This document shows positions 1-64,000 of a stretch of 64,000 nt of DNA, piece by piece. The notes below the pieces were generated by a model. That model made no database searches. It was given only the letters and a program-made list of their open reading frames with translations, and had not been told where the DNA came from. The position numbers were made by a program, and so were the translations under genes. Positions within the stretch are counted from its first letter, which is position 1. Each line of letters begins with the position of its first letter. Source of the stretch: Bacillota bacterium. GTDB taxonomy: Bacteria > Bacillota > Desulfotomaculia > Desulfotomaculales > Desulforudaceae. The stretch spans positions 186,001 through 250,000 of the forward strand of contig JBFLXL010000002.1 of assembly GCA_040757205.1 (NCBI GenBank), in the 5' to 3' direction.

Positions 1-1338
1 GCTGTTATTTTTCTGGACGAAATCGACGCGGTGGCTCCCAAGCGTGCTGAAGTGGTGGGCGAAGTCGAGAAGCGGATCGTGGCCCAAATGCTGGCCCTGA
101 TGGACGGGCTGAAGACGCGGGGCAAGGTGATCGTCATCGGCGCGACCAACATCCCCGAGAAGCTGGACCCCGCCCTGCGGCGTCCCGGTCGGTTCGACCG
201 GGAGATCGCGATCGGGATCCCGGACCGGCACGCCCGGCTCCAGATCCTGCAGATTCACACGCGGGGTATGCCCCTGGCTAAGGATGTGGATCTCGACACG
301 CTGGCCCAGATCACGCACGGCTTCGTCGGCGCCGATCTGGAAGCGCTGTGCCGGGAAGCGGCGATGATCACCCTGCGCAAAATAATGCCCGAAATCGACT
401 TCGCCCAGGACTTCATTTCGTATGAAACCCTGGAAAGACTTGCCTTGAGGCAGGCCGACTTCCTGGAGGCGTTGAAGGAAATCGAGCCTTCGGCCATCCG
501 GGAGGTGTTCACCGAAGTGCCCGAGGTTGGCTGGGCCGACGTCGGTAGCCTCGACGAGGCCAAGCAGGTGCTGCAGGAGAGCATCGAATGGCCTCTGAAC
601 CACGAGGAGTTCTTCGCCGCCGCAGGCGTGCGGCCCCCGAAGGGGATTCTTCTGCATGGTCCGCCAGGGTGCGGCAAGACACTGCTGGCCAAGGCGGTGG
701 CCAGCGAGAGCCAGGCGAACTTCATCATGGTCAAGGGCCCGTCGTTGATGTCCAGGTACGTCGGAGATTCGGAAAAGGGCGTGCGCGAGGTCTTCCGGAA
801 GGCGAGGCAGGCTGCGCCCTGTATTGTCTTTTTCGATGAGATTGACGCGCTGGTGCCGGTCCGGGGCGCGGCGGACGGCGACTCCCACGTGACGGAGCGG
901 GTGATCAGCCAGTTCCTGACCGAACTGGACGGCATCGAGGAACTAAAGGGAGTGGTGGTCCTGGCCGCGACCAACCGGTTGGATATTATCGATCCGGCCA
1001 TTCTCCGCCCGGGCCGGTTCGACATTTTGGTCGAGTTGCCGTATCCGGACGAGCGGGCGCGGTTGGCGGTCCTGCAGGTCCATACGCGGGGCCGGCCGCT
1101 GGCTGCAGACATCTGTCCGGCCGCCTGGGCGCGGGCGACGGACGGCTTTTCGGGCGCGGCCTTGGAGGGTCTGTGCCGCCGGGCCGCCACGGCCGCCTTG
1201 AGGGATTGGATCGAATCGAGCGGCGGGTCGATCACCGCCGCGGGGCCGTTTGTGATCACGCTCGCGCACTGGCGGGAAGCGTACCGGGAACTCTGCAGGC
1301 ATCAGGGCGTCCCGTCGGAGGCGGGTGACATAGGATGA
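1..1338 (+). CDS. CDC48/VAT-type double AAA+ ATPase, 5'-truncated by the window edge
   Basis: The reading frame is open from base 1, so the start lies upstream; 445 residues are visible. The visible part opens with the Walker B motif of a first AAA module (FLDEIDA), followed by its arginine-finger region (RRPGRFDRE). A complete second module follows with Walker A GPPGCGKT near visible residue 220, Walker B IVFFDEIDAL near 275, sensor-1 AATNR and a second RPGRFD. Two tandem AAA modules define the CDC48/p97/VAT family of protein-remodelling hexamers. The stop overlaps the gvpG start (ATGA), so it is translated with the gas-vesicle genes and probably acts in vesicle assembly or turnover of Gvp proteins; that role is inferred from context. 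It is not GvpN, which has a single AAA module. Confidence 0.9.
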   Translation, partial: AVIFLDEIDAVAPKRAEVVGEVEKRIVAQMLALMDGLKTRGKVIVIGATNIPEKLDPALRRPGRFDREIAIGIPDRHARLQILQIHTRGMPLAKDVDLDTLAQITHGFVGADLEALCREAAMITLRKIMPEIDFAQDFISYETLERLALRQADFLEALKEIEPSAIREVFTEVPEVGWADVGSLDEAKQVLQESIEWPLNHEEFFAAAGVRPPKGILLHGPPGCGKTLLAKAVASESQANFIMVKGPSLMSRYVGDSEKGVREVFRKARQAAPCIVFFDEIDALVPVRGAADGDSHVTERVISQFLTELDGIEELKGVVVLAATNRLDIIDPAILRPGRFDILVELPYPDERARLAVLQVHTRGRPLAADICPAAWARATDGFSGAALEGLCRRAATAALRDWIESSGGSITAAGPFVITLAHWREAYRELCRHQGVPSEAGDIG

Positions 1339-1583
1339 TTGTGACTTACCTTTTGCTGCAAACGGCGAGTCTGCCCCTTACGCTCTTTCTTAAACTGGTG
1401 GAGAAGATCCACGAGCAAGCCTGGGAAGAGATGTACGGGGAAGAAAACATCAAGCGGGACCTCATGCGCCTGCAGCTATGGCTGGAAACGAAGGAAATCA
1501 CCGAAGAGGAGTACAACCGGGCGGAAGAGATACTCCTGGGCCGGTTGGAGGCGGCATGGGCCGCCGCAAAGCAGGAGGTGTAA
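1335..1583 (+). CDS. gvpG: Gas vesicle protein GvpG
   Basis: An 82-residue protein with a hydrophobic N-terminus followed by an acidic/basic amphipathic helical segment (EKIHEQAWEEMYGEENIKRD) and a C-terminal helix containing EITEEEYNRAEEILL. This is the usual size and pattern of GvpG, a minor gas-vesicle assembly protein of unknown biochemical activity. The ATG overlaps the stop of the upstream ATPase gene by one base pair pattern ATGA, indicating translational coupling. The next Gvp gene starts three bases after its stop. Confidence 0.88.
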   Translation: MIVTYLLLQTASLPLTLFLKLVEKIHEQAWEEMYGEENIKRDLMRLQLWLETKEITEEEYNRAEEILLGRLEAAWAAAKQEV

Positions 1584-1586
1584 GCG

Positions 1587-1967
1587 ATGGCACTCGAGCC
1601 GCGGCGCGGCGGCGACCTGGTGGAAATCATCGACCGGGTGCTGGATAAAGGACTGGTGATCAACGCCGATATCAACATCTCCGTTGCCGGAACGGAGCTT
1701 CTGGGAATCCAGATCAGGGCCGCCCTTGCTTCGTTTGAGACCGCCGCCAGGTTTGGCCTGCAGTTCCCGTCCGGCACCAATTACGAAACGGCGGCCTGGA
1801 AAGAGGCCACCATTAACAAAGAGGCCTGTCCCCAGTGCCGCAAGGCGGTCGACCTGGAGGAATTGATGGACGCGAGCTGCCCCTGGTGCGGTTGGATAAG
1901 TGCGAGGGCCCGCAGGGCCAAGGCTTTGCCGGAAGTCCTCCCGGCGTCCCGGGATGATTCCGCCTAA
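1587..1967 (+). CDS. gvpJ: GvpA/GvpJ-family gas vesicle protein with C-terminal zinc ribbon
   Basis: Residues about 8-60 are a GvpA/GvpJ domain (LVEIIDRVLDKGLVINADIN, then ISVAGTELLGIQIRAALASF), the fold that forms or caps the gas-vesicle rib. After it, residues about 80-106 contain CPQC, 13 residues, then CPWCGW, a typical zinc-ribbon double knuckle that GvpA and GvpJ proteins normally lack. At 126 residues it is longer than GvpA (about 70). The start is supported by an AGGAGGTG site at suitable spacing. It is more like GvpJ/M/S than the major shell protein GvpA, so it is probably a minor tip or nucleation component; gvpA itself may lie upstream of the window. The zinc ribbon could mediate contact with another Gvp protein. 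Confidence 0.88.
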   Translation: MALEPRRGGDLVEIIDRVLDKGLVINADINISVAGTELLGIQIRAALASFETAARFGLQFPSGTNYETAAWKEATINKEACPQCRKAVDLEELMDASCPWCGWISARARRAKALPEVLPASRDDSA

Positions 1968-2016
1968 GGCCGCGCCGCCACCCGGCGGACATACTGAACA
2001 CGAGTGTGATACCGGC

Positions 2017-2463
2017 ATGGATACACATGCGGAGGAACGGTTTTTGTCGGCCATGGACAGCGGCAGCCGCCTCCTGTTCTGGTACCTGGCGTCCCGTGGC
2101 CACGCCTCGATTGCGGAAATGGCCGCGGCGGTGGCGGCGGTGAACCACTTCGAGGTCCTGCGGCGCCTGGAAGAGGTGATCAACCCGGCAGCATTGACTC
2201 ACCTGGGCGCGCCAGCCGCCGAGTTTCGGGAGCGGGACCTTGACCCCGTAACCGGCGCGCCGGTCATGTTTCACTGGTGGTGCCGGAGCGGCGGTGAACA
2301 AAGAAGCGCCGGGCTTGCGGACGTTTTTGACGAAGCCGGCCGGCTGAAGATCTTTGTACAGGTGCCGCTTGATTTCAGGGCTGGAGTCCCGGATGTGCGG
2401 ATCAACAACGGGATTCTGGAGATCACCATCCCCCACGTACGGGCGGGGTGTAACGGGGGCTGA
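2017..2463 (+). CDS. Hsp20-like (GvpH-type) protein of the gas vesicle cluster
   Basis: The C-terminal half resembles the alpha-crystallin/Hsp20 fold: a strand-rich stretch VFDEAGRLKIFVQVPLDF followed by VRINNGILEITIP, the terminal strand signature of small heat-shock proteins. Hsp20-like GvpH proteins are known in gas-vesicle clusters and are thought to keep GvpA-family proteins soluble. The N-terminal 70 residues are helical and I cannot assign them; SIAEMAAAVAAVNHFEVLRRL could be a small helix-turn-helix. The start is uncertain: ATG 2017 is chosen, but an in-frame ATG at 1954 would overlap the upstream gene by 14 bases. Neither has a strong ribosome-binding site. Confidence 0.7.
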   Translation: MDTHAEERFLSAMDSGSRLLFWYLASRGHASIAEMAAAVAAVNHFEVLRRLEEVINPAALTHLGAPAAEFRERDLDPVTGAPVMFHWWCRSGGEQRSAGLADVFDEAGRLKIFVQVPLDFRAGVPDVRINNGILEITIPHVRAGCNGG

Positions 2464-2481
2464 CGGGACGGGGGATTGCAG

Positions 2482-2778
2482 ATGGCTATTGAACTCGACA
2501 CCGACAACATGAAGCACGGGTTGCTGGGGCTGGCAGTGGCCATAGTGGAGATCATCCGGGACGTCTTGAAACTTCAGGCGCTGGAAAGGATGGAAAGCGG
2601 CCGCCTGACCGGTGATGAGATCGAGCGGCTGGGCCGGGCCCTTTTGGAGATGGACGCGGCGCTGGAGGAAATCAAGTTGCAACAGGGCATCGCAGACACA
2701 GTCAGGGCTGTCCAGGACGGTCTGGACGACGTCGTTGACTGGATTGTTAACCCCGAACGCTGGGTCGACGAAATGTAA
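2482..2778 (+). CDS. gvpK: Gas vesicle protein GvpK
   Basis: A 98-residue, almost entirely helical protein. The pattern LGLAVAIVEIIRDVLKLQAL followed by RMESGRLTGDEIERLGRALL and a terminal helix is the GvpK family signature (two or three amphipathic helices, a minor assembly protein). ATG 2482 is preferred over TTG 2476 because a G-rich site (GACGGGGG) lies just upstream. It sits between the Hsp20-like gene and gvpF/L with a 15-21 base gap, consistent with one transcript. Confidence 0.88.
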   Translation: MAIELDTDNMKHGLLGLAVAIVEIIRDVLKLQALERMESGRLTGDEIERLGRALLEMDAALEEIKLQQGIADTVRAVQDGLDDVVDWIVNPERWVDEM

Positions 2779-2796
2779 GGAACGAGGTAGTCTTTG

Positions 2797-3702
2797 ATGG
2801 ACGGGAAGCAAGAAGCGGGAGTCAAGCCGCAGGTGCCGGACACGGCATTGGGAGCCGAGAGGACGGACGGCCGGGCAGCCATGGGCGTCTCAGTACCAGG
2901 GCCGGAGGCCGTGTACCTTTACGGGGTGCTGGAAAGCGCCGCCCACGGTTCTCTGGGGCCGATCGGCCTCGACGGGGCCGAGGTTTACCTCGTTGTCCAC
3001 GGGGGCTTAGCGGCCGTTGTTCACAATTGCCCGGACGCGGCATACCGGACCGGAGGCCGGGCGGCCGTCGAGGCCTGGGTCCTGGCGCACCAGCGCGTGC
3101 TGGACGTTGCGGCTGCACGCTTCGGCCCGGTGCTCCCCTTTGGCTTCGGCGTGATTGTATGGGGGAGGCAAGAGAGTGCGGAGGCTGTGATCCGGCGCTG
3201 GCTCGGAGACGAGGAACCAGGGCTGAGGGAAAAGCTGAAGAAGGTCCGTGGCAGGCAAGAGTATGGCATCCAGGTGTTCTACAATGTGGCTGTTCTGAGT
3301 AAAGATACGGTCGCCCAGAGTGAGCGGTTGCAGGAGCTGGAGGCGCGGATCAGGACCAGCCCCCCCGGTCTGGCCTACATGTACCAGCAGCAATTGCAGA
3401 AACTGGTGCGGCAGGAACTGGAGGGCCGGCTGGACCGGTGCTACCGGGAGTTTTGCGGCTCCATCCGGCAGCACGTGGCCGACGTGCGGGTGGAAAAGGT
3501 GAAAAAAGCGGACGGTGGAAGGGTGATGTTGATGAACTTGTCCTGCCTCGTGGACGAGGACCGGGTGCGGGACTTGGGCAAAGAGCTCCAGAGGATTACG
3601 GACCTTGACGGTATCGAGGTGCGTTTCACCGGTCCCTGGCCCCCGTACAGTTTTGTTTCGGTAGGCGATAGAAACCTGCCGGAGGGCGGGGTTCTGCCAT
3701 GA
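2797..3702 (+). CDS. gvpF: Gas vesicle protein GvpF/GvpL
   Basis: A protein of about 301 residues. After a variable N-terminus it starts the GvpF/L domain with VYLYGVLESA, the conserved Y-hydrophobic-Y-G opening strand, followed by LAAVVHNCPD and VLAHQRVLDVAAARFGPVLP, and ends with FTGPWPPYSFV, the characteristic C-terminal motif. GvpF/GvpL bind GvpA and are needed to start shell assembly. Start is ATG 2797 (or TTG 2794) behind AACGAGGT. The stop overlaps the next Gvp gene start. F and L cannot be separated by eye. Confidence 0.9.
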   Translation: MDGKQEAGVKPQVPDTALGAERTDGRAAMGVSVPGPEAVYLYGVLESAAHGSLGPIGLDGAEVYLVVHGGLAAVVHNCPDAAYRTGGRAAVEAWVLAHQRVLDVAAARFGPVLPFGFGVIVWGRQESAEAVIRRWLGDEEPGLREKLKKVRGRQEYGIQVFYNVAVLSKDTVAQSERLQELEARIRTSPPGLAYMYQQQLQKLVRQELEGRLDRCYREFCGSIRQHVADVRVEKVKKADGGRVMLMNLSCLVDEDRVRDLGKELQRITDLDGIEVRFTGPWPPYSFVSVGDRNLPEGGVLP

Positions 3703-3971
3703 GGCCGGTGCGGGACACGCGGGCCACCTTGGTTGACGTCCTGGACCGGGTTCTAAAAAAGGGGCTCCTAATCAATGCCGATGTTATCATTTCCGTAGCA
3801 GGCGTACCCCTTATCGGCGTGAGCTTGAGAGCCGCGGTGGCAAACATCGAGACCATGCTTAGCTATGGCATCTGGGAAGACTGGGATGCGGCCCACCGGG
3901 CAGTGGCCGGCGAACCGGGAGGGCCGGCGGCAAACCGGGAAATCGGAATGATTGGCTACAAGGGAGGGTGA
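3699..3971 (+). CDS. gvpJ: GvpA/GvpJ-family gas vesicle protein (second copy)
   Basis: A 90-residue protein with a GvpA/J domain at residues 9-58 (LVDVLDRVLKKGLLINADVI then ISVAGVPLIGVSLRAAVANI) and a short hydrophilic tail without the cysteine pairs seen in the copy at 1587. The ATG overlaps the upstream gvpF/L stop, and its own stop overlaps the gvpO start, so the three are tightly coupled. NADVIISVAG is closer to GvpJ/GvpS-type minor proteins than to GvpA, which usually has DAW in this position; the exact subtype is uncertain. Confidence 0.87.
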   Translation: MRPVRDTRATLVDVLDRVLKKGLLINADVIISVAGVPLIGVSLRAAVANIETMLSYGIWEDWDAAHRAVAGEPGGPAANREIGMIGYKGG

Positions 3972-4234
3972 TATCAGTGGGCTTAGAAAAGGCGGTGACC
4001 AGAGCCAAGAACTATTTGGAGCAGTTGACAGGTCTACTGGTGGAAAGAGTCATCGGGGCCGGCAAGACCGACCAAGGTTGGCAGGTAGTCTTGGAGGCTG
4101 TGGAGCGCAAGGCTGTACCTGATCTAATGGATATCATCGGGATATACGAAATGGAACTGGACGTCCGCGGCAGGCTCTTAGGCTATGAGCGGAAGAATCT
4201 GCGCAAGCGGGGGGAGACCTGCAAAGCCGAGTAG
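3968..4234 (+). CDS. gvpO: Gas vesicle protein GvpO
   Basis: An 88-residue protein matching GvpO by pattern: an N-terminal helix (AKNYLEQLTGLLVERVIGAG), then QGWQVVLEAVERKAVPDLMD and IIGIYEMELDVRGRLLGYER, an alpha/beta arrangement ending in the conserved tyrosine-arginine motif. GvpO is an accessory gas-vesicle protein reported to affect gvp expression or assembly. The GTG start overlaps the preceding stop (GTGA); a second in-frame GTG lies four codons downstream. It is the last Gvp gene visible; a repeat element follows. Confidence 0.88.
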   Translation: MISVGLEKAVTRAKNYLEQLTGLLVERVIGAGKTDQGWQVVLEAVERKAVPDLMDIIGIYEMELDVRGRLLGYERKNLRKRGETCKAE

Positions 4235-4238
4235 CGTT

Positions 4239-4396
4239 AACTACTCAGGAGCCAGGAGCCAGAATTCAGGAGTCAGAATGAAAAGAGAACCCGCCAGGCA
4301 TTTTCAAGACTTGATTGTTTGGCAAAAGGTTCATCAATTCGTTCTATCCTCCCTTATTCTGGATTCTGGCTCCTGACTTCTGACTCCTGAGCAGTT
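4239..4396 (+). mobile_element. Inverted-repeat element with truncated S23 four-helix-bundle gene
   Basis: Two imperfect inverted arms of about 41 bases, rich in CAGGAGCCAGAATTCAGGAG-type words, lie at 4239-4279 and 4356-4396. Between them, ATG 4278 opens a frame beginning MKREPARHFQDLIVWQKVHQ, which matches the N-terminus of S23 / 23S rRNA intervening-sequence four-helix-bundle proteins (usually about 115-125 residues). After about 25 residues the frame reads into the right arm and stops at 4376, so this is an internally deleted copy. Related arm sequences recur at 15511-15678 and 20995-21055. The remaining bases up to about 4626 show no gene. Such elements are common in bacterial genomes; mobility is inferred. 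Confidence 0.6.
4278..4376 (+). pseudogene. S23-type four-helix-bundle protein, N-terminal fragment
   Basis: The 32-codon frame encodes FQDLIVWQKVHQFVL, the conserved first-helix motif of the S23 (IVP) four-helix-bundle family, and then LILDSGS from the flanking inverted repeat. The remaining three helices are missing, so the fragment cannot fold as the family does. It starts inside the left arm of the element. Confidence 0.6.
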
Positions 4397-4626
4397 ACCG
4401 AGTAGCTGTCTTTGAGTTGAGGGCCGGGAAACCAGCTCCAACCTCACACATCTCACCTCACATCTCGCGGCCGGTAGTTGTTGAGTGGTGAACTGGGGCG
4501 AAAGAGCTTTCCTCCGTCCGAGTCCGTGGGCTTCTTTTTGTGCCCCGCTTCCGAAGCCGACAGGAATTTGGTGTAAAAAGGAGAACAGAAAAAGGAGAAC
4601 AGAAAAAGGATAACCATCCCGGGCTG

Positions 4627-5208
4627 GTGAGGACCTTGTTCGGACGCCGTGAGCAGTTGGCCGCCCTGGTATTGGCGGCCGCCATTGTCTTCGGTCTGGG
4701 CTATGTGTATGCTCAGGCCAAAATCAAGCCGCCCGAGCTTCCGGTTCTCGAACAGGCGGGGGAAAAGGAGCAGGCGACGCTCCTGGTCCACGTGGCCGGG
4801 GAGGTAAACGCCCCCGGCGTGTACCGGGTCGAGGGGGGCGCCCGGGTGGTGGACGCGGTGGAAATGGCCCGTCCCTTGCCTTCGGCCGACCTGCAGGCCC
4901 TGAACCTGGCCGCGCCGCTGCAGGACGGCCAGAAGGTGTTGGTGCCCCGGGTCCGGGCGCCGGATGCCCAAGGGTCGGTGCCGGGAGGCAGTGCCTCTGC
5001 CGGGGCGGGCGATTCCCGGATCAACATCAACACCGCCGACCGGGCCGAACTCGAGAATCTGCCCGGCATCGGCCCGGCCCTGGCCGAACGGATTATCCGG
5101 TACCGGGAGCAAAACGGCCCTTTCGTCTCGGTGGACGACCTGATGAACGTGTCCGGGATCGGTGAGAAACGGCTCGAAGGGCTGCGCGACATGGCCACCA
5201 CCTACTAG
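4627..5208 (+). CDS. comEA: ComEA-like DNA-binding competence protein
   Basis: About 193 residues: one membrane segment (about residues 9-31, LAALVLAAAIVFGLGYVYA), an SLBB domain (LLVHVAGEVNAPGVYRVEGG) and two C-terminal helix-hairpin-helix motifs (ININTADRAELENLPGIGPA; VDDLMNVSGIGEKRLEGL). ComEA is the membrane-anchored double-stranded-DNA receptor for transformation and delivers DNA to ComEC, encoded next. The start is uncertain: GTG 4627 puts eight residues before the membrane helix; GTG 4540 is also in frame. Upstream, a 14-base unit containing AAAAGGAGAACAG is tandemly repeated (about 4577-4610), giving several Shine-Dalgarno-like sites at poor spacing. Confidence 0.88.
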   Translation: MRTLFGRREQLAALVLAAAIVFGLGYVYAQAKIKPPELPVLEQAGEKEQATLLVHVAGEVNAPGVYRVEGGARVVDAVEMARPLPSADLQALNLAAPLQDGQKVLVPRVRAPDAQGSVPGGSASAGAGDSRININTADRAELENLPGIGPALAERIIRYREQNGPFVSVDDLMNVSGIGEKRLEGLRDMATTY

Positions 5209-5216
5209 GCGAAAAT

Positions 5217-5235
5217 AGGGGCCTGGCCCCTTTTT
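5217..5235. repeat. GGGGCC-T-GGCCCC dyad
   Basis: A perfect odd palindrome AGGGGCC-T-GGCCCCT followed by a T run lies between comEA and comEC. The same dyad with longer A/T flanks occurs inside mtaB at 23136-23160, and a degenerate relative lies near 43670. It could act as a weak terminator, but the in-gene copy shows it is primarily a dispersed repeat. Confidence 0.7.
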
Positions 5236-5265
5236 GGGTGTCCCTTTTTGGTGGGGGGAGAGCGG

Positions 5266-7722
5266 ATGAATAGGCCCTTGGTAATGATGGCGGTACTGTA
5301 CGGATTTGGCGTATTCCTGGCCGGGCATTTCCATCTGTACGGCGACCATCTTTTTTTATCGGTGGGGGCCGCTTTGACAGTGGCGTCCATCGCTTACTTC
5401 GCCGTCAAAAAGGCGGCGCCGGTGTTGATCCTGGCGCTGTTTGCCGTTCTTGGCGCGGCGGTGACCGGGTTGACCGTCGATCGGACCGCTTCTCCGTTGG
5501 CGGCGTGGGACAACTCCGCCGTGGTTCTGGAAGGGGCGGTGGTGAGGGACGCCGATGTCCGCCCGGACCGGGTGATTTACCTCCTCGCGGTGCACGAGGT
5601 CCGAAAGGGCAACGAGGTGATGCGTCCGGGCGGGCGCGTGGTCGTCAGCCACCGCGAACCGGACGCGGTCTACGGTTACGGCGATCTGTTGCGGACCCGG
5701 GGCGTGCTCCGGATTCCGGTGAGTCCCGGCAATCCCGGGGAGTTCGACTACCGGGCCTACCTGGAGCGCCAGGGTGTGGCCTTCAAGATGAACGTGCTCG
5801 GCACGGGCGCGATCGAGCGGATCGGTGTGGACCGGGGGAACTACGTGGTGTACCTGGCCCTGACCGCCAAGGAGAGACTGTCGGCGGGGCTGGAACGGGC
5901 GCTGGAACCCGGTGCCGCCGCCCTCGTCCGGGGTATTACGATGGGTGTGCGGGGTGAGATCGCGCCCGAGATGAACGAGGCCTTCACCGTCACGGGTGTG
6001 GTGCACATCCTCAGTGTCAGCGGACTGCACGTTGGTTTTCTGGTGGGATTGGTGCTCGTATTCACCCGCCTCGGGCGCCTGGACCCGAGGTGGACCCTGA
6101 TTATGGTGGTGGCGGTGCTGGCCTTCTACGCGGTGATGGTGGGGTTCAAACCGCCTGTTATCCGGGCTTCGGTCATGGCGCTGTTGCTGCTCGCCGCCCA
6201 CCAGATGGGACGCCTGCGGGACTGGCCCACCGCCCTGGCGCTGGCCGCGCTGGTGATCCTCCTCGGGAACCCCTTGAGCCTTTACGACCCCGGTTTTCAG
6301 CTTTCCTTCACCGCCACCTGGGGGATCCTGTACCTGGGACCCTTGATCGTCCGCGGTCTCGACCAGCTGGCGGCGGCCCGGCGCCTTTCCTGGTGGAAAC
6401 CGGCCGCCGGTTGGTTCCTGGCCGTGCCGCTGGCCGCCCAACTGGGCGTCTTCCCTCTGATCGCGTATTACTACAATCTGATTTCCCCGGTATCGTTGCC
6501 GGCCAACCTGGTGACGGTACCACTGGTCGGGCTGATCTTTGTGCTCGGTTTCATCAGCGCCCTGCTCGGCGCCTTCCTGCCGGCCGCCGCCTGGCTAACC
6601 GGACCGGCCACCGGGGCCCTGGTCGATCTTTTCCTGGCCCTGGTCAAGTTCTTTGCGGGTGTCAAAGGGGCCTATTATTACGTGCCCACGCCTCCTTTGC
6701 TGCTGGTCGGCTTCTGGTACCTGGCCTGCTGGGGGCTGGGCGCTTTTACCGGAGCCACCCCCTGGCGGGAAAGATGGCCGGGCGCGGCGGCGCTGGTGGG
6801 CGGGTCGAGGCGGCGTACTTTGGGAATGCTGGGGGTAGGCCTTTCCCTTGTTTTTGCTTTCCTGATCTGGCCCACCCAACCCTCCGGCCGGGACCACCTT
6901 GAGGTGCACTTCCTGGACGTGGGGCAGGGCGACTGCACGCTGATTCGGACCGGTACCGGTGCGACCGTCCTGGTCGACGCCGGCGGCTGGCGGGGGGAGG
7001 TGGCCGGTGAACCCGGAGCCGGGGAGAAAGTGGTGGTGCCCTACCTCCGGCGGATCGGAGTGTATGAGATTAATATCCTGGTGATCACCCACCCCCACGA
7101 CGATCACGCCGGCGGGGTCCGGGCGGTTGCCGACAAGCTCAAAGTGCGCAACGTCGTGGTGGCTCCCGACGGTGGGCGCGAGGAACTCAATCCGGCTTAT
7201 CCGAAGTTGATCGAGGAGTTAAAACAGGCCGACATTCCGGTGTTCCAGGTCTGGGCCGGGGATTGCCTGCGGGTGGACCAGCGGACTATTCTGAAGGTGC
7301 TTGCGCCCGTCTTTCCCCTGCTTTCCGGCACCCGGAGCGATTTAAACAATAACTCGGTGGTCTTGAGGCTGGACCACGGGGCCAGGAGTTTTCTATTCGC
7401 CGGTGACGTGGAGCAGGAGGGTCAGGCGCGCCTGACCCTGGGGCAGGAGGTCCGGGCGGACGTGCTGAAAGTGCCGCACCACGGCAGCGGCGCCTTCACA
7501 CCGGATTTCTTTCGGGCCGTCCGGCCGTCCGTGGCGGTGATCACGGTCGGCCGGGCGAATCCGTTCGGCCACCCCCATCCCCGCACCCTTGAAGCACTTC
7601 AGGATTTGGGTGCCGAGGTTTACCGCACCGATCTGGACGGCGCGGTGATCGTCAGGACGGACGGACATTCCCTGGAGATTGAGACCGGCCGGGAGCGGAA
7701 AGACTTGAGGCCCGCCGCTTAG
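5266..7722 (+). CDS. comEC: ComEC/Rec2 DNA uptake channel
   Basis: An 818-residue membrane protein with the three usual parts. An N-terminal DUF4131-like region (about 1-200) precedes the competence domain with multiple membrane segments (about 210-500, including VHILSVSGLHVGFLVGLVLV). The C-terminal metallo-beta-lactamase-like domain (about 550-800) carries FLDVGQGDCTLI, THPHDDHAGG, LFAGDVEQEG and VLKVPHHGS. It forms the inner-membrane channel for single-stranded DNA and may degrade the non-transported strand. ATG 5266 is chosen for its GGGGGGAGAG site. comEA lies just upstream and holA follows, the standard Firmicutes order. Full length and apparently intact. Confidence 0.95.
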   Translation: MNRPLVMMAVLYGFGVFLAGHFHLYGDHLFLSVGAALTVASIAYFAVKKAAPVLILALFAVLGAAVTGLTVDRTASPLAAWDNSAVVLEGAVVRDADVRPDRVIYLLAVHEVRKGNEVMRPGGRVVVSHREPDAVYGYGDLLRTRGVLRIPVSPGNPGEFDYRAYLERQGVAFKMNVLGTGAIERIGVDRGNYVVYLALTAKERLSAGLERALEPGAAALVRGITMGVRGEIAPEMNEAFTVTGVVHILSVSGLHVGFLVGLVLVFTRLGRLDPRWTLIMVVAVLAFYAVMVGFKPPVIRASVMALLLLAAHQMGRLRDWPTALALAALVILLGNPLSLYDPGFQLSFTATWGILYLGPLIVRGLDQLAAARRLSWWKPAAGWFLAVPLAAQLGVFPLIAYYYNLISPVSLPANLVTVPLVGLIFVLGFISALLGAFLPAAAWLTGPATGALVDLFLALVKFFAGVKGAYYYVPTPPLLLVGFWYLACWGLGAFTGATPWRERWPGAAALVGGSRRRTLGMLGVGLSLVFAFLIWPTQPSGRDHLEVHFLDVGQGDCTLIRTGTGATVLVDAGGWRGEVAGEPGAGEKVVVPYLRRIGVYEINILVITHPHDDHAGGVRAVADKLKVRNVVVAPDGGREELNPAYPKLIEELKQADIPVFQVWAGDCLRVDQRTILKVLAPVFPLLSGTRSDLNNNSVVLRLDHGARSFLFAGDVEQEGQARLTLGQEVRADVLKVPHHGSGAFTPDFFRAVRPSVAVITVGRANPFGHPHPRTLEALQDLGAEVYRTDLDGAVIVRTDGHSLEIETGRERKDLRPAA

Positions 7723-7753
7723 CGGGCGGTCGAGGAGAAGTTGGGAAGGTAAG

Positions 7754-8761
7754 ATGGAGTACTACCTGGAGTTTGTGCGGGAAGTGGAAGAGGGGCGGAT
7801 TCCCCCGGTCTATCTGTTTTACGGGGACGAGGTGTTTTTGCACCGCCAGGCGATCGCGCGGCTGAAGTCGGCCCTGCTCACGGGCGGAGCCGAGGCCTTC
7901 AACCTTTCCGAAATCGACGGAGAGGAGGCGGGGCCGGAGGAAGTGGTGCGGGCCGCCCGCTTGGTGCCGGTGCTGGCGGTCTTCCGGCTGGTGGTGGTGC
8001 GCAACGCACCCTACTTCGACCAGAAACCCGGGCTGGGGAGCGAGTTGCTGGAGGCCTACCTCGACGCCCCCTCGTCCTCGACATGTCTCGTGCTGCAAAA
8101 AGCCGGTCCGGTGGACCGGCGGAAGAAGCTTTACCAATTGGTCACCCGCCGCGGCCGGGCCGTAGATTTCACGCCGCTCTCCCCCGGGGACGCGGCCCGC
8201 TGGGTGAGCCGGGAAGCGAAGAAATCGGGAATTGTCTTCACCCGGGAAGCCATGGACCGGTTTCTCTCTTCGGTTCCGGGGGGGCTGCAGGGTGTGGCCG
8301 TGGAGCTGGAAAAGGTGCTGACCTACGTGGGCGGAAGGGACCGGGTGACCGTTGAGGACGTTGCGGTTCTGGTACCCCTGCGGCGCGAGGAGACCATCTT
8401 TCAGGTGGTCGACGCGGTCGGCGAGGGGCGTTTTGAGGACGCCATCGAGGGGATTCAGGCCTTGACCGCCGCCGGTGAGTCACCCCTCGGCATCCTGGCC
8501 ATGCTCGCCCGCCAGTTTCGCCTGTTGCTCTGCGCGCCCGACCTGGCCGCGTCCGGGCTCACGGTGCCCGACATCGCCGCCCGCCTGCAGACCAAACCTT
8601 TTGTGATTAACAAAGCGCTGGTCCAGTCCCGAAATTATCGCCCCCGTCAGCTGGCCGCGGCGTGCGCGGCTCTTCTGGAAATCGATGCCGACGTCAAGAC
8701 CGGCCGCCGGGACTTCCTCCCGGCCCTTTCGAACTTCTTCCTCCTGGACTATCGCCAATAA
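7754..8761 (+). CDS. holA: DNA polymerase III delta subunit
   Basis: A 335-residue protein with the HolA pattern: N-terminal VYLFYGDEVFLHRQAIARLK, a degenerate AAA+ core without a functional Walker A motif, and the C-terminal helical collar (EETIFQVVDAVGEGRFEDAI; SPLGILAMLARQFRLLL). It is the clamp-loader subunit that opens the beta clamp. It follows comEC by 31 bases and converges on rpsT. A G/C-rich hairpin GCCCCGG-(8 nt)-CCGGGGC ending in TTCT (about 8765-8791) may end the transcript. Confidence 0.93.
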   Translation: MEYYLEFVREVEEGRIPPVYLFYGDEVFLHRQAIARLKSALLTGGAEAFNLSEIDGEEAGPEEVVRAARLVPVLAVFRLVVVRNAPYFDQKPGLGSELLEAYLDAPSSSTCLVLQKAGPVDRRKKLYQLVTRRGRAVDFTPLSPGDAARWVSREAKKSGIVFTREAMDRFLSSVPGGLQGVAVELEKVLTYVGGRDRVTVEDVAVLVPLRREETIFQVVDAVGEGRFEDAIEGIQALTAAGESPLGILAMLARQFRLLLCAPDLAASGLTVPDIAARLQTKPFVINKALVQSRNYRPRQLAAACAALLEIDADVKTGRRDFLPALSNFFLLDYRQ

Positions 8762-8807
8762 ACGGGCCCCGGCCGCAGTACCGGGGCTTCTAGCGCTGAA
8801 CAAACCG

Positions 8808-8863
8808 AAACGGCGGTTCCACATTGGGGAGAAACGGCGGTCTCACATTGGGGAAAACGGCGG
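8808..8863. repeat. Tandem 23-24 bp repeat between holA and rpsT
   Basis: The unit AAACGGCGG-(5 nt)-ACATTGGGGA is present twice (8808-8831 and 8832-8854), followed by a partial third copy AAACGGCGG. It lies between the convergent 3' ends of holA and rpsT and has no coding role that I can see. Confidence 0.8.
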
Positions 8864-8865
8864 CC

Positions 8866-9132
8866 TTAGCCGGTGGTGCTGTTAAACTTCTTGGTCAGGC
8901 GCGACTTCCGGCGCGCGGCGGTATTCTTGTGCAGGATGCCTTTGGATACCCCTTTATCAATGGAGACAAGCGCCTTCTGCAGCTTCTCGCGGACCTGTTC
9001 CCGTTCATCCCCCTGCACCGCTTCTTCGAAACGCCTGATCGCCGTCTTCAGGGCGGACTTGGCCCTCTTGTTCTGCTCGGTGCGCTTGCGGGTGGTCTCA
9101 ATTCGTTTCTTGGCTGAACGGCTGTGCGCCAC
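8866..9132 (-). CDS. rpsT: 30S ribosomal protein S20
   Basis: Read on the minus strand, 88 residues: a very basic helical protein with SRSAKKRIETTRKRTEQNKR near the start, AIRRFEEAV in the middle and GILHKNTAARRKSRLTKKFN at the end, the canonical bS20 signature. It binds 16S rRNA in the 30S body. The start is GTG (9132) behind GGGAGGTGAG. It is divergent from the membrane-protein gene at 9268 and convergent with holA, as in many Clostridia. A minus-strand promoter is visible upstream. Confidence 0.96.
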   Translation of the reverse strand: MAHSRSAKKRIETTRKRTEQNKRAKSALKTAIRRFEEAVQGDEREQVREKLQKALVSIDKGVSKGILHKNTAARRKSRLTKKFNSTTG

Positions 9133-9152
9133 TGTCTCACCTCCCAACGTGC

Positions 9153-9181
9153 AGTGTACCACGCAAGTTTTCAAAATGCAA
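9153..9181 (-). promoter_or_regulatory. Housekeeping promoter of rpsT
   Basis: On the minus strand TTGCAT, a 17-base spacer and TACACT form a sigma-A-type promoter. The -10 box lies about 20 bases upstream of the rpsT GTG. Confidence 0.6.
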
Positions 9182-9267
9182 GCCAAACATTGGCCTTTTT
9201 GCGGTGTATAGCCAATCCGGTTTTCGCTAAAGCTATAGAGAGTTTTCCAGGAAGGGGGTGTTAAAAC

Positions 9268-9627
9268 ATGGCTGAAAACAAGGTTCGTTCCCAGTGGATC
9301 GGGCTGATCGTCCGTTTCGTGGTTTCGGCAATCGTTCTTCTCCTGTTGAGTTGGCTGGTTCCCGGCTTCGTTGTCGCCGGCGGTTTCTTTGGAGCGCTGA
9401 TTGCCGCCGCGGTCATCGCCATTCTCGGCTGGCTGGCTGAAACGGTGCTGGGCGACCGGATTTCGCCCCAGAGCCGGGGCCTGGTCGGCTTCGTCGTGGC
9501 GGCCGTGGTGATCTACCTGGCCCAGTTCATCATCCCGGGCCTTTTGACGGTGAACATCATCGGCGCCCTGATCGCGGCCTTCGTCATCGGCATTATTGAC
9601 GCTTTTGTGCCTACAGTCCTGCGCTAG
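9268..9627 (+). CDS. Small four-helix membrane protein (phage_holin_4_2 / YvlD-like family)
   Basis: A 119-residue hydrophobic protein with four predicted membrane segments (about 11-29, 32-57, 66-86, 89-110) and glycine/alanine-rich helices such as FFGALIAAAVIAILGW and IIGALIAAFVIGII. The size and arrangement fit the phage_holin_4_2 (DUF360/YvlD) family, widespread in spore-formers and not a real phage holin. The start has GAAGGGGGTG upstream. It lies immediately before spoIIP, where a germination protease (gpr) gene is often found in relatives; gpr is not here. Confidence 0.75.
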   Translation: MAENKVRSQWIGLIVRFVVSAIVLLLLSWLVPGFVVAGGFFGALIAAAVIAILGWLAETVLGDRISPQSRGLVGFVVAAVVIYLAQFIIPGLLTVNIIGALIAAFVIGIIDAFVPTVLR

Positions 9628-9633
9628 AACACA

Positions 9634-9677
9634 TAATCCCCCCTTTTGCGGCGTACACATCCGGAGAGGGGGGATTA
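9634..9677 (+). promoter_or_regulatory. 10-bp perfect hairpin masking the spoIIP ribosome-binding site
   Basis: TAATCCCCCC (9634-9643) and GGGGGGATTA (9668-9677) are perfect inverted repeats around a 24-base loop. The G run is also the only Shine-Dalgarno candidate for the spoIIP TTG at 9682. In RNA the hairpin would hide the site; there is no U run after it, so it is not a standard terminator. Confidence 0.6.
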
Positions 9678-9681
9678 GGTC

Positions 9682-10665
9682 TTGCGCCGGACAGTCAGTG
9701 TACTCCTTTTCGGTCTTCTGCTGGTTTGGATCTGGGTGTTCCCCGGAGCAATGAACCTGGCCGGGGCCGGGACCGGGGCCTTCCTGGAATGGAGCACCCG
9801 TGAACCGCAAAAGGTCGTGAACACGGTTCTGCCGGGCTGGATGGGCGTTTCCCCGGTTGATCCGGGCGGAATGGCCGCCGGGGTCTTGGAGCGGGTGGCC
9901 CGGGCCGACCTGAGGGATCCCGGGCGGATGATCGCCCGCCAGATGTCGTTGCCCGCCGGGACCCGCACTCCTGGGCCTGTTTCCACGGTGGTGTCCTTGC
10001 CTCCGGTGGAGGTTTCCAAGGGGGCGAGAGGCGTTTCCGGGCGGGCCGGGGCGGTGACGGTGGGAATCTACCACACGCACACCGGCGAAACCTACGAATT
10101 AACCGACGGGGTGGAACGGTTCGACGAGAAGCCCGGGGCCGTGGTGGAAGTCGGGAGGGCGCTGAAGAGGGCGCTCCAGGAAAGGCACGGCCTCGGGGTG
10201 GCCCATTCGGAGACGAGGCACGACGTGCCCTACAGCCGTTCCTACCTTGAATCGGAAGAGACCGCGCGCCGGATGGTCGAGGAGCACCCCGGGCTCAAGA
10301 TGCTGATCGACCTGCACCGGGACAGCCTCAAAGACCGGGCGCATTCGGTGACCGAGATCGGAGGCCAGGAGGTGGCCACGATCCTCCTGGTCGTCGGTTC
10401 GGACGCGCGCCGGCCGTTTCCCGATTGGGAAAAGAACTACGAACTCGCCCGGGCCGTCGCCGCCAAGTCCCAGGAGCTGTACCCGGGCCTTTGCGTGGGG
10501 GTGAGAGTCAAGGAGGGGCGATATAACCAGTTTCTCCATCCGGGAGCGCTGCTCGTGGAGGTCGGCAGTGTGGCGAACTACACGGAAGAAGCCCTGCGCA
10601 CCGCCGAAGTCCTGGCCGACATCCTGGCGGCGGTCCTGGCGGATATCCCGGAAGACCAGGAGTAG
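9682..10665 (+). CDS. spoIIP: Stage II sporulation protein P (peptidoglycan amidase/endopeptidase)
   Basis: A 327-residue protein with an N-terminal membrane anchor (about 4-26) and a catalytic domain opening with VGIYHTHTGETYE, the SpoIIP hallmark that includes the metal-binding histidine, and continuing with LIDLHRDS and LLVEVGSVANYTEEALR. With SpoIID and SpoIIM it degrades septal peptidoglycan to drive engulfment of the forespore. It starts with TTG. It lies a few kilobases upstream of lepA, a conserved arrangement. Its ribosome-binding site falls inside the hairpin at 9634-9677. Confidence 0.94.
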   Translation: MRRTVSVLLFGLLLVWIWVFPGAMNLAGAGTGAFLEWSTREPQKVVNTVLPGWMGVSPVDPGGMAAGVLERVARADLRDPGRMIARQMSLPAGTRTPGPVSTVVSLPPVEVSKGARGVSGRAGAVTVGIYHTHTGETYELTDGVERFDEKPGAVVEVGRALKRALQERHGLGVAHSETRHDVPYSRSYLESEETARRMVEEHPGLKMLIDLHRDSLKDRAHSVTEIGGQEVATILLVVGSDARRPFPDWEKNYELARAVAAKSQELYPGLCVGVRVKEGRYNQFLHPGALLVEVGSVANYTEEALRTAEVLADILAAVLADIPEDQE

Positions 10666-10954
10666 CCGCACCAACGTGGTTGGAGCGGCACAGAGTCCGG
10701 ACACGGCAGACAAATGAAACGGCAGGCGTCCGCGGCACGGGCGCTTTTTCCTTGCCCGTGGGAAAGCCGCCCGCGAATGGCGGCTTCATCGGTGCGGACA
10801 CAGTGGCCGAAGATGATGCCCCGGTTGAGCACACCGCTCGCCAGGAGGCCAGTCGGCGGGTAGACTGCAGCGGCGCCGGCGTTTGGCGGGGTGTACGCCC
10901 GGTCTAGCCTCATACGGTGGTGGGCATAATAGGAGTTGGCAAGGAGGTGAGTCG

Positions 10955-11209
10955 ATGGGCGCCGCAAGAGCCCGGATGGTTCTGGTGCTGGTGTTGTCCG
11001 TGTCCCTGCTGGCCTGGGGCACCAGTACCTGCCTTTACCACCTGAACCACTTTCTCGCCCCGCCCCGGCCGATCCGGGCGGTCGAGTTCCACCGCCTGGA
11101 TGACGAGCGCCTTGTCTGCACGCTGTTGGGGGTAAACCTCGTGCTTGAGGTGCCGCACCGTCATTCCTGGTGGGTACCGGGCGCACCGCCGCCCGGGCCG
11201 CAGTATTGA
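10955..11209 (+). CDS. Small exported or membrane-anchored protein of unknown function
   Basis: An 84-residue frame with an excellent ribosome-binding site (AAGGAGGTGA, five bases before ATG). Residues about 6-26 are a hydrophobic helix (MVLVLVLSVSLLAWGTSTCL) that could be a signal anchor, possibly with a lipobox-like cysteine. The remainder is basic/proline-rich (LAPPRPIRAVEFHRLDDERL, PPPGPQY). I do not recognise a family. It lies between spoIIP and the glycosyltransferase gene. The 290 bases upstream hold only short open frames without coding features. Confidence 0.55.
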   Translation: MGAARARMVLVLVLSVSLLAWGTSTCLYHLNHFLAPPRPIRAVEFHRLDDERLVCTLLGVNLVLEVPHRHSWWVPGAPPPGPQY

Positions 11210-11315
11210 TGCCGGCAACGCCATACTTGCGTTCGAGGAGGCAGGAACTTAAGCATAAGGCGGCAAATATTGTTTTTGGCAGCTGAATTTTTATTGATAG
11301 GAAAGCGGCGGCAGG

Positions 11316-12494
11316 ATGAAGGTTGTTATCGGATCGGAATCATTTTATCCGAACATTTCCGGCGTGGCCGTCACCACGATGAATCTTGCCTCCCACCTGG
11401 CAGGCAGAGGGTACGAAGTGACGATTATTGCTCCTTCTCCCGGCCGCCGGAGCTACCGGGAACAGTTGGCGGAGGGCTTGGCGGTCGAGCGGATCAGTTC
11501 CTTCCCCAATCCCTTTCGTAAGGGCTTCCGGGTCACCTTTTTCCCGCGTGCCCTGGTGGGGCAAATCCTGGATCGGTGTTCTCCGGATGTCATTCACCTT
11601 CAGGATCCCACGTCCATCGGGTGCGCCTTGTTGAGCGAAGCCGAAAAAAGAGGCATTCCCGTGGTGATCAGCCATCATTTCACGATTGATTACGTTTTGG
11701 CCTACCTTCGGTTTCTGAAACCGTTCCATGGTCCCCTGCGCCGGTGGCTAACGAGAAGAACGAACAGGTTCTACAATTCCTGCCGGTACGTAATCACTCC
11801 CAGTAAGACGGTGAAAAACCAGTTGGAATCGGCGGGATTGAAAACCCGGATCAAGGTCGTTTCAAACGGCGTGGACCTCAACCGCTTCTTTGCGTACGAA
11901 CCGCCGTCCGGCATACGGGCGGCGCTCCATCTGCCCAACCATCCGATAGTGCTCTACGTGGGGCGGATAGACCCGGAGAAAAGCCTGGACACGCTGATTA
12001 GGGCCGTACCCATCGTGCTGGCCCGGCACAGAGCCCACTTTGTGCTCTGTGGGGGCGGTAATCTCTTGGAAGCGCTCAGGAAGCGGCTTAGACAGGAAAG
12101 GCTCACCGACAGCGTCACTCTGCTGGGGCCTTTGGACCACGACAGTGAACTCCTGCCCCGGATATACCAGTTGGCGGCCTGTTTCGTAATCCCGTCCGGG
12201 ATGGAAACCCAGAGTATCGTCACCCTGGAGGCGATGGCTTCCGGACTGCCGGTTGTCGCCGCGCGGGCCGCGGCCCTGCCGGAGCTGGTCGCCGATGGTG
12301 ACAACGGGCTTCTGTTCCGTTTCGGAGACGAACAGGATCTGGCGGCCAAGATCAATCTGCTCCTGGAGGACGAGGAGATGCGGCGGCTGATGGGCCGGCG
12401 CAGCCTGGAAAATGTGGTGCGGCACGAACTGCAGCAAAATCTGGCCCGGATCGAGGTTGTCTATGATGAACTGGTGGAAAAAGTATCGGGGTAA
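11316..12494 (+). CDS. GT4-family glycosyltransferase
   Basis: A 392-residue GT-B enzyme. The N-terminal Rossmann half begins MKVVIGSESFYPNISGVAVT and contains IHLQDPTSIG and SHHFTIDYVL. The C-terminal half starts VVSNGVDLNRF and YVGRIDPEKSLDTLI and has the GT4 nucleotide-sugar motif EAMASGLPVVAARAAALPEL preceded by PSGMETQSIV. Proteins of this pattern transfer a sugar from UDP or GDP to a lipid acceptor such as diacylglycerol or phosphatidylinositol in Gram-positives; the acceptor here is unknown. It lies upstream of lepA and has no glycan-synthesis partners in the window. Confidence 0.9.
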   Translation: MKVVIGSESFYPNISGVAVTTMNLASHLAGRGYEVTIIAPSPGRRSYREQLAEGLAVERISSFPNPFRKGFRVTFFPRALVGQILDRCSPDVIHLQDPTSIGCALLSEAEKRGIPVVISHHFTIDYVLAYLRFLKPFHGPLRRWLTRRTNRFYNSCRYVITPSKTVKNQLESAGLKTRIKVVSNGVDLNRFFAYEPPSGIRAALHLPNHPIVLYVGRIDPEKSLDTLIRAVPIVLARHRAHFVLCGGGNLLEALRKRLRQERLTDSVTLLGPLDHDSELLPRIYQLAACFVIPSGMETQSIVTLEAMASGLPVVAARAAALPELVADGDNGLLFRFGDEQDLAAKINLLLEDEEMRRLMGRRSLENVVRHELQQNLARIEVVYDELVEKVSG

Positions 12495-12532
12495 ACCGGC
12501 GCAGGTGATACATCTGTTTGGCCGTTTTGGCT

Positions 12533-12541
12533 GTTATAATA
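12533..12541 (+). promoter_or_regulatory. Extended -10 promoter of lepA
   Basis: TG-T-TATAAT (12533-12541) is a perfect extended -10 element 27 bases before the lepA ATG; no good -35 box is seen. Confidence 0.5.
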
Positions 12542-12567
12542 TTCAGTAGTGACTGGAGCATCAACAC

Positions 12568-14376
12568 ATGCTGGTGGAACGCGACCGGATCCGCAATTTC
12601 TGTATCATTGCCCATATCGACCACGGCAAATCGACTTTGGCCGACCGGCTGCTGGAGCACACCGGGGCGCTCGTGGGGCGCCGGATGCAGGAGCAGGTGC
12701 TGGACCAGATGGACCTAGAGCGGGAGCGCGGCATCACCATCAAACTGCAGGCGGTCCGCCTGGCCTACCGGGCCCGCGACGGCCGGGATTACCAGTTGAA
12801 CCTGATCGACACTCCCGGACACGTTGATTTTTCCTACGAGGTCTCCCGGAGCCTGGCGGCCTGCGAGGGGGCTCTGCTGGTCGTCGACGCCGGCCAGGGC
12901 ATCGAGGCCCAGACCTTGGCCAATGTCAACCTGGCTCTGGACCACCACCTGACCATCATCCCGGTCATCAACAAGATCGACCTGGCGAGCGCCGAACCCG
13001 ACCGGGTGCGGCGGGAACTGGAGGACGTCATCGGCCTGGACGGCGCGGACGCCGTCCTGGCTTCGGCGAAGCGCGGGGACGGGGTGGAGGAGATCCTGGA
13101 ACGGATCGTCCGGGACGTCCCCCCGCCCGGCGGTGATCCCGCGGCCCCTTTGCGGGCCCTGATTTTCGATTCCCACTACGACCCGTACCGGGGGGTCATC
13201 GCTTACTTCCGGCTGATGGACGGCCGGCTTTCCCCCGGCGAGCCGGTCCGGATGATGGCCACCGGCCGGGAGTTCGAGGTCAGCGAATTGGGGGTATTCA
13301 CCCCGGCGCCGGTCGCGGTGGATGAACTGCGCGCCGGCGAGGTGGGCTTCATGGCCGCGGGGATCAAGAACGTCAAGGACTGCCGGGTGGGCGACACGGT
13401 CACCGCCGCCCGCCGCCCGGCCGCCACGCCGTTGCCCGGCTACCGGAAGGCGAAGCCGATGGTGTACTGCGGCCTGTTTCCGGTGGAAGGGGCCGAGTTT
13501 GAAAAGGTACGGGACGCTTTGGACCGGCTTTCCCTGAACGACGCCTCCCTGGTCTATGAGCCGGAGACCTCGACGGCGCTCGGTTTCGGCTTCCGGTGCG
13601 GTTTCTTGGGTCTTTTGCACATGGAGATCATCCAGGAGCGGCTGGAACGGGAGTACGGGCTGGACCTGATCACCACCGCGCCCAGCGTGGTGTACCGGGT
13701 GACCCGGTCGAACGGCGCCGTCCTGGAAATCCGGAACCCGTCCGAGATGCCCCCGGCTCACGAGATCGAAAAGATGGAGGAGCCCTTCGTGCTCACCGCG
13801 CTCCTCTTGCCCCAGGACTACATCGGGCCGGTGATGGAGCTCTGCCGGGACCGCCGGGGCACCTTCCGGAACATGGAGTACATCAGCACCCGCCGGGTGC
13901 TGATCACCTACGAGATGCCGCTCGCCGAGATCATCTACGACTTCTTTGACCGCTTAAAATCCGCAACCCGCGGCTACGCGTCCATGGACTACGACCTCCT
14001 CGGCTACCAGGAGTCCGACCTGGTGCGCGTGGACATCCTGGTGACCGGGGAACGGCTGGACGCCCTTTCGATCATCGTCCACCGGGACCGGGCCTACCAC
14101 CGGTCCAAGATCATCGTGGAACGGCTGCGGGATCTGATTCCGCGGCAGATGTTCGAGATCGTGATCCAGGCGGCCATCGGGCAGCGGGTGATCGCGCGGG
14201 AAAGTATCCGCGCCCTGCGCAAAGCGGTGCTGGAGAAGTGCTACGGCGGCGACGTCACCCGCAAGCGCAAGCTCCTGGAGAAACAAAAAGAAGGCAAGAA
14301 GCGGATGAAACAGGTGGGCCACGTCCAGATTCCCCAGGAGGCCTTCATGTCGGTCTTGAGCATCGGGCAGAAATGA
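12568..14376 (+). CDS. lepA: Elongation factor 4 (LepA)
   Basis: A 602-residue translational GTPase. G1 AHIDHGKST and G3 DTPGHVDF near residues 12-85, G4 NKIDL; after the EF-G-like domains II, III and V comes the LepA-specific C-terminal domain with a basic end ([20 protein letters not shown]). EF4 binds ribosomes and can back-translocate stalled elongation complexes. Length and domain order are normal. It precedes hrcA by 96 bases, the usual Firmicutes order. Confidence 0.97.
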
Positions 14377-14389
14377 CCCGGCCCGAGGC

Positions 14390-14418
14390 TTGACAGATAC
14401 AGGGAAGGGTGCTATCTT
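14390..14418 (+). promoter_or_regulatory. Sigma-A promoter of the hrcA-dnaK operon
   Basis: TTGACA (14390-14395), a 17-base spacer and TATCTT (14413-14418). The predicted transcription start (about 14425) falls just before the CIRCE operator, so HrcA binding would block initiation. Confidence 0.8.
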
Positions 14419-14429
14419 ATTGCCTGGGA

Positions 14430-14456
14430 TTAGCACTCATTCCAGGAGAGTGCTAA
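14430..14456 (+). promoter_or_regulatory. CIRCE operator (HrcA binding site)
   Basis: A perfect match to the CIRCE consensus: TTAGCACTC, nine bases, GAGTGCTAA. It lies between the promoter and the hrcA start, giving autoregulated heat-shock control of the whole operon. No second CIRCE was seen before dnaK or dnaJ. Confidence 0.97.
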
Positions 14457-14472
14457 CAAGGGGGGCGGAACC

Positions 14473-15507
14473 GTGGGCATCGACGAACGCAAGAAAGAAA
14501 TCCTCCGGGCGATAGTCCTCGACTACATCGCCACCGCGGAACCGGTCGGTTCCCGGACCATCGCCCGCAAGTACGGGTTGGGCATCAGCCCGGCCACCAT
14601 CCGTAACGAAATGGCCGACCTGGAGGAGATGGGCTATCTCGAACAGCCGCACACGTCCGCGGGGCGGATTCCGTCACAGCGGGGCTACCGGTATTACGTC
14701 GACCGGCTCATGGAACCCGAGACCCCGGCGGAAGAGGAAAAGCTGATCATCAGGGCCAACTACCAGGCCAAAGCCAAGAGCATCTCCGAAGTCATCGAAC
14801 GAACCGGGCAACTGGTGAGCCAGCTGACCAGCTACGCTGCTCTCGTGTCAACGCCCCGGATGATCGGTAGTGCCGTGCGGCACGTGCAGTTGGTCGCCAT
14901 GGGGGAGGGCAAGGCCATGGTGCTCGTGGTCACCGAGCCCGAGCGCGTGCAGACGCGGGTGATCGACGTGCCGGAAAACATCACGGGCGAGGACCTGGAG
15001 ACCATTTCCCGGGTCTTAAACGCGAAGATCAGGGGCCACAGCTTAAACGACATCCGGATCACCATCCTGCGCGAGATCTACTTTGAGTTGTTGCGCCACA
15101 AGGCCATGGTCGAATACATCATGGAACTCATCGGGGACAGTGAGGAAAGCACGGAAGAACGGGTGTATCTGGGCGGGGTCTTGAACATCCTGAACCAGCC
15201 CGAATTCCGGAACGTGGAGAAAATGAAGACGCTTCTTAGCCTTCTGGACCAGGAGGGACTCCTGTCGTCCCTGTTGGCTGAACAGGCCGAACAGGAGGAG
15301 GGAATCACCGTCCTCATCGGCGATGAGTTCAAGTGCGACCTCATCCAGGGCTGCAGCCTGGTCAGCGCCCGCTACGGAGTCGGCGGGCGCGCCGTGGGCG
15401 CTCTGGCGGTGCTGGGGCCGAGCCGCATGGACTACGCCCGGGTGACCGGCCTGGTGGAATACCTGACCCGAAACCTTTCCCGGGTTTTGGAGAAACTGTA
15501 CAGGTAG
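14473..15507 (+). CDS. hrcA: Heat-inducible transcription repressor HrcA
   Basis: A 344-residue repressor: N-terminal winged helix (RKKEILRAIVLDYIATAEPV; GISPATIRNEMADLEEMGYL; TSAGRIPSQRGYRYYVDRLM) and a C-terminal GAF-like dimerisation domain (ITVLIGDEF; LGPSRMDYARVTGLVEYL). It binds CIRCE and loses binding on heat shock. The GTG start lies behind AAGGGGGGCGG. First gene of the chaperone operon; a repeat-rich 200-base gap separates it from the chaperonin gene. Confidence 0.96.
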   Translation: MGIDERKKEILRAIVLDYIATAEPVGSRTIARKYGLGISPATIRNEMADLEEMGYLEQPHTSAGRIPSQRGYRYYVDRLMEPETPAEEEKLIIRANYQAKAKSISEVIERTGQLVSQLTSYAALVSTPRMIGSAVRHVQLVAMGEGKAMVLVVTEPERVQTRVIDVPENITGEDLETISRVLNAKIRGHSLNDIRITILREIYFELLRHKAMVEYIMELIGDSEESTEERVYLGGVLNILNQPEFRNVEKMKTLLSLLDQEGLLSSLLAEQAEQEEGITVLIGDEFKCDLIQGCSLVSARYGVGGRAVGALAVLGPSRMDYARVTGLVEYLTRNLSRVLEKLYR

Positions 15508-15510
15508 AAG

Positions 15511-15678
15511 AATTCAGAATTCAGAATTCAGGAGTCAGGAGTGAGAATCCAGAATGGGGAAACCAACGGGAAGAACCCGAATCAATTCCGGACTTAAGTC
15601 CGATGCGCTGAGATGCCGGTGATTGTGTCTTTTGGTTCTTAATCTTCTGAATTCTGGATTCTGAATTCTATATTCTGT
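15511..15678. repeat. Inverted-arm repeat (AATTCAGGAGTCAGG family) between hrcA and chaperonin
   Basis: The left arm is rich in AATTCAGAATTCAGGAG words (about 15511-15556), and the right arm (about 15645-15678) reads CTTCTGAATTCTGGATTCTG and continues in the same style. About 90 unique bases between them have no recognisable gene. The arms belong to the same family as the S23-fragment element at 4239-4396, so this may be a relic from which the S23 gene was lost. Confidence 0.6.
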
Positions 15679-15713
15679 CCCATCAGAATTCTGTCCCTCC
15701 GGGAGGTGTTTTC

Positions 15714-17285
15714 TTGAGCCTCAAAAAGCAGGCCGTGCAGGGTTCCGAGGTGAACGAGCGCCTGGCGGCCCTGGTAACGAACGCGAACGCCATCCGGGCC
15801 GTCAGCTCGGCTGTGGAGGGTACGTTGGGCCCCAAGGGCCTGGACACGATGCTGGTCGACAAATTCGGCGAGGTGGTGATCACGAACGACGGGGTGACCA
15901 TCTTAGGCCGCATGGAGGCCAACCACCCGGCGGCCCGGATGCTGATCAACGCGGCGCGGGCGCAGGAGGAAGAGGTGGGCGACGGAACCACCACGGCCAC
16001 CGTGATGGCCGGCCGGATGGTGGCCACCGGGGTCGAGCTGGTCGCGCGGGGTGTCCCGGTGGCCCGGGTGATCGAGGGGTTGCGCCTGGGCCTGCGGCGG
16101 GCGCTCGAGGTGGTGCGGGCCGAGGCCCGGCCGCTGGCGGACCTGAACGACCCGCGTGTCCGCCAGGTGGCGCTGGTGGCCGGCCGGGAGCATGCAGACA
16201 TTGCCGATCTGATCGTGGGGGCGGCTGCGTTGGTCGGGGCGGAAAAGCTCCAAGAGCCCAATTTCAAGCTGGCCGACACGGTGACGGCGGTGGAGGGCGC
16301 GGACAACGAGGTTTTTATGGGGGCGCTCATCAGCAAGGAACCGCTCAATCGCCAGATGCCGGCCGTTTTGTCCGGGGGGGTGCGGGTACTAGTCCTGGAC
16401 GACGCCCTGGAGCCCGAAGAGATCGGGGACGAGGCCCTGGCCACCGAGGCCGGGTTTGCCCGCTATCTGCAACTGCAGGATGATTTCCGGGTCAATGTGA
16501 AAAAGCTGGTCGACCTGGGAGTCGGTTTGGTTTTGGTGGACCGGGGGGTGGCGAGCGCGGCCGAGGAGATCCTGACCGACGCCGGGGTGATGGTGGTGCC
16601 GCGGGTGCTGAACAAGGAACTCCGCCGGGCGGCCGAGCACACCGGCGCCCGGATGATCAAGCGGACCGGTCTCAAAAAGAGCGTTTCCGACCTGGAGGCG
16701 GCGCTCGGCCGGGCCCGGGCGGTGATCCACGACGAGAAACTGGAACGAGTGCGGATCCAGGACGGGGCGGGCAAACCGACGGCCACCGTCCTGGTGGGCG
16801 CGGCGACCGAAGAGGTGGTCGATGAACGGGAGCGGATCGCCAAGGACGCTGCCGGCGCGGTGCAGTCGGCGGTCCGCGGCGGAGTGGTGCCCGGGGGAGG
16901 CTCCCTGGAGCTGTGGGCGGCCCGGGAGGTTGACGCGGTGCGCGCCGGGGTGAAGGGGATGGCGGTGTACGGGGTGGAATGCGTGGTGGAAGCGCTCCGG
17001 CGGCCGCTGGCCCAGATTGTGGCCAACGCCGGTTTCAATCCCCTGGAGAAAGTGGGCGACGTAAACGCGGCCCAAGCGGCGTCGGGCAGGAACAGTTTGG
17101 GTATCGATTGCGACACCGGCGAGGTCGCGGACATGGAAGCGGTGGGCGTGCTGGACCCGGCGCCCGTGAAGATATACGCCTTGAGGGCGGCCGGCGAGGT
17201 CGCGGAGGCGATCCTGCGGATTGACACCATCATCATGAAGCGGGAGGAACACCTGGACGGCAGGGGGGATAAGAAAGATGAGTGA
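15714..17285 (+). CDS. Group III (archaeal-like, TCP-1/thermosome-type) chaperonin
   Basis: A 523-residue chaperonin. It carries the ATPase motifs GTLGPKGLDTML, TNDGVTIL and GDGTTTATVMAG in the equatorial domain and GGVVPGGGSLEL in the C-terminal half, with D-G-rich ends (LGIDCDTGEVADM). These match thermosome/CCT proteins rather than GroEL. Bacterial proteins of this kind are the group III chaperonins described in Carboxydothermus and related Firmicutes, encoded in the dnaK operon and working without GroES. The TTG start lies behind CGGGAGGTG. Its stop overlaps the grpE start, so it is co-translated with the Hsp70 system. Confidence 0.93.
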   Translation: MSLKKQAVQGSEVNERLAALVTNANAIRAVSSAVEGTLGPKGLDTMLVDKFGEVVITNDGVTILGRMEANHPAARMLINAARAQEEEVGDGTTTATVMAGRMVATGVELVARGVPVARVIEGLRLGLRRALEVVRAEARPLADLNDPRVRQVALVAGREHADIADLIVGAAALVGAEKLQEPNFKLADTVTAVEGADNEVFMGALISKEPLNRQMPAVLSGGVRVLVLDDALEPEEIGDEALATEAGFARYLQLQDDFRVNVKKLVDLGVGLVLVDRGVASAAEEILTDAGVMVVPRVLNKELRRAAEHTGARMIKRTGLKKSVSDLEAALGRARAVIHDEKLERVRIQDGAGKPTATVLVGAATEEVVDERERIAKDAAGAVQSAVRGGVVPGGGSLELWAAREVDAVRAGVKGMAVYGVECVVEALRRPLAQIVANAGFNPLEKVGDVNAAQAASGRNSLGIDCDTGEVADMEAVGVLDPAPVKIYALRAAGEVAEAILRIDTIIMKREEHLDGRGDKKDE

Positions 17286-17877
17286 TCGCAATAACAAAAA
17301 CGGCCGGGACGACCGGAACGACCGGGTGGAAACCGGCACCGCCGCTCATGAGCTGCAGGTGAAACAACCCGGGACTCCGGAGGACGGGAACAAAGACTTG
17401 GAGGCGCGGCTGGCCGAGGAGGCTTCGATGGCCGCGGACTGCCGGGAGCGGCTGCTCCGGCTCCAGGCCGACTTTGAGAACTACCGGCGGCGGACCCGGC
17501 AGGAGCGTGAGGGGTGGTACCGGCAGGCGGCGGAAGAGGTTGTGTCCGCGATCCTGCCGGTTCTGGACAACTTCGAGCGGGCCCTGGAACACCCGGGTGA
17601 CCGGCTGGAGGATTTCCTGGCCGGAGTGCGGATGATCTACCGTCAATTGGATGAAATCCTGGCCGAGCAGGGCCTGGAAAGGTTACCGGGGGCGGGGGAG
17701 GAATTCGACCCCCGGAAGCACGAAGCCGTGGACCACGTGGAAACCGCGGACGTCCCGGAGAACACGGTATTGGAGGAACTGCGCCCGGGATACTACTTCA
17801 AAGGCAAAGTTATGCGCCCGGCGATGGTCAAAGTGGCCAAACGGGCAGTTAACGGGGAGGTAACGAGCAATGAGTAA
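17278..17877 (+). CDS. grpE: Nucleotide exchange factor GrpE
   Basis: A 199-residue protein: an acidic/basic disordered N-terminus, a long coiled coil (about 40-95; [20 protein letters not shown]) and a beta-rich head ending in [18 protein letters not shown]-like strands and [20 protein letters not shown], the GrpE signature. It exchanges ADP on DnaK. It overlaps both neighbours: eight bases with the chaperonin gene and eight with dnaK. Confidence 0.96.
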
Positions 17878-19693
17878 GATTATCGGCATCGACCTTGGAA
17901 CCACAAACTCGTGCATGGCGGTGATGGAAGGCGGAGAGGCCGTCGTGATGCCCAACGCGGAGGGAGGGCGCACCACCCCGTCGGTGGTCGGGTTCTCCAA
18001 GACCGGGGAGCGGCTGGTCGGCCAGGTGGCCAAGCGCCAGGCGATCAGCAACCCGGAACGGACCGTGACCTCCATCAAGCGGTACATGGGTACGGAGCAC
18101 AAGGTCCGCATCGACGGCAACGAATACTCGCCGCAGGAAATCTCGGCGATGATCCTGCAAAAGATGAAGACCGACGCCGAGGCTTACCTGGGAGGCAAGG
18201 TCGAGCGGGCGGTGATCACCGTGCCGGCTTATTTCAGCGACTCCCAGCGCCAGGCTACCAAGGACGCCGGCCGCATCGCCGGGCTGAAGGTGGAGCGCAT
18301 CATCAACGAACCGACGGCGGCGGCGCTCGCCTACGGCCTCGACAAGGAAGAGGACCAGACCATCCTGGTGTTCGACCTGGGGGGCGGGACGTTCGACGTG
18401 TCGATCCTGGAACTGGGCGAAGGCGTGTTTGAGGTCAAGGCCACGAGCGGCAACAACCGTCTCGGCGGCGACGACTTCGACCAGCGGGTCGTCGACTGGA
18501 TCACGGCCGAATTCAAAAAGGACAGCGGCATCGACCTGAGCCGGGACCGGATGGCCATGCAGCGCCTGCGGGAAGCCGCCGAGAAGGCCAAGGTGGAGCT
18601 TTCCTCCGTGGTGAACACCAACATCAACCTGCCGTTCATCACCGCCGACGCCGAGGGGCCCAAGCACCTGGACTTAAACCTTTCCCGGGCCAGGTTCGAC
18701 GAGCTGACCGCCGATCTGATCGAGATGACCATGGGGCCCACCCGGCAGGCGATGCAGGACGCCGGCCTGGAGCCCAAACAGATCGACAAGATCCTGCTGG
18801 TCGGCGGCGCGACACGCATGCCGTCCGTGCAGGAAGCGGTGAAAAAGTTTTTCGGCAAGGAGCCGCACAAGGGCATCAACCCGGACGAGTGCGTGGCCAT
18901 CGGCGCGGCCATCCAGGCCGGCGTGCTGACCGGGGAAGTCAAGGACGTGGTGCTCCTGGACGTGACCCCGCTCTCGCTGGGTATCGAGACCCTGGGCGGC
19001 GTGTTCACCAGAATCATCGAACGCAACACGACTATCCCGACCGCGAGGAGCCAGACCTTCACCACGGCGGCCGACAACCAGCCGTCGGTGGAGATCCACG
19101 TCCTCCAGGGCGAGCGCCAGATGGCCGCCGGCAACAAGACGCTCGGCCGGTTCAACCTGGTGGGGATTCCCCCGGCGCCCCGGGGCATCCCCCAGATCGA
19201 GGTCACCTTCGACATCGACGTGAACGGCATCGTCAGCGTATCGGCGAAGGACCTGGGCACCGGGAAATCTCAGAGCATCACCATCACCGGGTCCACCGGC
19301 TTGTCCAGCGCCGAGATCGACCGTCTGGTCAAGGAAGCGGAACAGTTCGCCGAGGACGACCGGAAGCGGCGGGAAGAGGTCGAGATCCGCAACAACGCCG
19401 ACGCCCTGGTCTACCAGTCCGAGAAGACCCTCAAGGAACACCGCGACCAGGCCGACCCGGCTCAGGTTTCCGAGTTGGAGCAGGCCGTCGGGCGGCTGAA
19501 GCAGGCTCTCGAGGGTCAGGACACCGAGCGCATCAAGCGGGAGGCCGAAAACCTCACCGGGCCGCTGCACGCTTTCACCGCGGCCATGTACCAAAAGCAG
19601 GCGCAGCAGCAGGAGGCCGGTCCGGAGCCGGAAGCCGGAAAGGACAAAGAGGACAAGGACAAAACGGTGGACGCCGACTATGAAGTAAAGTAG
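17870..19693 (+). CDS. dnaK: Molecular chaperone DnaK (Hsp70)
   Basis: A 607-residue Hsp70. Actin-like ATPase domain (1-380) with [33 protein letters not shown] and [13 protein letters not shown]; linker [15 protein letters not shown]; substrate-binding beta sandwich and helical lid; acidic C-terminus ending with a degenerate EEVD-like tail. Length is usual for Gram-positives. It overlaps grpE and is separated from dnaJ by 149 bases that contain a duplication of the dnaJ translation-initiation region. Confidence 0.98.
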
Positions 19694-19717
19694 AATGAAG
19701 CAGGGGAAAATCTCCTG

Positions 19718-19852
19718 CTGAATTCTGCCGTGGTGGGGTCAAGGAATGAGCAAGCCGCAGAGCCCAGCTCAGGGCAGAGCCCAACTCAGGGGTGGGTGGA
19801 TAAACTCCAGACGCTGAATTTCTGCCGTGGTGAGGTCGGGGAATGAGCAAGC
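19718..19852 (+). repeat. Duplicated dnaJ initiation region (decoy start)
   Basis: A 38-39 base segment ending in GGAATGAGCAAGC occurs at 19718-19755 and again at 19814-19852, where the second copy supplies the real dnaJ start (ATG 19843). The copies differ at only a few positions and are 58 bases apart. The first copy's ATG (19746) opens a 23-codon frame beginning MSKPQSPAQ that stops at 19817, so ribosomes may also initiate there. Confidence 0.85.
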
Positions 19853-20967
19853 GAGACTACTACGAGGTACTGGGAGTGGCGCGGGACGCCTCCCAGGATG
19901 ACATAAAGAAAGCCTACCGCAAACTGGCGCGTAAATACCATCCGGACGCGAACAAGGAAGACCCGCAGGCGGCCGACAAGTTCAAAGAAATCGCCGAGGC
20001 GGCGGCGGTACTGGGCGACCCCGAACGGCGCGCCCAGTACGACCGTTTCGGTCACGCCGGTCCCGAGGGGCAGGGCTTTAATTTTGAAGATATTTTTCGT
20101 GGCGGTTTCGGCGGTTTCGGCGGATTCGGGGACATTTTCGAGATGTTCTTCGGCGAACGCCAGCCGCGGTACGGTCCCCAGCGGGGGCAGGACCTGCGCT
20201 ACGACCTGCGTTTGGCCTTCCGGGAAGCGGTTTTCGGCGCCGAGCGCGAGATCAGGATCCCCCGGACCGAGGCTTGCGAGCGCTGCGACGGTTCCGGGGC
20301 CGCGCCGGGCACGCACCCCCGGACCTGCCCGCTGTGCCGGGGGCAGGGCCAGGTCAGTGTGAGCCAGCAGACGCCGTTCGGGCGTTTCGTGCAGACCCGC
20401 CCCTGTGAACGTTGCCGCGGGGCGGGGCGGATCGTCGAGACGCCCTGCCCGGAATGCCGCGGCGCCGGACAGGTGCGGCAAATGCGCTCTCTGAAGGTGA
20501 AAGTGCCGGCCGGGGTGGACGGTGATTTCCGCCTGCGCCTGGTCGGGGAGGGCGAGGCCGGGGCACGGGGCGGCCCGCCCGGGGACCTTTACGTGTACAT
20601 CCACGTGGACGCCGACGAGTTCTTTGAGCGTGAGGGCCACCAGATTCACTGCGAGCTGCCGGTATCCTTCGTGCAGGCCGCCCTGGGCGACGAGGTGGAG
20701 GTGCCCACCCTGGACGGCCCGACCACGATCCGCATTCCGGAAGGGACGCAGACCGGCACCGTTTTCCGGCTTCGCGGCCGCGGTGTCCCCCACCTGAACG
20801 GGGGCGGCCGGGGGGACCAGATGGTCCGGGTGCGGGTGATCACGCCGACCAGGCTCAACGACAAGCAAAAGGACATCTTGCGGGAGTTCGGCCGGGATGC
20901 GGGCAGCAAACTGCACGCTGAAGAAAAGGGCTTCTTTAAGAAGATCAAAGACGCCTTCATGGGCTAA
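19843..20967 (+). CDS. dnaJ: Co-chaperone DnaJ (Hsp40)
   Basis: A 374-residue type I J protein. J domain with the HPD motif ([20 protein letters not shown]), a Gly/Phe-rich segment ([19 protein letters not shown]), four zinc-binding CxxCxGxG repeats ([32 protein letters not shown]) and the C-terminal substrate-binding domain. It delivers clients to DnaK and stimulates ATP hydrolysis. The start is ATG 19843; the same initiation sequence is duplicated upstream. Confidence 0.97.
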
Positions 20968-20994
20968 TGGGTCACAGGCCCCTTTTTCTGGGTC

Positions 20995-21055
20995 CTTGGT
21001 TGCCTAGTTCTGGCTCCTGAATTCTGAATACTGGCTCCTGAGTTCCAAATCCTCT
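20995..21055. repeat. Repeat arm of the CTGGCTCCTGAATTCTG family
   Basis: Repeated words TTCTGGCTCCTGAATTCTGA and ACTGGCTCCTGAG before prmA match the right arms of the elements at 4239-4396 and 15511-15678. No matching opposite arm was found nearby, so this looks like a solitary arm. Confidence 0.55.
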
Positions 21056-21077
21056 GTTCCCGGGGAGGCAGGCCGTT

Positions 21078-21938
21078 TTGTTCTGGCTTGAAATCGAGGT
21101 GACCGTGGCCGACGAGCACCGGGATGCGGTCAGTAACGTCTTCTTTGAGCTGGGGAGCGGGGTCCAGGAAGAACCCGCTTCCATTCATTCCGGGGCGGCT
21201 GTGATCCGGGGCTGGTTTCCGGTGGGCGACCGGCAGCTGCAACAGAAGGTGGTGCTGCTTCGCCGGCGGGTTGAAGCGATCACCGGGCCGCCGGCGCGGA
21301 TGGAGGTCCGCCGGGCCAGCGACCGGGACTGGGCGACAGCTTGGCGGGAAGGCCTGAAACCATTCCGGGTCGGGGAACGCCTGGTGGTCAAGCCCACCTG
21401 GGAGGAGTGGGAGCCCGGTCCCGAAGACCTGGTAATTGAAATCGACCCCGGTTTGGCCTTCGGCTGCGGCACCCACCCGACCACGGCGATGTGCCTGAAG
21501 CTTTTGGAACGCTATGTGCGGCCGGGGATGGTCGCCGTGGACGTGGGCACCGGTTCGGGAATCCTGGCTGTCGCGGCGGCGCTGCTGGGTGCCGCGGTGG
21601 TCTGGGCGGTGGATGAAGACCCGCTGGCCGTGCGCACGGCCGCCGAAAACGTGGCCCGCCACAACCTTACGGGCCGGGTGCGGGTCCGGAGCGGCAACCT
21701 GTTGGACGAACTGTCGGAACCGGCCGACCTGGTGGTGGCGAACATCGTGGCCGAGGTGCTGGCCGAGTTGTGCCCGGCCGCGGCCACCGCGCTGGAGCCG
21801 GGAGGCGTGTTTATTTTCAGCGGCATTCTGGACCAGCGGGAAGACATAGTCCGCCGGGCGCTGGCCGCCGACGGTTTTCGAGTCGAGTCCCGCCTGGCGG
21901 AAGGGGAATGGGTGGCCCTGGCGGGGGTGAAAGAGTGA
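21078..21938 (+). CDS. prmA: Ribosomal protein L11 methyltransferase PrmA
   Basis: A 286-residue class I SAM methyltransferase. N-terminal L11-recognition domain (about 1-110, FWLEIEVTVADEHRDAVSN), motif I VAVDVGTGSGILAVAA and the catalytic-region motif DLVVANIVAEVLAEL. TTG 21078 is used behind CGGGGAGGC; no ATG gives the conserved N-terminus. It follows dnaJ and its stop overlaps rsmE (GTGA), a common Firmicutes pairing. Confidence 0.94.
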   Translation: MFWLEIEVTVADEHRDAVSNVFFELGSGVQEEPASIHSGAAVIRGWFPVGDRQLQQKVVLLRRRVEAITGPPARMEVRRASDRDWATAWREGLKPFRVGERLVVKPTWEEWEPGPEDLVIEIDPGLAFGCGTHPTTAMCLKLLERYVRPGMVAVDVGTGSGILAVAAALLGAAVVWAVDEDPLAVRTAAENVARHNLTGRVRVRSGNLLDELSEPADLVVANIVAEVLAELCPAAATALEPGGVFIFSGILDQREDIVRRALAADGFRVESRLAEGEWVALAGVKE

Positions 21939-22684
21939 GAATCCCGCGCGTTTTTGTGCCTCCCAGCCACTGGCGGGGCCGGGAGGAAGCCTGGATCACG
22001 GGGGAGGACGCCCGGCACCTGACCAGGGTACTGCGGCTGGCCGCCGGGTCCAAAGTGCTCCTGCTGGACGGGTCGGGCCGGGCATATGCGGCCGAGATCC
22101 GGGAGGTGGACCGGGAGGGGGTGAGGGCCCTGGTCACCGGCCCCGCGGAACTGCCGGCCGACCCCGGGCTGCGGGTGACCTTGGTGCCGTCCCTGGCCAA
22201 GGGCGAGCGGATGGATGACCTGGTGCAAAAAGCGACCGAGGTCGGGGTGGCGGCCATAGTGCCGGTTGTCTCCGAACGGACGGTGGTGCGCCTGACGCCC
22301 GAGAAGGCCGGCTGGCGCGTGGAACGCTGGCGCCGCATTGCCACCGAAGCCGCCGAGCAGTGCCGGCGGCCCCTGATACCCGAAATCCATCCGGTCTGCC
22401 GGTTTGAAGAAGCCCTGGGGCTGGTGCCCGCCGGGGGTGCGGCCTTTTTCCTCTGGGAGGAGGAGCGCGGCACAGGACTGAAAGAAGCCCTGCGCTCCAG
22501 GCCGCCGGCCCGTGAAGTGTTCCTGTTCACCGGCCCGGAGGGCGGCTTCACGCCCGAAGAGGCGGCCGCGGCCGCCGCCCGCGGCGCGGTTTCCGTTTCC
22601 TTGGGCCCACGCCTCCTGCGGACGGACACCGCCGGTGTGGTGGCCGCAACGCTGGTGCTCTACGAGTGGGGCGACATCGGTTAG
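21935..22684 (+). CDS. rsmE: 16S rRNA m3U1498 methyltransferase RsmE
   Basis: A 249-residue SPOUT-family enzyme: N-terminal PUA-like domain (RIPRVFVPPSHWRGREEAWI) and a trefoil-knot domain with LVPSLAKGERMDDLVQKATE, FTGPEGGFTPEE and SLGPRLLRTDTAG, the SAM-binding knot signature. It methylates U1498 of 16S rRNA. The start is GTG 21935, overlapping the prmA stop. In-frame open sequence upstream belongs to the wrong frame of prmA and was not used. Confidence 0.94.
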   Translation: MRIPRVFVPPSHWRGREEAWITGEDARHLTRVLRLAAGSKVLLLDGSGRAYAAEIREVDREGVRALVTGPAELPADPGLRVTLVPSLAKGERMDDLVQKATEVGVAAIVPVVSERTVVRLTPEKAGWRVERWRRIATEAAEQCRRPLIPEIHPVCRFEEALGLVPAGGAAFFLWEEERGTGLKEALRSRPPAREVFLFTGPEGGFTPEEAAAAAARGAVSVSLGPRLLRTDTAGVVAATLVLYEWGDIG

Positions 22685-22720
22685 CACCGGAGCTGCGGCA
22701 CCATCGGAAGGATGAAAATA

Positions 22721-22755
22721 CCCCTCACCCTGACCCTCTCCCAGAGGGAGAGGGG
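22721..22755. repeat. CCCTCACCCTGACCCTCTCCC-type palindromic repeat
   Basis: A hairpin CCCTCTCCC-AGA-GGGAGAGGG preceded by CCCCTCACCCTGA lies between rsmE and mtaB. Very similar palindromes are dispersed in many unrelated bacteria. It could also serve as a weak terminator. Confidence 0.7.
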
Positions 22756-22791
22756 ATTTTCAGGGTAGAGTTGGAGAATTGAGATAAAACC

Positions 22792-24138
22792 ATGAAGAAG
22801 GTCGCTTTCCACACACTGGGCTGCAAAGTCAACCAGGCCGAAACGCAGGGTCTGGCCGCCCTTTTCCGGGACCGCGGCTATGAGGTCGTCCCTTTCGAGG
22901 AAACGGCCGACGTATACGTGGTGAACACCTGTACGGTCACCGGTGAGTCGGACCGCAAGTCACGGCAGATCGTGCGCCGGGCGGTGCGCGCCAACCCCGA
23001 GGCACTGGTCGTGGTGACGGGCTGTTACGCCCAGGTGGCGCCCGAAGAGGTGGGCGCCATTCCCGGAGTAAGCTTGGTGGTCGGTACGTCCGGACGGGGG
23101 CGGATCGTGGACCTGGTGGAGCAGGCCGCCGCCGAAAAAAAGGGGCCTGGCCCCTTTTTTGACCCCTTCTGGGCGGTGGAAGACATCGAGCAGGCCCGGG
23201 CATTCGAGGAGCTGCCCGAGCCAGCCGACCCGGACCGGACTCGGGCCTTTCTGAAGATTCAGGAGGGCTGCCGCGATTTCTGCGCCTACTGCATCGTGCC
23301 TTACGCCCGCGGACCCTTGCGTTCCCGGCCCCCGGAGCGGGTGCTCGAACTCGCCCGCGGGTTGGTGGACCAAGGTTACGCCGAACTGGTGCTTACCGGG
23401 GTCAACCTGGGGGCCTACGGCCGGGACCTCGGCACGGAGAACCTGCCGGGCCTGGTGCGCCGCCTGGTCCGGATTCCGGGACTTGCCCGGTTGCGCTTAA
23501 GTTCGGTGGAACCGAACGAGATCACCCGGGAGCTGGTCGACGCGGTGGCCCAAAACCCGGTGTGCGCCCCGCATTTTCACATCCCGCTGCAGAGCGGCAG
23601 CGATTCCGTCCTCTCCCGGATGGGGCGGCGCTACAAAACCGCGGAATTTACCGCTCTGGTGGAAATGATTCGGGCCGGAGTGCCGGAGGTGGCCGTAACC
23701 GCCGACGTTATGGTCGGCTTCCCGGGCGAAACCGCCGCCGAACACCGGGAGAGCCTGGAGTACGTGCGCCGGACCGGTTTTGCCGGGCTGCACGTGTTTG
23801 CCTATTCCCCGCGCCGGGGGACTCCCGCGGCCTTCTTCCCCGACCCGGTGCCACACCGCGTCAAGAAGGAGCGCAGCCGGGAGATGCTGGCTCTGGGCTG
23901 TGAATTGCGGCACCGGTTTGCCTCCCGCTACCTGGGGCGGACGGTGGAAGTGCTGGTGGAGTCGGTTTCCGGCGGCGTCGCCACCGGTTACACCCCCAAC
24001 TATTTGCGGGTATTCTGCAAAAACGGACCCAAACTTGCCGGGCGGATCATAAAAGTGTATGCTGACGGTGCGGAGCAGGGGAATTTAAGGGGAATAATTC
24101 ACAGCGAGGCAGGATTCTCAGAGGCAAGCGTCAAATAA
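22792..24138 (+). CDS. mtaB: tRNA (N6-L-threonylcarbamoyladenosine37-C2) methylthiotransferase MtaB
   Basis: A 448-residue MiaB-family radical-SAM enzyme. The N-terminal domain has the three cluster cysteines (LGCKVNQAE, NTCTVT, TGCYAQ), the radical-SAM domain has CRDFCAYC near residue 163, and a C-terminal TRAM domain (about 375-440) follows. It converts t6A to ms2t6A in tRNA. At residues 115-123 the interdomain linker is encoded by a perfect dyad repeat (23136-23160) that reads in frame as EKKGPGPFF. It is followed by the HIT-protein gene. Confidence 0.93.
   Translation: MKKVAFHTLGCKVNQAETQGLAALFRDRGYEVVPFEETADVYVVNTCTVTGESDRKSRQIVRRAVRANPEALVVVTGCYAQVAPEEVGAIPGVSLVVGTSGRGRIVDLVEQAAAEKKGPGPFFDPFWAVEDIEQARAFEELPEPADPDRTRAFLKIQEGCRDFCAYCIVPYARGPLRSRPPERVLELARGLVDQGYAELVLTGVNLGAYGRDLGTENLPGLVRRLVRIPGLARLRLSSVEPNEITRELVDAVAQNPVCAPHFHIPLQSGSDSVLSRMGRRYKTAEFTALVEMIRAGVPEVAVTADVMVGFPGETAAEHRESLEYVRRTGFAGLHVFAYSPRRGTPAAFFPDPVPHRVKKERSREMLALGCELRHRFASRYLGRTVEVLVESVSGGVATGYTPNYLRVFCKNGPKLAGRIIKVYADGAEQGNLRGIIHSEAGFSEASVK
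23136..23160. repeat. Perfect 25-bp dyad inside mtaB
   Basis: Six A, GGGGCC, T, GGCCCC and six T form a perfect palindrome within the mtaB reading frame, the same core as the intergenic copy at 5217-5235. It resembles an intrinsic terminator (hairpin plus U run) on either strand but sits inside a gene. Confidence 0.9.
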
Positions 24139-24183
24139 AATATCTTTGGTTGACGGTTGACCCGACGTGAGGAGGTGGTGGGC

Positions 24184-24528
24184 TTGCAGGACTGTATCTT
24201 TTGCCGGATCGTGAACCGCGAAATCCCGGCGGATGTGGTTTACGAGGATGAACACCTCCTGGCGTTCAAGGACATCAACCCGGTGGCTCCGGTACACGTG
24301 CTTCTTATTCCGAAGCGCCACATCCCGACCCTGTTCGATGTCCGGGACGGGGACGAACGGTTGTTGGGGCTGCTTCAGAAGGCGGCTGTTCAGGTGGCCC
24401 GTGATCTGGGCCTTGAGGAGCGGGGTTTCAGACTCGTTGCCAACTGCCTGGAAGGCGGGGGACAATATGTCTTCCACGTCCACTACCACCTTCTTGCAGG
24501 GCGGGAACTGAACTGGCCTCCCGGCTAA
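24184..24528 (+). CDS. HIT-family nucleotide-binding hydrolase (HINT type)
   Basis: A 114-residue HIT protein: CIFCRIVNREIPADVVYEDE at the N-terminus, KRHIPTLFD in the middle and the histidine triad HVHYHLL near the end. HINT proteins hydrolyse AMP-lysine or adenosine phosphoramidates. The TTG start (MQDCIFC) fits the family and lies behind GAGGAGGTGG; nine more in-frame codons upstream are possible. It is commonly found between mtaB and rpsU in Firmicutes. Confidence 0.9.
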   Translation: MQDCIFCRIVNREIPADVVYEDEHLLAFKDINPVAPVHVLLIPKRHIPTLFDVRDGDERLLGLLQKAAVQVARDLGLEERGFRLVANCLEGGGQYVFHVHYHLLAGRELNWPPG

Positions 24529-24603
24529 AAACATTTACAGAGGGGTGTTAATCTCACAGTATGCTTAGCCTCAGACGCGGACTGGTGGGAGGGAGGGATA
24601 CCG

Positions 24604-24783
24604 GTGGCGGAAGTCAGAGTCGGAAAGAACGAGACTCTGGACAGCGCTCTACGACGTTTCAAACGCACGTGCCAGCGGGCCGGGGTTTTTGCCGAGGCCA
24701 GGAAGCACGAACACTACGAGAAGCCCAGTGTGAAACGGAAGAAAAAGTCCGAAGCGGCGCGCAGGCGCAAGCGCTCCTTTTAA
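24604..24783 (+). CDS. rpsU: 30S ribosomal protein S21
   Basis: A 59-residue basic protein: [46 protein letters not shown], ending ARRRKRSF. This is the complete bS21 signature. The start is GTG behind GGAGGGAGGG. It is the last gene before a terminator hairpin. Confidence 0.97.
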
Positions 24784-24831
24784 TACAGTGTGAGTGTGGG
24801 CGGCCATAGAGCCGTAGAGGGATGGCGTGGG

Positions 24832-24856
24832 GCCCGGTCCAAGCGGCCGGGCTTTT
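24832..24856 (+). terminator. Intrinsic terminator after rpsU
   Basis: GCCCGG, a nine-base loop and CCGGGC followed by TTTT. Confidence 0.75.
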
Positions 24857-24897
24857 CCGTTGTTGCGGTGCTGCTCAGAAATAAGGTTTTTGGAATT

Positions 24898-24932
24898 CCT
24901 CCCCCGCATAGATTTCAGGGGGGGGGTTTTTT
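24898..24932 (+). promoter_or_regulatory. Terminator-like hairpin abutting the yqfC start codon
   Basis: CCTCCCCC (24898-24905), a 12-base loop, nine G (24918-24926) and six T lead straight into the yqfC ATG at 24933. The G run is also the only Shine-Dalgarno candidate, seven bases before the ATG. The hairpin would both terminate transcription and hide the ribosome-binding site. Confidence 0.6.
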
Positions 24933-25214
24933 ATGGCTTGGCGCGACGTGCGCAAAAAGATGCGGCGGACCATGGCCGACCTGCTGGAAATACCCGGCGA
25001 AATCGTTCTGGACCTGCCCAAGATCATCCTGGTGGGCAATGTCCAGGTGATTATTGAAAATCACCGCGGCATTGTCGAGTATACGACGGAGTCGGTGCGG
25101 GTGATCGTGCCGGTTGGTGAAGTCAGCTTGCGGGGCCGCGATCTGGTTTTGCGCCAAATCCTGCCCGACGAACTGTGCATCGAGGGGGAAATCCAGAGCT
25201 TAAACTTCACTTAG
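24933..25214 (+). CDS. yqfC: Sporulation protein YqfC
   Basis: A 93-residue protein with the YqfC pattern: basic N-terminus (RDVRKKMRRTMADLLEIPGE), then IVLDLPKIILVGNVQVIIEN and a beta-rich end (VIVPVGEVSLRGRDLVLRQI). YqfC and YqfD are mother-cell (sigma-E dependent in Bacillus) sporulation proteins of unknown biochemistry. It is followed 34 bases later by yqfD. A strong hairpin sits against its start. Confidence 0.92.
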   Translation: MAWRDVRKKMRRTMADLLEIPGEIVLDLPKIILVGNVQVIIENHRGIVEYTTESVRVIVPVGEVSLRGRDLVLRQILPDELCIEGEIQSLNFT

Positions 25215-25248
25215 CCCCACTCAATTAAGCCGACACTGGGGTGGAAGC

Positions 25249-26466
25249 GTGTTTGTATTGAAGATCCTGGCCTACCTGTTCGGCTACGTAACCATGGTGG
25301 TCAACGGACGAACCCTGGAGCGGTTTATCAACCTGGCGACCAGAAGGGGCATCTATTTTTGGGATATCCGGCGGCTGGACCAGGACCGGATCCTGATCAA
25401 GACCCGGTTGAGCGGCGTCAAACCACTGCGTCATGTCGCCCGGGACACGGGCAGCCGGTTCAAAATCGAAAGGCGCTTTGGACTGCCCTTCTTTCTGGGC
25501 CGGGCCCGGCGCCGGAAGACGCTGGCGCTGGGCGTGGTTTTTTTCCTGACCACGCTGTATGTTCTGTCCTCCTTTGTGTGGTTCATCCAGATTGAGGGGA
25601 ATGTTAAAATCGGAGAGCAGGAAATCATCGCCGCCGCCCGGGAAGCCGGCTTTTACCGTGGTGCGCCCAAGTGGCGTTTTGAGATATTCGCGGTGGAGGA
25701 GAAGATCAAGGAACGGCTTCCCGCCGTGGCCTGGGTCGGCCTGGAAATCAGAGGTACGCGGGCGCTGATCACCGTGGCCGAGAAGAAGTTCCTGCCGCCC
25801 GACCACGACGGGCCCTCCGATATCCTGGCGGCCAAGGCCGGCCTGGTGCGGGACGTGCTGGTCTTGAGTGGCCAGGCCCTCGTCCGGGAGGGGGATACGG
25901 TCTTCCCCGGGCAGCTCTTGATCTCGGGGGAAATCTGGCCCCCGGAAGCGCTCGATCCCCAGGGAGCGATTCTAAACGTTGAGCCCCGCCTGATACGGGC
26001 CCGGGGGATCGTCAACGCCCGGGTCTGGTACGAGGCCTACGGGGAATCGGCCCTGGTGGAGCACGCGCAAAAGCCCACCGGCCGGGAGGAGCGGCGCGTG
26101 GACGTGCGGCTCTTTGGGCGGCGGTTGGTGGTTTTGGGTCCAAGCGAGGATCCTTTTTCGAGCTTCCAGGCGTCCGAAACGGTATGGACGGGGCCGGGCT
26201 GGAGGAATTACTCCCTGCCCGTCGAAGTAATCACCACTGTTTTCCGGGAAACGAAGCCGCACCTGGTGCGCATAAGCCGGGAGGAGGCGTTGCGGTCGGC
26301 CACCGAACAAGCGCGCGGGATATTGAAGGAGCAAGTGCCGGCCGAGGCCGAGGTGCTGCACCGGCGGGTCGACCTGGTGCACACCAAAACCGCCGAGGAG
26401 TTGGTCAGGGTCCGGATCATCGTGGAAACCCTGGAGGACATCGGCGTGGAAAGACCGCGCTCGTAG
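25249..26466 (+). CDS. yqfD: Sporulation protein YqfD
   Basis: A 405-residue membrane protein. It has a cytoplasmic N-terminal domain of about 85 residues, one membrane segment (about 90-112, KTLALGVVFFLTTLYVLSSF) and a large outer domain with a POTRA-like opening (FVWFIQIEGNVKIGEQEIIA), in agreement with the YqfD family. The start is GTG 25249. The last 20 bases of the gene including the stop are tandemly duplicated (26448-26467, 26468-26487). Confidence 0.92.
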   Translation: MFVLKILAYLFGYVTMVVNGRTLERFINLATRRGIYFWDIRRLDQDRILIKTRLSGVKPLRHVARDTGSRFKIERRFGLPFFLGRARRRKTLALGVVFFLTTLYVLSSFVWFIQIEGNVKIGEQEIIAAAREAGFYRGAPKWRFEIFAVEEKIKERLPAVAWVGLEIRGTRALITVAEKKFLPPDHDGPSDILAAKAGLVRDVLVLSGQALVREGDTVFPGQLLISGEIWPPEALDPQGAILNVEPRLIRARGIVNARVWYEAYGESALVEHAQKPTGREERRVDVRLFGRRLVVLGPSEDPFSSFQASETVWTGPGWRNYSLPVEVITTVFRETKPHLVRISREEALRSATEQARGILKEQVPAEAEVLHRRVDLVHTKTAEELVRVRIIVETLEDIGVERPRS

Positions 26467-26518
26467 TGGAAAGACCGCGCCCGTAGTTGATTGAATTCCC
26501 AAGGAGGAGAATTCTTTA

Positions 26519-27490
26519 TTGACGGAACAGGTTGAAAAGAGGATTGTGGTTCAGGACCCCCGGGTGGCGGCCGCCATTGTCGGGAACTACGATGAACACC
26601 TGGCCGTTCTGGAGGACGACCTGGGGGTGCGCCTGGTGCTGCGCAACGGGGAGATGATCCTTTTCGGCACTCCGGAGCAGGTCGCCGAGGGGCAGGAAGT
26701 CATCCGCCAACTGGAGGCCTTCTTCCTGGAGCGCCGCGACTTGACGCCTTCCGACGTCAAGTATATCATCAATAGCGTACGTGCCGGGGAGCAGGCGGGC
26801 CTGGCGGGCCTGGCGCGCGAAGTGATCCTGACCACCCCGCGGGGCAAGCCGGTGCGGCCCAAGACGCTGGGACAGCAGAAATACGTCCGGGCCATGTCCG
26901 AAAAGGATGTGGTTTTTGCCATCGGGCCGGCTGGGACCGGGAAGACCTACCTGGCCGTGGTGATGGCGGTGCGGGCGTTGCGCAACAAAGAAGTGGGCCG
27001 CCTGATCCTGACCCGGCCGGCCGTGGAGGCCGGTGAGAAACTCGGGTTTTTGCCCGGGGACCTTCAGGAAAAGGTCGACCCGTATTTGCGTCCCTTGTAC
27101 GACAGCTTGTTTGACGTGCTGGGCGTGGAAAGCACCCGGCGTTACCTGGACCGGCACATTATCGAAATCGCTCCCCTGGCCTACATGCGGGGACGGACGC
27201 TCGAGGACGCCTTCATCATCCTGGATGAGGCGCAAAACACCACCCCGGAGCAAATGAAGATGTTCCTGACCCGGATGGGTTTTGGGTCCCAGACGGTGGT
27301 TACCGGTGACATCACTCAGGTCGATTTGCCCAGGGGACAGGCCTCCGGGCTGATCGAGGCCGAAGAGGTGCTCTCGGGGACCGCCGGGATCGAATTCATC
27401 TACCTGACCGGGGCCGACACCGTCCGTCACGCGCTGGTGATCAAGATCGTGGAAGCCTACGAGCGGGCCGGGAGGCTGAAAGAGGAGTGA
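26519..27490 (+). CDS. phoH: PhoH-like ATPase/RNA helicase-type protein
   Basis: A 323-residue P-loop protein: N-terminal KH-like region, Walker A GPAGTGKT near residue 140, LTRPAVEAGEKLGFLPGDLQ and Walker B IILDEAQNTTPEQMKMFLTR near residue 237. PhoH proteins are predicted ATPases involved in RNA metabolism, often next to ybeY. TTG start behind AAGGAGGAGAA. It is part of the conserved yqfC-yqfD-phoH-pgpH-ybeY cluster. Confidence 0.92.
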   Translation: MTEQVEKRIVVQDPRVAAAIVGNYDEHLAVLEDDLGVRLVLRNGEMILFGTPEQVAEGQEVIRQLEAFFLERRDLTPSDVKYIINSVRAGEQAGLAGLAREVILTTPRGKPVRPKTLGQQKYVRAMSEKDVVFAIGPAGTGKTYLAVVMAVRALRNKEVGRLILTRPAVEAGEKLGFLPGDLQEKVDPYLRPLYDSLFDVLGVESTRRYLDRHIIEIAPLAYMRGRTLEDAFIILDEAQNTTPEQMKMFLTRMGFGSQTVVTGDITQVDLPRGQASGLIEAEEVLSGTAGIEFIYLTGADTVRHALVIKIVEAYERAGRLKEE

Positions 27491-27497
27491 CCGCCTA

Positions 27498-29675
27498 GTG
27501 GGTCTGCGTGACCTGGTGGTATACGCCGGGCGCGGCGTGCCTTCCGTTTTCCGCAGTCAGAAGGTCCGCCGGGCGGGTGCGGCCTTGTTGTTCCTGTTGT
27601 TCTTGACCCTCATCGTCTGCGTCGACTTCTTCCCCCAGCAGGTGCGCCTGCAGGCGGGACAGGCCTCCCCGGATACCATCAAGGCTCCGGAAACCACCAC
27701 CTTTGAGGACCGGGTCAAAACCGAGGAAGCCCGGCAGCGGGCCGCCCAGATGGTGGCCCGGCAGTACGATTTTGACCCGCAGGTCACCCTGGCCGTGCGC
27801 GAGGAGATAACGGACGTCATGTCCGGAATCAGGGACGCGCAGCAGGACGAAAACAAGAACACCCAGGAGAAGGTTGAGGCCCTCAAGCAAGTCATTCCCT
27901 TCACCTTGCCGGCCGATGCGCTGGCAAGCCTGGCCGGAGGAGACCCGGCGACCACCACCGCGGTGGAAAAAGAACTGACCGTGATGGTCACCCGGGCGAT
28001 GGAAACCGGTCAAGGGGTGGCCGAGGAGAACCTGGCGGACACCAAGCAGTCTCTGGCCGAGGGTATCAGGGACGCCGGCTGGAGCCGGTCGTACGAGTTG
28101 CTGGCCCAAGACCTGGTCAATACCCTGCTGCGGCCGAACGCCTTTTACAACGCGTCGCGCACCGAACAACTGCGGCAGGCGGCCATGGACCAGGTGGCGC
28201 CGATCCAGTTGACTTTGCTGAAGGGGCAGAAGATCATCGGCGAAGGGGAGATCGTCACCTCGGAGCACCTGGTGAAACTCCAGGCCGCCGGAGTGTTGCA
28301 ACCGCCCCTGCCCTTCAAAAGCGTTCTGGGCACAATGCTCTTGATGGTGCTCCTGATGGGGGCCGTGCTGTTTTACATCCGGCGCGAGCACCGGGAGATA
28401 TACGGGAATGTCGCTTACCTTTACATGTTGGGGATCATCGTCCTGGCCGTAATGGGGATCGGCAAGGTGCTGGTGGCCACCCAGGTCACGCAATGGCCCG
28501 AGTTCGGCCGGCTGATGGGCTACGGGGTGCCGGTGGCGTCCGTGGGGATGCTGGTGGCGATCCTGCTGGATTTCCGCCTGGCGCTGATCATGGTGGTTGT
28601 TTTGGCGGTTCTGGTCGGGGTCATGACGGGGAACGACATGCGCTTTGCCCTAGTCGGCCTCCTGGGCGGGATGGCCGGGGTGTTCAGCGTGTCCAAACTC
28701 AGCCAGCGCACCGACCTGGTCCGGGCCGGGGCCTGGGTCGCGGTGGCGAACATCGCGGCCATAATGACGATCGGGCTGGTGACCGATACCTCCTGGGGCC
28801 TTTTGCTGATGTCCGGCCTGATCCTGGGCACGGCCAACGGCCTTTTGTCCTCGGTGTTGGCGAACGGGGCGCTGCCCTTCCTGGAGAGTTCCTTCCGGAT
28901 CACCAGCGCGGTCAAGCTCCTGGAATTGGCCAACCCCGGCCAGCCCCTGTTGAAGCGGCTCCTGCTGGACGCTCCCGGGACCTACCACCACAGCATCCTG
29001 GTGGGAAATCTGGCGGAGGCGGGGGCGGAAGCGGTGGGTGCGGACACCATCCTGGTCCGGGTGGGCGCCTACTACCACGACATAGGAAAAATCCGGCGTC
29101 CTTATTTCTTCATCGAGAATCAACTGACGACGGAAAACCCGCACGACAAGATTACACCGGGGCTGTCCACCCTGGTCTTGAACGCCCACGTCAAGGACGG
29201 GGTGGAGTTCGCGCGGGAAGTCAAGCTGCCCCAGGCGATTGTGGACATCATCGAGCAGCACCACGGGACGAGCCTCATCACTTTCTTCTACCACAAGGCG
29301 CTGCAGCAGGACGCGAAGAACCTGGTGCGGGAGGAGGACTTCCGCTACGAAGGTCCCAAACCGCAGACCAGAGAAGCGGCGCTGATTATGCTGGCCGATA
29401 CGGTGGAGGCGGCGGTGCGGTCGGTTCCCAACCCGACGTCGGGCCAGATCGAGGGCCTGATCCGCAAGGTGATCAAGGACAAGCTGGCCGACGGGCAGCT
29501 GGACGAGTGCGACTTGCACTTCCGGGACCTGGAACTGATCGCGGCCGCCTTCGGCCGGGTGTTCACCGGTATTTATCACCACCGGATTGAGTATCCTGAC
29601 GGTAAGGAGATCGAGAGGAGACGGGCCGGAAATGACCGTCGTCATAAGCAACTTACAGGAAACAGTCCCGGTTGA
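27498..29675 (+). CDS. pgpH: 7TM-HD family cyclic-di-AMP phosphodiesterase PgpH (YqfF)
   Basis: A 725-residue protein: first membrane helix (about 19-40), a large extracellular 7TMR-HD domain (about 45-265), seven membrane segments (about 275-455) and a cytoplasmic HD domain with YHHSILVGNLAEAGAEA, YYHDIGKI and VDIIEQHHGTSL. PgpH hydrolyses c-di-AMP to pApA. The start is GTG behind GAGGAGTGACC. Its 3' end overlaps ybeY by 44 bases. Confidence 0.94.
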   Translation: MGLRDLVVYAGRGVPSVFRSQKVRRAGAALLFLLFLTLIVCVDFFPQQVRLQAGQASPDTIKAPETTTFEDRVKTEEARQRAAQMVARQYDFDPQVTLAVREEITDVMSGIRDAQQDENKNTQEKVEALKQVIPFTLPADALASLAGGDPATTTAVEKELTVMVTRAMETGQGVAEENLADTKQSLAEGIRDAGWSRSYELLAQDLVNTLLRPNAFYNASRTEQLRQAAMDQVAPIQLTLLKGQKIIGEGEIVTSEHLVKLQAAGVLQPPLPFKSVLGTMLLMVLLMGAVLFYIRREHREIYGNVAYLYMLGIIVLAVMGIGKVLVATQVTQWPEFGRLMGYGVPVASVGMLVAILLDFRLALIMVVVLAVLVGVMTGNDMRFALVGLLGGMAGVFSVSKLSQRTDLVRAGAWVAVANIAAIMTIGLVTDTSWGLLLMSGLILGTANGLLSSVLANGALPFLESSFRITSAVKLLELANPGQPLLKRLLLDAPGTYHHSILVGNLAEAGAEAVGADTILVRVGAYYHDIGKIRRPYFFIENQLTTENPHDKITPGLSTLVLNAHVKDGVEFAREVKLPQAIVDIIEQHHGTSLITFFYHKALQQDAKNLVREEDFRYEGPKPQTREAALIMLADTVEAAVRSVPNPTSGQIEGLIRKVIKDKLADGQLDECDLHFRDLELIAAAFGRVFTGIYHHRIEYPDGKEIERRRAGNDRRHKQLTGNSPG

Positions 29676-30654
29676 TGAGCGCCTGGCCTCCCTCGTCACC
29701 AGAGCCGTCGAGTCGGCATTGGCCGGGAGGATGCCTGAGCCGCGTCCAGCAAAAACCGGACCAAAGCCTTCTTCACCGATGGCCGTCGAGTCGGCATTGG
29801 CCGGGGGCGCCGGGCCGCGGGTCGAAGTGAGCGTCGCCCTGGTGGACGACGGCTACATCCACGACCTCAACCGCCGTTTCCGGGGACAAGACCGGCCCAC
29901 CGACGTCTTGTCCTTCCCCATGGGCGAAGAGGAGCCCGGGGCCGGAGATGAACCGGGTGTTTTGCTCCTGGGCGACGTGGTGATCTCCCTGCCGGCGGCG
30001 GTGCGCCAGGCTGCCGAATACGGTCACGGGCTCGCCTGGGAGGTTGCCCGGTTGGCTGTGCACGGCACCCTGCACCTGCTCGGTTACGATCACGAAAGGG
30101 ATGAGGACGCGCGCCGGATGCAGGAACGCGAAGACGCCGTACTCGCCGCGCTGGAGGAGGCCGTACTCGCCGCGCTGGAGGAGTGGGAAAAAAGGGGGAC
30201 TGTCCCCCTTTCCCCAGGGGACTGTCCCCCTTTTTTCCCCAGTCCCCCTTCTCCCGCGCTGTCCGACAGCGAGCTTGCCGAACGGGCCCTGGCGGCCCTT
30301 CAAAACGCTTATGCGCCTTACTCCGGATTCCGGGTGGGGGCCGCGCTCCTGGTTCCCGGCGGCCGGGTCTTCACTGGGTGCAACGTGGAAAACGCTTCGT
30401 ACGGCCTTACGGTCTGTGCTGAACGGGCCGCCGTGGTTTCGGCCGTGGCCGCCGGGGTCCGGGAGTTTACGGCCCTGGCGGTGGCCGTGGAAGGAGAGAA
30501 GACCGCGCTTCCCTGCGGCGCCTGCCTCCAGGTGTTGAGTGAATTCGCGCCCGAGCTTCGCCTGATCCTGGCCAACGGCCGCGGCGAGTTCACGGTGAGA
30601 ACCCTCTCCGAGCTTCTGCCCGAAGCTTTCCGCCTGCACAGAACGGACGCCTGA
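29632..30654 (+). CDS. Fused YbeY endoribonuclease and cytidine deaminase
   Basis: One 340-residue frame encodes two enzymes. Residues about 1-170 are YbeY (rRNA maturation RNase) with the zinc motif HGTLHLLGYDH. Residues about 210-335 are cytidine deaminase with GCNVENASYGLTVCAERAA and PCGACLQVLSEF. They are normally separate genes, often with dgkA between. The linker (about 171-205) is encoded by a tandem 24-bp duplication (30136-30183) and two GGGGACTGTCCCC dyads (30194-30229). YbeY also carries a duplicated VESALAG segment (29704-29727, 29782-29805). The sequence shows no stop or new ribosome-binding site between the parts, so a fusion protein is expected. Confidence 0.88.
   Translation: MTVVISNLQETVPVDERLASLVTRAVESALAGRMPEPRPAKTGPKPSSPMAVESALAGGAGPRVEVSVALVDDGYIHDLNRRFRGQDRPTDVLSFPMGEEEPGAGDEPGVLLLGDVVISLPAAVRQAAEYGHGLAWEVARLAVHGTLHLLGYDHERDEDARRMQEREDAVLAALEEAVLAALEEWEKRGTVPLSPGDCPPFFPSPPSPALSDSELAERALAALQNAYAPYSGFRVGAALLVPGGRVFTGCNVENASYGLTVCAERAAVVSAVAAGVREFTALAVAVEGEKTALPCGACLQVLSEFAPELRLILANGRGEFTVRTLSELLPEAFRLHRTDA
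30136..30240. repeat. Tandem 24-bp duplication plus paired GGGGACTGTCCCC dyads inside ybeY-cdd
   Basis: Two copies of a 24-bp unit (30136-30159, 30160-30183) are followed by two dyads, GGGGGACTGTCCCCC (30194-30208) and GGGGACTGTCCCC (30217-30229). Similar paired dyads lie at 49867-49911 and 51525-51577. The whole block is translated as the interdomain linker. Confidence 0.88.
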
Positions 30655-30657
30655 CTT

Positions 30658-30769
30658 TTATAACGCAAGCAGATCAGGGCTTGCAGAGATTGGAACCCGT
30701 GGGCTACTTCGTTGTGCATCTCGGCGGCCGTTATAACGCAAGCAAATCAGGGCTTGCAGGGATTGGAAC
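30658..30769. repeat. Two 39-nt direct repeats with 34-nt spacer (CRISPR-like doublet)
   Basis: Copies at 30658-30696 and 30731-30769 begin TTATAACGCAAGC and end GATTGGAAC, differ at two positions and contain an internal inverted repeat GCAAGC/GCTTGC. The repeat length, the 34-nt spacer, the internal dyad and the ATTGGAAC end resemble a one-spacer CRISPR unit. No cas gene is present, and this window contains many other spaced duplications, so a non-CRISPR origin is equally possible. Confidence 0.55.
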
Positions 30770-30859
30770 AAATAACGGAGAAAAAATAGCGGGCTGCGGG
30801 TATTTTACGTGCGTGGGTCCTGCCGCCTGCAACACCGGGGCGGGGCCAAGCCGACTTAA

Positions 30860-31780
30860 ATGAAAGGCAAAAGCAACGCAATGAGTGAACCGCCGGAACA
30901 CCGGTCCGGATTCGTGACCATCATCGGGCGTCCCAACGTGGGCAAGTCCACGCTCTTGAACAGCCTGGTCGGCCGCAAGGTGGCGATCATTTCCGACAAG
31001 CCCCAGACCACCAGGCACCGCATTCGGGCCGTGCTCACCAGAGACGACGCGCAGGTGGTGTTCGTGGACACTCCGGGGATTCACAAGCCCAAACACCAGC
31101 TGGGGCGGATGATGGTCGATACGGCCTTGAAGACCCTGAAGGACGTGGACCTGATTTTGTTCCTGATCGAGGCGCACCGGGAGAGCGGACCGGGGGACGA
31201 GTTCATTCTGGAACGCCTGGCCGGGATAAGCACGCCGGTGTTCCTGGTGATCAACAAAGTCGACCTGGTCGCCAAGCCCAGGCTCCTGCCGCTCATCGAC
31301 GAGATGCGCCGGAAGATGGAGTTTCGAGAAATTGTGCCGCTTTCCGCCCGGACGGGAGAGAACACCGGCCTTTTGGTCGACCTGGTGGTCGGGTGCCTGC
31401 CTGCGGGACCGCGGTACTATCCTGAAGACACCGTGTCCGACCAGGCCGAAGAAGTGATCTTGGCCGAACTGGTGCGGGAGAAAGTACTCCATTTGACCGC
31501 CCAGGAGGTGCCCCACAGCGTGGCCGTGGTCGTCGCAGAAGTGTTCCCGGGCCAAAAAGGGGTGACGGTGATCCGGGCCGACGTAATTGTGGAGCGGGAA
31601 TCACAGAAAGCGATTCTGATCGGTGAAGGCGGCCGGATGTTGAAGAACATCGGGCGGCTGGCCCGGGAGGAGATCGAGAGCCTGCTCGGCGTGCGGGTGT
31701 ACCTGGAACTGTGGGTGAAAGTCAAGCCCAAATGGCGCCGGGACGAACGGCAACTGCAGCACCTGGGCTTCAAGGACTGA
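30860..31780 (+). CDS. era: GTPase Era
   Basis: A 306-residue protein. G1 IGRPNVGKSTLLNSLVG, G3 DTPGIHKP, G4 NKVD, and a C-terminal KH domain with ILIGEGGRMLKNIGRLAREE. Era binds the 3' end of 16S rRNA and helps 30S assembly. The start is ATG 30860 or 30881 (MSEPPEH); neither has a strong ribosome-binding site. recO, which often follows era, is absent here; a terminator follows. Confidence 0.96.
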   Translation: MKGKSNAMSEPPEHRSGFVTIIGRPNVGKSTLLNSLVGRKVAIISDKPQTTRHRIRAVLTRDDAQVVFVDTPGIHKPKHQLGRMMVDTALKTLKDVDLILFLIEAHRESGPGDEFILERLAGISTPVFLVINKVDLVAKPRLLPLIDEMRRKMEFREIVPLSARTGENTGLLVDLVVGCLPAGPRYYPEDTVSDQAEEVILAELVREKVLHLTAQEVPHSVAVVVAEVFPGQKGVTVIRADVIVERESQKAILIGEGGRMLKNIGRLAREEIESLLGVRVYLELWVKVKPKWRRDERQLQHLGFKD

Positions 31781-31783
31781 CGG

Positions 31784-31828
31784 GGTCAGACCTCAAAACT
31801 TCAAAAAAGACTCTGACCGCTTTTTTTT
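31784..31828 (+). terminator. Intrinsic terminator after era
   Basis: GGTCAGA, a 21-base loop, TCTGACC, then GC and eight T. Confidence 0.75.
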
Positions 31829-32214
31829 ACCCCTTAAATTTTCTGCGCTGGAAGGATTAAACATCTAAGGGGCGAATAACCTCCACATGGCTTGCAATGC
31901 GCAGCGTACCGATGTGCTGGGCCTGTCACCGGTTCTATGGACCGGCGGTTTGGGAGAAGCCCCGCCCGGTGGCTTACCGGGTAATCGCGTGCCATCCGGC
32001 CCCGGTGTCCGTGCCGGGGATACGGTTCACACCAAGGCGAGAACTGATGCTCCTCCCAAAAGACCTGCCAGTGGTCTGGAAGAAACGGTCAAATGCAGGG
32101 GTACGCTGTGTTTTTTTTGGTTCAAGCAGGAGAAAGAGCGCCTCTGAAGAATACCGCTGTATATGCCCCGTGTCAGCACAGCGCTTTCAACATTGCAAGG
32201 GGGGTGGACCGTAG
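31829..32214. other. Gap without a convincing gene
   Basis: About 386 bases between the era terminator and the small gene at 32215. Two overlapping open frames (starting 31887 and 31897) exist but have arginine/proline/cysteine-rich translations without domain character and no ribosome-binding site. I see no RNA gene or clear hairpin apart from short local ones. Confidence 0.5.
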
Positions 32215-32445
32215 ATGGCGGGCAGTGTGGACGGGGGCCACAAGTGGGCGTTGAAGGAATGCCTGCGGCGGGCGCTCAACGATATGCAGGGGAACGAGAT
32301 CAAAGAACACGTGCGGAAGCATTACCGGACCTTGTGTGAGAATTTCAGCGTGTCTTGCGACCTGGACCCGGAACTCATCGACGCCTGGGTGGAAGAGCAG
32401 TGGAAGCTTTGGGCCAACTCCCTGGAGAAGGAACAGATCCGGTAG
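32215..32445 (+). CDS. Small hypothetical protein
   Basis: A 76-residue soluble, helical, charged protein (WALKECLRRALNDMQGNEIK; DLDPELIDAWVEEQWKLWAN) with two cysteines in a CENFSVSC pattern. No family recognised. The ATG has a G-rich region (AAGGGGGGTGG) upstream. It is followed directly by a hairpin shared with the convergent adhE gene. Coding is supported by codon-position GC bias and by the reasonable amino-acid composition. Confidence 0.55.
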   Translation: MAGSVDGGHKWALKECLRRALNDMQGNEIKEHVRKHYRTLCENFSVSCDLDPELIDAWVEEQWKLWANSLEKEQIR

Positions 32446-32470
32446 GAATTGATCATACCGGTATTATTGA

Positions 32471-32501
32471 GACCCCATTCGCCGAAGCGGCGGGTGGGGT
32501 C
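32471..32501. terminator. Bidirectional hairpin between small ORF and adhE
   Basis: GACCCCA, TTCGCC..GGCGGG and TGGGGTC form a long hairpin between the two convergent 3' ends. U-runs are weak on both sides. Confidence 0.6.
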
Positions 32502-32503
32502 TT

Positions 32504-35080
32504 TCAATAGGCGCGGCGGTAGAGGGCAACCAGTTCGGACACCAGGGGTTGGCGGGGATTGGTCACCGTGGTCTGGTCTTCGTAGGCCATTTCGGCCAGC
32601 AGCGCCAGCCGGTCCTCGAACCGGTCCCGCGGCACGCCGCAGGCGGCGATGGTCAGCGGCAGGTCGAGTTCCGCAGTCAGGCGCCGCACGGCCTCCGCCA
32701 AAGCCGCCGACCCTTCTTCGGCGGTTGACGCCGGGAGTCCCAGGTACCGGGCGATTTCCTGGTAGCGCTCCGCGGCCTGGTAGTGCCCGTAGTTCGGATA
32801 GGGAGCGTACTTGGAGGGCGTTTCGGCGTTGTATTCGATCACGTGAGGCATGAGCACGGCGACGGCGCGCCCGTGCGGAATGTGGAACTCATTGCCGAGC
32901 TTGTGCGCCAGGCTGTGATTCACGCCCAGAAAGGCGTTGGTGAAAGCGATGCCGGCCAGGGTGGCGGCGGTGTGCATTTTCTCCCGGGCCTCGCGGTCGC
33001 CGGGGTTACGGTAAGCCCGGGTCAGGTACCGGAACACCGACTCAATGGCCTTGACGGCCGGCGGGTCGGTGAAGTCGGACGCCCGCACCGAGACATAGGC
33101 TTCCAGGGCGTGGCCCAAAACGTCCATGCCGGCGTCGGCGGTCAGTCCCGGGGGCTGGCCCATCGCCAAGTCGACGTCCACGATGGCCACGTCGGGGGTC
33201 ATGGCGTAGTCGGCCAGCGGGTACTTGATGTCCCGGTCCCGGTCGGTGATCACCGCGAAGGCGGTGACCTCGGAGCCGCTCCCGGAGGTGGTCGGCACGG
33301 CCACCAGGCGGCTTTTCCGCGGCCGCGCGGGCAGGAGGTAAGTCCGCTTGCGGATATCCATGAATTTTTGCTTCAGGTGTTCGAAGCGGACCTCGGGATA
33401 ATTGTGAAAAAGCCACATGGCCTTGGCGGCGTCGATGACCGAACCGCCGCCCACGGCGATGACGGTGTCGGGGTCGAATTCGCTCAGGCGCTTGGTGCCC
33501 CGCCGCACGGTCTCCAGGGAAGGGTTCGGTTCGACGGCGGAGAACACCTCGAGCTTGACCGGTTCAATCCGGCGCTCCAGGTGGCGGCGCACGCGGTCCA
33601 CGTAACCCAGTTCGGCGAGCACCGCGTCCGTGACCAGGAACACCCGGGCCAAACCCGGAAGGCGGCTCAGGTGACTCAAGGAGCCGGGCTCGAAGTAGAT
33701 CTCCGGCGGTACCCGGAACCACTGGGTTTCGGCGCGCCGCGGGGCGACCCGCCTGATGTCCACCAGGTGGACGGCGCTGACGTTGTCGGTGGTGGAGTTG
33801 TGACCGATATAGCCGCAGCCCAGGGTCAGCGACGGGGTTAATATGTTGTACAGCTCGCCCAGGGCGCCCTGGCTGGCCGGGGAGTTCAAGACGATCCGCC
33901 CGGCGGGTACCCGGCGCGAATAGCTCTCAATCACCTCCCGGTCCGCGGCGTGAATGACCGCCGTATGCCCCAGACCTTCGTATTTCACCACTTCCGCCGC
34001 CCGCTCGATGGCGGTCTCGGCATCGTCCACCACGTAGAAGGCCAGTACCGGGCTGAGTTTTTCCCGGGAGAGCGGGTGGTCGGGACCGACCCCTTCCTGC
34101 GCGGCCACCAGGACCTTGGTCTCCCCAGGCACCTCGAAACCGGCCATGCGGGCGATGTCCGCCGGGCTTTTGCCCACGACCTGCGGGTTTAGGGAGCAGG
34201 TCCGCCCCGCGGTGATTACCTGCTCCAGGAGCCGGGTTTCCTCGGGGTCCAGGAACCGGCAGCCCGCGTTCTCCATCAGCTCTTTGACGCGGCCGGCCAC
34301 GGCCCGGTCCACGATCAGCGCCTGTTCCGAGGCGCAGATCATCCCGTGGTCGAAGGTCTTGCTCAGGATCAGGTCGGTCACCGCCTGTTCCAGGCGGGCG
34401 GATTGGTGAATGTAGCATGGCACGTTTCCGGGGCCGACCCCCAGGGCCGGGATGCCCGCGCTGTATGCGGCGCGCACCATGGCGGTCCCCCCGGTGGCCA
34501 GGATCAGATTCACCCCGGGGTGGCGCATCAGCGCCCGGGCCGCCTCCACCGTCGGGTCCTCGATCCAGAGCAGGCATTGGGCCGGGGCGCCCGCGGCCAC
34601 GGCGCCTTCCAGCAGGGCCTTGGCGGCGGCGGCGCTGGAACGCTTGGCTCCGGGGTGGAAACTGAATACCACCGGGTTTCTGGTTTTCAGGGCGATCAGC
34701 CCCTTGAATAAAGTGGTCGAAGTGGGGTTGGTCAGTGGGATCAGGGCCGCGATCACCCCGGCCGGCTCGGCGATTTCCCGGTAGCCGGTCTCCGGGTCCT
34801 CGTAGACCACCCCGGCCGTCTTCCGGTCCCGGATACTGTCGTAGACGTACTCCACGGCGTAGAGGTTTTTTAGGATTTTGTCCTCGTACACCCCCCGGCC
34901 GGTTTCCTCAAAAGCCATCCGGGCGAGTTCCATGTGCCGCGCCAATCCGGCCAGGGCGGCGGACCGGACGATATCGTCCACCTGCTCCTGGTCCAGCCCG
35001 CGGAACTGCTCCAGCGCGTTCCGGGCCGCGGACACCAGCTTGTCGATTTCTTTTTGCACCGCCGTCTGCTCTTCGGTCAT
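32504..35080 (-). CDS. adhE: Bifunctional acetaldehyde-CoA/alcohol dehydrogenase AdhE
   Basis: An 858-residue minus-strand protein. The N-terminal acylating aldehyde dehydrogenase (about 1-440) carries catalytic cysteine motif HGMICASEQALIV. A linker leads to an iron-dependent alcohol dehydrogenase (about 455-858) with VGGGSVIDAAKAMWLF and the metal-binding segment NHSLAHKLGNEFHIPHGRAV. It reduces acetyl-CoA to ethanol (or runs in reverse) using NADH and can form spirosomes. ATG 35080 is chosen for the GGAGG site seven bases upstream; the open frame continues upstream without such a site. Promoter at 35173-35201. Confidence 0.95.
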   Translation of the reverse strand: MTEEQTAVQKEIDKLVSAARNALEQFRGLDQEQVDDIVRSAALAGLARHMELARMAFEETGRGVYEDKILKNLYAVEYVYDSIRDRKTAGVVYEDPETGYREIAEPAGVIAALIPLTNPTSTTLFKGLIALKTRNPVVFSFHPGAKRSSAAAAKALLEGAVAAGAPAQCLLWIEDPTVEAARALMRHPGVNLILATGGTAMVRAAYSAGIPALGVGPGNVPCYIHQSARLEQAVTDLILSKTFDHGMICASEQALIVDRAVAGRVKELMENAGCRFLDPEETRLLEQVITAGRTCSLNPQVVGKSPADIARMAGFEVPGETKVLVAAQEGVGPDHPLSREKLSPVLAFYVVDDAETAIERAAEVVKYEGLGHTAVIHAADREVIESYSRRVPAGRIVLNSPASQGALGELYNILTPSLTLGCGYIGHNSTTDNVSAVHLVDIRRVAPRRAETQWFRVPPEIYFEPGSLSHLSRLPGLARVFLVTDAVLAELGYVDRVRRHLERRIEPVKLEVFSAVEPNPSLETVRRGTKRLSEFDPDTVIAVGGGSVIDAAKAMWLFHNYPEVRFEHLKQKFMDIRKRTYLLPARPRKSRLVAVPTTSGSGSEVTAFAVITDRDRDIKYPLADYAMTPDVAIVDVDLAMGQPPGLTADAGMDVLGHALEAYVSVRASDFTDPPAVKAIESVFRYLTRAYRNPGDREAREKMHTAATLAGIAFTNAFLGVNHSLAHKLGNEFHIPHGRAVAVLMPHVIEYNAETPSKYAPYPNYGHYQAAERYQEIARYLGLPASTAEEGSAALAEAVRRLTAELDLPLTIAACGVPRDRFEDRLALLAEMAYEDQTTVTNPRQPLVSELVALYRRAY

Positions 35081-35172
35081 CTTCCGGCCTCCAGGGGTCA
35101 AGTCTTGCGAAGTGTAGTTAGTTTTCTCCCCTCCGCAAAAATCTACCGCATTTCCAAATGACAATTCATTGT

Positions 35173-35201
35173 AATTTATTATTTCTAAGCCTGCCTGACA
35201 A
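35173..35201 (-). promoter_or_regulatory. Sigma-A promoter of adhE
   Basis: On the minus strand TTGTCA, 17 bases, TAAATT. A short inverted repeat ACAAT-TC-ATTGT (35161-35172) lies at the expected transcription start and could be an operator; it is not a Rex consensus site. Confidence 0.55.
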
Positions 35202-35291
35202 TAAATACCATTATTGGTTCTAATTACAGTCCACCCGCATACCCATATATCTTAGGGCAATCAGTGATCAGCGGTGCGGAGGTCTTTGGAC

Positions 35292-36467
35292 ATGAAGTGG
35301 TTTCCGGCAACGGTTCTGGCGTTCATCGTCCTGTTCGTGGCGGGAGCCGGACCGGCCGGGGCGGCGGTAATGGTGCCGCTCCGCCCCGTCCTTGAGTACC
35401 GGGGGACGACGGTGGGCTGGGACGGTGAAGGGGCTACGGCTTACTGTAGCGGGCGGGTGCTGCGGGTGGTTCCCGGCCGGGACACCGCCGCAGTGGACGG
35501 CCGGGGCGAATTTCTGGAGGTGCCGGCGCGGTCGGTGGGCGGGATGACCTTCGTGCCCGACACCCTGCTCTCCGGTTTCCTGAGCCCCCCGCCACCGGCT
35601 TTCAGGTCCGCGGCCTTCACCCGGGTCGTGGTCGGGGAGCAGGGGGAACAGTTCTGGTTCATCGGTTTGTTGGACCATTCAGCAGAGACGGCGGTGACGG
35701 ACAGCCCGCCGGCGCCCACGGCTCCCGGGCCGACGGTTACACCCCCCCACGGCCGGATGCCGGAAGTTGCCGTCGAGGTGGCGCCCGGGGTGGCGCCCGA
35801 GGAGTTGAATCCCGAGAACCCGGTGCTGCCGGGCCGCACCTGGCTTTTGCCCGCGGCCGGGGCGGACCAGGTGCTGGAAGGGTTGATCTCACTGATGGAG
35901 GCGGAACTGGACCCGGGCGGACTATCCGGACTCACCGTGGCGCCCGGCGCCGTCGCCGTTCTGCGGGAGGCCCTGGCGTCGGGGCTCAATTCGGTCACCC
36001 TGCCGCTTGAACGCCGGATCGGTTCCTGCCTGGTGAACTTCAATCCGGGCGGTGAAAACCACAATAATATGCTCAACGCGGTGCAGGCCGCCGCTTACCT
36101 GAACGGAATCACCATCGCGCCCGGGCAGGTGTTCTCCTACAACCAAACGGTCGGGCCCCGGTCGGCCGAACGCGGTTTCGTGATCGGCTACGCCATCAGC
36201 GGCGACCGCCACGTCCCGGCGCGGGGCGGGGGGGTGTGCCGGACCTCCACGGTGCTGTACGGCGCCGTGCTGAATGCCGGCCTGACCGTCATCGAACGCC
36301 ACGCCCACTCCAAGCCGGTGGGATACGTGCCCGTGGGCCGGGACGCCGCCGTTTCCTACGGCGCCGCCGACTTTAAATTCCGTAACCAGCTTCCCCACCC
36401 GGTCCGGATCGAGGCCGGGGGTACCGTGCGGCAACTGCAGGTGACCCTTTGGGGACTCCGGGGGTAA
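35292..36467 (+). CDS. VanW-family exported protein with copper-amine-oxidase-like N-domain
   Basis: A 391-residue protein: signal peptide (FPATVLAFIVLFVAGAGPAG), a copper-amine-oxidase N-domain-like stretch (MVPLRPVLEYRGTTVGWDGE), a proline-rich linker (about 150-185), and a C-terminal VanW domain (about 255-390) with ERRIGSCLVNFNPGGENHNN, GQVFSYNQTVGPRSAERGFV and GGGVCRTSTVLYGAVLNAGL. VanW proteins occur in Gram-positive cell-wall contexts, but their activity is unknown. ATG 35292 is used, with GGAGG nine bases upstream. Confidence 0.85.
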   Translation: MKWFPATVLAFIVLFVAGAGPAGAAVMVPLRPVLEYRGTTVGWDGEGATAYCSGRVLRVVPGRDTAAVDGRGEFLEVPARSVGGMTFVPDTLLSGFLSPPPPAFRSAAFTRVVVGEQGEQFWFIGLLDHSAETAVTDSPPAPTAPGPTVTPPHGRMPEVAVEVAPGVAPEELNPENPVLPGRTWLLPAAGADQVLEGLISLMEAELDPGGLSGLTVAPGAVAVLREALASGLNSVTLPLERRIGSCLVNFNPGGENHNNMLNAVQAAAYLNGITIAPGQVFSYNQTVGPRSAERGFVIGYAISGDRHVPARGGGVCRTSTVLYGAVLNAGLTVIERHAHSKPVGYVPVGRDAAVSYGAADFKFRNQLPHPVRIEAGGTVRQLQVTLWGLRG

Positions 36468-36713
36468 AAAGCCCGGCGGCAACCAATCAGGTTTTCTTCC
36501 TTCAGGCGTGAACGCGGTCAAAATCGAGCGGGAAAAGGACGGCGGGCAGTTTAACGTCTTGCCCGGGACGAAGGCAGGCAACCGTCGCCGCAGTGGGCGC
36601 AGCGGCGCAAGAGCCAACGTTTACGCAGCACTCCATCGCCCTCCCGTTTCCCTTTTCAGAAAGCTTATTATTGTACAGCGCCGGGTATTCGGCCAATCTT
36701 TGGATATGCGGGT
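36468..36713. other. Gap without a convincing gene
   Basis: Short overlapping open frames on both strands in this stretch lack ribosome-binding sites and domain character. The ferredoxin promoter begins at its right edge. Confidence 0.5.
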
Positions 36714-36742
36714 TTGACAACCTTTCCCGGTCAAAATAGAAT
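36714..36742 (+). promoter_or_regulatory. Sigma-A promoter of the ferredoxin gene
   Basis: TTGACA, a 17-base spacer, TAGAAT; a near-consensus promoter 37 bases before the GTG start at 36780. Confidence 0.8.
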
Positions 36743-36779
36743 CGATCAGGAAGACCGGCACGGGAGAGGGGGTTGGCCG

Positions 36780-36971
36780 GTGCGGTTGTATCCGGTCGTC
36801 AACGAGCCGACCTGTATCGCCTGCGGCACCTGCTTCGCCGTTTGCCCGGCGGAGCCCAAAGTCTTTGAGGTGACCGGCGTGTCTCGGGTGGTGCATCCGG
36901 AAGCTTGCCTGGAATGTGAAGCGTGCGCGGACATGTGTCCCACCGGGTCGATTGAACTGGTGGATGCATAA
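36780..36971 (+). CDS. 2[4Fe-4S] ferredoxin
   Basis: A 63-residue ferredoxin with two clusters: CIACGTCFAVCP and CLECEACADMCP. Size and spacing fit a small clostridial-type electron carrier. The start is GTG 36780 behind GAGAGGGGG; the conserved N-terminus begins MRLYPVVNEPTCI. It has its own near-consensus promoter and converges on the larger Fe-S protein gene at 37024, so it is likely a stand-alone transcript. Confidence 0.9.
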   Translation: MRLYPVVNEPTCIACGTCFAVCPAEPKVFEVTGVSRVVHPEACLECEACADMCPTGSIELVDA

Positions 36972-37023
36972 CCGAAAGCCGGACGCCTTCCTGCACGGCG
37001 TCCGGCTGTTTTTGCGTTCAGCC

Positions 37024-37944
37024 TTACCAGATGGTCTCTCGGATACTGCCGCCGCGGGTTCCGACCACCAGGGAACGCAGGGGAATTTCCCCGCCGGCGT
37101 CCTGCCAGGCGCTTTTCGCCAGCGTGAGCAGGCCGGCGCAGCAGGGCACCTCCATCGTCATCACGGTCAGGCTGCGGATCCCGGCTTCGTTCAGGAACGC
37201 CTTCAGTTTCTCCGGGTAGAGGTCCTGGCGGGCGTCCAGCTTGGGGCAGGCGATGGCCAGTGCCTTTCCCGGCAGGTGGCTCCGGTGAAAATCGCCCAGC
37301 GCATACGCGACGCAGTCCGCCGCCAGCAGCAGGTCCGCCTGCCGGAAGTGCGGGGCGGCGGGTTGCACCAGGTGCAACTGCACCGGCCAGTTCCGCAGGG
37401 AGGACGTGCTCCCGATACCGGCGGCCTCGTCACGGACAGTCTCGGGTCCCAGATTTCCGGAACAGGGGCAGGCCGCGAAGCCGTTGGGCCGAGCGCGCCC
37501 CTCAAACCCGGGGGGAACCGGAAGGTTGTTTTCCCGGAGGAACTCCAGCGCGCCAACCCGTTTCTGTACCGCGCCGATAAAGTGGGGCACCGGAAGGTTC
37601 TTTTCCCGGAGGAATTCCAGCGCCTCCCGCAGGTAGTCCGTTTGACCGTGGTCCCGAAGGTGTTCTAGGTGGGCCTTTAGCACGTTGTCGCCCTGCCGGA
37701 CGATATTCGCCATTACCTGCTTTTCATCGTACGGCACCGCCTCCTTTTCCACGATGGTGATGGCCCCTTCGGGGCAGCCGCCCAGACAGGCACCCAGGCC
37801 GTCACAAAGAGGTTCGCTGATCAGGCGGGCCTTGCCGTCGATCACCTGCAGGGCGCCTTCGGGGCAGTCGGGGACACACAGGCCGCAGCCGGTGCACTTT
37901 TCCTCATCGATGCTGATGACCTTGCGTCTGATTCTCTGCGTCAC
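37024..37944 (-). CDS. 4Fe-4S dicluster protein with C-terminal cysteine-containing domain
   Basis: A 306-residue minus-strand protein. Two N-terminal clusters (CTGCGLCVPDCPEG; CDGLGACLGGCPEG) precede a C-terminal domain with CPKLDA and VPCCAGLL cysteines. Similar proteins are common in anaerobic Firmicutes as 4Fe-4S binding proteins; the function is unknown, probably redox. GTG 37944 is chosen (GAGAGGAGG upstream). An internal duplication gives two copies of ALEFLRENNLPVP-like sequence (37511-37551 and 37584-37623). It lies downstream of a Crp/Fnr remnant. Confidence 0.8.
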   Translation of the reverse strand: MTQRIRRKVISIDEEKCTGCGLCVPDCPEGALQVIDGKARLISEPLCDGLGACLGGCPEGAITIVEKEAVPYDEKQVMANIVRQGDNVLKAHLEHLRDHGQTDYLREALEFLREKNLPVPHFIGAVQKRVGALEFLRENNLPVPPGFEGRARPNGFAACPCSGNLGPETVRDEAAGIGSTSSLRNWPVQLHLVQPAAPHFRQADLLLAADCVAYALGDFHRSHLPGKALAIACPKLDARQDLYPEKLKAFLNEAGIRSLTVMTMEVPCCAGLLTLAKSAWQDAGGEIPLRSLVVGTRGGSIRETIW

Positions 37945-37979
37945 GAGATGGTCCTCCTCTCCAGCTTCTTTTATGGACA

Positions 37980-38162
37980 TCATATCCCGGAAAGGGGCCG
38001 CCCGCTGTGATGCCGGTCACAGGTCGGTTCTCCTTCCGTGAAGATGATTCGACCCTTGCCGAAGCGCCGTTCGTGCATCTGGGCCGCGATTTTCTCCAGG
38101 TCCCCGGGCTCCAGCCGGGCGAATAGGGGTACCCGGCGCAATTGTTGCAATGAGTCATCCAC
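37980..38162 (-). pseudogene. Crp/Fnr-family regulator, N-terminal remnant
   Basis: A 60-codon minus-strand frame encodes LRRVPLFARLEPGDLEKIAA and KGRIIFTEGEPT, the start of the cyclic-nucleotide-binding-like domain of Crp/Fnr regulators (normally about 220 residues). It then shifts to unrelated HHSGRPLSGI and stops. No DNA-binding part follows; the Fe-S protein gene begins 36 bases further on. It looks like a deletion or frameshift derivative of a regulator that once controlled its neighbour. Confidence 0.65.
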
Positions 38163-38209
38163 TTAAAACCACCCCTGTCCATATTCTAACCTACCGCCGG
38201 CCGAAAACC

Positions 38210-38238
38210 TTGATCGAGATGCGAAGCGCACCGATAAT
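38210..38238 (+). promoter_or_regulatory. Promoter of sigI-rsgI
   Basis: TTGATC, 17 bases, GATAAT, a sigma-A-type promoter. A perfect 12-base palindrome ATTCGTACGAAT (38252-38263) lies just downstream of the expected transcription start. Confidence 0.6.
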
Positions 38239-38294
38239 AGTTCTAGAGTGTATTCGTACGAATCATGGAGTCTTCGGGGTGAGGGGGCGGTTGG

Positions 38295-39005
38295 ATGCCG
38301 CGCCGGAGGGAAGCTGAAGAAGATGTAGCCGCCCTGTTGAAACGGGCACAGAAAGGTGACCGGAATGCGCGTGAGGAATTGATTGCCGCCAGCGAGTCCT
38401 TCATTGCCGGTTGTGTGGCCAAAGTCGTCCCGCGCCGGGGCGGGATCAGGGATATGGACGAGTACAGCATAGCGCTCCTGGCGTTCAACGAAGCGGTTGA
38501 CGGGTATGACGCCGGCAGGGGCGCCTCTTTTCACGGTTTTGCCCGGCAGGTGATCAACCGGCGCCTGGTCGATCACTACCGGGTTTCCCGCCGTTTCTCC
38601 CCCGAGTTACCCCAGGCGGAGCCGCCCGAAGAGACGGTGGAATCTGATTTCACCCTTCCGGAGGACGGCGTCCGCGAGGAGATTGAGCGATTCGCCACGC
38701 GACTGGGCGAGTTCGGGATCACGCTGGAGGACCTGGTCCGGGAGACGCCCAGGCACCGGGATTCACGGCGGATGGCGATCGGCATCGCCCGCCGCGTCCT
38801 GGAAGATCCAGAGCTGCGGGCCAGCCTCGAGCGGAAGAAAAAACTGCCCTTCACTCTTCTGCTCCGGCAGCTGGTCCTTAACCCTAAAACGATCCAACGG
38901 CACCGAAGATACATTATAGGAGTGTACGTGGTCTTGGGTGGGGACTTTCCCCTCCTGCGGGAGTATGTCCGAGGCGCGGAAGGTGGTGCTGAAAGTGGCT
39001 GGTAG
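38295..39005 (+). CDS. sigI: RNA polymerase sigma factor SigI
   Basis: A 236-residue sigma factor. Region 2 contains RAQKGDRNAREELIAASESF and MDEYSIALLAFNEAVDGYDA and SFHGFARQVINRRLVDHYRV; the SigI-specific C-terminal domain has KKLPFTLLLRQLVLNPKTIQ and RHRRYIIGVYVVLGGDFP. SigI factors respond to heat or cell-wall/polysaccharide signals under control of RsgI. The following rsgI-like gene overlaps by 41 bases, the typical pair arrangement. Confidence 0.92.
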   Translation: MPRRREAEEDVAALLKRAQKGDRNAREELIAASESFIAGCVAKVVPRRGGIRDMDEYSIALLAFNEAVDGYDAGRGASFHGFARQVINRRLVDHYRVSRRFSPELPQAEPPEETVESDFTLPEDGVREEIERFATRLGEFGITLEDLVRETPRHRDSRRMAIGIARRVLEDPELRASLERKKKLPFTLLLRQLVLNPKTIQRHRRYIIGVYVVLGGDFPLLREYVRGAEGGAESGW

Positions 39006-40164
39006 GGGAGTGGTCTGCCGGGTGAAATCCCGCTCGGCAGTAATTTTGACCGCGGACTTTGAGTTTGTGGAAATCAGGAAACGGCCCGGGATTCAAACCG
39101 GGCAGGAGGTCCCGTTCACTGCGGCGGACCTGGTTCGATACCGCCGACCGACCCGGCTGCTGGCCCTCGCTGCTTCCTTTATGGTCCTGTTCCTGGCGGC
39201 ATTTCTGGCCATGCCCCGTTTCACCCCCGGACCGGCGGTTTACGCATACGTCGGGGTGGAGGTCAATCCCGGGATCGAGCTGGCCCTTGACCGTTCTCTG
39301 ACGGTGATCGGGGTGGAAGCCCTCAACACCGACGGTGTCGGTCTGGTGCAGAAACTCGACCTCGTCGGGCTCCCGGCGGCCGAGGCCGTGGCGGCCGTGG
39401 TCCGGGCCTGCCAGGAACACGGTTACCTGGGCCGGGGACCGGAGGTCAGGCACCTGGTCGTAACCACCACCTTTAGCGGTGAGGAAGGCCGGTCTGCTTT
39501 GCAGGCCGAACTGTTTGCCGTTATCCAGGCCAAACTGGAGGACGCCGGCGGCCAGACCGGAGTCTACATCCTCAACTGTTCCATTGAGTCCCGGGAGCGG
39601 GCCCGGCATGCGGCCTTATCCCCGGCACATTACGTGATTTGGCAAAAGGCCCTCGAAGGAGGGATTGCATTGGATACGGACACCGTACGGGCCGGGAAGC
39701 TGCGGGAGGCCCTGAACCTGGAAGGCCGGGACTTCGGGATGGCCGTGGCCGCCCTGGCCACCATGCAGGGACGGGTGGGGAGGTCCGGGGAAGAGACGCC
39801 CGTCGATCCCGGTTCACAGGCACCGGAGACTCCGCCCGGTCACGGCCGGCGGGTTGAAGACCCAAAGGCCTTCCCCGGTAAGCCGTCCGCACAACCGGGC
39901 GGGAAACACGGCGTGCCGGCGGTACCGGCAGATCCGCCCCAGAGCTCAACGGGCGGGGATCAAGACGATCCCGCGCCTGCGAACGCCGTCGCGGAAGAAG
40001 AAGTCGGAACGCCGCCGGAACTGCAGACCGAGCCAGGGGGGAAAGGACCGTCTTTCCGGGAGGATTTTCCGGGAAGCGGAACGGACAAAAGTGATAGGGC
40101 GCAAACAAGAACGATCCGTGTTGATAAGGAAAGGGGTGGTGGCACACAAAATACAGGACGGTAG
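38965..40164 (+). CDS. rsgI: RsgI-like transmembrane anti-sigma factor
   Basis: A 399-residue protein: cytoplasmic RsgI N-domain (about 5-58), one membrane segment (64-83, RLLALAASFMVLFLAAFLAM), an outer domain with YAYVGVEVNPGIELALDRSL (the Asn-Pro at 101-102 matches the autoproteolysis motif described for RsgI proteins), and a long Pro/Gly-rich tail of about 130 residues. It should bind and inactivate SigI. ATG 38965 is chosen; GTG 38938 is possible. No carbohydrate-binding module is visible in the tail, unlike cellulolytic clostridia. Confidence 0.88.
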   Translation: MSEARKVVLKVAGRGVVCRVKSRSAVILTADFEFVEIRKRPGIQTGQEVPFTAADLVRYRRPTRLLALAASFMVLFLAAFLAMPRFTPGPAVYAYVGVEVNPGIELALDRSLTVIGVEALNTDGVGLVQKLDLVGLPAAEAVAAVVRACQEHGYLGRGPEVRHLVVTTTFSGEEGRSALQAELFAVIQAKLEDAGGQTGVYILNCSIESRERARHAALSPAHYVIWQKALEGGIALDTDTVRAGKLREALNLEGRDFGMAVAALATMQGRVGRSGEETPVDPGSQAPETPPGHGRRVEDPKAFPGKPSAQPGGKHGVPAVPADPPQSSTGGDQDDPAPANAVAEEEVGTPPELQTEPGGKGPSFREDFPGSGTDKSDRAQTRTIRVDKERGGGTQNTGR

Positions 40165-40212
40165 CTTGTTGATTTCTAGTTGAGGGTGAATTGTAAGGAG
40201 GTAAGCAAGAAA

Positions 40213-41133
40213 GTGAAACTAAAAAGACTACTGGCGGTACTCTTGGCCTGCCTGTTCGCAATCGGATGCTTTGGCGGGCCGGCCTTTGCCGACGAGGACA
40301 AAAACAACGCGGGGGGTCCCCCCCGGACACCTCCCGGGCTCGCGAAGAAGCTTGACGGCCACCCGAGCCTCGGGGGACTCTTGAATGCGTATCAGAACGT
40401 GGTCCGGAACGGGGCGAGCGAGGAGGCCCGGCAGGTGCTGACTGATTTAATCGCCGCCCGCGGTGGGCAAGGCCTGCTCGATGAGCTTGAGATAGTGGCT
40501 AAACTGCCCCCGGGACAGTTGAAGAAGATCGACTCAGACCCGGTAGCCCGGCAGGAGTTCATTGACTTAATCAATGATCTGCTGGATATGTTGGAGGAAC
40601 TCAAAGACCCTGATCTCGATGACGCTGCCCGGACTGCGTTGATTCAGGATATAGCCGAACTCCTGGAACAGCTCCGGGAGTACGAGCGCGCCGAGTTTTT
40701 CTTCCGGAAAGCCCTCCGTTATGCTCCCGGGGACCTGAACGGTTACACCCATCTGCATCGCCTGCTCAAGGCGAAGGGCGATAAGGCGTTCCGGGTGTTC
40801 ATGAACGGCGGGGAAGTGAACTTCGACGTGCCTCCAGCGGTTCTCAAGGGACGGACGATGGTGCCGCTCCGGAAACCGGGTGAGACTCTGGGCAGCACGT
40901 TTGCCTGGGATGCGGAAAACCAGCAGGTCACTTTTGAGTTGGACGGCAGGGAAGTCATCCTTCAAGTGGGCAGCACCGATGTGATCTTCGATGGTGTGGT
41001 CCACGAGTCCCTGCTGGAAGTCGCGCCGGCTATCGCGAACGGCCGGGTCCTGGTTCCGCTGCGCTTCATCGCCGAGGAACTTGGTGTTAACGTCGACTAC
41101 CTGCCCAACATGGTGATCCTGAAAACCCGTTAA
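40213..41133 (+). CDS. Exported protein with copper-amine-oxidase-like domain
   Basis: A 306-residue protein: signal peptide (LKRLLAVLLACLFAIGCFGG), a helical central region with low-complexity leucine/aspartate stretches (about 60-165), and a C-terminal copper-amine-oxidase N-terminal-type domain (about 195-305: GRTMVPLRKPGETLGSTFAW; GRVLVPLRFIAEELGVNVDY). These domains are common on Firmicutes cell-surface proteins and are thought to bind the envelope. The start is GTG 40213 behind AAGGAGGT. It follows rsgI by 48 bases and may belong to the SigI regulon. A terminator follows. Confidence 0.85.
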   Translation: MKLKRLLAVLLACLFAIGCFGGPAFADEDKNNAGGPPRTPPGLAKKLDGHPSLGGLLNAYQNVVRNGASEEARQVLTDLIAARGGQGLLDELEIVAKLPPGQLKKIDSDPVARQEFIDLINDLLDMLEELKDPDLDDAARTALIQDIAELLEQLREYERAEFFFRKALRYAPGDLNGYTHLHRLLKAKGDKAFRVFMNGGEVNFDVPPAVLKGRTMVPLRKPGETLGSTFAWDAENQQVTFELDGREVILQVGSTDVIFDGVVHESLLEVAPAIANGRVLVPLRFIAEELGVNVDYLPNMVILKTR

Positions 41134-41168
41134 CCAGTTGATGGGATCTGCCTAAAAAACCGCCTTAA

Positions 41169-41198
41169 GGGAGCCCCGCAGGGGCTCCCGGCTTTTTA
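41169..41198 (+). terminator. Intrinsic terminator after the sigI-rsgI region
   Basis: GGGAGCCCC, loop GCA, GGGGCTCCC, then a T run (GGCTTTTT). Confidence 0.92.
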
Positions 41199-41348
41199 CA
41201 GGAAGTTTACTCCAACGGACATTTTCAGCGCGACCGCGTCTTGCCCGAGGTCTTCGGCTTTTAAAGGGTTTTTTTTACAGACAGCCAATAATAATAATAA
41301 AACCGGATTCTTTAGGCTGGTTTTTCACAACCGGGAGTGCGTATTGCG

Positions 41349-42464
41349 ATGTGGCGTAAACCCTGCTGTACCCTGCTTTGTGGTCTGGTGCTGTCGGCCT
41401 TTTTAATGGCCGGCGTTTTCCGCGATGTGCCGGCGGCGGCGGTCCCGGACCTGGAGCATCTGAGCCCGGGCGAGCTCCAGACACTTGAACGTGAGCTTGC
41501 CGCCGAACTGCTCACGCTCAATCTGCAATTGATGGGGCTGCAGGAAGACCGGGTCCGCTCCGAAGAGCGGCTGGCGGAGCTGGCCGCATCCCGGGCGCTG
41601 GCGGAGCATAGCTTGGCCGAGGCCCGAACCCGCCTGGCGAAAACACACGAGCGGTTGGGGCGGTGGTTGCGTTACCTGTACGAGGAAGGCCGCCTGCCGG
41701 TGTTTGCTTCGCTGCTGCAGGCGGAAAGCTTGGCCGATTTCCTGTGGCGCCTGGAGTTTGCCGTTCTGCTGGTTGAACGCGAGGGCATGCTGTTGAACGA
41801 GGTACGCACCCAGAGCGCCGCCATCAAGGAACGTTTGCACCAACTCGCGTTTCTCGAAACCGAAGTAAAGACCGCCCGCAGCAGAATAACGGAACGCCTC
41901 GCCGAACTCCAGCGGGTGCAAAACCGCAGGTCGGGGCTGCTGGCCGACATCCGCGGCCGTTCGCACGAAATGGCGGACCGGTTGTCGGGTCTGGAACGGC
42001 GGTGGCAGGAGTCGCTCGCCCCGCTGAACAACCTGCTGGGACAGTTGAACATCATCCTAGCCCGGGACGTGCAGCCGGACCGGATCTACTTTCAAGGACG
42101 CAACATGTTGATCGAGGTCGGTTCCCGGACCATCAACCGGGCCCTGGCCAACGCGGCCGAGGACGCTGGGGCCGGCCTCCGGATCGACATCGACCACCGC
42201 GGAATCACGGCGACCAGCCTGGACGCCCAGGGACGGCCCGAGTTTCGGGTCTTCGGGCACCTGGTTCCCGTCTCCGGCGGAGAGGCGGTGGTGTTCCGCG
42301 CCCAAACCGTGACCATTGACGATCTGGAGATCGACGCCTCAACGCTCGCCTTCATGGCTGGAGACCAGGGGGCGTTCTCAATGGGTGACCGGTTCCGGTT
42401 CATGACCCTGACCGACATCGCTTACGAAAAAGACCGGGTGCGGTTCACCCTGCGGCGCAACTGA
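41349..42464 (+). CDS. Exported coiled-coil protein of unknown function
   Basis: About 371 residues: a signal peptide (LLCGLVLSAFLMAGVFRDVPAAA), then a long coiled coil (about 40-240, LERELAAELLTLNLQLMGLQ...) resembling the N-terminal coiled coils of PcsB/CwlO-type wall hydrolases, and an unassigned beta-rich C-terminal domain (about 250-371). No NlpC/P60, CHAP or peptidase M23 domain is present. ATG 41349 is preferred to GTG 41337. Its 3' end overlaps the convergent mnmA by 20 bases. A regulator or adaptor of a cell-wall hydrolase is possible. Confidence 0.75.
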   Translation: MWRKPCCTLLCGLVLSAFLMAGVFRDVPAAAVPDLEHLSPGELQTLERELAAELLTLNLQLMGLQEDRVRSEERLAELAASRALAEHSLAEARTRLAKTHERLGRWLRYLYEEGRLPVFASLLQAESLADFLWRLEFAVLLVEREGMLLNEVRTQSAAIKERLHQLAFLETEVKTARSRITERLAELQRVQNRRSGLLADIRGRSHEMADRLSGLERRWQESLAPLNNLLGQLNIILARDVQPDRIYFQGRNMLIEVGSRTINRALANAAEDAGAGLRIDIDHRGITATSLDAQGRPEFRVFGHLVPVSGGEAVVFRAQTVTIDDLEIDASTLAFMAGDQGAFSMGDRFRFMTLTDIAYEKDRVRFTLRRN

Positions 42465-43476
42465 TGATGCCCCCGCCGACCACCCGTTCTCCCTGGTAGA
42501 AGACGGCGGCTTGTCCCGGGGAGATCGCCCGCTGGGGCTTTTCAAAACGGATCCGAGCGGCGTCAGGCGGTTCAGGGTAGAGGCGGGCGGGGGCGGCCTT
42601 GGTCCGGTAGCGGATCTGGACTTCGATGGGGGTGCCGTCGTCGGGCTGTTGCACGATATAGTTCACTTCCACCGCCAGGAGATCGGTGCGCCACAGTTCC
42701 TCCTCCGGACCGACGATCACCGCATTTTGTTTCCGGTCGAAACCGAGCACGAACACCGGCTTGCCCAGGGCCAGCCCCAGACCCCGGCGCTGGCCGATGG
42801 TGTAAAACGGTATGCCTTGGTGCCGTCCGAGGATGTTTCCGTGCCGGTCCATGAAAGGCCCCTCGGTAACCGGCCGCCCGCACCGCTTGCGGATGAACGC
42901 CCGGTAGTCGTCTCCCGGAACAAAACAAATCTCCTGGCTTTCGGCCGCCGCGAAGGGGATACCGGCCGTCTGCGCTTTTTGCCGCACCATTTCCTTGGTC
43001 AATTCCCCCAAGGGCAGGAGCAGGCGGGACAACCGCTCCTGGTCCAGGTGAAACAGGACATAGCTCTGGTCCTTACGGGGGTCGCGGGCGCGCAGCAGGA
43101 CATACCGGCCCGGTTCGGGTTCAAAACGCACCCGGGCGTAGTGCCCGGTGGCGAAATAATCGGCGCCCCATTCGACCGCTTGACGGAAAAGCGCCCCGTA
43201 TTTCAAGTTCCGGTTGCAGGCGACGCACGGGTTGGGGGTGCGCCCCTCCAGGTAGGCGGCGCAGAACGGACCAATCACCCGTTGTTCAAAGAGCTCACTG
43301 AAGTCCGGCACGTGGTGGGGCAGGCCCAGAAAAGCGGATACCCGGGCCGCCTCCGCTACCACCCGGTTGTTCGTGGCCATCGTCAGGGTGAACACCCGGT
43401 GGCCGGCCTCTTTCATCAAAAGGGCGGTGGTTGAACTATCCACGCCCCCGCTCAGCGCAACCGCCACGGTGGCCAA
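42445..43476 (-). CDS. mnmA: tRNA-specific 2-thiouridylase MnmA
   Basis: A 343-residue minus-strand protein. PP-loop ALSGGVDSSTTALLMKEAG, the first catalytic cysteine in NPCVACNRNLKYG, the second in SQEICFVP, and C-terminal EEELWRTDLLAVEVNYI and RAISPGQAAVFYQGERVVGG. It makes s2U34 in tRNAs for Lys, Glu and Gln using sulfur from a cysteine desulfurase. TTG start behind GAGGAGG. The upstream region contains the duplication at 43492-43586. Confidence 0.94.
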   Translation of the reverse strand: MATVAVALSGGVDSSTTALLMKEAGHRVFTLTMATNNRVVAEAARVSAFLGLPHHVPDFSELFEQRVIGPFCAAYLEGRTPNPCVACNRNLKYGALFRQAVEWGADYFATGHYARVRFEPEPGRYVLLRARDPRKDQSYVLFHLDQERLSRLLLPLGELTKEMVRQKAQTAGIPFAAAESQEICFVPGDDYRAFIRKRCGRPVTEGPFMDRHGNILGRHQGIPFYTIGQRRGLGLALGKPVFVLGFDRKQNAVIVGPEEELWRTDLLAVEVNYIVQQPDDGTPIEVQIRYRTKAAPARLYPEPPDAARIRFEKPQRAISPGQAAVFYQGERVVGGGIISCAAG

Positions 43477-43803
43477 GTTTACACCCTCCTCATTTCAGTA
43501 TTCCACGTTCAAGGCCGGACGCCGGCAAGTTGATGGCGCACGCTACGGCAGGAGCAGTATTTCAGTATTCCACGTTCAAGGCCGGATAGGAACGGGCCGC
43601 TCCAGGAATTTGCCGGCAATTGTAGAATAACAGACCGGAAGATCCTCCGGTAGCACAAAAAAGTGTTAGGGGCCTGGACCCTTTTCCCTGGGCAGAAGAG
43701 GCCCGCTCCTACTCGACCCTTTTTCACCTTTTTCGCCGGCGGTGTTTCGCATTAAATCCGGCGCAGGATCAATAATGAAAAGAAAAGCGGGGGCGCGTCC
43801 ACC
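43477..43803. other. mnmA-MFS intergenic region with identical 28-bp direct repeats
   Basis: A 28-base segment ending CACGTTCAAGGCCGGA occurs identically at 43492-43519 and 43559-43586 (39 bases apart). A degenerate GGGGCCTGGACCC dyad relative lies near 43669. No gene or clear promoter was found; the region must hold the mnmA promoter on the minus strand. Confidence 0.75.
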
Positions 43804-44967
43804 TTGCGGTCGATTTGGCTGGACCAGGGCTTGATGCTGTTATTCGCCGGGTCTTTTATGGTTTTTGTGAACCTGCATCTGGCTTTCATTATTATGCCCC
43901 TGTACGTGCTCGAACTGGGAGGCGGCGACTGGACGGCGGCCTGGTACAATACCCTTTTGGCCGGGGCGGCGGTGCTTTTCCGGTTCCTGTTCGCGTCCTG
44001 GGTGGACCGGTACGGCCGCCGGCTTTCCCTGCTGGTGAGCGGCCTGGCCCTGGTGACCGCGCCGCTCTTTATTCTGCTGGCTGGTTCATCTACGGCCTAT
44101 TTGCTGCTTGTTCGTCTGATTCAAGCCCTGGGCCTGGCGCTCTACCCGCTGGCCGCGAACACCCTAATCGCCGACTTGAGCCCGGTGGCACGGCGCGGGA
44201 CCGTCCTGGGCCTGCAGCGCTTGATCATCCTCACCGCTCTGATCACGGGGCCGCCGGTGGCGGTCCTGATTGTCGAGCACTACGGTTTTCAGACCTTGTT
44301 TGGACTGATCTCCATACTGGGGCTTGCCGGAATGGTGCCGCTTTCGGCCGTTCGGGAACCGGTGCGCGCCCGTGTGGGGACTCCGGCCCCGCACGGGTTT
44401 CAGGCTGCTCTTGCTTCCCGCTCCCTGCGTCTTTTGATCTGGGCGACCTCCGCCTGCGGCTTGGCCTACGGTGTTTTGCTCACGTTTCTCCCGCTGTACG
44501 CGGTACGCGTGGGAATCGAGAATTTCGGCCTTTATTTCACTGTTTTTGCCTTCAGCGGTCTGGTTGCCGGGGTGGTTGCCGGGCGCCTGTCGGATGCCTT
44601 CGGCCGGCGCAAAGTGCTGGTGCCGTCGCTGGTCCTTTTCGGCACGGGCATTCTCTGTCTCGGCCTGCCGGCACCGGGAACGGCAATGGTGGTCAGCGCC
44701 GCGGTGGCCGGCGCCGGCTACTCGGCCTCCCTCACCCTGCTGGTCGCCTGGGTGGTGGACGCGGCCGGACGCAAGCTGCGCGCGGCTTCCCTGGGTCTAT
44801 TTGAAAACGGGATCGACGCGGGGATTATGGCGGGCTCTTTTGCCTTCGGGAGTGTGGTCGCCCTGCTCGGCTTTGGGTTCGCCTTTTCAACCGCCGGCGC
44901 GCTGTTGTTGGTATTCGCGGTTCTGATCGCCACCTTGGACCGGGGGCCCCGGCCCCAAATCCGTTAG
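43804..44967 (+). CDS. Major facilitator superfamily transporter
   Basis: A 387-residue protein with about twelve membrane segments and MFS motif A-type loops (ASWVDRYGRRLSLLVSGLAL; GRLSDAFGRRKVLVPSLVLF). The substrate cannot be read from sequence; sugar/drug efflux-type MFS fits. The TTG start gives a natural N-terminus (LRSIWLDQGLMLLFAGSFMV). It lies between mnmA and pabB without obvious functional links. Confidence 0.88.
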   Translation: MRSIWLDQGLMLLFAGSFMVFVNLHLAFIIMPLYVLELGGGDWTAAWYNTLLAGAAVLFRFLFASWVDRYGRRLSLLVSGLALVTAPLFILLAGSSTAYLLLVRLIQALGLALYPLAANTLIADLSPVARRGTVLGLQRLIILTALITGPPVAVLIVEHYGFQTLFGLISILGLAGMVPLSAVREPVRARVGTPAPHGFQAALASRSLRLLIWATSACGLAYGVLLTFLPLYAVRVGIENFGLYFTVFAFSGLVAGVVAGRLSDAFGRRKVLVPSLVLFGTGILCLGLPAPGTAMVVSAAVAGAGYSASLTLLVAWVVDAAGRKLRAASLGLFENGIDAGIMAGSFAFGSVVALLGFGFAFSTAGALLLVFAVLIATLDRGPRPQIR

Positions 44968-44996
44968 GATAAGCGCCGGACGTAGAGGATTTGACG

Positions 44997-45025
44997 TTGA
45001 GTCTATGGTAAGGAGCGGTTACAAT
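44997..45025 (+). promoter_or_regulatory. Promoter of pabB-pabC
   Basis: TTGAGT, 17 bases, TACAAT, about 29 bases before the pabB GTG. Confidence 0.6.
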
Positions 45026-45053
45026 ATAAGGAAGAAGGCGATGCTCAGTATTT

Positions 45054-46703
45054 GTGAGTTTTGAAACGCGAATCCTAGCCAGATACACTCATCCCGCTGG
45101 CCTGGTGCCGTGTGACGGGGACCGTGAGCCTGTTTTTTTCCAAGGGGGCCATTCTGGGATGCTGATCGAGACCCGGCCCTGGCCCGGCGATCCGGAAGCG
45201 CTCTACACCGTCCTGGGAAACCGGCCGGGTCTGGCGATCCTGGACAGCGGGATGGAACCGCGGGCGGGCGGCTTGTACCCTTCCGGCCGGTGGTGTTTTG
45301 CCGCATTTGATCCCTTTGCCGTGTTGGAGTGCCGGTTGGACGGTTGCTGCCGGGTTTCCGGCGGCTGTAACCGGGAGTTCAAGGCGGACCCTCTGGACAC
45401 CCTCCAAGACCTTCTGGAGGCATACGCCCTGCCGGCCGGTGCCGGACCCACGCCCCTGCCCGCGGGCGGAATCGGGTTTTTGGCGTACGGCCTCCGGGTT
45501 TTCGTGGAGCCGCGGCCCGGCCGTCCCGACGACTTGGATTTGCCCGTGCTCCGGGTTGGCTTTTACGACGCCGTGCTGGCATTGGACCGCCGGGAAGGAC
45601 TTCTCTATCTGACCTCCACCGGGCTGCCGGCCGCCGGAAGTGCCCGGGCCGAACGGGCGGCGTCCAGGATGCGCTTGCTGCGGGAAGTGGTGGCGGCGGC
45701 CGCCGAAAGGGCGGCTTGCGCCCCGCCGGAGCCGGGGCACCGGCTCGGGGTGCCCGGGGGTATCTGCTCGGGAGACCCGGGGGTATCTGCTCGTGGTACA
45801 TGGGTCAGCGGGTCAGCGGGTCGGGTCAGCGGGTCAGCGGGCCGGCTGTGGCCGCCCGGGCCCGTAAGTTCGAGCTTTGACCGGGCCGCCTACCTGGAGG
45901 CGGTGCGCCGGGTCAAGGACCACATTTGGGCCGGGGACGTCTACCAGGTAAACCTGGCCCAGCGGTTTTCGGTGCCCTGGCCGGGGTCGGCCCACGCCCT
46001 GTTCAGGAGGCTCCGCCGCCAAAACCCGGCGCCGTTTTCCGCCTTGATTGAAGGCGCGGACTTCTCCGTGGTCAGCGCGTCCCCGGAGCGTTTCCTGCAC
46101 TTGGATCCCCTGACCGGCGTCGTGCACACCCGCCCGATCAAAGGCACCCGCCCGCGCGGCCCCTCGCCGGAGGCCGACGCTCGTTTGGCCCGTGAACTCC
46201 TGGCCAGCGGGAAGGACCGGGCCGAGCACATAATGATCGTGGACCTCGAGCGCAACGACTTGAGCCGCGTGGCCGAACCGGCCTCGGTCCGGGTTCCGGA
46301 AATGCTGGTCCTGGAGCCTTTCCCGACGGTCTGGCACCTGGTGTCCACGGTGGAGGCCCGGCTCCGGCCGGGGACCGGCGTCGCCGCTCTCCTGCGGGCG
46401 ACCTTTCCGGGCGGTTCGATCACCGGCGCGCCCAAAATCCGCGCCATGGAAATCATCGAGGAACTGGAACCGGTGCCCCGGGGCGTGTATACCGGTGCCG
46501 CCGGTTACTTCAGCTTCGACGGCCGTCTGGACTTAAACATCGCGATTCGGACCATAGTACTCCGCGGCGGGCGGGCGTGGTTTCACGCCGGCGGCGGCAT
46601 CGTGGCCGATTCGGAGCCGGAGGCCGAGTACCGGGAGACGTTGGACAAAGCACGGGCGTTGTTCGCGGCCCTGGGAAGCCCGAAATACCGTGGATGTTTA
46701 TAA
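45054..46703 (+). CDS. pabB: Aminodeoxychorismate synthase component I (PabB)
   Basis: A 549-residue chorismate-utilising enzyme: an N-terminal TrpE/PabB domain (about 1-200) and the chorismate-binding domain with YLEAVRRVKDHIWAGDVYQV, PIKGTRPRG, GKDRAEHIMIVDLERNDLSR and GGSITGAPKIRAMEIIEELE. Lys in PIKGT indicates PabB rather than anthranilate synthase (PIAGT). Between the domains (about 236-265) is a translated low-complexity insert made of direct repeats (45753-45770, 45776-45793 and a GGGTCAGC series). pabA is not adjacent. It works with PabC in folate synthesis. Confidence 0.9.
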   Translation: MSFETRILARYTHPAGLVPCDGDREPVFFQGGHSGMLIETRPWPGDPEALYTVLGNRPGLAILDSGMEPRAGGLYPSGRWCFAAFDPFAVLECRLDGCCRVSGGCNREFKADPLDTLQDLLEAYALPAGAGPTPLPAGGIGFLAYGLRVFVEPRPGRPDDLDLPVLRVGFYDAVLALDRREGLLYLTSTGLPAAGSARAERAASRMRLLREVVAAAAERAACAPPEPGHRLGVPGGICSGDPGVSARGTWVSGSAGRVSGSAGRLWPPGPVSSSFDRAAYLEAVRRVKDHIWAGDVYQVNLAQRFSVPWPGSAHALFRRLRRQNPAPFSALIEGADFSVVSASPERFLHLDPLTGVVHTRPIKGTRPRGPSPEADARLARELLASGKDRAEHIMIVDLERNDLSRVAEPASVRVPEMLVLEPFPTVWHLVSTVEARLRPGTGVAALLRATFPGGSITGAPKIRAMEIIEELEPVPRGVYTGAAGYFSFDGRLDLNIAIRTIVLRGGRAWFHAGGGIVADSEPEAEYRETLDKARALFAALGSPKYRGCL

Positions 46704-46780
46704 GTGGTGCGGCGCAGTCTGGTCTTCGGCAGTTATCTTGGTTTTTATGAGGGGCGACCAGATTCAGGAGGATGAGGCCG

Positions 46781-47659
46781 GTGCTGCTTTGGGTTAACGG
46801 CCGCCTGGTGCCGGCGGCCGAAGCCGCGGTTTCCCCGTTTGATGCCGGGTTTCTCTTGGGTTACGGGGTGTTTGAGACGATGCGGTCTTTCCGGGGAAAG
46901 GTGTTCCGGCTGGAGGCGCACCTCGAGCGCCTGACCGGCGGCTGCCGGCGGCTGGGCTTAAACGGCGTTCCGGAACATGCCGCTCTGAGCCGGGCGGTGG
47001 CGCTCACCCTGCAGGCGAACGGCCTGACCGCCGCACGGTTGCGCCTGACGGTGACCGCTGGCCCGGAAAGTGCTCCCGGTACCGGACCGGCCGCGGGTGT
47101 ACCGGCCGCCGATGCACCGGCCGTGGGTACGCCGACCGTGGTGGTCACCGCCTTTCCCTTGTCCCCGGAGATGGAACAACCGGTGTTCTGGACCGCCGGC
47201 ACCTGCCCCCGGCCTGTTTTTTCGGGGGACCCGCTTCTGTCGGTCAAAACGGTTTCGCGGGCCGGCCATACCCTGGCCCGGCGGGAAGCATTAGCCGCGG
47301 GGTACGACGAGGCGCTCCTGATCAACGAACGGGGTGTTTACACCGAGGGCACGGTCACGAACCTTTTCGTGGTCCGGGGCCGTGTGCTGCAAACGCCTCC
47401 GTTGTCGGACGGGCTGCTGCCGGGTCTGACCCGGGGAATCATTAAAGAATTGGCCGGGGGATTGGGCCTGGAGTTCCGCGAAGCGCCGGTGCGGGCGCAA
47501 GATATGCTCTCCGCCGACGAGGTTTTCCTGACCAACACGGTGGGGGGTTTGATCCCCTTGGCGGCGCTGGACGGGGTGCCGCTCGGCGCAGCTGTTCCCG
47601 GCCCCCGGACGGTTCTGCTCCGGCAGGCTTACCGGGCGCTGTTGACGAAGGAATGCTGA
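46781..47659 (+). CDS. pabC: Aminodeoxychorismate lyase (PabC, class IV PLP enzyme)
   Basis: A 292-residue fold-type IV aminotransferase-like protein. Signatures VNGRLVPAAEAAVSPFDAGF, LGYGVFETMRSF, SVKTVSRAGHTLARREALAA (catalytic lysine), GYDEALLINERGVYTEGTVT and VFLTNTVGGLIPLAALDG. Next to pabB it most likely releases 4-aminobenzoate from aminodeoxychorismate; branched-chain or D-amino-acid aminotransferase is the alternative. GTG 46781 is preferred because AGGAGG lies nine bases upstream, whereas ATG 46772 abuts it. A proline/alanine-rich internal repeat (about 47085-47140) may be an insertion. Confidence 0.85.
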   Translation: MLLWVNGRLVPAAEAAVSPFDAGFLLGYGVFETMRSFRGKVFRLEAHLERLTGGCRRLGLNGVPEHAALSRAVALTLQANGLTAARLRLTVTAGPESAPGTGPAAGVPAADAPAVGTPTVVVTAFPLSPEMEQPVFWTAGTCPRPVFSGDPLLSVKTVSRAGHTLARREALAAGYDEALLINERGVYTEGTVTNLFVVRGRVLQTPPLSDGLLPGLTRGIIKELAGGLGLEFREAPVRAQDMLSADEVFLTNTVGGLIPLAALDGVPLGAAVPGPRTVLLRQAYRALLTKEC

Positions 47660-47719
47660 TTGTGTCGCTCCGGACCGGACGTGATACAATAGTGGCAGCG
47701 CTGGAGAAGGGGAAGGTCA

Positions 47720-48331
47720 ATGCCGCAACTGCGCGTCCTGATTGCGGTCAAGGACGAGGCCGAGGCCAAGAAGCTCGGGGCCAAGCTCCTTAAAGCCGGT
47801 CATCTGGTGATCGGCCGGGTATGGGAGGCCAAGGACGTGTTGCGCCTGGCCTTTGAGACCCAGCCCGACTTGGTCTTGCTGGACCCCGCCCTCCCGGATT
47901 ACGGGGGACTGGGAGTGGCCCAGGTCATCGACGATCACCGGTTGGCCCCGATCGTATTCGTCACCGCGGACTGCACCAGGCTTGCGCAACTGTCGGGCAC
48001 GGGGTGGCTCTTCAGCTATCTGCTGGTTCCGTACAGCGATGATGATCTGTACCTGGCGGTGGAAATAGCCCGGTCCAATTTCAAGCGCCTGCTGGCCCTA
48101 GAGCAGGAAAACATGCGCCTGAAGAAGACCCTGGAGTCCAGAAAACTCGTTGAGCGGGCCAAGGGCCTGTTGGTCGAAAAGAAGGGGTTCACCGAGCCGG
48201 AGGCGTACCGGTACCTGCAGAAACTCAGCATGGACACCTGCCGGCCGCTGGCCGGAATGGCCCGGGAGGTGATTGAGAAGCTCTCCTCCGGCCAAGGGAA
48301 GAAAGGCCGGGACAAGAATCACCAACCGTAG
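47720..48331 (+). CDS. ANTAR-domain RNA-binding response regulator (copy 1)
   Basis: A 203-residue protein: receiver-like domain (about 1-120) and C-terminal ANTAR domain (about 135-190, RKLVERAKGLLVEKKGFTEP and EAYRYLQKLSMDTCRPLAGM). The phospho-acceptor Asp is retained (PDLVLLDPALPD) and the Thr (VFVTAD), but the conserved KP Lys is replaced (LLVPYSDD). ANTAR proteins bind paired six-base-loop hairpins in leader RNAs and prevent termination. It precedes the GS-paralogue leader and is probably its regulator. An extended -10 (TGATACAAT, 47682-47690) lies upstream. Confidence 0.92.
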   Translation: MPQLRVLIAVKDEAEAKKLGAKLLKAGHLVIGRVWEAKDVLRLAFETQPDLVLLDPALPDYGGLGVAQVIDDHRLAPIVFVTADCTRLAQLSGTGWLFSYLLVPYSDDDLYLAVEIARSNFKRLLALEQENMRLKKTLESRKLVERAKGLLVEKKGFTEPEAYRYLQKLSMDTCRPLAGMAREVIEKLSSGQGKKGRDKNHQP

Positions 48332-48356
48332 GAAAGCACAAAGCGCGAAAAAACGC

Positions 48357-48386
48357 TTGCCTTTTGTCGTCTCTTCACAATATAAT
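48357..48386 (+). promoter_or_regulatory. Promoter of the GS-paralogue leader
   Basis: TTGCCT, 18 bases, TATAAT. Transcription would begin about 25 bases before the antiterminator hairpin at 48418. Confidence 0.7.
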
Positions 48387-48417
48387 AGGGACTGGTTAGA
48401 TTAATCATAACGTTTTT

Positions 48418-48475
48418 GGGGCAACGATGTCCCAGGTGGACTCCCGTGGGGAGCCTGCTTGGGGCATTTCTTTTT
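48418..48475 (+). promoter_or_regulatory. ANTAR-type leader 1: hexaloop hairpin overlapping a terminator
   Basis: GGGGC, loop AACGAT, GTCCC (48418-48433; one G-U pair). Its 3' half is also the start of an intrinsic terminator (TGTCCCA at 48428-48434 pairing TGGGGCA at 48460-48466, inner stem CTCC/GGAG, then TTTCTTTTT). The two structures are mutually exclusive. An upstream P1 hairpin is only weakly visible (GTTA/TAAC at 48395-48411). Confidence 0.75.
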
Positions 48476-48498
48476 GAGTTGAAAAGGGGGAGTCTACT

Positions 48499-49836
48499 AT
48501 GGAAATCAACCGCCGGGCGGCCGAAGAAGTCCTGGCCCTGGCCGCGGAAACCGGTGTGAAATTCGTCCGGCTGCAGGTCACCGATTTCACCGGATCCCTC
48601 AAGAACCTGGCCATCACCGTCGAGGAGCTGAACCGCGCCCTGGAAGGCCGGCTCACTTTTGACAGCGCCATCGTCGAAGGTTTCAGCGGCAGCCGGGAAA
48701 GAGAGATCCTGCTCGTCCCCGACCCGGAAACGTTCGTGATCTTTCCCTGGCGGCCACGGGACGGGGCGGTGGCCCGATTGATCTGCCATGTGGCCGACCT
48801 GGACGGGAATCCCTATCCCATCTGTTCCCGGAGTGTACTGCGCCGGAACCTGCAAGCCCTGGGGGAGCGCGGGTGGCGGTTCCGGATCAGCGCCGAAATT
48901 GAATTCTTCCTCTTCCACGCCGGGGAACAGGGCCTGCCCGCCACGGTGACCCACGACCAGGCCGGATACTGCGACCTCGCCCCGGTGGACCTGGGCGAGA
49001 ACGCCCGGCGAGACATGGTCCTCACCCTGCAAGAAATGGGGATCAAGGTCCGGTCGTCGCACCACGAGGCCTCCCCGGGCCAGCACGAGATCGGCCTCGG
49101 TGAGGGCGAGGCGCTGGAAACGGCCGACCGGATCACCACCTTCAAGTTCGTGGTGCGGACCGTGGCCCAGCGGCACGGCCTGCACGCTTCTTTCATGCCG
49201 CGGCCGCTGGCGGGGGGGCGCGGTTCGGGAGTGAAGCTGCACCTGACCCTTTGGCGCGAAGAGCAAAACCTGTTCGCGGACGGGGATGACCTCGGCCGGT
49301 TCAGCGCCACCGCCCGCCGGTTCGCCGCCGGACTGCTCGCGCACGCGCCCGCCTTGTCGGCCGTGACCAATCCCCTGGTCAATTCCTATAAACGCTTGGG
49401 GCCGGACGGTTTTCACCCGGCCCTGGCCGCCTGGTCTTTCGACAGCCGGGCCGCCATGCTGCGCTTTCCCGCGCCGGCGGGAGGCGAGCCACATCTGTTG
49501 CTCCGCAGCCCGGACCCGACGGCCAACGCCTACGTGGCTCTGGCGGGAATCCTCGCCGCCGGCCTCGACGGGGTGGACAGCGGGCTCGAGTTGCCGGAGC
49601 CCGTACCCGGCACGGTGGACGGAGACCTGGACCGGCTCCGGGCCGCAGCGCGCATCAACGGGCTGCCCCGGCACCTGGAAGCGGCGCTTTCGGCATTTAC
49701 CACCAGCGCCGTGCTCCGCGGCGCGTTGGGGGACGAGTTTTGCCGCCGCTACGCCGAGGTCAAGGAACAGGAGTGGCTGGCTTTCCTGGCCGCGGTGCAC
49801 CCCTGGGAGATCGACACCTATCTGGCCCGTTACTAG
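48499..49836 (+). CDS. Glutamine synthetase paralogue with degenerate active site
   Basis: A 445-residue GSI-fold protein, colinear with the canonical GlnA at 52676. It keeps AEIEFFLF, SHHEASPGQHE and NSYKRL, and the Asp of LTFDSAIVEGF. Compared residue by residue, GSGMHMN becomes GSGVKLH (metal-site His to Lys), PGYEAPV becomes PDGFHPA (flap Glu lost), and VELRNPDP becomes LLLRSPDP (metal-site Glu to Leu). It is therefore unlikely to be a normal glutamine synthetase; a regulator or an enzyme for another substrate is possible. Expression is controlled by leader 1. Confidence 0.9.
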   Translation: MEINRRAAEEVLALAAETGVKFVRLQVTDFTGSLKNLAITVEELNRALEGRLTFDSAIVEGFSGSREREILLVPDPETFVIFPWRPRDGAVARLICHVADLDGNPYPICSRSVLRRNLQALGERGWRFRISAEIEFFLFHAGEQGLPATVTHDQAGYCDLAPVDLGENARRDMVLTLQEMGIKVRSSHHEASPGQHEIGLGEGEALETADRITTFKFVVRTVAQRHGLHASFMPRPLAGGRGSGVKLHLTLWREEQNLFADGDDLGRFSATARRFAAGLLAHAPALSAVTNPLVNSYKRLGPDGFHPALAAWSFDSRAAMLRFPAPAGGEPHLLLRSPDPTANAYVALAGILAAGLDGVDSGLELPEPVPGTVDGDLDRLRAAARINGLPRHLEAALSAFTTSAVLRGALGDEFCRRYAEVKEQEWLAFLAAVHPWEIDTYLARY

Positions 49837-49866
49837 GCTTCGTTGGTCGGACCCGGTTCAGGATGA

Positions 49867-49911
49867 AAAGGGGACAGTCCCCCTAAAGCCCGAAGGGGAC
49901 TGTCCCCCTAA
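49867..49911. repeat. Paired GGGGACAGTCCCC dyads
   Basis: AGGGGACAGTCCCCCT and AAGGGGACTGTCCCCCT, one after the other, between the GS paralogue and the next gene. Same family as the dyads in ybeY-cdd and at 51525-51577. Confidence 0.85.
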
Positions 49912-49942
49912 GGCAAAAAAAAGGAGAGGGGAGTCTACCAAG

Positions 49943-51520
49943 ATGCATCTTAGTAGTGGCACCAACGCCACCGCAGCCACCACCACGAGGCTGCGCACCG
50001 GGGAAAGCAAGTGCCCCCAGAGCGGGATGTGCGTGACCTGCCTGGACGGCTGCCCCGGATTCTGCGAAATCGCGCGCTCGGCCGTGCGGGGGAAGGAATT
50101 GCTTTATCCCAAACCGTTCGGCAAGACCACCTCGGCCGGACAGAAAAAGTACCCGGTGGACTACTCGCACCTGAACATCATGGGCACCGCCGTGGGCGCG
50201 GTCGGTATTGAACCGGACCCGGACAAGGCCATCTTTCCGGCCGTGGACCTCAAAACCAGCCTGGGTGCCGGCGGCGACCTGCATTTGGATTTCCCGCTGG
50301 TCGTTCCGGCCATGGGCTCCACCGATATCGCCGCGAACAACTGGGACCACCTGGCCGCCGGCGTGGCCCTGGCCGGAGCCGGGATCCTGATCGGGGAAAA
50401 CGTTTGCGCCATGGACCCGAATTCGGAGATCAGGAACGGGCGCGTGGTGTACTCGCCGAACATGGAGGGGCGGGTGCGCGCTTTCCAGGACTGGTATCGG
50501 GGCGCGGGCTTCATCGGGGTGCAGGCCAACGTCGAGGACACCCGGCTGGGCGTGCAGGAATACTGTATCGAGAAGCTCGGCGTTGAGGTTGTGGAAATCA
50601 AGTGGGGCCAGGGGGCCAAAGACATCGGCGGCGAGGTGAAGGTGAGCAGCATCGAGCGGGCGCTCGAACTGAAAAAGCGCGGTTACATCGTCCTGCCGGA
50701 CCCGGAGGACGAAGTGGTCCAGGAGGCCTACCAGGAGGGGGCCCTGCGGGAATTCGAGCGCCACTCCCGGATCGGGATGGTGGAGTGGGAGTCCTTCGCC
50801 GAGCGGGTGGCCTCACTCCGCCAGGCGGGAGCCAAATATATTTTCTTGAAGACGGGCGCCTACCGGCCGGCCGACCTGGCCCGGGCCGTCAAGTTCGCCT
50901 CCGACGCCCGGCTGGACCTTTTAACGGTCGACGGTGCCGGCGGCGGCACCGGAATGAGCCCGTGGCGGATGATGAACGAGTGGGGGATGCCCACCCTGTA
51001 CCTGCAGGCGCTCCTGACCCGGTACTGCGACCGGCTGGCGGCGAAGGGGGCCTACATTCCGCCCGTCTGCATCGCCGGCGGTCTGACCTTGGAGGACCAC
51101 ATGTTCAAGGGCTTCGCCCTGAGCGCGCCCTACGTCAAGGCTATCGGGATGGCCCGCTCCCCGCTCGCCGCGGCCATGGTCGGCAAAACGGTGGGCGAGT
51201 CGATCAGGCAGGGGCGGGTGCTGCCCGAGTACCAGGCCTACGGGAACCGGGTCGAACGGGTTTTCATCCTGGCCACCGCGCTCCGGGCTCAGCTCGGACC
51301 CGAATACGACCGTTTGCCCGTGGGGGCGATCGGCGTCTACACCTACTTCGCCCGGCTGGCCCAGGGCCTGCGCCAGTTCATGTGCGGCGCGCGCAAGTTC
51401 GCCCTGGAGTACATCACCCGCGACGACCTGGTGGCGCTCACCCGGGAAGCGGCCGAGATCACCGGCATCACCTACCTGATGGACGCCGACGCCGCGGAAG
51501 CCGACCGGATACTGGGATAA
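49943..51520 (+). CDS. Stand-alone FMN-binding glutamate-synthase-like protein with Cys-rich N-terminus
   Basis: A 525-residue protein with the FMN-binding domain of glutamate synthase (GTAVGAVGIEPDPDKAIFPA; EIKWGQGAKDIGGEVKVSSI; TVDGAGGGTGMSPWRMMNEW). It lacks the amidotransferase and GXGXG domains and has no C-terminal 3Fe-4S cysteine cluster. The N-terminus has five cysteines in CPQSGMCVTCLDGCPGFC, which could hold a 4Fe-4S cluster. Such proteins of unknown function occur in anaerobic Firmicutes and archaea. The start is ATG 49943 behind AAAGGAGAGGGG. It probably shares the transcript of the GS paralogue. Confidence 0.85.
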   Translation: MHLSSGTNATAATTTRLRTGESKCPQSGMCVTCLDGCPGFCEIARSAVRGKELLYPKPFGKTTSAGQKKYPVDYSHLNIMGTAVGAVGIEPDPDKAIFPAVDLKTSLGAGGDLHLDFPLVVPAMGSTDIAANNWDHLAAGVALAGAGILIGENVCAMDPNSEIRNGRVVYSPNMEGRVRAFQDWYRGAGFIGVQANVEDTRLGVQEYCIEKLGVEVVEIKWGQGAKDIGGEVKVSSIERALELKKRGYIVLPDPEDEVVQEAYQEGALREFERHSRIGMVEWESFAERVASLRQAGAKYIFLKTGAYRPADLARAVKFASDARLDLLTVDGAGGGTGMSPWRMMNEWGMPTLYLQALLTRYCDRLAAKGAYIPPVCIAGGLTLEDHMFKGFALSAPYVKAIGMARSPLAAAMVGKTVGESIRQGRVLPEYQAYGNRVERVFILATALRAQLGPEYDRLPVGAIGVYTYFARLAQGLRQFMCGARKFALEYITRDDLVALTREAAEITGITYLMDADAAEADRILG

Positions 51521-51609
51521 TGCAAGGGGACAGAAAGGGGACAGTCCCCTTTGGGCCTTAGGGGGACTGTCCCCCTAATCGCGGAAGTCGACCGGACACC
51601 GGGATAATG
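51494..51609. repeat. Duplicated gene end flanking paired dyads
   Basis: The last 29 bases of the 49943 gene region (51494-51522, through the stop) are repeated at 51581-51609 with three mismatches. Between them lies a GGGGACAGTCCCC / GGGGGACTGTCCCCC pair (51525-51577), so the dyad pair appears as an insertion flanked by a duplication. Confidence 0.85.
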
Positions 51610-51639
51610 TATACTTGCTGAAAAACGAAGAAAAAAGAC

Positions 51640-51667
51640 TTGACACGCGGAAATACGGTCATATAAT
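51640..51667 (+). promoter_or_regulatory. Promoter of ANTAR regulator 2
   Basis: TTGACA, 16 bases, TATAAT; transcription starts about 18 bases before the P1 hairpin of leader 2. Confidence 0.8.
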
Positions 51668-51690
51668 AACGCTAGACAACCAAACAGTCT

Positions 51691-51767
51691 GGGTACGATG
51701 AAGTATCCGGGAGAGGCGATGATGCCCTTGGCAGACCGTGGTCCGGTCTGGCGGGGCATTTATTTTT
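51691..51767 (+). promoter_or_regulatory. ANTAR-type leader 2 (P1, P2 and terminator) upstream of the ANTAR gene itself
   Basis: P1: GGGTAC, loop GATGAA, GTATCC (51691-51708). P2: AGAGGC, loop GATGAT, GCCCTT with a bulged A (51711-51729). Terminator: TGCCC/GGGCA enclosing CAGACCG-TGGTC-CGGTCTG, then TTTATTTTT (51722-51767), overlapping P2. The ANTAR gene starts about 50 bases later, so the regulator seems to control its own read-through. Confidence 0.82.
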
Positions 51768-51818
51768 GAGCCCATCCTAATTTTTAAAAATGCGTTTTCG
51801 TTCTGGGGGGTAAGGTTT

Positions 51819-52397
51819 TTGGCACTGCAGGAACGGGTGATCCTGGTGGACCCGGATACGCACGGCCGAACCAACATCAAGGGGATGCTCAGCCAGGCGG
51901 AGTACCTGGTGATCGGCGAAGCCGAGGACGGCATCACGGCCCTGAAGATGATCCGTGACCGGCAACCCGACCTGGTGTTGGCGGAGGTCTCGCTGCCGGG
52001 AGTCAGCGGCCTGGAATTGGCCCGCATCGTGCACGACGACCGCCTGGCCCCGGTCATCCTGATCTCCGGCGCCTTCGGCCGGGAGATGATGGCCCGCGTC
52101 CGGGAGGTGCGGGCGGCCGGTTTCCTGTCCAAGCCGGTGGACGAAGTCAGCCTGCTGGCCGTGGTCGAGGTGGCCCTGGCCCACTACGCCGAGGTGCTGG
52201 AGTTGGAGCAGAAACTGGTGAAACTGAAAGAGGAACTGGACACCAGGAAGGTGGTGGAGCGGGCCAAGGGCATCCTAATGTCCCAGTTCGGGCTCACGGA
52301 GGCCGAGGCTTTCCGGCGGATCCAGAAGCAGAGTATGAACCGGCGCCTCTCCATGCGGGCGGTGGCCGAGGCGATCATCCTGGCGCACAACGTCTGA
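51819..52397 (+). CDS. ANTAR-domain RNA-binding regulator with phosphomimetic receiver (copy 2)
   Basis: A 192-residue protein: receiver domain (about 1-118) and ANTAR domain (about 130-190, RKVVERAKGILMSQFGLTEA and EAFRRIQKQSMNRRLSMRAV). The phospho-acceptor position is Glu (PDLVLAEVSLPG), while Asp pair VDPD, Ser (ILISG) and Lys (LSKP) remain. A constitutively active receiver would give constant antitermination. TTG 51819 is chosen (GGGGGGTAAGG upstream); an upstream GTG 51738 lies inside the terminator. Regulates leader 3 and its own leader by inference. Confidence 0.92.
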   Translation: MALQERVILVDPDTHGRTNIKGMLSQAEYLVIGEAEDGITALKMIRDRQPDLVLAEVSLPGVSGLELARIVHDDRLAPVILISGAFGREMMARVREVRAAGFLSKPVDEVSLLAVVEVALAHYAEVLELEQKLVKLKEELDTRKVVERAKGILMSQFGLTEAEAFRRIQKQSMNRRLSMRAVAEAIILAHNV

Positions 52398-52547
52398 ACC
52401 TCCACACGACGGGGCTTCATCGGAGGCAATGCCCAGGGTAGTCGCTCACGACGATTCATCGTCGCTCTTGCGGGGATGAAAATGTTTATCCCAGATTCTA
52501 TTTTCAGGGTAGCACACCTTGGAGTAAGCTCAAAAAGAATAGCGCGA

Positions 52548-52639
52548 GGGTACACGGACGTACCCGCGGAAAGAGGCAATGACGCCCTTTCAAAGGCGGT
52601 GGCCAAAAGACCGCTCCTTTGACCGGGCGTTTTTGTTTG
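52548..52639 (+). promoter_or_regulatory. ANTAR-type leader 3 (P1, P2 and terminator) of glnA
   Basis: P1: GGGTAC, loop ACGGAC, GTACCC, a perfect six-base stem (52548-52565). P2: AAAGAGGC, loop AATGAC, GCCCTTT with a bulged A (52570-52590). Terminator: ACGCCC/GGGCGT, CAAAGG/CCTTTG and CGGT/ACCG, then TTTTT (52582-52634), overlapping P2. The best example of the motif in the window; glnA starts 37 bases after it. Upstream (52398-52547) only a CGACGAT/ATCGTCG dyad near 52449 is visible and no clear promoter. Confidence 0.88.
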
Positions 52640-52675
52640 TCTCCAAAAATAAATTCAAGAAAGGGTTGGTTTAAA

Positions 52676-54007
52676 GTGGAAACTGCGGCTAAGCAGGAAA
52701 TTCTGGAGAAGGCCAGGCGGCTCGGGGTCAAGTTTGTCCGGTTGCAGTTCACCGACATCATGGGTGTGTTGAAGAATATCGCCATCCCGGTTGATCAGCT
52801 TGACAAGGCCCTGGACGGTGAGCTGATGTTTGACGGGTCTTCGATTCACGGTTTTGCCCGGATTGAGGAATCGGATATGTATCTGCGCCCGGACCCGAAC
52901 ACCTTCGTGATCTTCCCCTGGCGGCCCCGGGACGGCGCGGTGGCGCGCCTGATTTGCGACGTCTACAATCCCGACGGCACGCCGTTCGCCGGCTGCCCGC
53001 GAAACTGCCTGCGCCGGGTGTTGGACCGGGCCAAGCAGATGGGATACACCATGCACGCCGGGCCGGAGATGGAGTTCTTCCTGTTTCACGTGGACGCCGA
53101 CGGCAAGCCTTTGCTGGAGACCCACGACAAGGCCGGCTACTTCGACCTGTCCCCGGTCGACAAGGGCGAGAACGCCCGGCGGGAGATGGTGATGGCGCTG
53201 CAGGAGATGGGCTTTGAGATTGAAACCTCGCACCACGAAGTGGCGCCCGGACAGCACGAGATCGACTTCAAGCACTCGGACGCGCTTTCCATCGCCGACA
53301 AAATCGTCACCTTCAAGTTCGTGGTCCGGACGTTGGCGCAGCGTCACGGTCTGCACGCGACCTTTATGCCCAAGCCGGTTTACGGGATCAACGGTTCCGG
53401 GATGCACATGAACCAGTCCCTGTTCCGGGGCGAGGAAAACGCGTTCCACGATCCGGCGAAGCCTGACGGCCTGAGCGCCGAGGCTTACTACTACATCGGC
53501 GGGCTCCTGAAGCACGCCCGGTCGATGACGGCGATCACCAACTCGACGGTGAATTCCTACAAGCGGCTGGTACCGGGCTACGAAGCGCCGGTGTACGTGG
53601 CTTGGGCCGAAGGGAACCGCAGCGCGCTCATCCGGATACCGCAGAAGAGGGGCTTATCCACCCGCGTGGAACTGCGCAACCCGGACCCGGCCTGCAACCC
53701 CTACCTGGCGCTGACGGTGAACCTGGCGGCCGGCCTGGAGGGGATCACGGAAAAGATCGACCCGCCGCCGCGGTTCCCGATCAATATCTACCACATCACC
53801 GACGCGGAACGGGCACAGCGGGGCATCACCAGCCTGCCGGGCAGCCTGGAGGAAGCGCTCGGTGAACTAAAGGCCGACCCGGTGCTGCGTGAGGCTCTGG
53901 GCGAGCACATTTACACCAAGTTCACCGAGGCCAAGACGGCGGAGTGGAACGAGTACCGGATTCAGATCACGCCGTGGGAAGTAGACCGCTACCTGGTCAA
54001 CTACTAG
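52676..54007 (+). CDS. glnA: Glutamine synthetase type I
   Basis: A 443-residue GSI-alpha enzyme with all expected motifs: ELMFDGSSIHGFARIEESDM, AGPEMEFFLF, SHHEVAPGQHEIDF, NGSGMHMNQSL, LVPGYEAPVYVAWAEGNRSA and RVELRNPDPACNPYLAL. No adenylylation tyrosine loop of the proteobacterial kind is expected in this subgroup. The start is GTG 52676 (MVETAAKQEI) behind AAAGGG. Expression depends on leader 3. The next three genes encode a glutamate synthase, completing the GS-GOGAT cycle. Confidence 0.96.
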   Translation: METAAKQEILEKARRLGVKFVRLQFTDIMGVLKNIAIPVDQLDKALDGELMFDGSSIHGFARIEESDMYLRPDPNTFVIFPWRPRDGAVARLICDVYNPDGTPFAGCPRNCLRRVLDRAKQMGYTMHAGPEMEFFLFHVDADGKPLLETHDKAGYFDLSPVDKGENARREMVMALQEMGFEIETSHHEVAPGQHEIDFKHSDALSIADKIVTFKFVVRTLAQRHGLHATFMPKPVYGINGSGMHMNQSLFRGEENAFHDPAKPDGLSAEAYYYIGGLLKHARSMTAITNSTVNSYKRLVPGYEAPVYVAWAEGNRSALIRIPQKRGLSTRVELRNPDPACNPYLALTVNLAAGLEGITEKIDPPPRFPINIYHITDAERAQRGITSLPGSLEEALGELKADPVLREALGEHIYTKFTEAKTAEWNEYRIQITPWEVDRYLVNY

Positions 54008-54073
54008 AAAACGGTCGCCGCCGCGGCCGAGCACGCCGGCAGACCCGGCGCCTTAAAGAAAGTGGGTGAAGAG

Positions 54074-55165
54074 ATGCGGGAAGGAATGGTGCGGATTCCT
54101 TCGGGTTGCGCGATCTCCGGCATTATGAGCACGAAGGGAATCCGTTTCAACGGCGAGGCCATTACCAGATCTATCGCCTGCATGCACGAGCGTTCCAACG
54201 GTTTGGGGGGCGGGTTTGCCGCCTACGGGATCTATCCTGAGTACCGTGACCTTTACGCCCTGCATTTGATGTATGAAACCCCGCAGGCGCGCGTGGACAC
54301 CGAGGAAAACCTGCGCAGCCATTTCAACGTGGCCCAGTCCGAACCGATCCCGACGCGGCCGTTGCCCGAGATCGGGGAGGCGCCCTTGTTGTGGCGTTAT
54401 TTTGTCCGCCCCGTGCGGGAAGACGGGGCGAGCGGGCTTTGGGAGGACGACGACTACGTCACCACCTTCGTGATGACGGTGAACCGGGAGGTTCCCGGCG
54501 CGTTCGTGTTTTCGTCCGGCAAGAACATGGGCGTATTCAAGGGCGTGGGCTACCCCGAGGACATCGCCCGCTATTACCGTCTGGAGGAGTACGAAGGCTA
54601 CATGTGGGTGGCGCACGGCCGCTTCCCGACCAACACCCCGGGCTGGTGGGGCGGGGCCCACCCGCTGGGGGTGCTCGACTGGTCGGTGGTCCACAACGGG
54701 GAAATCTCCTCCTACGGCATCAACAAGCGCTACCTGGAAATGTTCGGCTACTGCCTGGAACTGCAGACCGACACCGAGGTGATCGCCTACCTGTTCGACC
54801 TTTTGCACCGGCGCCACGGCATCCCTCTGGACCTGGTGTGCCGGGCCCTGGCGCCGCCTTTTTGGAAGGCCATCGACCGGATGGACGACCGCGAGCGGGA
54901 ACTTTATACCGCCCTGCGCCGGGTTTACGGCCCGGCGATGTTAAACGGCCCGTTCAGCGTGATTGTGGCCTTTCAGGGCGCCATGGTCGGCCTCAACGAC
55001 CGGATCAAGCTGCGGCCCATGGTGACCGGCAAAAAGGGGGACCTCATCCTGATGGGCAGCGAGGAAAGCGCCATCCGGGTGATTGCCGGGGACCTGGACG
55101 AAGTGGGGAGCATCCGGGCCGGAGAAATGGCCGTCGCCCGGCTGGAAGAAGGGGTGGTCGCATGA
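54074..55165 (+). CDS. Glutamate synthase, class II glutamine amidotransferase subunit (archaeal-type, split)
   Basis: A 363-residue Ntn-hydrolase-type amidotransferase. The catalytic Cys is in RIPSGCAISGIMSTKG, near residue 12, so a short propeptide must be removed. Other motifs: MHERSNGLGGGFAAYGIY, WVAHGRFPTNTPGWWGGAHP and VHNGEISSYGINKRYLEM. In split archaeal-type GOGAT this subunit liberates ammonia from glutamine. The start is uncertain (ATG 54074, GTG 54062 or ATG 54086). The stop overlaps the next gene (ATGA), linking translation with the synthase subunit. Confidence 0.9.
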   Translation: MREGMVRIPSGCAISGIMSTKGIRFNGEAITRSIACMHERSNGLGGGFAAYGIYPEYRDLYALHLMYETPQARVDTEENLRSHFNVAQSEPIPTRPLPEIGEAPLLWRYFVRPVREDGASGLWEDDDYVTTFVMTVNREVPGAFVFSSGKNMGVFKGVGYPEDIARYYRLEEYEGYMWVAHGRFPTNTPGWWGGAHPLGVLDWSVVHNGEISSYGINKRYLEMFGYCLELQTDTEVIAYLFDLLHRRHGIPLDLVCRALAPPFWKAIDRMDDRERELYTALRRVYGPAMLNGPFSVIVAFQGAMVGLNDRIKLRPMVTGKKGDLILMGSEESAIRVIAGDLDEVGSIRAGEMAVARLEEGVVA

Positions 55166-56760
55166 GCAACTACCTGCCGCCCGAATACCTGGTGCGCATT
55201 GACGAGGGCCGCTGCCGGCGCTGCGGGGAGTGTGTCCGCGGGTGCGGCTTCGGGACCTTGGCGTTCGCGCACGGTGCCTGGAGAGACGCCATGGGCGTTT
55301 TCAAGCACGGTCAGGGCGACTTGCAGCAAGTGCTCGCCCGGATCAGGGAAAACGTTACCGACCGGGTGGTCGCCGACCACCACAAGTGTGTGCAGTGCCA
55401 CTACTGCGTGAGCCACTGTCCGGAGGGCGCCGTCAGCGTCCAACCGAACCCCCTGGCCTACCGGGGGAACCATCACTGGCGGCCGGAATACCTGAAAAAC
55501 ATCTGGCGGCAAGCAAACACCGGCGGCATGGTGTTGACCGGCGCCGGCAACGACAAGGCCTACTTCAGCTACTTTGACCACATGGTGCTGGACGCCTGTC
55601 AGGTGACCAACCCGTCCATCGACCCCCTGCGGGAGCCGATGGAGCTGCGGACCTACCTGGGGGCGCGGCCGGACGGGCTTGAACTCGAACCGGGGCCGGG
55701 GCCCGGGGGGGCCGTGCTCAAAACCAGGCTCGCCCCGGCGGTCCGCCTGGACACCCCGCTGGTCTTCCCGGCCATGTCCTACGGGGCGATCAGCCTGAAC
55801 GCCCAAAAGGCGCTGGCCCGGGCCGCCAAGGCTTGCGGCGTCGTGATGAACACCGGCGAGGGCGGCATGCACGAGGACCTTTACCCCTTCGCCGATTGGA
55901 TGATCGTCCAGGTGGCCTCGGGCCGCTTCGGGGTCAACCCGGGTTACCTGCGGCGCGGCGCCGCGGTGGAGATCAAGATCGGGCAGGGGGCCAAGCCGGG
56001 CATCGGGGGGCATCTTCCCGGGGAGAAAGTGGACGAGGGCGTGTCCCAGACCCGGATGATCCCGGTGGGCAGCGACGCCCTGTCCCCGGCGCCGCACCAC
56101 GACATATACTCCATCGAGGACCTGTCCCAGCTGATCTACGCCCTGAAGGAGGCCACCGAGTACACGAAGCCGGTGTCGGTGAAGATCGCGGCGGTGCACA
56201 ACGTGGCCGCCATCGCCTCCGGCGTCGCCCGGGCCGGGGCCGACATCATCACGGTCGACGGGTTCCGGGGCGGCACGGGGGCCACGCCGCTGGCCATCCG
56301 GGACCACGTCGGGATTCCGGTCGAGATGGCGCTCGCCGCGGTCGACGACCGGCTGCGCCAGGAGGGCATCAGAAACCACGTTTCGCTGGTGGTTTCCGGC
56401 GGCATCCGCCACAGCGGGGACGTGGCCAAGGCAATCGCCCTGGGGGCCGACGCGGTGGCGATCGGCACGGCCGCCCTGATCGCCATGGGCTGCCGTCTCT
56501 GCCAGAAGTGCTATACGGGCAACTGCAGCTGGGGGATCACCACCCAGAAACCCCATTTGACCCAACGGCTTGACCCGGACCGGGCGGCCGAGAACCTGAC
56601 CAACCTGATCCGGGGCTGGTCGCTGGAACTAAAGGAGATCTTGGGGGCGCTCGGGCTCAACGCTGTGGAAAGCCTGCGGGGCAGCCGGCTCCGGCTGCGC
56701 GGCGTCGGCCTGCAGGAAAGCGACCTGCGGGTGCTGGGGATCAAGAATGCGGGCATGTAA
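55162..56760 (+). CDS. Glutamate synthase FMN/Fe-S subunit with N-terminal ferredoxin domain (archaeal-type)
   Basis: A 532-residue protein. Two N-terminal 4Fe-4S motifs (CRRCGECVRGC; CVQCHYCVSHCPEG) precede an FMN-binding synthase domain (FPAMSYGAISLNAQKALARA; KIGQGAKPGIGGHLPGEKV; TVDGFRGGTGATPLAIRDHV) and a cluster region (GCRLCQKCYTGNCSWG). It makes glutamate from 2-oxoglutarate and ammonia, with electrons probably from ferredoxin. ATG 55162 overlaps the previous stop; a much longer in-frame opening upstream is antisense-free noise in the amidotransferase gene and was rejected. Confidence 0.92.
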   Translation: MSNYLPPEYLVRIDEGRCRRCGECVRGCGFGTLAFAHGAWRDAMGVFKHGQGDLQQVLARIRENVTDRVVADHHKCVQCHYCVSHCPEGAVSVQPNPLAYRGNHHWRPEYLKNIWRQANTGGMVLTGAGNDKAYFSYFDHMVLDACQVTNPSIDPLREPMELRTYLGARPDGLELEPGPGPGGAVLKTRLAPAVRLDTPLVFPAMSYGAISLNAQKALARAAKACGVVMNTGEGGMHEDLYPFADWMIVQVASGRFGVNPGYLRRGAAVEIKIGQGAKPGIGGHLPGEKVDEGVSQTRMIPVGSDALSPAPHHDIYSIEDLSQLIYALKEATEYTKPVSVKIAAVHNVAAIASGVARAGADIITVDGFRGGTGATPLAIRDHVGIPVEMALAAVDDRLRQEGIRNHVSLVVSGGIRHSGDVAKAIALGADAVAIGTAALIAMGCRLCQKCYTGNCSWGITTQKPHLTQRLDPDRAAENLTNLIRGWSLELKEILGALGLNAVESLRGSRLRLRGVGLQESDLRVLGIKNAGM

Positions 56761-56830
56761 TGGTGGTTGGTGGTCGGTGGTTGGTGGTCGGTGAGTAGTC
56801 AGTGGTTTTCACACTGACGACCGACGACCG
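56761..56830. repeat. GGTGGTCGGTGGT-type simple repeat
   Basis: Repeats of TGGTTGGTGGTCGG followed by GACCGACGACCG in opposite sense between the two glutamate-synthase genes; a low-complexity inverted repeat of a kind seen in many bacteria. Confidence 0.65.
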
Positions 56831-56898
56831 AATATAAAGATCCGAAATACACTTTCCGGCACGCAGGCGTGCCGGCTAGGAGAAGGAGGGATGCGCCG

Positions 56899-57639
56899 GT
56901 GCTGCGGATCGACGCTCAAGGAATGCACTACCGGCAGCTCAACCAGCGAATCCGGGAGGCGATCAGGGCCGGGGAAACCGACTTCCGGCTGGAAAACGTA
57001 AACGGCCAGCGGTACATCGGTACCGGGGTGGAGGTCCCCGGCGTGCGCATCGTTATCAACGGCGTGCCGGGAAACGACCTGGCCGCGTTTATGAACGGTC
57101 CGGCGATCACCGTGAAGGGCAACGCCCAGGACGGGGTGGGCAACACCATGAATTCGGGGACGGTGGTGGTCCACGGCAGCGCGGGGGACGTCCTCGGGTA
57201 CGGGATGCGCGGGGGCGGGCTTTTTATCCGTGGGAACGTTGGTTACCGGGTGGGCATCCACATGAAGGAATACCAGAACCAGGTGCCCGTGATCGTCGTC
57301 GGGGGCACGGCGGGCGCCTTTTTCGGGGAATACATGGCCGGCGGCCGCTTGGTGCTCCTGGGACTGGACCGGGCGGAGGGCGAACCCCTGGCCGGGGACT
57401 ACCTGGGGACCGGCATGCACGGTGGAGTGATCTACCTCCGGGGCCGTCCGGAAGAGCACGCCCTGGGCAAAGAAGTGCGGCTTTTCCCGCTGGATGAGGC
57501 GGACCGGCGGTTCCTGGACCCGCTCCTGGACGAGTTTTGCCGGCACTTCGGCCGGGACCCGGCCGCCGTCCGCGGCGCCGAATTCCACAAGCTGATTCCG
57601 GTGTCCCACCGCCCGTACGGGCGGCTGTACACCCATTAG
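56899..57639 (+). CDS. Glutamate synthase GXGXG-domain subunit (archaeal-type)
   Basis: A 246-residue protein with the GltB C-terminal beta-helix repeats (YIGTGVEVPGVRIVINGVPG; ITVKGNAQDGVGNTMNSGTV; GDVLGYGMRGGGLFIRGNVG; GGTAGAFFGEYMAGGRLVLL). The subunit supports the ammonia channel in split GOGAT. The start is GTG 56899 behind GAAGGAGGG, 138 bases after the synthase subunit with a repeat between. It closes the nitrogen island; a hairpin terminator follows. Confidence 0.88.
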   Translation: MLRIDAQGMHYRQLNQRIREAIRAGETDFRLENVNGQRYIGTGVEVPGVRIVINGVPGNDLAAFMNGPAITVKGNAQDGVGNTMNSGTVVVHGSAGDVLGYGMRGGGLFIRGNVGYRVGIHMKEYQNQVPVIVVGGTAGAFFGEYMAGGRLVLLGLDRAEGEPLAGDYLGTGMHGGVIYLRGRPEEHALGKEVRLFPLDEADRRFLDPLLDEFCRHFGRDPAAVRGAEFHKLIPVSHRPYGRLYTH

Positions 57640-57756
57640 AGCAAGCATTTTGAGTCACCCCATATGCCTATCCTCTTCAAGGGATGGGCAATGTCACTGC
57701 TTGACGGTTTTGGCTGTGTTCCGATGGGCTCCAACTTCGGAAGTGTGTCTATGTGT

Positions 57757-57814
57757 GCCGAGCAAGGAATGCTGTTACGGAAGCATAAGGCTGTCCGTCC
57801 TTGCTCGGCTTTTT
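57757..57814 (+). terminator. Branched terminator after the glutamate synthase genes
   Basis: GCCGAGCAAGGA (57757-57768) pairs with TCCTTGCTCGGC (57798-57809), then TTTTT. An inner stem ACGGA/TCCGT forms a second hairpin in the loop. 57640-57756 holds no gene that I can support. Confidence 0.7.
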
Positions 57815-57825
57815 GCATGGTTTAC

Positions 57826-57853
57826 TTGTTAAGGGTATCGTTATTTTGATATA
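57826..57853 (+). promoter_or_regulatory. Possible promoter of vapBC
   Basis: TTGTTA, 16 bases, GATATA in an AT-rich stretch 140 bases before the antitoxin gene. Confidence 0.35.
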
Positions 57854-57992
57854 ACAAGTGTATATTCATCGACGAACGAGCACGTGTGGTGGAGGAGCGG
57901 GAGCGGAAAAAATAGAACCATATGTATAGCCGGAAGAAATAAGGGGGCAAAAACTTTATGCGTTTACCTGTAACCCTAAAGGAGGGAATCTA

Positions 57993-58190
57993 ATGAGAAC
58001 AACCTTGCATATTGACGACGAATTGCTTAAGAAGGCTAAGGAGTTAACCGGCATCACTGAGAAGACTTCTTTGGTCAGGCTTGGGCTGGAAGCGTTAATC
58101 GCCCTGGAAAGCGGCAAGCGCCTGGCCAGGCTTGGGGGGACCGAAAAAACGCTGGAAACGATCACCCGCAGAAGACCTGGTGAAGCTTAG
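57993..58190 (+). CDS. vapB: VapB-type antitoxin
   Basis: A 65-residue protein: TTLHIDDELLKKAKELTGIT and KTSLVRLGLEALIALESGKR form a ribbon-helix-helix-like DUF2191 antitoxin, with a basic C-terminus that would bind the toxin. It begins behind AAAGGAGGGAATCT and ends directly before the toxin ATG. It should repress its own promoter together with VapC. Confidence 0.88.
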   Translation: MRTTLHIDDELLKKAKELTGITEKTSLVRLGLEALIALESGKRLARLGGTEKTLETITRRRPGEA

Positions 58191-58559
58191 ATGGTCCTTG
58201 TCGATACATCGGTATGGGTGGCTCATCTCCGCGATGGAAATAGTGGCCTTGAAAAGCTGTTAATCAAAGGACATGCCCTGACCCACGCTTTCATTGCCGG
58301 TGAGCTCGCCTGTGGAAATCTCAGGAACAGGGCGGAAATTCTCTCGTGCCTGGACGCGCTTCCCAAGGCCGTCCATGCGGAACATCAGGAAATTATGACT
58401 TTTATCGAAAATCATCGTCTGATGGGGAAGGGGCTGGGTTACATCGACATGCATCTGCTGGCTTCCGCGATGCTGACAAATGTCCCGCTGTGGACGCTTG
58501 ACAAAAAAATGAGCGAAACAGCTTCTTTGCTTGGGGTATCACATACCATGAACCAATGA
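58191..58559 (+). CDS. vapC: VapC-type PIN-domain toxin ribonuclease
   Basis: A 122-residue PIN-domain protein with the four acidic residues: VDTSVWVAHLRDG, AGELACGNLRN, YIDMHLLASAM and LWTLDKKM. VapC toxins cut tRNA or rRNA. The ATG follows the vapB stop with no gap, so the two are translationally coupled. The operon sits between the nitrogen island and metE and looks like an acquired module. Confidence 0.92.
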   Translation: MVLVDTSVWVAHLRDGNSGLEKLLIKGHALTHAFIAGELACGNLRNRAEILSCLDALPKAVHAEHQEIMTFIENHRLMGKGLGYIDMHLLASAMLTNVPLWTLDKKMSETASLLGVSHTMNQ

Positions 58560-58629
58560 CTGCTATAAACCTGGATCCCGGCGGTCCCCAAACCGCCTGG
58601 ACTGCGGCTGTAGTATTGTTTTGGGAGTG

Positions 58630-58658
58630 TTGACGGCCGCCGGCGTCCGTGCTAAAAT
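58630..58658 (+). promoter_or_regulatory. Sigma-A promoter of the metE leader
   Basis: TTGACG, 17 bases, TAAAAT, just upstream of the riboswitch. Confidence 0.75.
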
Positions 58659-58664
58659 GACCTC

Positions 58665-58845
58665 TAGCACATAAAGGACGAGCAGGTGCCCCTTTACCGG
58701 GGGATAATAGGGAATCAGGTGCGATTCCTGAGCAGTCCCGCTACTGTATGCGCTGAGTCGCCCCCCAGGACGCCACCGGCAATCCGGGAAGGCGGGTGTG
58801 GCGACGATGACCGCGAGCCAGGAGACCTGCCTGCTTTGTCGGTGC
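58665..58845 (+). ncRNA. Cobalamin riboswitch
   Basis: The conserved elements occur in order: AGCAGGTGCC (58681 onwards), GGGAATCAGGTGCGATTCC, the B12 box AGCAGTCCCGCTACTG and the 3' element GCCAGGAGACCTGCC (58817 onwards). It lies in the metE leader and ends before a terminator at 58972, so cobalamin should switch metE off. Confidence 0.93.
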
Positions 58846-58971
58846 TCCTTTATTTGCCTCCGGTCGAGGGGCTGGGGAGCAGCGTGTTCGAAAAACCAAG
58901 GACTCTCATCCGTGCGTCTGCCCGGAATGTACGTGCGCAGGCAGCGGGAGAGGCGGGATTTTGCATGCTGG

Positions 58972-59005
58972 GACCCTCCCCGAGTCAACCGGGGCAGGGT
59001 CTTTT
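58972..59005 (+). terminator. Regulated terminator of the metE leader
   Basis: GACCCTCCCCG pairs with CGGGG-C-AGGGTC (one bulged C), followed by TTTT. It is the likely expression platform of the cobalamin riboswitch. Confidence 0.85.
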
Positions 59006-59031
59006 AATTCTGTGACGGGAGATGGTTGCAG

Positions 59032-61296
59032 ATGCTGGTCAGTAACCTCGGCTACCCCCGCATGGGACGGGAACGCACTTTAAAAAGACTTCTGGAGGCC
59101 TATTGGGGAAAAGCACTGGATGAGGAGGGCCTGCTCGCCGGTGCGGCCCGCCTCGAGGAAGCGCACTGGCGTCATCAGGTCCGCCTGGGCGTGGAACTGG
59201 TCCCCGTGGGTGACCTGTCGCTTTACGATCACGTTCTGGATACCACCGTGATGTTCGGACTCGTGCCGGAGCGGTTTGAAGAAGCCGGCGACAGCTTATC
59301 CCTTTACTTCGCGATGGCGCGCGGTGGTCCCAACGCGCTGGCGTGCGCCATGCGTAAGTGGTTCAACACCAACTATCATTACCTCGTCCCCGAGTGGGAA
59401 AGGAAGCCCGTCCTTGTCAAGAACCTGCCGCTCCATGCCTACCTGCGGGCCAAGGACATTCTGAACGGCAACGCCAAACCGGTGTTGTTGGGCCCGTTCA
59501 CTTTTGTCAAGTTGTCCAAGAACGCTCCGAATTGGCGGCGGGCGCTTCATGAGCTAAGCCCCCTTTACACACAGATCATGCGTGAGTTGGATGCGGCCGG
59601 CGCAACCTGGGTGCAGGTGGATGAGCCGTCGCTGATTCTCGACCTGACCGAAGAGGAGACAAAAGCCCTGACCGACATATACCGGGAGATGACCGAGGGC
59701 TTGCGCGGGCTGAGGATAATGCTCCAGACATACTTCGGCGGCCTGGGCCGGTATGCGTGGCTGGCGGCATTGCCGGTCGGCGGGTTGGGGCTTGATTTCG
59801 TCCACGGTTATCCGGAGAACATCGCCAACTTGCAGCGGCACGGTTTTCCCCCGGATAAACGGCTCGGCGTAGGGATCGTTGACGGCCGCAACATCTGGCG
59901 CACCGACCTGAGGCAAAAATTGGATTTGCTGCACAGAGTGTGTTTTCACGTACCCGCGACAAGCATCTGGCTGCAACCTTCGTGCAGCCTGCTTCACCTC
60001 CCCGTAAGCACTGCCGATGAATCTCATCTGCCTTCGGCCTTGTGTCGCGGTATTGCTTTTGCCGATGAGCGGCTGGCCGAATTGCGCACCCTTGCCCGGG
60101 CGGTGAGGGAAGGTGAGACTGCGGTGGCGGCGGAACTGGCGGCTGCCGACCAGGCACAGCGGGCTCTGGCGGAGCTGAGCGGCCGGGTGTCGCCCGCCGT
60201 CAGGAAGCGTGTCTTGGCTCTCAAGGAGACTGATTTCCAGCGGGCCGCCCCGTACGCCGAACGCCGGAGACCGCAGTCCCGCCGTCTTGCCCTTCCCTTG
60301 TTCCCCACGACTACGGTCGGTAGTTTTCCCCAGACGTCGGAGGTGCGGGCGGCACGAGCGCGGCGGCGGCGGGATGAACTGGGCGAGGAACATTATGAGG
60401 CCCTTATCAGGGATCTAATCGCCGAATGGATCGGAATTCAGGAGCAATTGGGTCTGGACGTGCTGGTGCATGGTGAGTTTGAACGTAACGACATGGTCGA
60501 ATATTTCGCCGCCAAGCTGCGAGGGTTTGCCGTAACCACCAACGCCTGGGTGCAGTCCTATGGTTCGCGCTGTGTCAAACCGCCGATTCTATACGGCGAC
60601 GTATATCGCGATACGCCGCTGACTCTGGCGGAGACCCTCTACGCGCAATCGCTGACACCGCGACCGGTGAAAGGCATCCTTACCGGACCGGTGACCATGC
60701 TTAACTGGTCGTTTATACGTGAGGATCTCCAGTCGGAACAGATAGCTTACCAGGTGGCTCTTGCCATTCGCGACGAGATCGCCGATCTGGAAAGGGCCGG
60801 CTTGGCGGTTGTACAGGTCGATGAGCCCGCCCTGCGTGAAGGACTCCCGCTTAAGACCGAAGAGAGGGCGTCCTACCTGTCCTGGGCGGTAAGCGCCTTC
60901 AGGTTGGCCACCGGAGGCGCGCGTCCCGACACCCAGATTCATACCCACATGTGTTATGTTGAATTCGGCGATATCCTGGAGGCCATCGAGGCTATGGACG
61001 CCGATGTGATCTCCATCGAGACCGCCCGCCGGGGTGGTTTCCTCGAAGTCTTCAAACGCTCCGCCTACCAACGGGATATCGGCCTCGGCGTGTACGATGT
61101 TCACAGCCCCCGCGTACCGGAAGTGGGAGAAATGGAACGCGTCATCAGGCAGGCCTTGCTGGTGTTACACCCCGAGCAACTATGGGTTAACCCGGATTGC
61201 GGCCTGAAAACCCGACAGCAGAAAGAGGTAACGGCGGCACTCGAAAAAATGATTGAAGCAGCACGACGCTTGCGCACGGAGTATCGTCCCGACTGA
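59032..61296 (+). CDS. metE: Cobalamin-independent methionine synthase MetE
   Basis: A 754-residue protein. The N-terminal domain (LVSNLGYPRMGRERTLKRLL) duplicates the C-terminal catalytic barrel, which has FPTTTVGSFPQTSEVR, HGEFERNDMVEYFA and the zinc-site motifs THMCYVEF and NPDCGLKTRQ. It methylates homocysteine from 5-methyltetrahydropteroyltriglutamate. ATG 59032 with GACGGGAG upstream. The riboswitch fits the usual logic that the B12-free enzyme is shut off when cobalamin is present. metE is unusual in strict anaerobes of this group, so it may have been acquired. Confidence 0.95.
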   Translation: MLVSNLGYPRMGRERTLKRLLEAYWGKALDEEGLLAGAARLEEAHWRHQVRLGVELVPVGDLSLYDHVLDTTVMFGLVPERFEEAGDSLSLYFAMARGGPNALACAMRKWFNTNYHYLVPEWERKPVLVKNLPLHAYLRAKDILNGNAKPVLLGPFTFVKLSKNAPNWRRALHELSPLYTQIMRELDAAGATWVQVDEPSLILDLTEEETKALTDIYREMTEGLRGLRIMLQTYFGGLGRYAWLAALPVGGLGLDFVHGYPENIANLQRHGFPPDKRLGVGIVDGRNIWRTDLRQKLDLLHRVCFHVPATSIWLQPSCSLLHLPVSTADESHLPSALCRGIAFADERLAELRTLARAVREGETAVAAELAAADQAQRALAELSGRVSPAVRKRVLALKETDFQRAAPYAERRRPQSRRLALPLFPTTTVGSFPQTSEVRAARARRRRDELGEEHYEALIRDLIAEWIGIQEQLGLDVLVHGEFERNDMVEYFAAKLRGFAVTTNAWVQSYGSRCVKPPILYGDVYRDTPLTLAETLYAQSLTPRPVKGILTGPVTMLNWSFIREDLQSEQIAYQVALAIRDEIADLERAGLAVVQVDEPALREGLPLKTEERASYLSWAVSAFRLATGGARPDTQIHTHMCYVEFGDILEAIEAMDADVISIETARRGGFLEVFKRSAYQRDIGLGVYDVHSPRVPEVGEMERVIRQALLVLHPEQLWVNPDCGLKTRQQKEVTAALEKMIEAARRLRTEYRPD

Positions 61297-61414
61297 CGGA
61301 GCCTCAAGCCTGGGGGCATGTTTACATTGGACAGATTGCACCGGAATCGGTGGCCGTTTTACTCCGAGCTTTTGGCCCGGATGCACATTTACATTCCGTT
61401 CTTGGGAGGTAACC

Positions 61415-63514
61415 ATGATTACATTGATCACAAAGCGCGATGGACGCACCGTGGCTTTCGAAAGTATGCGCATCACCAACGCCATCGCCCAGGCTTTCAA
61501 GTCTACGGGAGAAGCCGGATGGGCGGACGGCGACGCTGCACCGGCGGTAACGCAGCGTGTCGTTGAAGCTTTGGAGAACCGGGGCGTTAGCACTCCCACC
61601 GTTGAAGAAGTACAGGACCTGGTGGAAAGAAGCCTGATGGAGCTTGGTTACCATCAGACCGCCAAGGCCTATATCCTGTATCGCGAACAGCACCGTCAGA
61701 TGCGCGAGCTAAAGTCCTTGGTAAGCTGTGATTTGGTGGAATCCTATCTCAACCAGGCGGATTGGCGCGTGGCTGAAAACGCCAACTCATCCTTCTCCTT
61801 ACAGGGTCTGAACAGCTACATCTCCAATACCGCTGCGGCCAATTTCTGGCTGGAACGCATCTACCCCCCCGAAGTACGCCGGGCCCACCGCGAAGGCGAT
61901 TTTCACCTCCATGACCTCGGTTACCTGAGCGTCTACTGCGTGGGGTGGGATCTTAAGCAGCTCCTGGAAGAAGGTTTCGGCGGGGTACCCAACCAGGTGT
62001 CGTCGGGTGCGCCCAAACACTTCCGTTCGGCCTTGGGCCAGATGGTCAACTTCCTGTATACGCTTCAAGGAGAGGCGGCGGGGGCCCAGGCTTTCTCCAA
62101 CGTCGACACGCTTCTCGCCCCCTTCGTCCGCGCCGACAACCTGAGCTACAGGGAAGTGAAACAGGCCGTCCAGGAGTTTGTTTTCAATCTGAACGTACCC
62201 ACCCGGACGGGCTACCAGACGCCGTTTACCAACCTTACCATGGACCTGGAAATCCCCGCCTTCATGCGGAACGAACCTGTTTCCGCGCCGGGTGGCCGGG
62301 GAACGGGTTTTTGTTACGGCGACTATCAGGAAGAAGTGAATACCATCAACGAGGCGTTTGCCGAGGTGCTGATGGAGGGCGACGCCTGCGGGCGGGGATT
62401 CACCTTTCCCATTCCGACCTACAATGTTTCACCGGAATTCGACTGGGGAGGTCGCGTGGCCCAAAAGCTCTTCGCCGTAACGGCGAAATACGGAACACCC
62501 TATTTCGCCAACTTCGTCAACTCCGATCTTCAGCCGGAAGACGTACGGTCCATGTGTTGCCGCCTGCGCATTGACAACAAACAGCTTTTAAAGCGGGGAG
62601 GGGGACTGTTCGGCGCCAGCCCCCTGACCGGTTCCATCGGGGTGGTGACCTTAAACCTGCCGCGGTCGGCCTATCTGGCCAAGGACGAACAGGACTTCTT
62701 CACCCGGCTGGCGCATCTGGCTTCCATCGCCGTCATCTCCCTGGAAATCAAGCGCCGCATTCTGGAAAGGCTGACCGGGAACGGACTCTACCCTTACTCG
62801 CGTCATTACCTGCGGGGAGTGAAAGAGAGAACGGGGAGTTACTGGACCAACCACTTTGCCACCATCGGGTTGGTGGGCGCCGCCGAAGCGGCCAAAAACC
62901 TGCTCGGCAAAACCATCCATGAACCGAAAGGCCGAGAGTTTGCCGAACGCATTCTCACTTTCCTGCGAAAGTTCCTGGTGGGGGTCCAGGAACGCACGGA
63001 CAATCTTTACAACCTGGAAGCCACCCCGGCCGAGGGTTGTGCCCACCGTCTCGCCCGCATCGACAAGAAAGAGTTTCCGGGCCTTGAGGTCGCGAACGAA
63101 GACGAATGGAGGCGGGGCGCGGCGCCGTACTACACAAACTCCACCCAATTGCCGGTTTACGAAACCGATGACGTGTTTACCATGCTTGAACACCAGGAGT
63201 CGCTGCAAACGCTGTACACGGGCGGAACGGTGGCGCACATCTTTCTGGGCGAAGCCCTGCCCGATCCCGAAAGTTGCGCCTCGCTCGTCAAAAAAGTGAC
63301 CAACAGTTACCGCCTGCCCTATGTCTCGGTGACCCCCACTTACTCGGTGTGCGCAAGCCACGGGTACGTCAGCGGAGAAGCCTGGCAATGCCCCAGGTGC
63401 GGCGGCGCCACGGAGGTCTATTCCCGTATCGTGGGCTATTACCGCCCGGTCAGCCGGTGGAACGAAGGGAAGAAGGCTGAATACAGCCAAAGGAGAGTAT
63501 TCTTGGAAAGATGA
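61415..63514 (+). CDS. nrdD: Anaerobic ribonucleoside-triphosphate reductase NrdD
   Basis: A 699-residue class III reductase. The N-terminal ATP cone (LITKRDGRTVAFESMRITNA) is followed by the glycyl-radical barrel with NANSSFSLQGLNSYISNTAA and VPTRTGYQTPFTNLTMDL, and the C-terminal zinc and glycyl-radical region (CASHGYVSG, CPRCGG, RIVGYYRPVSRW). It makes deoxynucleotides without oxygen. ATG 61415 lies behind GGGAGGT. Its stop overlaps nrdG, encoding its activator. No clear NrdR box was seen upstream. Confidence 0.95.
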   Translation: MITLITKRDGRTVAFESMRITNAIAQAFKSTGEAGWADGDAAPAVTQRVVEALENRGVSTPTVEEVQDLVERSLMELGYHQTAKAYILYREQHRQMRELKSLVSCDLVESYLNQADWRVAENANSSFSLQGLNSYISNTAAANFWLERIYPPEVRRAHREGDFHLHDLGYLSVYCVGWDLKQLLEEGFGGVPNQVSSGAPKHFRSALGQMVNFLYTLQGEAAGAQAFSNVDTLLAPFVRADNLSYREVKQAVQEFVFNLNVPTRTGYQTPFTNLTMDLEIPAFMRNEPVSAPGGRGTGFCYGDYQEEVNTINEAFAEVLMEGDACGRGFTFPIPTYNVSPEFDWGGRVAQKLFAVTAKYGTPYFANFVNSDLQPEDVRSMCCRLRIDNKQLLKRGGGLFGASPLTGSIGVVTLNLPRSAYLAKDEQDFFTRLAHLASIAVISLEIKRRILERLTGNGLYPYSRHYLRGVKERTGSYWTNHFATIGLVGAAEAAKNLLGKTIHEPKGREFAERILTFLRKFLVGVQERTDNLYNLEATPAEGCAHRLARIDKKEFPGLEVANEDEWRRGAAPYYTNSTQLPVYETDDVFTMLEHQESLQTLYTGGTVAHIFLGEALPDPESCASLVKKVTNSYRLPYVSVTPTYSVCASHGYVSGEAWQCPRCGGATEVYSRIVGYYRPVSRWNEGKKAEYSQRRVFLER

Positions 63515-64000
63515 TGATCGAATGCGGCGGTTTCAATAAACTATCGCTGGTTGATTGGCCCGGCAAGATAGCCGCCACCGTCTTTCTGCGGCGGTGCAAT
63601 TTCCGCTGCCCCTGGTGCCACAATCTGGGTCTCGTGGAGACCTCTGAAAAGGACACCCCCGTCCCCGTGGACGACGTTTTGTGCTATCTTAAAACGCGCC
63701 GGGCGATGCTGGACGGGCTGGTCGTCACCGGCGGCGAACCCACCCTTTCTCACCGCTTGAGCCTGTTTTTGGCCCGGGTCAAAGAGATTGGCCTACCCGT
63801 CAAACTTGACACCAACGGTTCCCGCCCGGAACTGGTATGCGGTTTGTTGGACGAAGGCCTTGTAGACGCCGTCGCGGTGGACTACAAGGTTCCCTTGCGG
63901 CTTTACGGCTGGCTGGTGGGCTTTAAAAACCCCGAATGCGTTGCGGCAACCATTGCCACCGTGTTGCGCCGCCGGTGCGGTTATGTCCGTACCACGATAG
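63511..64000 (+). CDS. nrdG: Anaerobic ribonucleotide reductase activating protein NrdG, 3'-truncated by the window edge
   Basis: The frame is open from ATG 63511 (or 63514) to the last base, 163 codons. It encodes ECGGFNKLSLVDWPGKIAAT, the radical-SAM motif CNFRCPWCHN, VVTGGEPTL and KLDTNGSRPEL, typical of NrdG/PFL-activase-type radical-SAM proteins. It generates the glycyl radical on NrdD. AAAGGAG lies upstream and the start overlaps the nrdD stop. The C-terminal end is outside the window. Confidence 0.93.
   Translation, partial: MMIECGGFNKLSLVDWPGKIAATVFLRRCNFRCPWCHNLGLVETSEKDTPVPVDDVLCYLKTRRAMLDGLVVTGGEPTLSHRLSLFLARVKEIGLPVKLDTNGSRPELVCGLLDEGLVDAVAVDYKVPLRLYGWLVGFKNPECVAATIATVLRRRCGYVRTTI

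Follow-up and report, generated by a model that had tools for sequence, protein, structure and literature searches.

Pseudo-enzymes with the glutamine synthetase (GS) fold are known in vertebrates, among them lengsin of the vertebrate lens, which is reported to have the GS fold without GS activity. In bacteria, glutamine synthetase I-alpha (GlnA), found in Bacillus and Paenibacillus, also binds regulators, as the titles of the structures 7tfa (GS with a GlnR peptide) and 4s0r (GS with TnrA) show. According to passages of two papers, ANTAR proteins with pseudo-receivers may be under the control of a partner protein (AmiC-AmiR, PMC3369931; NasS-NasT, PMC3795266). A section of the first of these papers, published in 2012, reports that in D. 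reducens and D. acetoxidans glutamine/glutamate synthase genes are preceded by leaders made of two hairpins and terminators, and the ANTAR regulon is thus already known as a prediction (PMC3369931). With the structure paper on EutV of 2022 came a new definition of the minimal ANTAR site, a single hexaloop; the paper said that single-hexaloop sites might exist, and it describes antitermination by EutV in the transcribing polymerase as requiring two hexaloops (PMC8934654).

The window, a stretch of 64,000 nucleotides of a Bacillota genome (assembly GCA_040757205.1, contig JBFLXL010000002.1), contains a gene encoding a pseudo-glutamine synthetase (pGS; 48499..49836, + strand), which shows the GSI fold and lacks the flap Glu, the His and Glu of the n2 metal site, and S53. 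Its ORF is open, with no internal stops, and encodes 445 amino acids; both Pfam domains, Gln-synt_N and Gln-synt_C, match it. Against the NCBIfam model of type I glutamate-ammonia ligase (GlnA) pGS reaches 372.5 bits, below the cut-off of 429.15, and the neighbouring GlnA reaches 572.4. In the alignment with this GlnA (GTG start at 52676; residue numbers for both proteins are those of Salmonella GS), pGS shows H269K (GSGMH to GSGVK), E327F in the flap (PGYEAP to PDGFHP) and E357L (VELR to LLLR), the three substitutions that a preliminary description of this DNA had claimed, and the n2 metal ligands E129/H269/E357 read E/K/L. A fourth loss, which had been overlooked there and is clade-wide, is that of S53 (FDGSSI to FDSAIV), and the adjoining D50 is retained. 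The fold had also been held to be probably intact, and the pGS model superposes on the GS of P. polymyxa (7tfa_B) with a Z of 49.2 and an rmsd of 2.3 A over 419 aligned residues; in the model the fold is intact, and the missing part would be the catalytic chemistry. Among the weak matches to pGS is PDB 2j9i (E 1e-7), which we take to be lengsin. In the whole genome there are three GS genes, none of them outside this region: pGS, GlnA (52676..54007, + strand), a canonical GSI with complete catalytic residues, and a third gene just beyond the window end. There, at C2:250307-251635 (L001), a second active GS class is found, with Ala for N264 in 30/30 of its group; throughout the order it is maintained alongside the N264 class.

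Sixty relatives were searched, which gave 30 best loci, and the neighbourhoods of 40 pGS genes were then read. E357 is lost in all 40, where it is replaced by Val, Leu, Ile, Thr or Ala, and S53 is also lost in 40/40. E327 is lost in 39 loci, and the lone remaining Glu (L060) may be misaligned; H269 is lost in 26 and kept in 14. The exact replacements K (269) and F (327) are specific to the family, and what is constant across the clade is the loss itself. By contrast, the 59 canonical GS from the same loci show E327, E357, H269 and all the other metal ligands in 59/59, and S53 in 58/59. The losses are thus not a matter of chance: one set of functional classes is missing from the whole clade, and canonical paralogues at the same loci retain it. 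Retained in pGS are D50, E212 and G265 (40/40 each), E131 (39/40), most of the n1-metal ligands, the arginines of the glutamate pocket (R321 and R339 in 40/40, R359 in 39/40) and the W-E...Y-L residues of the C-terminus; of the 191 canonical GS invariants, 107 are each present in 90 percent or more of the pGS. In the tree, a branch with SH-aLRT 100 separates the 40 pGS from the other sequences, so the conserved clade that the preliminary description had proposed to look for exists, with the same class of losses. In a larger tree, flagged for long branches (L094) and from which the 40-row pGS group is independent, 49 rows lacking the flap Glu are supported as a clade (99-100 SH-aLRT for the pGS clade) with the 40-row pGS nested inside, and five relatives (Thermincola, UBA2598 and others) are the sister group to pGS, with S53 and E327 lost and E357 kept. 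The basal Thermincola-type relatives, drawn from a phylum-level sample, lack S53 and E327 only and show all six metal ligands. Judging from these sister sequences, the losses look stepwise, with the flap and S53 going first, the n2 Glu next and the His last. The pGS of family f17 (G042 and G061) shows E129A, E131D, E212G, E220R, H269S and loss of R359, that is, nearly all metal ligands gone; it is open in both genomes, with 67 percent identity between them, and lies between ANT1 and ORF525 (described below). The pGS of G048 and G087 shows milder additional decay. A separate GS-like paralogue, perhaps another pseudo-GS, with E129K, E131G, E220K, E327A and E357 kept, is found at about 7703-9004 of L222 (G053:C1).

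Directly upstream of pGS, in 39/40 loci, is ANT1 (47720..48331, + strand), a gene encoding an ANTAR protein with a degenerate receiver, which has neither the acidic pair nor the beta5 Lys. Downstream of pGS, and probably in one transcription unit with it, is ORF525 (49943..51520, + strand), encoding an FMN glutamate-synthase-like protein with an N-terminal Cys cluster. It is followed by ANT2 (51738..52397, + strand), which encodes a second ANTAR protein with the receiver Asp changed to Glu and adjoins the active glnA, and by a split GOGAT (54062..57639, + strand) formed by a class-II amidotransferase (54062-55165), a ferredoxin-GltB core (55162-56760) and a GXGXG part (56869-57639). The order ANT1, pGS, ORF525, ANT2, GlnA, a second GlnA in some, and GOGAT parts is conserved across the taxonomic order, with variations. 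Across 113 genomes of the order and class, pGS in any state is present in about 74, ANT1 in 78 and ORF525 in 67, counts whose score cut-offs were judged by eye and which are uncorrected for shared ancestry. Within the same limits, ANT1 accompanies pGS in 73 of the 74 pGS genomes, which bears out the co-location with ANTAR regulators that the preliminary description had noticed; ORF525 follows more loosely, in 63/74, and ANT1 is present in every genome with ORF525. ANT1 is found without pGS in five genomes: two contain broken remnants, two clean deletions and one probably a contig break. In G006 the ANT1-pGS-ORF525 block is absent as a unit and pabC is directly followed by ANT2-glnA. In G074 and G026 only pGS is deleted, and ANT1, the hairpin leader and ORF525 are still there, with the leader directly before ORF525; G106 shows pGS and its hairpin without an adjacent ANT1. 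The acidic residue 11, Asp54 and Lys104 occur together in 0/40 ANT1 receivers, and Asp54 alone in 24/40. ANT2 receivers are likewise degenerate, with no pGS adjoining. ORF525, previously called a GOGAT-like orphan, is no orphan in general, as it has relatives in many phyla. Several of these relatives from other phyla are also near ANTAR-domain genes (L099, L101, L104, L106, L134 and L149), and the link between ANTAR genes and ORF525 may be older than pGS. In L228, L231, L232 and L037, ORF525 is swapped in place for a protein that shares only about 40 percent identity with it. In the window, two similar intergenic hairpin pairs with loops ACAGTC/ACTGTC, possibly a repeat element, flank ORF525 at about 49874 and 51541. 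The ANT1 of G047 (L052, about 5444-6039) is apparently split by a frameshift, and the adjoining pGS is intact. Further downstream, the window contains a cobalamin riboswitch (58667-58848, 120.8 bits) before an ORF at 59026 which, by eye, resembles metE.

The leader of pGS shows a promoter-like site, TTGCCT-18-TATAAT (48357..48386, + strand), whose TATAAT recurs in the leader alignment, and, about 30 bases after the TATAAT in the window, the hairpin GGGGC-AACGAT-GTCCC (48418..48433, + strand), with a single ANTAR-type hexaloop (A1, G4). The terminator (48427..48476, + strand) overlaps with its 5' arm the 3' arm of this hairpin, so that the two are mutually exclusive. The typical form, GGGGC-AANGNC-GTCCC, is present in 38/40 loci (33 by pattern and five by eye), and in these 38 leaders a hexaloop with A1 and G4 lies on a stem overlapping the terminator, as is characteristic of ANTAR target RNAs. 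The two hexaloops of the usual ANTAR site are found in the glnA and ANT2 leaders and not in that of pGS, which shows one conserved hairpin. In the leader alignment, this hairpin is paired in 165/165 cells, a count partly given by construction because rows were chosen by the hairpin pattern, and the terminator helix shows changes on both sides at 10/12 pairs, a count free of such construction. The pattern RGGGCAANGNNGTCCY occurs once in the genome, at the pGS leader; since a control pattern in reverse is likewise found once, the motif by itself is nothing rare, and the weight lies on its fixed position before pGS in 38/40 loci. A scan for pairs of hairpins passed over this leader, which inspection showed to have one hairpin. 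Because this leader directly precedes ORF525 where pGS is deleted, it seems to govern pGS and ORF525 as a unit, presumably via ANT1.

Two-hairpin ANTAR target RNAs are found elsewhere in the same regulon. The ANT2-glnA unit shows a promoter-like site, TTGACA-16-TATAAT (51640..51667, + strand), followed by a two-hairpin site before ANT2 (51691..51728, + strand, 20.8 bits); the glnA leader contains another (52548..52588, + strand, 35.9 bits), the P2 of which is overlapped by the glnA terminator (52581..52635, + strand). In the loci examined, a covariance model derived from leaders of glnA places such sites before 41 active GS genes, 21 ANT2 and nine GOGAT, 13 of the sites found having served in building it. 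A third ANTAR site of this genome, which is weak, is before glnK-amtB (gene names assigned by eye; L235, C4 about 201890-201928, minus strand) and extends the ANTAR regulon of the genome.

From its residues, pGS is in all likelihood a catalytically dead member of the GSI family: it should be capable of neither phosphoryl transfer nor deprotonation of ammonium, given the loss across the clade of S53, the flap Glu and the n2 Glu, and of the n2 His in most members. The preliminary description had left room for a ligase of a different amine. In GlnA3, GlnA4 and PauA7 a W or F replaces E327 (PMC5403932, PMC6529630), and pGS, with F in the window, might likewise be an active ligase whose flap change opens the ammonium site; the basal relatives, with their six metal ligands intact, would agree with this. 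However, ligases of this type retain the metal ligands, including H269 (PMC5403932, PMC6529630), and so do two annotated controls, a GlnT and a GS-family protein (L154, L155), which show all six with the flap Glu lost, whereas pGS lacks E357 everywhere, H269 in most and nearly all ligands in one family. It also retains D50 and usually Y179, unlike the known ligases, and its surrounding genes are those of regulation and nitrogen assimilation. Because both controls retain the six ligands, the losses in pGS speak for a dead enzyme, and a ligase for another amine is disfavoured and very improbable. Even less credible is a functionless duplicate drifting to loss. pGS does evolve faster than GlnA, and copies are broken or deleted in a few genomes (G053, G102, G074 and G026), but its dN/dS of 0.07-0.21 (0.04-0.085 for GlnA) indicates purifying selection, its ORFs are intact in many families of the order, it has residues of its own fixed in the clade (E43, S56, C158 and L309) and its leader is conserved.

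Two other readings give a dead pGS a protein partner different from ANT1. One makes it a partner of ORF525, perhaps a subunit with a docking or a regulatory role in the FMN glutamate-synthase-like enzyme, as would suit two genes adjoining on the same strand in most loci, found together in 63/74 pGS genomes and missing together, with ANT1, in G006. It is improbable, since relatives of ORF525 are common in phyla where no pGS adjoins them, 11 pGS genomes have no close ORF525, some of them with the 40 percent identical replacement, and ORF525 persists in the two genomes where pGS is deleted. The main rival is a role with the active GlnA, in which pGS would enter mixed dodecamers or bind GlnA, tuning its activity or feedback inhibition, and would not act on ANT1. 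Partner-dependent pseudo-subunits are common in general, active GS genes are within a few kb of pGS at most loci, D50 and the C-terminal residues are retained, and the pGS fold superposes on a dodecameric GS. Against it, pGS is apparently co-transcribed with ORF525 and not with glnA, having its own promoter-like site and leader, its near-perfect companion is ANT1, active GS is also found where pGS is absent, and the rate of pGS evolution exceeds that of GlnA. On balance this role is rather unlikely, though less so than that with ORF525.

The regulatory reading, in which a dead GSI has come to serve the nitrogen regulon as a regulatory subunit and is possibly the nitrogen-sensing partner of ANT1, is favoured because the tightest companion of pGS is ANT1 and not ORF525; it is given a probability of about 0.5. 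That pGS is part of the ANT1 regulatory unit is probable, and that it is the ligand-sensing partner of ANT1 is a nearly balanced question, leaning slightly to the negative. Of the interpretation given in the preliminary description, a dedicated partner or regulatory pseudo-enzyme, the conserved clade, the fold and the tie to ANTAR genes have held, and the other-amine ligase has not. In the proposed mechanism, glutamine or glutamate (or a nucleotide) would be bound in the former active site, and pGS would hold or release ANT1 according to its ligand state, as AmiC does AmiR. Freed ANT1 would antiterminate the pGS-ORF525 leader, and ANT1 or ANT2 those of glnA, GOGAT and glnK-amtB. A sensor of glutamine or glutamate suits pGS because the glutamate pocket is retained, with the n2 site and the flap dead, and the genomes that have lost pGS but still have ANT1 fit a dispensable brake. 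Several observations count against this reading. The circuit can run without pGS, as G074 and G026 show; ligand binding looks doubtful in the pGS of G042 and G061, where R359 and most n1 ligands are lost, and this near-total loss suggests that pGS can do without a bound ligand in some lineages; ANT2 receivers are degenerate and have no adjoining pGS; G106 has pGS and hairpin without an adjacent ANT1; and EutV needs two hexaloops (PMC8934654), whereas the pGS leader shows a single conserved one.

In the open-licence full texts, which are weak evidence on this point, no described bacterial pseudo-GS and no GS-like gene of this kind in Desulfotomaculum was found, and the word 'synthetase' is absent from the main text of the 2012 ANTAR target paper (PMC3369931). 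Pairs of a sensor and an ANTAR protein are already known; a bacterial pseudo-GS family with a single-hexaloop leader and a fixed place next to an ANTAR gene could not be found in the open literature searched. GS, a textbook enzyme, has a second task in Bacillus, that of a regulator, and here both jobs appear to be split, the active copies being enzymatic and the dead copy accompanying an RNA antiterminator. The surviving intermediates (flap only, flap and metal Glu, nearly all ligands lost) make the route from enzyme to pseudo-enzyme reconstructable. pGS is also a candidate signal input for the ANTAR control of glnA, the leader predictions of 2012 having come, in the relevant section, without a sensor (PMC3369931), and its leader is a natural example of the single-hexaloop kind whose existence had been suggested (PMC8934654). 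A tentative proposal is that the GS fold serves as a dedicated nitrogen sensor controlling an ANTAR antiterminator via a single-hexaloop leader; if so, the sensor/ANTAR pairs would gain a new type, and bacteria would have a pseudo-GS family of their own.

Compared with the known systems, pGS resembles I-alpha GlnA in fold, length, domains and many invariants, and differs from it in lacking S53, E327 and E357 throughout the clade and H269 mostly, in scoring below the GlnA cut-off and in being an extra copy beside an ANTAR gene. Like the ligases GlnA3, GlnA4, PauA7 and GMAS, it has an apolar residue for the flap Glu, but these enzymes retain the metal ligands and are catalytic, whereas pGS loses ligands and retains D50. 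Lengsin differs from pGS in being eukaryotic, distant in sequence and free of any link to RNA antitermination. The Desulfotomaculum ANTAR target RNAs of 2012 (PMC3369931) differ from the pGS leader, which has the single conserved hexaloop hairpin. The closest likeness in arrangement is to AmiC-AmiR and NasS-NasT, where, as in ANT1-pGS, a receiver-like ANTAR gene adjoins a repurposed metabolic fold, there a small-molecule-binding protein (PMC3795266). As in the AmiC-AmiR type, the partner gene is adjacent and co-occurring (39/40 loci and 73/74 genomes); in contrast to both pairs, the partner fold of ANT1 is that of GS, and the pairing is known here from gene adjacency and co-occurrence.
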